Origin: Candidatus Eiseniibacteriota bacterium
GTDB lineage: Bacteria > Arandabacterota > Arandabacteria > JAGLYR01
Reading direction: 5' to 3'
Assembly (NCBI GenBank): GCA_023132135.1
Contig: JAGLYR010000133.1
Location: forward strand, 1-14,480
Length of the DNA stretch: 14,480 nucleotides
The notes beneath the pieces were generated by a model that ran no database searches, was not told where the DNA came from, and worked only from the letters and a program-made list of their open reading frames with translations. Positions 1 through 14,480 of the stretch are shown one piece after another; the stretch's first letter is position 1, and the number at the start of each line of letters is the position of its first letter. The translations under genes were made by a program, and so were the position numbers.

Positions 1-44
1 ATACTTGTATTTCTCCGTCAAGGTGTGCTGTGAAGGGGGGCGCG

Positions 45-251
45 ATGAATCAGGGCAGTGGAAGGGTGCGAGCCTGCTTGGTGAGGGTCAGGGAAAGTTC
101 GGTCAGTGATATGCGCGAGTTGTTCCGAAGGTGGGTCGACCCACCCGAGAAGGCGAGTAGGGTAAGGCTCTTTTCCCCCCTCACGAGCCTTCTGGCTGTT
201 CCTGGATCAGGTGCTCTCCGAGGACGGCTCCTGTCGAGAAACCGTTCGTAA
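45..251 (+). pseudogene. N-terminal fragment of IS4-family transposase, out of frame with the main part
   Basis: An ATG at 45 follows a G-rich Shine-Dalgarno-like run (34-40). The frame reads into MRELFRRWVDPP and RLFSPLTS, which look like the usual N-terminal region of IS4-type transposases. After about position 188 the frame turns into unrelated residues and stops at 249-251. The frame one base further on continues with FWLFLDQVLSEDGSCRE, which is the expected next segment and enters the main transposase frame. That second frame is closed upstream by a TAA at 163-165. The two parts are therefore split by a +1 shift between about 166 and 189, where a T4C6 run (171-180) is the obvious slip point. 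A real frameshift (inactivated element) fits best. A sequencing error in the homopolymer is the main alternative. Programmed frameshifting is not usual for IS4. Confidence 0.6.
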
Positions 252-1437
252 GTTTCTGGCTTGGCTGGCCGTGGAGAAGGGAAAAACTGCATCGGCAAGT
301 ACGGCCGCCTACTGCCAGGCAAGGGGGAGGCTATCGTTGAAAGAAATCGTGCGCACGTGCCGGGAAACCGCCCTGAGAATCGAGCACGAGGCCCCCGGGC
401 AGACGTGGAGCCTGTGGTGTGGACGGAGGGTAAGAGTGACCGACGGCTCTGGGGTCTCGATGCCCGACACGGCCGAGAATCAAAAGATCTATCCGCAATC
501 CGGTAGCCAGAAACCCGGTTGCGGTTTTCCGGTCATGCGCATCGTGGCTGTCTTCTCTCTGGCCACCGGAGCCATGCTGGACCTGGCCACAGGCTCCCTT
601 CGAACAGGCGAGAACAAACTGATGCAAAGCCTCTGGAGCTTGCTCAAACCCCGTGATGTGCTCTTGAGTGACCGTGGGTTTTCCAGCTACGCAGAGCTAT
701 ACCTGCTCAGCCGGCGCGGGGTGGATTGCGTGAGCCGAAGACATCAGCGAAGAAAGCCCTCTCCCGTGATCAAACAATTGGGCAGGAACGACCACCTGGT
801 CGAGTGGCGCAAGATGAAGCTGTGCCCCAAACTGCTCTCCAAAGAGCAATGGCGCGCGATTCCTGAGACCATGGTCATCCGTGAAATCGAGGTCGTCGTG
901 GACATCCCGGGCTTCCGGACAAAGAAGATCTCGGTGGTGACCACTCTCCTCGATCCAAAGGCCTACCCCGCAAACGCGATTGCGCAGCTCTATCTCTGGC
1001 GCTGGCGAGTGGAACTGTTCCTGCGCGATATCAAGATCACCATGGCTATGGACATCCTGCGTTGCAAGACGCCGGAGATGATCCAGAAAGAAATGTGGAT
1101 GCGCGTGATCGCCTATAACCTCATCCGCGCTGTGATGCTCCAAGCCTCCATAACTCACCGCACCCAGCTCGATCGACTCAGCTTCAAGGGAACTCTCGCA
1201 ACCGTACGGCACTGGGTACCGGCACTCGCCAAGACAGAATTGACGAACGCGCACCGAACCGACCTCTATCGCATCATGCTCGGATACATCGCCAGCGACC
1301 CCGTACCTCACAGACCCAATCGCATCGAGCCAAGAGCCAAAAAGAGAAGATGGAAGAACTATCAACTGCTCCGCAAACCAAGAAACCTATTCAAAGAAAC
1401 CGCCCACAGAAGTGACTACCGAAAGGGCTTATCTTAG
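211..1437 (+). CDS. IS4-family DDE transposase (main part)
   Basis: DDE (RNase H-fold) transposase that would cut and rejoin the ends of its insertion sequence. Counting from the GTG at 211 (408 residues), the first catalytic Asp is D78 in VRVTDGSG. The second is D154 in DVLLSDRGFSSY. The third acidic residue is E268 within Y261-R264-E268-K275, an exact Y-(2)-R-(3)-E-(6)-K signature of the IS4 family. All catalytic residues are present, so the C-terminal 400 residues look intact. The GTG is unlikely to be the natural start. The reading frame is open upstream to 166 and encodes FWLFLDQ just before it, and the true N-terminus lies in another frame from 45. As it stands the gene is probably non-functional unless the shift is a sequencing artefact. 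The tail is Arg/Lys-rich. No second IS gene follows. The left end of the element is not recognisable inside the window. Confidence 0.85.
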   Translation: MLSEDGSCRETVRKFLAWLAVEKGKTASASTAAYCQARGRLSLKEIVRTCRETALRIEHEAPGQTWSLWCGRRVRVTDGSGVSMPDTAENQKIYPQSGSQKPGCGFPVMRIVAVFSLATGAMLDLATGSLRTGENKLMQSLWSLLKPRDVLLSDRGFSSYAELYLLSRRGVDCVSRRHQRRKPSPVIKQLGRNDHLVEWRKMKLCPKLLSKEQWRAIPETMVIREIEVVVDIPGFRTKKISVVTTLLDPKAYPANAIAQLYLWRWRVELFLRDIKITMAMDILRCKTPEMIQKEMWMRVIAYNLIRAVMLQASITHRTQLDRLSFKGTLATVRHWVPALAKTELTNAHRTDLYRIMLGYIASDPVPHRPNRIEPRAKKRRWKNYQLLRKPRNLFKETAHRSDYRKGLS

Positions 1438-1440
1438 TGC

Positions 1441-1842
1441 CATTCGGGACAGAACCCTTATAGACAGAAAGAGTTACCCGCCTTGGGCTTACGCCCTTTC
1501 TTTTGTGGCCGGAGCCACCGCCCCAGCATCTTCTCCAACCGATCCACAAACTGCTTCCCTCCGCACGGCAATCCACAGTGGGCCGCTGCGCTTGACCATT
1601 CGTAATCCTCGGCCCGCTACTCCAGTACTTCCGAGCCCCGCTGGTCGCTCTCCTGTGTGCCTATCCCTTCACAGAGGATTCGATGACCCATCCAGAAGAC
1701 GCAAGCCCCTGTGGAATATAGAGATATCTAGTTGGGGGTCTGTCCCGAATGACCCTTCACAGAGGATTCGGTGACCAATCTAGAAGATGCAATCCCCTGT
1801 GGAATATAGAGATATCTAATTAGGGCTCTGTCCCGAATGACC
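1441..1842. repeat. 13-bp motif in inverted orientation, possible IS or MITE-like ends
   Basis: CATTCGGGACAGA occurs on the + strand at 1441-1453, four bases after the transposase stop. Its exact reverse complement occurs at 1739-1751 and again at 1827-1839. The flanks also partly match (ACCC after the first copy, GGGT or GGGC before the others). Inverted copies about 300 and 390 bp apart look like the terminal inverted repeats of a small non-autonomous element, or like ends of two neighbouring insertion sequences. Between 1459 and 1664 I see no convincing gene, RNA or repeat. Whether these ends belong to the IS4 element at 45-1437 cannot be decided, because its left end is not visible. Confidence 0.5.
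1665..1840. repeat. Two tandem 88-bp direct repeats
   Basis: Copy 1 is 1665-1752 and copy 2 is 1753-1840, directly abutting. By eye they differ at 8 of 88 positions (about 91% identity). Each unit begins CCCTTCACAGAGGATTCG, contains TATAGAGATATCTA (with the palindrome AGATATCT), and ends TCTGTCCCGAATGA. The unit end is the inverted-repeat motif also found at 1441. There is no array of more than two units and no unique spacer, so this is not CRISPR. It fits a duplicated element end or solo terminal sequence. Confidence 0.9.
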
Positions 1843-2844
1843 GGGGACGCCCGCCGACGGAAAGGTGATCTGTTGCTGGCTGCAGTCCTGCACGCTTAGT
1901 GCCCATATCGTCCATGTACATACTCCCGGGGAGGTCCCTGGCAAGTGTCTAGAATACACGATCGAGGACCCGTCGGGTGTCCACTTTGGCCCGTCAGCCC
2001 GCCCGGACGTGAGCTTGCATGCACCGGTGCCGTCTGGGCGGATCAGCCAGATAGAGTCACGCAGCTGAGCATGTCCTAGGTCCGTGGCGACAAAGGCTAT
2101 CCGCTTGCCGTCTGGAGACCATTGTGGATACCGTGCGTGGAACCACTGCCCTGAGGTTACCCGGCGCCTATTCTGGCCATCCGCGTCAACCACCCAGATG
2201 TCACTCCAGAGGCTCTGCCCCTCCGTCTCACCCAGGAATGCGATTCGCCCTCCGTCCGGACTCCAGTCCGGCATGCCGCCATTCCCAACAGACCAGCCAT
2301 CACTCCCATGTGCCTCGATCATGCACGTCTCCCCGAGCTGACCGCATGTGAAAGCAATATATCTCCCATCCGGAGACCAGTCCGGGTAATTCGAGGTGCC
2401 ATTGTGAGTGAGTCGTTCCACGCTTGAGTCTGCCAGTGAAATGACGTGGATGTCGAATCCCCGGGTGAACGCTATCTCTGTACCGTCTGGCGACCAATCG
2501 GGCTGTGTTCCGGTCGTAAGACGACCAGGGTTGGAGCCGTCTGACTCCGCGAGCCAAATCTCGTCGGGACCGATTCTGAAACGAGTGAAGGCAATCAGTT
2601 TGCCATCTGGGGACGGCGCTGGATCACGATCTGAATGCTCCGTCATATACTCCAGCCAGGGGCAACAAAGCGTGTCGGGATGAAGGCATACACACAATGT
2701 GTCAGGTCCAGGCGGTCCCGTAGACGTGCCTTTGTCAGCGCACGACGCAACCACCAACATGAGAGCGCAGCCGATCGCATGCAGTAGTCTTGGTGAGCTT
2801 CGACAAAACACCTTGGTCTCGCCTCGGTCTGCCGTAGTCAACAC
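1816..2844 (-). CDS. PD40/TolB-type beta-propeller lipoprotein
   Basis: Predicted secreted lipoprotein with six PD40 (TolB-like) propeller motifs. These read PSPDGKLIAFTR, WSPDGTEIAFTR, WSPDGRYIAFTC, WSPDGGRIAFLG, WSPDGKRIAFVA and WTPDGSSIVYSR, spread over most of the 342 residues. The N-terminus has a hydrophobic stretch ending in a lipobox, LVVASC, so cysteine 35 should be lipidated. The linker after it is Cys/Pro-rich. Such propellers usually act as periplasmic or surface binding scaffolds; no ligand can be read from sequence. Start: the GTG at 2844 has an AGAGGTG-like site just upstream. A GTG at 2811 would give a more compact 24-residue signal peptide but has a poorer site. Oddity: the last residues (GHSGQSPN) and the TAG come from the 88-bp repeat, so the native 3' end was replaced by element sequence. 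The gene runs away from the pilus operon. Confidence 0.8.
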   Translation of the reverse strand: MLTTADRGETKVFCRSSPRLLHAIGCALMLVVASCADKGTSTGPPGPDTLCVCLHPDTLCCPWLEYMTEHSDRDPAPSPDGKLIAFTRFRIGPDEIWLAESDGSNPGRLTTGTQPDWSPDGTEIAFTRGFDIHVISLADSSVERLTHNGTSNYPDWSPDGRYIAFTCGQLGETCMIEAHGSDGWSVGNGGMPDWSPDGGRIAFLGETEGQSLWSDIWVVDADGQNRRRVTSGQWFHARYPQWSPDGKRIAFVATDLGHAQLRDSIWLIRPDGTGACKLTSGRADGPKWTPDGSSIVYSRHLPGTSPGVCTWTIWALSVQDCSQQQITFPSAGVPGHSGQSPN

Positions 2845-2871
2845 GCCGCACCTCTGCCAGGATGCTCACAA

Positions 2872-3000
2872 CTAGCGGATCAGGATCATCTTCCCCGTGT
2901 CAGTGAACTCACCGGTTTCCAATCTGTAGAAGTAGACACCGGTTCCCACAGGACTGCTATCCTCTCGGGGAGCTTCGGGGACGTAGTTAGCTTTGTTAGC
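2872..3000 (-). pseudogene. C-terminal remnant of a secreted protein with FlgD-like sorting tail
   Basis: Minus-strand frame of 42 codons ending in TAG at 2872-2874, with no start codon of note and an in-frame stop just upstream (right) of 3000. It ends SPVGTGVYFYRLETGEF followed by TDTGKMILIR*. The pattern 'G-VYFYRLE-GEF-...-KM-L-R' at the very C-terminus is the closing strand pair of FlgD-Ig-like or type IX-like C-terminal domains common on exported proteins of FCB-group and related bacteria. The upstream residues (EAPREDSS) look like a degraded 'GRDDSG' segment. The rest of the gene is missing, so this is a leftover of a deleted gene. It supports the host lineage inference. Confidence 0.65.
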
Positions 3001-3038
3001 TTATTGCAGGTCTTGGCCTGAGATAGACCCTCACAGTC

Positions 3039-3060
3039 GTCCGTCCTTCAGCCGACGGAC
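3039..3060. other. Hairpin in the region before the pilus operon
   Basis: GTCCGTC (3039-3045) and GACGGAC (3054-3060) form a perfect 7-bp stem with an 8-nt loop. No T-run follows on either strand, so it is not a normal terminator. It lies about 90 nt before the first pilin-like gene and could be in its leader. The rest of 3001-3150 holds no promoter I can defend. Confidence 0.35.
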
Positions 3061-3150
3061 AGTCCTGCACAGTACCGACTCCTCTTGGCACCAGATTCCC
3101 GACCACCGGAAAACTCTCGGAAAGCTCGGGTGGATGCGACGCCGCAGCAG

Positions 3151-3519
3151 ATGGCTGGTGAGAAATGCGGGTTAACTCTGATCGAGGTCCTGATGGGCGT
3201 CGTGATCCTGGGAACGGCCGTGGCGCCCGTCGCTCTGCTGATGACCAGCGGCCTGCAGGGGGCGCAGGTTCGCGAGGACTCCGCGCGAACGCTCTTTCTT
3301 GCGCAGGGAAGAATGGAGGAGGTCCTGGCTCTGGACTATGACGAAATCAGCGTCGGTCAGGGTTTGTCCGATTGGGCCACTGCTCCCGACTCGGTCTATC
3401 GAGCCGTCGAGGTGATTGACAACCCGGGCGGCTCGTTCGACACGGACATGAAACAGATCACAGTCACAGTAGGGTCAGTGTCGCTGGCCACCTACAAAAC
3501 AAATGCCCAGGAACCATGA
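3151..3519 (+). CDS. Type IV minor pilin / pseudopilin, PilV- or GspI-like
   Basis: Small pilin-like protein, 122 residues from the ATG at 3151. It has a short leader MAGEKCG, then the class III prepilin site G|LTLIEVLMGVVILG with Glu at +5 of the mature protein and a following hydrophobic helix. A prepilin peptidase would cut after the Gly and methylate the new N-terminus. The 'LTLIEVL...' type followed by a short alpha/beta domain with AQGRMEEVLAL matches PilV/GspI-like minor pilins that sit near the pilus tip or prime assembly. In-frame TTG (3085) and GTG (3130) starts are possible upstream, but they would give an overlong leader. No clear Shine-Dalgarno site precedes 3151. It is first in the apparent pilus operon and ends 28 nt before the next gene. 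Confidence 0.75.
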   Translation: MAGEKCGLTLIEVLMGVVILGTAVAPVALLMTSGLQGAQVREDSARTLFLAQGRMEEVLALDYDEISVGQGLSDWATAPDSVYRAVEVIDNPGGSFDTDMKQITVTVGSVSLATYKTNAQEP

Positions 3520-3547
3520 GCGCGGAAGCGGAAAAGGAAGGCGCAAC

Positions 3548-4453
3548 ATGAAGCGGAGCGAGTCGGGTCTGACACTGGTAGAGCTGCTCGTGGCTACCAC
3601 GCTCCTCTCAATCATGGCGCTGAGCTTCTTTTCTCTCACCCACGCGTCGCTCCGCGCATGGACGCATACCGAGAACCGTGACGAGCTCACCGAAGCCGGA
3701 CGGACGGCGCTCCATCGGATGACCGAGAACCTCCGCAACACGAACCGGGTCCTCCTTCCCTTCCAACTACCCACCCACGTGATCTCAACCCACCACGTTC
3801 TCTGCGTGGCCCTCGGGGTGGACAACGATGGGGACGGGCTGATCGACGAGGATAGCTACGACGTTTACCACGACGGCACCGCGGCCGGGATTCCCGGCAT
3901 CGACGACGACCAGGATGGAACCATCGACGAGGGGCCGAAGTCGGATGATGACGAAAGCATCTCGTTTGATGAGGACCCTCTGGACGGCTACGACAACGAC
4001 GGCGACGGGCGGATCGATGAGGACTGGGGGCCCGATATGAACGGCGACGGCGCACCCGGCGTCGCCTGGATTGACGACGACGGCGACGGACAGGTCGACG
4101 AGGGCAGTGCCGCCGACGATGACGAGGATGGGCTGGTCGACGAGGACCCCATTGAGCCCATCGTCTACTACGTGGACGGGAGCTCGCTGCCTCCCTGCCT
4201 GGTCGAGGAGCATCCCGTCGACGGCAAGACCGTCCTGGCGGAGAACCTGTACTACGAGGACCCGGACGAATACGAGGAGGGTTTCATCGTCAGGCGCGTG
4301 GTCATGCGAAACGGCGTCCACGTCGTCGAGCTGCATCTCCGGCTGATGACCGGGGACGGCGAGGTCATCGAGTTCAAGACCACCGTGGCCGTCCGGAGCT
4401 GCGAGATGAGGCCGGACTGGCAGACGGCCGGCCTGGGGGAGATTCCGCTGTGA
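3548..4453 (+). CDS. PilW-like minor pilin with acidic DxDxDG loop insert
   Basis: A 301-residue pilin-like protein. The ATG at 3548 is preceded by AAGGAAGG at good spacing and gives the short leader MKRSESG|LTLVELLVATTLLS, with Glu5 and the N-terminal helix of type IV pilins. Its size and second position after a PilV-like gene fit PilW/GspJ-like minor pilins. Residues 92-201 are unusual: five DxDxDGxxDE loops (about 92, 119, 149, 176 and 190) plus a partial DMNGDG (163). These resemble the calcium loops of dockerins, thrombospondin type 3 repeats and EF-hands. The C-terminal 100 residues look like a normal beta-rich pilin head (VVMRNGVHVVELHLRL). The insert may bind calcium and stabilise the tip or make an adhesin-like surface; that is inference. 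The stop TGA overlaps the next ATG (TGATG at 4451-4455), implying translational coupling. Confidence 0.75.
   Translation: MKRSESGLTLVELLVATTLLSIMALSFFSLTHASLRAWTHTENRDELTEAGRTALHRMTENLRNTNRVLLPFQLPTHVISTHHVLCVALGVDNDGDGLIDEDSYDVYHDGTAAGIPGIDDDQDGTIDEGPKSDDDESISFDEDPLDGYDNDGDGRIDEDWGPDMNGDGAPGVAWIDDDGDGQVDEGSAADDDEDGLVDEDPIEPIVYYVDGSSLPPCLVEEHPVDGKTVLAENLYYEDPDEYEEGFIVRRVVMRNGVHVVELHLRLMTGDGEVIEFKTTVAVRSCEMRPDWQTAGLGEIPL
3821..4147 (+). repeat. Repeated acidic DxDxDGxxDE loop region inside the PilW-like gene
   Basis: This stretch encodes residues 92-200 of the minor pilin. Loops read DNDGDGLIDE, DDDQDGTIDE, DNDGDGRIDE, DDDGDGQVDE and DDDEDGLVDE, separated by 4 to 20 residues that are also acidic. 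Oxygen ligands at loop positions 1, 3, 5 and 9-10 fit calcium coordination. At DNA level the GAC/GAT/GAC-GG runs give a GAC/GGC-rich low-complexity strip. Confidence 0.8.
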
Positions 4454-5445
4454 TGAGATCGGGACCGGGAGCCGACCGCGGGTTCGCCTTTGTCATGGCG
4501 CTCCTGGCCGCGGTGATGGTGGCCGGAATCGCCACGACCCTGGCCGTCGTCTCCGCGACGGAGTCCAGGATCTCCGATAACTACATCGACGCTAAACAAA
4601 TGACATGTCTTGCCGAGGCGGGCATCCAGCATGGACTGTGGCAGTTGTCCCAGGATCCGACGAACCTCGCCTCCTTGGCGGCACAGGGCCTCGGCGCCGG
4701 CAAGTACGATGTTGTCATCGCCCAATCGGATTGGGGCCGCTACCAGATCGCGGCCCGCGGCCGGACCGCCACCGCGCTGGGGGCAGGAATTGCCGTCGAC
4801 GTGTCGGTGTTCCCGCAGGCCTGCAACTACGCCCTTGTGGCCAAGACCTACGAGGACGTCAGCCTCAGCGCAGACATCCAGGGGGCCATCCTTGAGCCAC
4901 CACCTATGGATCTGGAGATCGACTACGCCGCGCTCCTCGCCCAGGCCGACTGGGTCTTCTCAGGCAATACCACATTCGATAACGATTTCTCGTTCAACGG
5001 CGTCATCTTCGTCAACGGCGATCTCACCTTCCGCGGCAACACGGTCTGGGTCGAGGGAACCATCGTTGCGACGCACGACATCAAGGTGGAACCCGATGAC
5101 TACGCCCACTTCGCCGGCAAGCCGGGAATGCCGGCGCTCGTCGCTGGAAACAACATCTTGCTGGGCGACAGCAACGAGAATGCCGCCTTGTCCATCCGCG
5201 GGATGGTCGTGGCCCAGCATGACATCACCTTTCGTGAATTCAATAGCTGCGACGTCTGGGGTTCCGTATGGGCGCACAACAAGGTCAAGATCGAACGCTG
5301 GTGCTGGGTCGACATCACGTGGGAACCAGGACTCCGCACCCGGCCACCCCTGGGAATCCTGCAGGATGTGGCCACCTACTCATGGGCGCTGATTCCCGGC
5401 ACATGGCAGACACTGGCGGACCTGACACCGTTTGATGCGCTGTAA
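4453..5445 (+). CDS. PilX-like minor pilin with beta-rich C-terminal domain
   Basis: A 330-residue protein from the ATG at 4453 (a GTG at 4450 is in frame). The N-terminus, RG|FAFVMALLAAVMVAGIATT, is a prepilin-like site and helix. It continues VVSATESRISDNY...AEAGIQHGLWQL, the signature of PilX N-terminal domains (ATTES-R-A-N ... AEAGI). The usual Glu5 is replaced: the mature start is FAFVM. This is common in PilX/GspK-like tip pilins, which do not need the Glu-N-terminus salt bridge. The remainder (about 140-310) repeats short strands such as GVIFVNGDLTF, VWVEGTIVATHDI and LSIRGMVVAQHDI, suggesting a beta-solenoid. Third pilin-like gene in the row, coupled to the previous one by overlap and ending 11 nt before pilM. 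It is probably a tip-complex component. Confidence 0.7.
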   Translation: MRSGPGADRGFAFVMALLAAVMVAGIATTLAVVSATESRISDNYIDAKQMTCLAEAGIQHGLWQLSQDPTNLASLAAQGLGAGKYDVVIAQSDWGRYQIAARGRTATALGAGIAVDVSVFPQACNYALVAKTYEDVSLSADIQGAILEPPPMDLEIDYAALLAQADWVFSGNTTFDNDFSFNGVIFVNGDLTFRGNTVWVEGTIVATHDIKVEPDDYAHFAGKPGMPALVAGNNILLGDSNENAALSIRGMVVAQHDITFREFNSCDVWGSVWAHNKVKIERWCWVDITWEPGLRTRPPLGILQDVATYSWALIPGTWQTLADLTPFDAL

Positions 5446-5456
5446 GGAGGCTCACC

Positions 5457-6581
5457 GTGAGATCCGTGCTCCGCAGCCTGAAGCGATCCAGAACAGCAAC
5501 TTGTCCCATCGGGGTCGACATCGGCGCCACAACCATCAAACTGGCCCGGGTGGGCATCGAGGGGAACACCGCAGGGGTCCGGACGGCCGGCATCGTCCAG
5601 CTGGCCGACCGCGATCCGGAGGGAGACGGACCGGACCGGCTGCGGGAATTCCTGAAGGACAGGCGGGTACGCAAACCCTGGCGCGCGGTCAGCGCTCTGC
5701 CCGCGTCCGATGCCCAGATCCGAATCCTCAACCTTCCGGCGGGAGACAGGGCCAGCTTGTCCCGGCGCGTGATCACGGCCGTCGAACGGGGACTTCCTTT
5801 CGGAACGGACGACACCGTCCTCGATTTCCACTCCCTCGGGCACTCGACCGATTCGGGGGAGAAAACGGAGCAGGTGCTGCTCACGGCAGCATCCCGCACT
5901 GCAGTCGACCGGCATCTGGAGTTCCTGCAGGGAGCCGGTCTGATCCCCGAAGCACTGGAGCTGGCGCCCTGGGCACTGGCCCGGGCCGTCCAATTCTGCG
6001 GGATCCGGCCCGACGCCACCTACGGCATCCTGGACCTGGGCCACACGACCAGCACCATCATGATCTTCGAGCAAGACCGGCTCTTCCTCAGCCGCGCCAT
6101 CCGGGCCGGCTCCAGGGTCCTGACCGACAAACTTCGAAAAGAGCTCGACCTGGATTGGGAACGGGCCGAACAGTTGAAGGGGGAAAGGGGACTGACCCTG
6201 GCCGCTCATGCCTGCTCCGACGGCGTGTGCGACCATGGAGGCACTCTTGTCGCCCGGATTCTGGATGACCTCCTTCTTCCCGTCCTGGCGCATCTTGTGG
6301 AGGAGGTGGAAAGGTCCATCGCGTACTACGCGTCGGAAACCCAGGGCAGCCATCTGGATCGGCTGATCCTGACCGGCGGAGGGGCGGGTCTGAAGAATCT
6401 CGACAGTTACCTGAGCCAACGGCTGGGAATCCCGGTCCAGACCATCGGGCCTGACGCGGACGGCCCGGCAGGCCTTCCCCAGGAGGCGAACGACGGCGCC
6501 GGCTGGCCCGTCCTGGCTACCGCCATCGGCCTGTCTCTGAGGAACGCGGCAACGAAACAGGAAACGGCAGCCCGTCGATGA
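5457..6581 (+). CDS. pilM: Type IV pilus assembly protein PilM (actin-like ATPase)
   Basis: Cytoplasmic actin/FtsA-fold protein that binds the N-terminal tail of PilN and couples the inner-membrane alignment complex to the motor. Seen: phosphate-1 motif in GVDIGATTIKLA (residues 19-30), phosphate-2 motif ILDLGHTTSTI (191-201) and adenosine motif LILTGGGAGLKNL (303-315). Their order and spacing are typical, and 374 residues is close to the normal PilM length. The start is a GTG at 5457 with a strong AAGGAGG at 5444-5450, placed across the stop of the upstream gene. The TGA overlaps the ATG of pilN (ATGA at 6578), the classical pilM-pilN coupling. Confidence 0.92.
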   Translation: MRSVLRSLKRSRTATCPIGVDIGATTIKLARVGIEGNTAGVRTAGIVQLADRDPEGDGPDRLREFLKDRRVRKPWRAVSALPASDAQIRILNLPAGDRASLSRRVITAVERGLPFGTDDTVLDFHSLGHSTDSGEKTEQVLLTAASRTAVDRHLEFLQGAGLIPEALELAPWALARAVQFCGIRPDATYGILDLGHTTSTIMIFEQDRLFLSRAIRAGSRVLTDKLRKELDLDWERAEQLKGERGLTLAAHACSDGVCDHGGTLVARILDDLLLPVLAHLVEEVERSIAYYASETQGSHLDRLILTGGGAGLKNLDSYLSQRLGIPVQTIGPDADGPAGLPQEANDGAGWPVLATAIGLSLRNAATKQETAARR

Positions 6582-7153
6582 AGAACATCAACCTCATTCC
6601 ACCCGACGTGCAAACGGCACAGCAGGTCCGGCAGAGACTGCGGTTCTGGATTACCGTGAACATCGCCGTTGCGGGGGTTCTGGTCTGTCTCACGGGTCTC
6701 CTGGCGTGGAACGTCCGGGTCGAGAAACTGGCGGCCGGGGAACTGGACACCGGCGTCACTGGCCTTCAGGGCCTGACTCTGGAGCTGGAACAGCTCCGGG
6801 ACGAGCGATCCACCCTCGCCAGGGAGGAACGCGCTCTGTCATTCCTGCTGGACCGGGCCCCGGACTACGACCTGGTCCGGGCGGTGGCGGAAGCCGTGGC
6901 GGACAACGGCTGGCTGATGAAGATGGAGATCAGCCGCTACGCGGGCGAGCAAAGGAACAGGGAGAGGGGCAGCGGCCGGCTGGTTCTCGAAGGCCACGCA
7001 GGCTCCTACAGCCACCTGGCAAAGCTGATGAGCAGACTGGACGCGCTGGAATACGTCGCATCCGTCGATCTCAAGCAATCCCAACGAGGGCAGGCCGCAG
7101 GCGTCGACGCCATCCAGTTTGAGCTGGAATGCCTGCTGGCCCCGGGAACGTAG
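6578..7153 (+). CDS. pilN: Type IV pilus assembly protein PilN
   Basis: Bitopic inner-membrane protein of the PilM-N-O-P platform. The N-terminus KNINLIPP carries the INLxP motif (residues 4-8) that docks into PilM. One membrane helix follows (about 25-45, WITVNIAVAGVLVCLTGLLAW), then a coiled-coil segment rich in E/L/R (60-100) and a small periplasmic alpha/beta domain (about 105-185). The length of 191 residues is usual. It overlaps pilM at the start and ends 8 nt before pilO. Sequence identity with known PilN proteins is probably low outside the motif, so the call leans on motif, topology and position. Confidence 0.88.
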   Translation: MKNINLIPPDVQTAQQVRQRLRFWITVNIAVAGVLVCLTGLLAWNVRVEKLAAGELDTGVTGLQGLTLELEQLRDERSTLAREERALSFLLDRAPDYDLVRAVAEAVADNGWLMKMEISRYAGEQRNRERGSGRLVLEGHAGSYSHLAKLMSRLDALEYVASVDLKQSQRGQAAGVDAIQFELECLLAPGT

Positions 7154-7161
7154 GTTTTCCC

Positions 7162-7704
7162 ATGAAGTCGGTTCGCCGGATCAATATCATCGGAGTGGCC
7201 GTAGCCTGTGCCCTGGCACTGGTGGCGCTGGTGGGTCCGGTGCGCGCCAAGGTGGCCGAGCGGAGCCGGATGGTGGCCCAGCACCGGTCCGCCCTGCTGA
7301 GTCTTGCGGAACAGCAGAAGGTCGAGGACCGCCTGGCCCGGGCCCAGAAGGAAATCGAATCCCTGAGTACCAGCATCGTGGAGCTTCATCGCTCGTTCCC
7401 GCCCAGGAAGGAGCTGGACTCCTTCCTTTCGGAGCTGCAAGGGCTGGCCAGGTCGAGCCGGGCCGATCTCGTGCGCGTGGTGCCCGGTGATTCCCGGCAG
7501 GGGGATGTCTACTCCACGGTGCGGGTGCATGTGGAAGCCAGAGCCGCCTTTGACGATTTCTACCGTTTCCTGTGGGGACTGGACCGGATGACCCGCCTGA
7601 GCCAGGTGGAATCGCTGAGAATCTCCCGCGACGGGACCAGCGACGCCTGCACCATTCAGGTGACCCTGTGCATCTTTGTCTCGGCCCAGGGAGAGCTCAC
7701 CTGA
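7162..7704 (+). CDS. pilO: Type IV pilus assembly protein PilO
   Basis: Inner-membrane partner of PilN with the same topology. It has a short cytoplasmic tail (MKSVRRIN), a membrane helix (about 8-26), a long coiled coil (about 30-80, ending in ELHRSFPPRKELDSFLSEL) and a C-terminal ferredoxin-like domain. The FPP-xx-EL-x-x-FL-x-x-L segment is characteristic of PilO. The ATG at 7162 gives 180 residues. In-frame codons upstream belong to the pilN tail region and would add a polar extension, so they are less likely. The Shine-Dalgarno site is weak, which fits translation following pilN termination at 7153. Confidence 0.87.
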   Translation: MKSVRRINIIGVAVACALALVALVGPVRAKVAERSRMVAQHRSALLSLAEQQKVEDRLARAQKEIESLSTSIVELHRSFPPRKELDSFLSELQGLARSSRADLVRVVPGDSRQGDVYSTVRVHVEARAAFDDFYRFLWGLDRMTRLSQVESLRISRDGTSDACTIQVTLCIFVSAQGELT

Positions 7705-7718
7705 CCTTGGAGGAACTC

Positions 7719-8273
7719 GTGAAATCCGGGAACAAACCCGATCCCACGAAGGCGAAGATCCAGAAGGTGGCGACGATCTGCCTCGGCCTTCTTTTCGTGG
7801 TCCTCCTCATCAAGACTCTCGCCGGCAAGGATGACGTGTCCGGACCGGCAACCCGGGCTGCAGCCAAATCCGGGGCAACGCGGACGGCCCAGGCATCTCC
7901 CCCTGTCGACGAAGAAAACCGGGAGCCCGTGATCCGGCTCGCCCGCCACAGCGGGCATTCACCGGACTCCGCCGAATGCGCCCCTCCTCCCAACCCGTTC
8001 CAGATGTCCACTCGGTTGAAGGAGGACATCACGGGGGTGCGCCGGACGACTGGAAAGGCGTCGAGCTCCGCTCCGAAACAGTGGACAATCCGGTTCAAGC
8101 TCCGGGGGATCGTGGCCGATCTCACAAATGGAGAACACGTTGCGCTCATTGACGATGAGCTGCTGCAGATCGGAGATGAGCACCGCGCGTACACCGTGCT
8201 GGACATCACCCGCACGGAAGTCGTCCTGGACAACGGGCGAGACCGCCAAGTGCTGCGGCTGGAAGAGAGATGA
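7719..8273 (+). CDS. PilP/GspB-like pilus or secretion platform protein
   Basis: A 184-residue protein starting at a GTG (7719) with TTGGAGGAA in front. It has one N-terminal membrane helix (about 18-36, VATICLGLLFVVLLIKTLAG), a low-complexity Ala/Thr/Pro linker, and a C-terminal beta domain. The domain begins with PPPNPFQ and reads KLRGIVADLTNGEHVALIDD, then QIGDE...YTVLDITRTEVVLDNGRDRQVLRL. The 'L-GI...ALI-D...-GD-...-V--I----V-L' pattern is that of the PilP or GspB/GspC homology domain, which contacts the secretin's periplasmic domains. It sits between pilO and the secretin, the place of pilP. PilP is usually a lipoprotein; here no lipobox is seen and a membrane helix replaces it. It overlaps the secretin start (ATGA at 8270). 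Confidence 0.72.
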   Translation: MKSGNKPDPTKAKIQKVATICLGLLFVVLLIKTLAGKDDVSGPATRAAAKSGATRTAQASPPVDEENREPVIRLARHSGHSPDSAECAPPPNPFQMSTRLKEDITGVRRTTGKASSSAPKQWTIRFKLRGIVADLTNGEHVALIDDELLQIGDEHRAYTVLDITRTEVVLDNGRDRQVLRLEER

Positions 8274-9622
8274 GACCGATGATGAAACACGAGAGCGCAT
8301 GGGCGGGATGGGGCATGGTTCTGGCAATGGCGCTGCAGATCCTGTTCCTGACGACTGCAGATGCGGCAACCAGTATCGCAGGCGAGCGGGCCGCCCCGCA
8401 GCACGTTTCCCTGAATCTGGAAGGGGCCGATCTGCTGGATGCTCTCAAGCTTCTCCTGGCTCCACGGGATCTGAACCTCGTCCTGGGCCAGGGAGTCGAG
8501 GGCACCGTCACGGTCCAGCTGGACAATGTCCCCTTCGATGAGGCTCTGGGCAGCATCCTGGCCGTCAACGGCCTCACCTGCTTCCGGCAGGACAACACCC
8601 TCTACGTTGTCCGCAACGCGGATGCGAGTGAACTGGCCCCGGACCTTCTTCGCTTGGATATTGCAACCTTCGAGGTCAACTACGCGCCGCTGGCGGAGAT
8701 GAAGACCGTTGTCGAGTCCTTTCTATCCCCGGCCGGGAGGCTCATGACGTCTCCCACTCTTTCCACCCTCGTGGTGGAGGACACTCCGGCCAGCCTCGAA
8801 ACCATAGAACTGCTGCTCGACGCGCTGGACATGCCCCCGCGTCAAGTTCTGATCCGCGCCCATATCGTGGATGTCACTCTGGATGAAGATACCGCCATGG
8901 GCATCGAGTGGGACTACCTGAGGGCGGCCGACGTCGTGGGCGAAGTCGTCAACACGGAAGCCACCGCCACTCTGAAAACGCAGGGATTCTCGCCGACGCT
9001 GTCCAGTGGTTTGTTCTTCAGTTTCGCGACGCAGGGGTTCCAGGCTTTCCTCGACGCTCTCCAGCAACGCACGGCCGTCGAAGTCCTGGCGAGTCCCACA
9101 ATCCTGGCCCTCGACGGCAAGAAAGCGGAAATCATCATCGGCAGCAAGCTGGGATTCCGGCTCCTCACGACCACCCAGACAGGGCAGCTGATGGAGACCA
9201 TCGAGTTTCTCGATGTCGGAACCCAATTGACCGTCACCCCCTACATCGGCAACGACGGTCTCATTGTCATGGACATTCATCCGGAAGTCAGCGACGGCGT
9301 GGTGGATGAGGGTCTGCCATCGGAAACCACAACCGAGGCGACCACGAGCCTGATCGTGCGCGATGGAGCCACCATCCTGATCGGCGGCCTAATGCGCCAC
9401 CGCGAGGAACACATCCGTTCCCAGGTCCCCCTCCTGGGCAGCATACCCATCCTCGGCCGCTTGTTCCGGAAATCGTCTTGGAGCGATGTGAAAAGCGAAG
9501 TCATCGTGGGGATCACGCCGCATATCGTGTCACCCCATGGATCCGACGAGATGGCCGGCGAGATCGGCCGCATCCGGGAAATCCGTAGCCGCACGTGGGG
9601 CAAGAGCCCTAAGGTTGACTGA
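8270..9622 (+). CDS. pilQ: Secretin, PilQ-like outer-membrane pore
   Basis: Forms the multimeric outer-membrane ring through which the pilus passes. Order of parts in 450 residues: a signal peptide (about 1-33, ending ADA), an N0/STN-like domain (about 45-115, LLDALKLLLAPRDLNLVLG and VTVQLDNVPFDEAL), one N1/secretin_N-type domain (about 128-190, with LVVEDTPASLETIELLLDALD), then the secretin barrel domain. The barrel carries VEVLASPTILALDGKKAEI and, from about residue 386, VPLLGSIPILGRLFR, the family signature. It is shorter than proteobacterial PilQ (usually 600-800) and lacks AMIN domains. The start at 8270 overlaps the previous stop; ATGs at 8279 and 8282 are alternatives. Its stop overlaps the next gene's ATG. 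A type II secretion GspD is less likely given the pilM-N-O context. Confidence 0.88.
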   Translation: MRPMMKHESAWAGWGMVLAMALQILFLTTADAATSIAGERAAPQHVSLNLEGADLLDALKLLLAPRDLNLVLGQGVEGTVTVQLDNVPFDEALGSILAVNGLTCFRQDNTLYVVRNADASELAPDLLRLDIATFEVNYAPLAEMKTVVESFLSPAGRLMTSPTLSTLVVEDTPASLETIELLLDALDMPPRQVLIRAHIVDVTLDEDTAMGIEWDYLRAADVVGEVVNTEATATLKTQGFSPTLSSGLFFSFATQGFQAFLDALQQRTAVEVLASPTILALDGKKAEIIIGSKLGFRLLTTTQTGQLMETIEFLDVGTQLTVTPYIGNDGLIVMDIHPEVSDGVVDEGLPSETTTEATTSLIVRDGATILIGGLMRHREEHIRSQVPLLGSIPILGRLFRKSSWSDVKSEVIVGITPHIVSPHGSDEMAGEIGRIREIRSRTWGKSPKVD

Positions 9623-10005
9623 TGGAGACCTTTGACATTCTCGTCGTGGACGACGCCTTTCCAATGGCGAGGGCCCTGTCGTATCTTCTTACCCGCAACG
9701 GCTACGAGGTGCGGGTCGCCCGCGACGGGGTGGAAGCCCTGGAGAAGATCCGCGAGAGAAAGCCCGACCTGGTCTTCCTGGATCTACAGATGCCGCGGAT
9801 GGGCGGGGTGGAGACCTGTCGCCGGATCCGGGAGAACCCGGGTCTCAGCGATCTCTACATCATTATCCTGACCGCCATGGGGCAGGACCAGGACGTGGAA
9901 CACGCGCTCGAGGCCGGCGCGGATGAGAGTGTGGCAAAGCCTTTCAGCCCGAGGGAAATCCTTCGCCGCGTCGGCGAAGTCCTCAGAACCGTGGAATCCC
10001 AATGA
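9622..10005 (+). CDS. Single-domain (CheY-like) response regulator
   Basis: A 127-residue receiver domain without an output domain. The acidic pair is D10-D11, the phosphoacceptor is D54 in FLDLQMPRM, with T84 in ILTAMG and K106 in VAKPF; all are at canonical places, so it should be phosphorylatable. It probably signals by protein-protein contact, as in CheY or PilG/PilH-like regulators. The ATG at 9622 overlaps the secretin stop, and its own stop overlaps the kinase start, so it is translated with both. The likely phosphodonor is the adjacent GAF kinase. By eye about 58% identical to the regulator at 11513-11902. Confidence 0.9.
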   Translation: METFDILVVDDAFPMARALSYLLTRNGYEVRVARDGVEALEKIRERKPDLVFLDLQMPRMGGVETCRRIRENPGLSDLYIIILTAMGQDQDVEHALEAGADESVAKPFSPREILRRVGEVLRTVESQ

Positions 10006-11345
10006 GTATGAATCCGGATCAGCGGGACAGAGAAGCGATCGAGACCGAGAATTATATGGACGAGTTCTCGGAGCAACTGATCGCCTGCTTCGAGGAAATC
10101 GCCATCCTCCAGGAGACATCCGAAGCTGTCGGTCGCCTGATGGACCGCTCATCCATCGCCGAAGCGGCTCTCGCAGCGTGCCTTCGCGTGAGCGGCGCGC
10201 CCCGGGGCGCCTTTTTCACAATCGAGGATGACGGCTGGAAGCGACTGGCAGCGATCGGGGAACTGGCGGGGGATCTGCCCGCCGACTGGGCATCGATTCT
10301 CCCGGAACGGCAGAAGCCCTACATCCAGAACCGCCCGGGTTCCGGCGCCCTCGGCGATCTCGAAGTCGTGGGTCCCGGGATATCCACCCTGCTCGCTGCT
10401 CCCCTCGCGGGAGCGGGTCGGCTGGTCGGGGCAGTTGTGCTGGCGGACGCGGGGCGGGGCCAGTTTGAATCCAGTGACGCCAAGATGATCCATGCCATCG
10501 CCAGGCAGGCTGCCATGGCCCTCAACAATGAGGAACACCACCGCTGGCTGATGGCGGCCCAGGAAGAGATCCTCGTGTCCCAGAAATTCGCCGCCATGGG
10601 CGAGATGGCAGCGGAAATCGGCCACGAGCTCAACAACTACCTTACAAGCATCCTGGGACAGACGGAGATTGCGCAGGTCCTCATGGAGGGGGGCAGTACC
10701 GATGGCCTCGACAAGAGGCTCCGGACCATCATCTCCCAGGTGGACAAAATGAGTGTTCTGACCAAAGGGCTCCTCAAGTGCTCAAAGCAGGACATGAATC
10801 CCCAGGAGTGCCGAGTCGATACCATCATCCAGGAAGCCATCGCCTTTGTGAGTCCCCAGAACCGCTTTGACTACACTGAGTTCAAGGTATCGCTCGCCGA
10901 TGACCTGCCGTTGCTCCGCTTTGACCCTAACCAGATCCAGCAGGTTTTTCTGAATCTCTTCACCAACGCCGCCGACGCCATGGGCGGGAAAGGCGGAACC
11001 ATCTCGATTTCTGCTTCCAGGATCAGCGATCCGGAGCGCGTGGAAATCCGGGTATCCGATGAGGGCCCCGGAGTGCCGGAAGATCTTCGCCACAGGATCT
11101 TCGAGCCGCGTTTCACAACCAAGAACCAGGGGAATGGTTTCGGCCTGGCTGTCTGTTTCCGGATTGTGGAGGACCACGGCGGGAGCATCCGCATTGTCTC
11201 AGACAACGGCCCCGGCGCCGCTTTCATGATTTCCTTCCCGGTTGCGGGCGCGCAGGAATCCTCGCCCATCACAGCTGCGTCACGCCCGGACTTCATTGCC
11301 TCTCCCCAGAACCCCGACGCCGCATTCCTCCGCGACATCGAATAG
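10002..11345 (+). CDS. Soluble GAF-domain sensor histidine kinase
   Basis: A 447-residue kinase without membrane helices, so it should sense a cytoplasmic cue. An N-terminal coiled helix leads into a GAF domain (about 45-175; LMDRSSIAEAALAACLRV to QFESSDAKMIHAIARQAAMA). Next come the dimerisation/phosphotransfer helix with the H-box GEMAAEIGHELNN (phospho-accepting His208) and an HATPase domain. The ATPase motifs are N-box NLFTNAADAMG, G1 VSDEGPGVP, F-box IFEPRFTTK and G2 NGFGLAV. The last 35 residues are a poorly conserved tail. It is translationally coupled to the preceding receiver gene (ATGA at 10002). It probably phosphorylates one or both flanking regulators and ties pilus output to a small-molecule or redox signal. 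The ligand is unknown. Confidence 0.9.
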   Translation: MSMNPDQRDREAIETENYMDEFSEQLIACFEEIAILQETSEAVGRLMDRSSIAEAALAACLRVSGAPRGAFFTIEDDGWKRLAAIGELAGDLPADWASILPERQKPYIQNRPGSGALGDLEVVGPGISTLLAAPLAGAGRLVGAVVLADAGRGQFESSDAKMIHAIARQAAMALNNEEHHRWLMAAQEEILVSQKFAAMGEMAAEIGHELNNYLTSILGQTEIAQVLMEGGSTDGLDKRLRTIISQVDKMSVLTKGLLKCSKQDMNPQECRVDTIIQEAIAFVSPQNRFDYTEFKVSLADDLPLLRFDPNQIQQVFLNLFTNAADAMGGKGGTISISASRISDPERVEIRVSDEGPGVPEDLRHRIFEPRFTTKNQGNGFGLAVCFRIVEDHGGSIRIVSDNGPGAAFMISFPVAGAQESSPITAASRPDFIASPQNPDAAFLRDIE

Positions 11346-11454
11346 TCGGTGTCTTCCCTGGATGCTCCTGTGCATTGGCTCCGAAACATAGAACTGCTGG
11401 GAAATACTATGTAATGGTTAGCGCTCCATATGCCGATAAACAAAGGAAAGGATC

Positions 11455-11489
11455 GTAGCTGCGGGGTACCCTTCGCGGCCCGCTGCTAC
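11455..11489 (+). other. Hairpin in the leader of the second response regulator
   Basis: GTAGC-T-GCGGG (11455-11465) pairs with CCCGC-T-GCTAC (11479-11489). That is a stem of 5+5 bp around one T-T mismatch with a 13-nt loop. It ends 23 nt before the ATG at 11513 and is not followed by T residues, so it is more likely a leader structure or protein-binding site than a terminator. The rest of 11346-11454 shows no promoter I can support. Confidence 0.45.
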
Positions 11490-11512
11490 CCCGGACTGGA
11501 GATCTGAGAGAG

Positions 11513-11902
11513 ATGGCGCGGTCCAGGATTCTGATTGTCGACGATGAATTCCCCACGGCGCGGGTCCTTGCCTTTTTCTTGACCCGGTCCGGCTACGAGT
11601 GCCGTATTGCCGCGGACGGGGTCGAAGCCTTGGAGAAGGTGGAAGAGGAGAAACCGGATCTCCTCATTCTCGACCTCCAGATGCCGCGCATGGACGGGGC
11701 CGAAACCTGCCGTCGCTTGCGCACACACGAGGACTTCCGGGACATCTACATCATCGTAGTCACCGGCCTGGCGCAGGACGAAGACACGGAGCGCGTACTG
11801 GAGGCCGGCGCGGATGAGTGCATCGCCAAACCCGTGAATCCACCGGATCTCCTGGCGAGAGTCCATGCCATTCTCAAACCTGTGGAATCGCACTCTTCGT
11901 AG
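11513..11902 (+). CDS. Second single-domain (CheY-like) response regulator
   Basis: A 129-residue receiver domain with D10-D11, phosphoacceptor D54 (ILDLQMPRMDG), T84 and K106 in AKPV; no output domain. It aligns without gaps to the regulator at 9622-10005, with about 74 of 127 positions identical by eye, pointing to duplication. GAGAGAG directly precedes the ATG. It is separated from the kinase by 167 nt, unlike the tightly overlapped first copy, so it may be expressed separately. The two regulators could compete for the same kinase, as with PilG/PilH or CheY/phosphate-sink pairs; this is inference. Confidence 0.9.
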   Translation: MARSRILIVDDEFPTARVLAFFLTRSGYECRIAADGVEALEKVEEEKPDLLILDLQMPRMDGAETCRRLRTHEDFRDIYIIVVTGLAQDEDTERVLEAGADECIAKPVNPPDLLARVHAILKPVESHSS

Positions 11903-11921
11903 AACCATAGAACCCGGAGAG

Positions 11922-11946
11922 ATAACATGAATCGTATTCATGTTAT
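11922..11946. promoter_or_regulatory. 25-bp perfect palindrome, candidate operator
   Basis: ATAACATGAAT (11922-11932), CGT, ATTCATGTTAT (11936-11946): 11-bp arms with no mismatch. It lies 20 nt after the regulator stop and 17 nt before the -35 box of the next promoter. No T-run follows, and the stem is AT-rich, so a terminator is unlikely. Its place and symmetry suggest binding by a dimeric regulator. A smaller dyad, GCAA-N5-TTGC (11951-11963), abuts the -35. Confidence 0.6.
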
Positions 11947-11963
11947 AGATGCAATTCATTTGC

Positions 11964-11992
11964 TTGACAGGGAGAGAGAAATCGTCTAATCT
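11964..11992 (+). promoter_or_regulatory. Sigma-70-type promoter for the Cys-rich gene
   Basis: TTGACA (11964-11969), a 17-bp spacer, then TAATCT (11987-11992). The -35 is a perfect consensus and the spacing is ideal. Transcription would begin near 12000, giving an approximately 80-nt leader before the ATG at 12081. It is the best promoter in the window. Confidence 0.75.
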
Positions 11993-12004
11993 TGGTAAAC
12001 AGTG

Positions 12005-12057
12005 CCTCGCTGCCGGTACTTCGCGGTGCCGAGGAGGGAATCCTTGTGTCTTTTTTT
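12005..12057 (+). promoter_or_regulatory. Structured leader with T-run, possible attenuator
   Basis: Two overlapping stem-loops can form in the leader. The first is CCTC (12005-12008) with GAGG (12031-12034), plus an inner stem GGTAC/GTGCC (12015-12030). The second is GAGGA (12031-12035) with TCCTT (12041-12045), followed five bases later by T7 (12051-12057). GAGG is shared, so the two compete. The second plus the T-run resembles a weak intrinsic terminator. No known riboswitch consensus is seen. Confidence 0.35.
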
Positions 12058-12080
12058 GGGTTTGAAGGGAGGTGAAATCG

Positions 12081-13268
12081 ATGAGGAAAGCTATCGTGGT
12101 GGTTTCGGTGCTGGGGCTTGCCGGTATTGGAATCCTCCATTTCACGGGCGCGACGAGCCCCGTTTCACACGGGAGCTCTCCTGCTTTCCAGACGCTGCTC
12201 GCCGACGCGATCGCCCGTCTGGAGGGCGTAACACAGGAAGTTACGGTGGCCACGGTCGGGAATGCCCATGCCAATGATCGCGGGAGCGACCGGACAACGA
12301 TGGATCCAATGTGTGACACGACGGATCCGGCTTGCGGAGACGTCACCACTGATCCAGCCGACCCGGCCTGCAGTGGGGAGACCACCGATCCAGCCGATCC
12401 GGCTTGTGGTGGGACGACCACCGATCCGGCGGACCCGGCCTGCCAGTTGGAGACCGTGTACGACTCTGCCACCTGTGATCGCGACGACCCGGCCTGCTGG
12501 GATCTGACCTACGATCCCGCCTCGCCGACATGTGAGGCTTCCATCGCAACGTGTGACGCCACGGAAACGTGCTCGCGGTTCTACACGTGCGACTCGCAGT
12601 ACACCTGTCACGGCGAGCTCACGTGCGACGGCAACTGGACGTGCTGGAATTCCACGTGCGACGAGCCCGAGATGACGTGCGACGGGATCTCGGAGACATG
12701 CGACGCCGCATGCATCCCGTACACGTACCAGGGCAACTACACCTGCGATGGTTCGATCACGTGCCACGAGACCTGTGAGGGCTGGCCGAACTGTGGGATG
12801 CCCACGGTCTACGACACCGACACCTGTGACCGGGACGACCCCAGATGCTGGGACCTGACCTACAACGCGGACATGCCGACTTGCGCCGCTGGAATGGTCA
12901 CCTGCACCGACGTCGAAACCTGCACCCGCTTCTACACATGTGACTCGCAGTACACGTGTCACGGCGAGGAGACGTGCAACGGGATCTTCACGTGCTGGAG
13001 CTCTACGTGCGCCGACGCGGAAACCTGCGACGGAACTCCGGACTGCTGTGACCCTCCGTTCACATTCCAGGGGAACTACACGTGTGACGACAGCGAAACG
13101 TGCCAGATGACCTGTGATGGTTGGCCGACGTGCTCCACGCTCCCGACGTGTGACGGCGCGGACACCTGTCACGACACCTGTGACGGGTGGCCGGGATGCT
13201 TCAACGGGCAGCCCAGCGGCTCCGACCGCACAACGTGGGGCAAGATGAAGAGACAGTTCAACGAATAG
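12081..13268 (+). CDS. Secreted Cys-rich TCxGxx-repeat protein, unknown family
   Basis: I do not recognise this 395-residue protein. The ATG at 12081 has GGGAGGTG seven bases upstream; an in-frame GTG at 12072 lies inside that site. The N-terminus, MRKAIVVVSVLGLAGIGILHF, is a signal peptide or membrane anchor. A Ser/Thr-rich segment of about 50 residues follows, then four xxxTTDPADPAC-type 12-residue units. After these come two tandem modules of about 115 residues containing hexapeptide repeats such as TCDSQY-TCHGEL-TCDGNW-TC. I count 43 cysteines, none before residue 70, mostly preceded by Thr. The regular Thr-Cys spacing suggests a disulfide-stacked solenoid outside the cytoplasm, or a metal-binding surface protein. 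It has its own promoter and terminator and follows the pilus and signalling genes; a link to the pilus is only suggested by position. Confidence 0.8.
   Translation: MRKAIVVVSVLGLAGIGILHFTGATSPVSHGSSPAFQTLLADAIARLEGVTQEVTVATVGNAHANDRGSDRTTMDPMCDTTDPACGDVTTDPADPACSGETTDPADPACGGTTTDPADPACQLETVYDSATCDRDDPACWDLTYDPASPTCEASIATCDATETCSRFYTCDSQYTCHGELTCDGNWTCWNSTCDEPEMTCDGISETCDAACIPYTYQGNYTCDGSITCHETCEGWPNCGMPTVYDTDTCDRDDPRCWDLTYNADMPTCAAGMVTCTDVETCTRFYTCDSQYTCHGEETCNGIFTCWSSTCADAETCDGTPDCCDPPFTFQGNYTCDDSETCQMTCDGWPTCSTLPTCDGADTCHDTCDGWPGCFNGQPSGSDRTTWGKMKRQFNE
12318..12443 (+). repeat. 36-nt tandem repeats encoding TTDPADPAC units
   Basis: Four in-frame units end in Cys codons at 12333, 12369, 12405 and 12441, exactly 36 nt apart. 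The first lacks the AD residues. Core codons ACC-GAT-CC(A/G)-GC(C/G)-GA(C/T)-CCG are nearly identical between units, indicating recent tandem duplication. Confidence 0.85.
12453..13145 (+). repeat. Tandem duplication of a Cys-rich module of about 115 residues
   Basis: Module A is 12453-12803 and module B is 12804-13145, both beginning with TVYD. The first 69 residues align without gaps, with about 49 identical by eye (71%), and every cysteine is conserved. The later parts align with small indels (YTYQGNYTC against FTFQGNYTC). A short third partial unit, TCDGADTCHDTCDGWPGC, follows at the C-terminus. Confidence 0.85.
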
Positions 13269-13306
13269 AAGAGATTCATAGAGTTCTACGAGGATTCCCC
13301 GGATAG

Positions 13307-13340
13307 CCGGGGCGGCATCATGAGAAGCCGTCCCGGTTTT
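13307..13340 (+). terminator. Rho-independent terminator after the Cys-rich gene
   Basis: CCGGGGCGGC (13307-13316) pairs with GCCGTCCCGG (13327-13336), 10 bp with one G-T wobble and a 10-nt loop, followed by TTTT (13337-13340). It begins 38 nt after the TAG. An alternative hairpin CCCCGG-ATAG-CCGGGG (13297-13312) uses the same 5' arm. On the opposite strand there is no T-run, so it should serve the + strand. Confidence 0.75.
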
Positions 13341-13385
13341 CCTTATGTATTCCGCGGACACGGGGGCTGCTGAAATCGAAGGAAG

Positions 13386-13751
13386 CTACCGCGCCTTCGC
13401 AACGACATAAACATATCGGAGCGGTTCGGTACCTATGTTGACGACGTCATGCTCTGTAGCAGGAGGGCAGTAGGCGACCGAATGCCGCTCGAGCTGGAGG
13501 GTACCTCCGTCCGACAGCCGCATCTCGCCGGTCCCCGCGAGAACCACGATCGCTTCTTCGTACTCTCCCGTGCTGTGCTTGCCTACGGATTGTCCGGAGA
13601 GGAGAACCACGGACCCAGACCGCATTGTGGCAGTCTCAGGTGGACCGCTGAGAAGCGGCGTGTAGTCAGCGTTTGACGGATCGATTTTCACGACCTTCGG
13701 ACGCGGTTCGGAATGCGACTTCTCGCTCGTTGCTCTCGACATATCTTGCAT
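13386..13751 (-). CDS. Small cupin-domain protein
   Basis: A 121-residue protein with a single cupin_2-like barrel. Motif 1 is seen as GKHSTGEYEEAIVVLAGTGEMRL and motif 2 as YCPPATEHDVVNIGTEPLRYVYV. His and Glu of motif 1 and His of motif 2 (TEH) could hold a metal, though motif 1 has one His rather than the usual HxH pair. The first 30 residues are polar. The start is the ATG at 13751, with AAGGAAG upstream at slightly long spacing; an ATG three codons later is possible. It lies 7 nt downstream of the membrane protein gene and should be cotranscribed with it. Stand-alone cupins bind or modify small molecules, and the substrate may match that of the transporter. This is inference. Confidence 0.75.
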   Translation of the reverse strand: MQDMSRATSEKSHSEPRPKVVKIDPSNADYTPLLSGPPETATMRSGSVVLLSGQSVGKHSTGEYEEAIVVLAGTGEMRLSDGGTLQLERHSVAYCPPATEHDVVNIGTEPLRYVYVVAKAR

Positions 13752-13758
13752 GCGAAAC

Positions 13759-14316
13759 CTACTTCCTTTGTTCTCGACGCACCCACCAGCCGGCAGCTAG
13801 CGGGAGGAGGAGGAACTGACCGAGAGCCGACGCCAGCCCGGGAAGAAGAGCCAACTTCAGATACTCAGGAATTGGAACATTGACCGCCCCCGTTGCCCCC
13901 ACAAAGGCTACGAACAGGACCCGGCCACCGAGAAGGGACAGGGCCGTGGACAGCGGCCGACTCAGCCGGAGGGTCTCACGGAAGAAGCCGGCCAAGAAAC
14001 CATAGGCCGCCAGTTCCAGGGTCATGGCCGGAAGGATAGCGGGCAGAGGCATGCCAGAGAGGAGGAAGCTGACGCCCGGGGATACCAAGCCAACGAGCGC
14101 ACCCGACCGCCATCCGTAGCACAGACCGACGAGAATGACCGGCCAGTGCATGGGGAGGAGAACCCGTACCGGGAGTCCCGTCAGGTGCGCGGCCGCTGGC
14201 AGCAACAAGGCGGCTGACACCAGCAGCAGGCCTTGGATCGAGAGGGCCCGAAGCCGCCAGGCCGGAAGAGTCAATTGCCCCATTACAGCTTTTGCTGCGG
14301 CTTCTGTGTGGCTCAT
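13759..14316 (-). CDS. ECF transporter S-component-like membrane protein
   Basis: A 185-residue hydrophobic protein with about five to six membrane helices. The segment LPMHWPVILVGLCYGWRSGALVG, continuing LVSPGVSFLLSGMPLPAILP and ELAAYGFLAGFFRE, matches the 'MH-PV-L-G-..G-L-GL-SP-LSFLL-GMP' pattern of substrate-binding (S) subunits of energy-coupling-factor vitamin transporters. The S unit binds the vitamin and works with a shared EcfA/A'/T module, which is not in the window. AAAGGAGAA precedes the ATG at 14316. Substrate cannot be told, and no riboswitch is visible in the 80-nt leader. It is first in a two-gene unit with the cupin. Confidence 0.72.
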   Translation of the reverse strand: MSHTEAAAKAVMGQLTLPAWRLRALSIQGLLLVSAALLLPAAAHLTGLPVRVLLPMHWPVILVGLCYGWRSGALVGLVSPGVSFLLSGMPLPAILPAMTLELAAYGFLAGFFRETLRLSRPLSTALSLLGGRVLFVAFVGATGAVNVPIPEYLKLALLPGLASALGQFLLLPLAAGWWVRREQRK

Positions 14317-14405
14317 CGAGATTCTCCTTTCGCGGACTCCGGCCGGTCACCGGAAGTCAATCCACCCATCACTCCGCCTCCTCCCCATCCCACCTCCAAA
14401 TCCCA

Positions 14406-14434
14406 ATGCTACTTTCAGCGTCACACAAAGTCAA
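14406..14434 (-). promoter_or_regulatory. Sigma-70-type promoter for the S-component/cupin unit
   Basis: On the minus strand TTGACT (14434-14429), a 17-bp spacer, and TAGCAT (14411-14406). The start would be near 14399, leaving a leader of about 83 nt before the ATG at 14316. The minus-strand leader contains CCGGTGACCGG (a short dyad) but no riboswitch core I can recognise. Confidence 0.55.
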
Positions 14435-14447
14435 GCATGCAAGCATG
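14432..14447 (-). repeat. Tandem 8-bp repeat overlapping the -35 box
   Basis: On the minus strand CATGCTTG occurs twice in a row (14447-14440 and 14439-14432), and the TTG of the second copy is part of the -35 TTGACT. Each unit contains GCATGC-type symmetry. This is a plausible binding site for a regulator of the promoter. Confidence 0.5.
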
Positions 14448-14480
14448 AACAGCCCGCGCGGACTGCCGGGCCTCATCGGA

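Follow-up and report, generated by a model that had tools for sequence, protein, structure and literature searches.

The NVEALA peptides of Bacteroidetes (PF14055) combine an N-terminal signal or anchor with a short leader and a Cys-containing part. Proteins secreted by the type IX system (T9SS) may end in a sorting domain of about 70 aa. On the side of the machinery, the DUF4350 proteins, which are distant relatives of GldG, have been assigned, by prediction, to a secretion complex (Makarova et al., PMC5898192). The locus considered here encodes a 395-aa cysteine-repeat protein, which we call the TC protein for its Thr-Cys pairs, and lies in a window of 14,480 nt, the whole stretch of DNA that was analysed, on contig C39 of a 3.4-Mb, 96% complete Candidatus Eiseniibacteriota MAG. 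The host class is small, poorly known and FCB-related. From sequence comparison, we judge the TC protein to be a member of an undescribed family of secreted cysteine-repeat proteins. Its most informative feature, missed by the initial annotation, is a short tag at the C-terminus. Our main reading, to which we give a probability of about 0.5, is that the TC protein is a disulfide-rich surface protein that would be exported by Sec, sorted by its tag, probably in connection with T9SS, and assisted by a pair of GIFT-type membrane proteins.

The TC gene and its family

The features of the gene and its flanks are as follows.

11922-11946, no strand: inverted repeat ATAACATGAAT-CGT-ATTCATGTTAT, 11-bp arms and 3-nt spacer, a candidate operator
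11964-11990, + strand: promoter-like TTGACA-15-TCTAAT, near consensus (weak evidence)
12067-12075, + strand: Shine-Dalgarno GGGAGGTGA, a good match read in the sequence
12081-13268, + strand: ORF of the TC protein, ATG to stop, read in the sequence
12081-12158, + strand: N-terminal signal or anchor segment MRKAIVVVSVLGLAGIGILHFTG..., a basic n-region plus hydrophobic stretch, kept in seven family members
12177-12272, + strand: leader, residues 33-64, SPAFQTLLADAIARLEG...AHA, with residues invariant in the family
12309-12443, + strand: array of about 12-aa TTDPADPAC-type repeats, within the family found in the window paralogue only
12444-12800, + strand: cysteine domain copy 1, about 117 aa, from repeat comparison
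12801-13145, + strand: cysteine domain copy 2, 64% identical to copy 1
13146-13199, + strand: partial third repeat PTCDGADTCHDTCDGWPGC, repeat family D3
13221-13265, + strand: C-terminal tag SDRTTWGKMKRQFNE, with residues invariant in the family, and common to many unrelated exported proteins
about 13301-13342, + strand: intrinsic-terminator-like hairpin (-31.7 kcal/mol) followed by TTTT, read in the sequence

The initial annotation described a protein of 43 Cys built from Thr-Cys hexapeptides. The ORF and its composition are real: there are 31 Thr-Cys pairs, against 7.3 +/- 2.4 in 2000 shuffles (maximum 15), and 19 Cys pairs six residues apart, against 5.3 +/- 2.1 (maximum 15), with all of the Cys residues after residue 64, so that residues 1-64 are Cys-free. 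The hexapeptide, however, is not the building block. Strict six-residue spacing is limited to residues 158-188 and 275-305, with five to six Cys each, and the remaining spacings are 4, 5, 7, 11 and 12; the true unit is the domain of about 117 aa (a spacing of 351 nt, two copies plus the partial third), preceded by the 12-mer array, which TRF places at 12345-12455 with a period of 36. No two Cys residues are 2 or 3 apart, so that CxC and CxxC do not occur, which excludes haem c and the spacing of classical metallothioneins and usual Fe-S proteins. The candidates multihaem cytochrome and metallothionein were dropped on these grounds (no CXXCH, CxC or CxxC). AlphaFold models of the domain (2 sequences) and of the full protein have pLDDT values of 35 and 39, and so permit no statement on cysteine stacking; the low-confidence full-length model draws the leader and residues 386-393 as helix.

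Judged from sequence features, without a dedicated predictor, the TC protein appears to begin with a signal peptide, as would be expected of a T9SS substrate. Three sets of residues are invariant across the seven family members: those of the leader, S33-P-A-F...L..AIARL.G..Q (S33, P34, A35, F36, L40, A43, I44, A45, R46, L47, G49 and Q52, with A64 at its end), the Cys residues with their TC or CDG context, and those of the tail, R383-TTWG..K..F (R383, T384, T385, W386, G387, K390 and F393).

That this is an unrecognised, secreted, Cys-rich family kept in relatives, as had been supposed, is borne out, and searches of Pfam, NCBIfam and the PDB with the protein and the family profile gave no match. 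The window's own genome has two paralogues, one of about 470 aa with three cysteine domains (C228:4703-6106) and one of 320 aa with two (C249:9251-10210). Relatives of about 190-205 aa occur in four of the seven other genomes of the class. The cysteine domain is present in one to three copies per member and is shorter in some relatives; in those of genomes G003 and G007 the Cys part is both shorter and diverged. No family member was matched in 90 genomes outside the class. By the Nei-Gojobori method, dN/dS is 0.15 between the G001 and G004 relatives and 0.19 between the repeat copies of the window protein (dS 1.4), and therefore the TC protein is under purifying selection and is not a chance repeat. 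The C249 paralogue is preceded, close to a tRNA, by tandem-like repeated ORFs (GRIQMSILQTTHPGTNCQPPMR...) that look like a local repeat array (L017 2792-3675).

A Shine-Dalgarno sequence like GGGGTGA or GGAGGTGA precedes all of the paralogues. The claim that the window gene is regulated, by a strong promoter, a possible operator and a terminator, fares unevenly. Operator and terminator are fairly described, though the inverted repeat is absent upstream of the paralogues and relatives that were checked. The strong promoter does not stand: a strict sigma-70 scan upstream of the gene finds no promoter, and TTGACA-15-TCTAAT fails it because its spacer is 15. A riboswitch reading was dropped, as an Rfam search of the region before the gene found no element. 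An antisense ORF of 398 aa (12165-13361, - strand) is like the TC gene in length by coincidence, and probably arises as a side effect of the regular GC-rich codons.

Elsewhere in the window, a type IV pilus or pseudopilin-like cluster (3085-9622) encodes two N-methylated prepilin-like proteins, a PilX-like protein, PilM-, PilN-, PilO- and PilP-like ORFs and a secretin (PF00263); response regulators and a histidine kinase are encoded immediately after it. A lipoprotein-like WD40-type (PD40, TolB-like) beta-propeller gene lies at 1816-2844 (- strand). Two 88-nt tandem copies (1665-1842), possibly a duplicated element end, lie just downstream of an IS4-type DDE transposase gene (211-1437; PF01609).

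The C-terminal tag and type IX secretion

The tag came to light when the family profile weakly matched the last residues of many unrelated ORFs. It has the form ATExTTWGx[IVL]Kxx[YF]R-stop, with P[ST]ATExTTWGxIKxxYR-stop as the typical ending, is about 11-18 aa long, and lacks a hydrophobic segment. Dozens of unrelated signal-peptide proteins carry it, in this lineage and in MAGs of Eisenbacteria, Krumholzibacteria, Zixibacteria and Poribacteria; among the bearers are proteins of beta-helix and NosD-like type, along with many unnamed families. When TxWG..K..[YF] was searched for as a DNA pattern, the eight genomes of the class gave 68 matches, against 1 for the reversed pattern. When [IVL], a basic-type codon and the stop codon were required as well, 91 matches were obtained in 16 of 154 genomes, and the reversed control had none in those genomes. 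With a still stricter pattern, almost all of the matches listed from the GTDB species set are in Eisenbacteria, Krumholzibacteria, Zixibacteria, Poribacteria, Latescibacteria, Fermentibacteria and unnamed MAGs, and named contigs of these six groups hold at least 87 tag ORFs. Because its codons vary, the tag is conserved at the level of the protein. A signal-peptide-like start, called in both sets by the same crude hydrophobicity rule, is found in 55 of 65 complete tag ORFs and in 94 of 340 background ORFs (p = 5e-18). The tag is covered by neither an NCBIfam nor a Pfam model, and the tag strings turned up no paper when the literature was searched. The natural reading of these sequence patterns is that the tag is a C-terminal sorting signal, and it probably marks an undescribed protein-sorting route.

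Is this route that of T9SS? SprA (TIGR04189) scores above the curated cut-off in all eight genomes of the class and in none of 14 control genomes. Among the same 154 genomes, with SprA called at E of at most 1e-20, it is present in 15 of the 16 tagged and 34 of the 138 untagged genomes (p = 8e-8); outside the TC protein's own class, the figures are 7 of 8 and 34 of 138 (p = 6e-4). The exception is G046, in which two loci (L273, L274) have in-frame TTTWGxxK tags and there is no SprA match. At E 1, the TC protein has no match to a C-terminal domain of the TIGR04183 or PF18962 type. The tag proteins match no T9SS family, and the tag bears no resemblance to the T9SS domain of about 70 aa. A search of the literature on T9SS in these phyla found nothing usable. 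The association of tag with SprA may in part reflect the shared ancestry of FCB-related phyla. Since it is an association, not a dependence, and the phyla are related, we hold a link between tag and T9SS at somewhat better than even odds.

The GIFT/DUF4350 membrane pair and the leader

At four loci, those of the C228 paralogue and of the G001, G003 and G004 relatives, the TC gene is directly upstream of genes for a pair of large membrane proteins (one of about 790 aa, the other of 740-900 aa) with DUF4350, ABC_transp_aux and IFT52/GIFT domains. The first protein of the pair (at least 53% identity) is found in exactly the five genomes that have a TC protein and is absent from the other three (p = 0.018). 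No such pair adjoins the window copy. The proposal that the TC gene stands alone is thus right for the window, but fails for the C228 paralogue and, in three genomes, for the relatives. The window gene is apparently a paralogue that was relocated and extended in tandem, and it has a promoter region and terminator of its own.

Three genomes of the class have a second, divergent pair, which is adjoined not by a TC protein but by a small Cys protein of CVGSG pentads that is without the TTWG tag. The pentad proteins (CVGSGCVGSTC) lie upstream of the second pair at L232 2385-2690, L233 9626-10129 and L234 2262-2732, and in two of the loci a small membrane protein of about 110 aa is encoded in between. 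Where complete, they have the leader SPLF; the end of a fourth such protein is seen in G007.

In other lineages too, such pairs have secreted Cys-repeat proteins beside them. In G200 the neighbour is a protein of 1590 aa with leader TPLF and 145 Cys, mostly ten apart (TNPxYDPxC); this secreted protein, of an unrelated phylum, lies opposite the GIFT/DUF4350 pair (L261 6337-10503; L271). The G058 neighbour has TDPQWCA repeats and the leader SPLY and, where the TC protein has its tag, carries at its end a T9SS type A sorting domain (TIGR04183, 30.8 bits against a cut-off of 23). The G143 neighbour ends in a FlgD-like domain. In G272 the neighbour has the leader SPLF and a reading frame poor in Cys, a Cys-rich stretch being in another frame. 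Among 559 signal-peptide-like ORFs from the loci tested, [ST]P[LA][FY] follows the hydrophobic segment in six, and all six are TC proteins or pair neighbours. The distant leaders get no significant score from a leader profile that was made from the TC protein's own class alone, so that the leader link rests on the short motif and on position. A secreted Cys-repeat protein beside the pair fits the secretion-complex prediction (PMC5898192).

Proposed role and comparison with known systems

How might the TC protein reach its place of action? Sec would carry it across the inner membrane, and in the oxidising envelope its cysteines would pair as disulfides, giving a stable repeat protein of rod-like or plate-like shape. 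The tag would then serve as a sorting signal, recognised most likely by the T9SS machinery or by something that accompanies T9SS, and bring the protein to the cell surface or the matrix. In what may be the ancestral arrangement, the TC protein is made together with the two GldG/GIFT/DUF4350 membrane proteins, which would capture the leader and aid export or assembly; the window copy is perhaps served by the pair on C228. Outside the cell it might act in matrix, fibre, armour or adhesion; our best guess is a rigid repeat protein, stabilised by disulfides, that belongs to the matrix or the surface.

It is possible, if on the whole unlikely, that the tag is instead the address of an independent, undescribed route of surface anchoring or export that is common in the same phyla by chance; an outer-membrane receptor would be an example, as would a peptidase that clips the tail. 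The shortness of the tag, which lacks both hydrophobic segment and T9SS domain, would suit such a route, as would tag proteins without T9SS family matches and the G046 tags without SprA; against it stand the strong co-occurrence of tag and SprA and, in the same type of protein (G058), a T9SS domain in the tag's place. Other readings concern the cysteines. We consider it improbable that the TC domains form a disulfide-ladder solenoid like that of the beetle antifreeze proteins: although in places five to six TC pairs in a row keep a spacing of exactly six residues, and short strands are drawn there in low-confidence models (pLDDT 35-39, given no weight), these runs are short and interrupted by spacings of 4, 5, 7, 11 and 12, the repeat is of about 117 aa, and Pfam and the PDB offer no similarity.

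From 43 Cys in an acidic protein whose MAG hosts likely live anaerobically or in sediments, one might suspect free thiolates, in a redox protein or in a metal-binding one of the metallothionein-like kind; yet the protein is exported, has neither CxxC nor CxC and matches no family, and we think this reading quite improbable. More improbable still is a RiPP-like precursor, in which a conserved leader would precede a variable Cys-rich core that is modified and exported. An SP[AL]F leader that is conserved, followed by repeats that vary, has this look, the AxA at the leader's end resembles a cleavage site, and NVEALA peptides are small-peptide analogues of similar layout; against it, no modification enzyme is recognisable in the window or among the paralogue neighbours inspected, the proteins reach 1590 aa, and their endings are sorting tags or domains. 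Our preferred reading remains that of a Sec-exported, disulfide-rich surface protein sorted by its tag.

A wider, lineage-spanning system can be sketched tentatively, although we are doubtful of it as a whole: the TTWGxIK tag would be an undescribed sorting signal that each phylum uses on dozens of its proteins, and, as a module of their own, the SPLF-leader Cys-repeat protein and two GldG/DUF4350 proteins would build disulfide-linked surface fibres, with the repeats evolving freely while leader, pair and tail are kept. With the tag, candidate surface proteins of uncultured Eisenbacteria, Krumholzibacteria, Zixibacteria, Poribacteria and relatives can be picked out from sequence in a simple way; these are phyla about whose envelope biology next to nothing is known. 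Should the type IX machinery be what reads the tag, T9SS substrates would be far more numerous than the known domain of about 70 aa suggests. The module of leader, Cys repeats and GIFT pair also makes the DUF4350 secretion-complex prediction directly testable, because it supplies a candidate substrate.

Of the known systems, some are alike only in part. Among extensin-like and other low-complexity Cys or Pro repeats, Extensin_1 is like the G200 relative in composition only, and has no such match to the window protein. The TC protein is far larger than the NVEALA peptides (PF14055), has repeats and a C-terminal tag, and matches no Pfam family at E 1. With the beetle antifreeze proteins (Tenebrio and Dendroides, TCT repeats) it has regular Thr-Cys spacing in common, but their repeats are a uniform 12 aa, whereas the TC protein has short six-residue runs within a 117-aa unit and no sequence match to them; non-uniform Cys spacing and the lack of a Pfam match rule out membership in the insect antifreeze family.

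The DUF4350/GldG-like (GIFT) complex (Makarova et al. 2015, PMC5898192) is closer, since the C228 paralogue and its relatives lie directly upstream of two DUF4350/ABC_transp_aux/GIFT proteins. The pair differs from that complex in that neither a vWA protein nor a MoxR-type ATPase is seen beside it, and its proteins, of about 800 aa, each contain many hydrophobic segments; moreover, no pair adjoins the window copy. With T9SS type A substrates (TIGR04183; PF18962, Por_Secre_tail) the TC protein shares a signal peptide, a putative C-terminal sorting element and a genome that encodes SprA. The difference lies in the sorting element itself: the Cys-repeat counterpart in G058 carries TIGR04183, and the window protein has a short tag of the TTWGxIK type instead.
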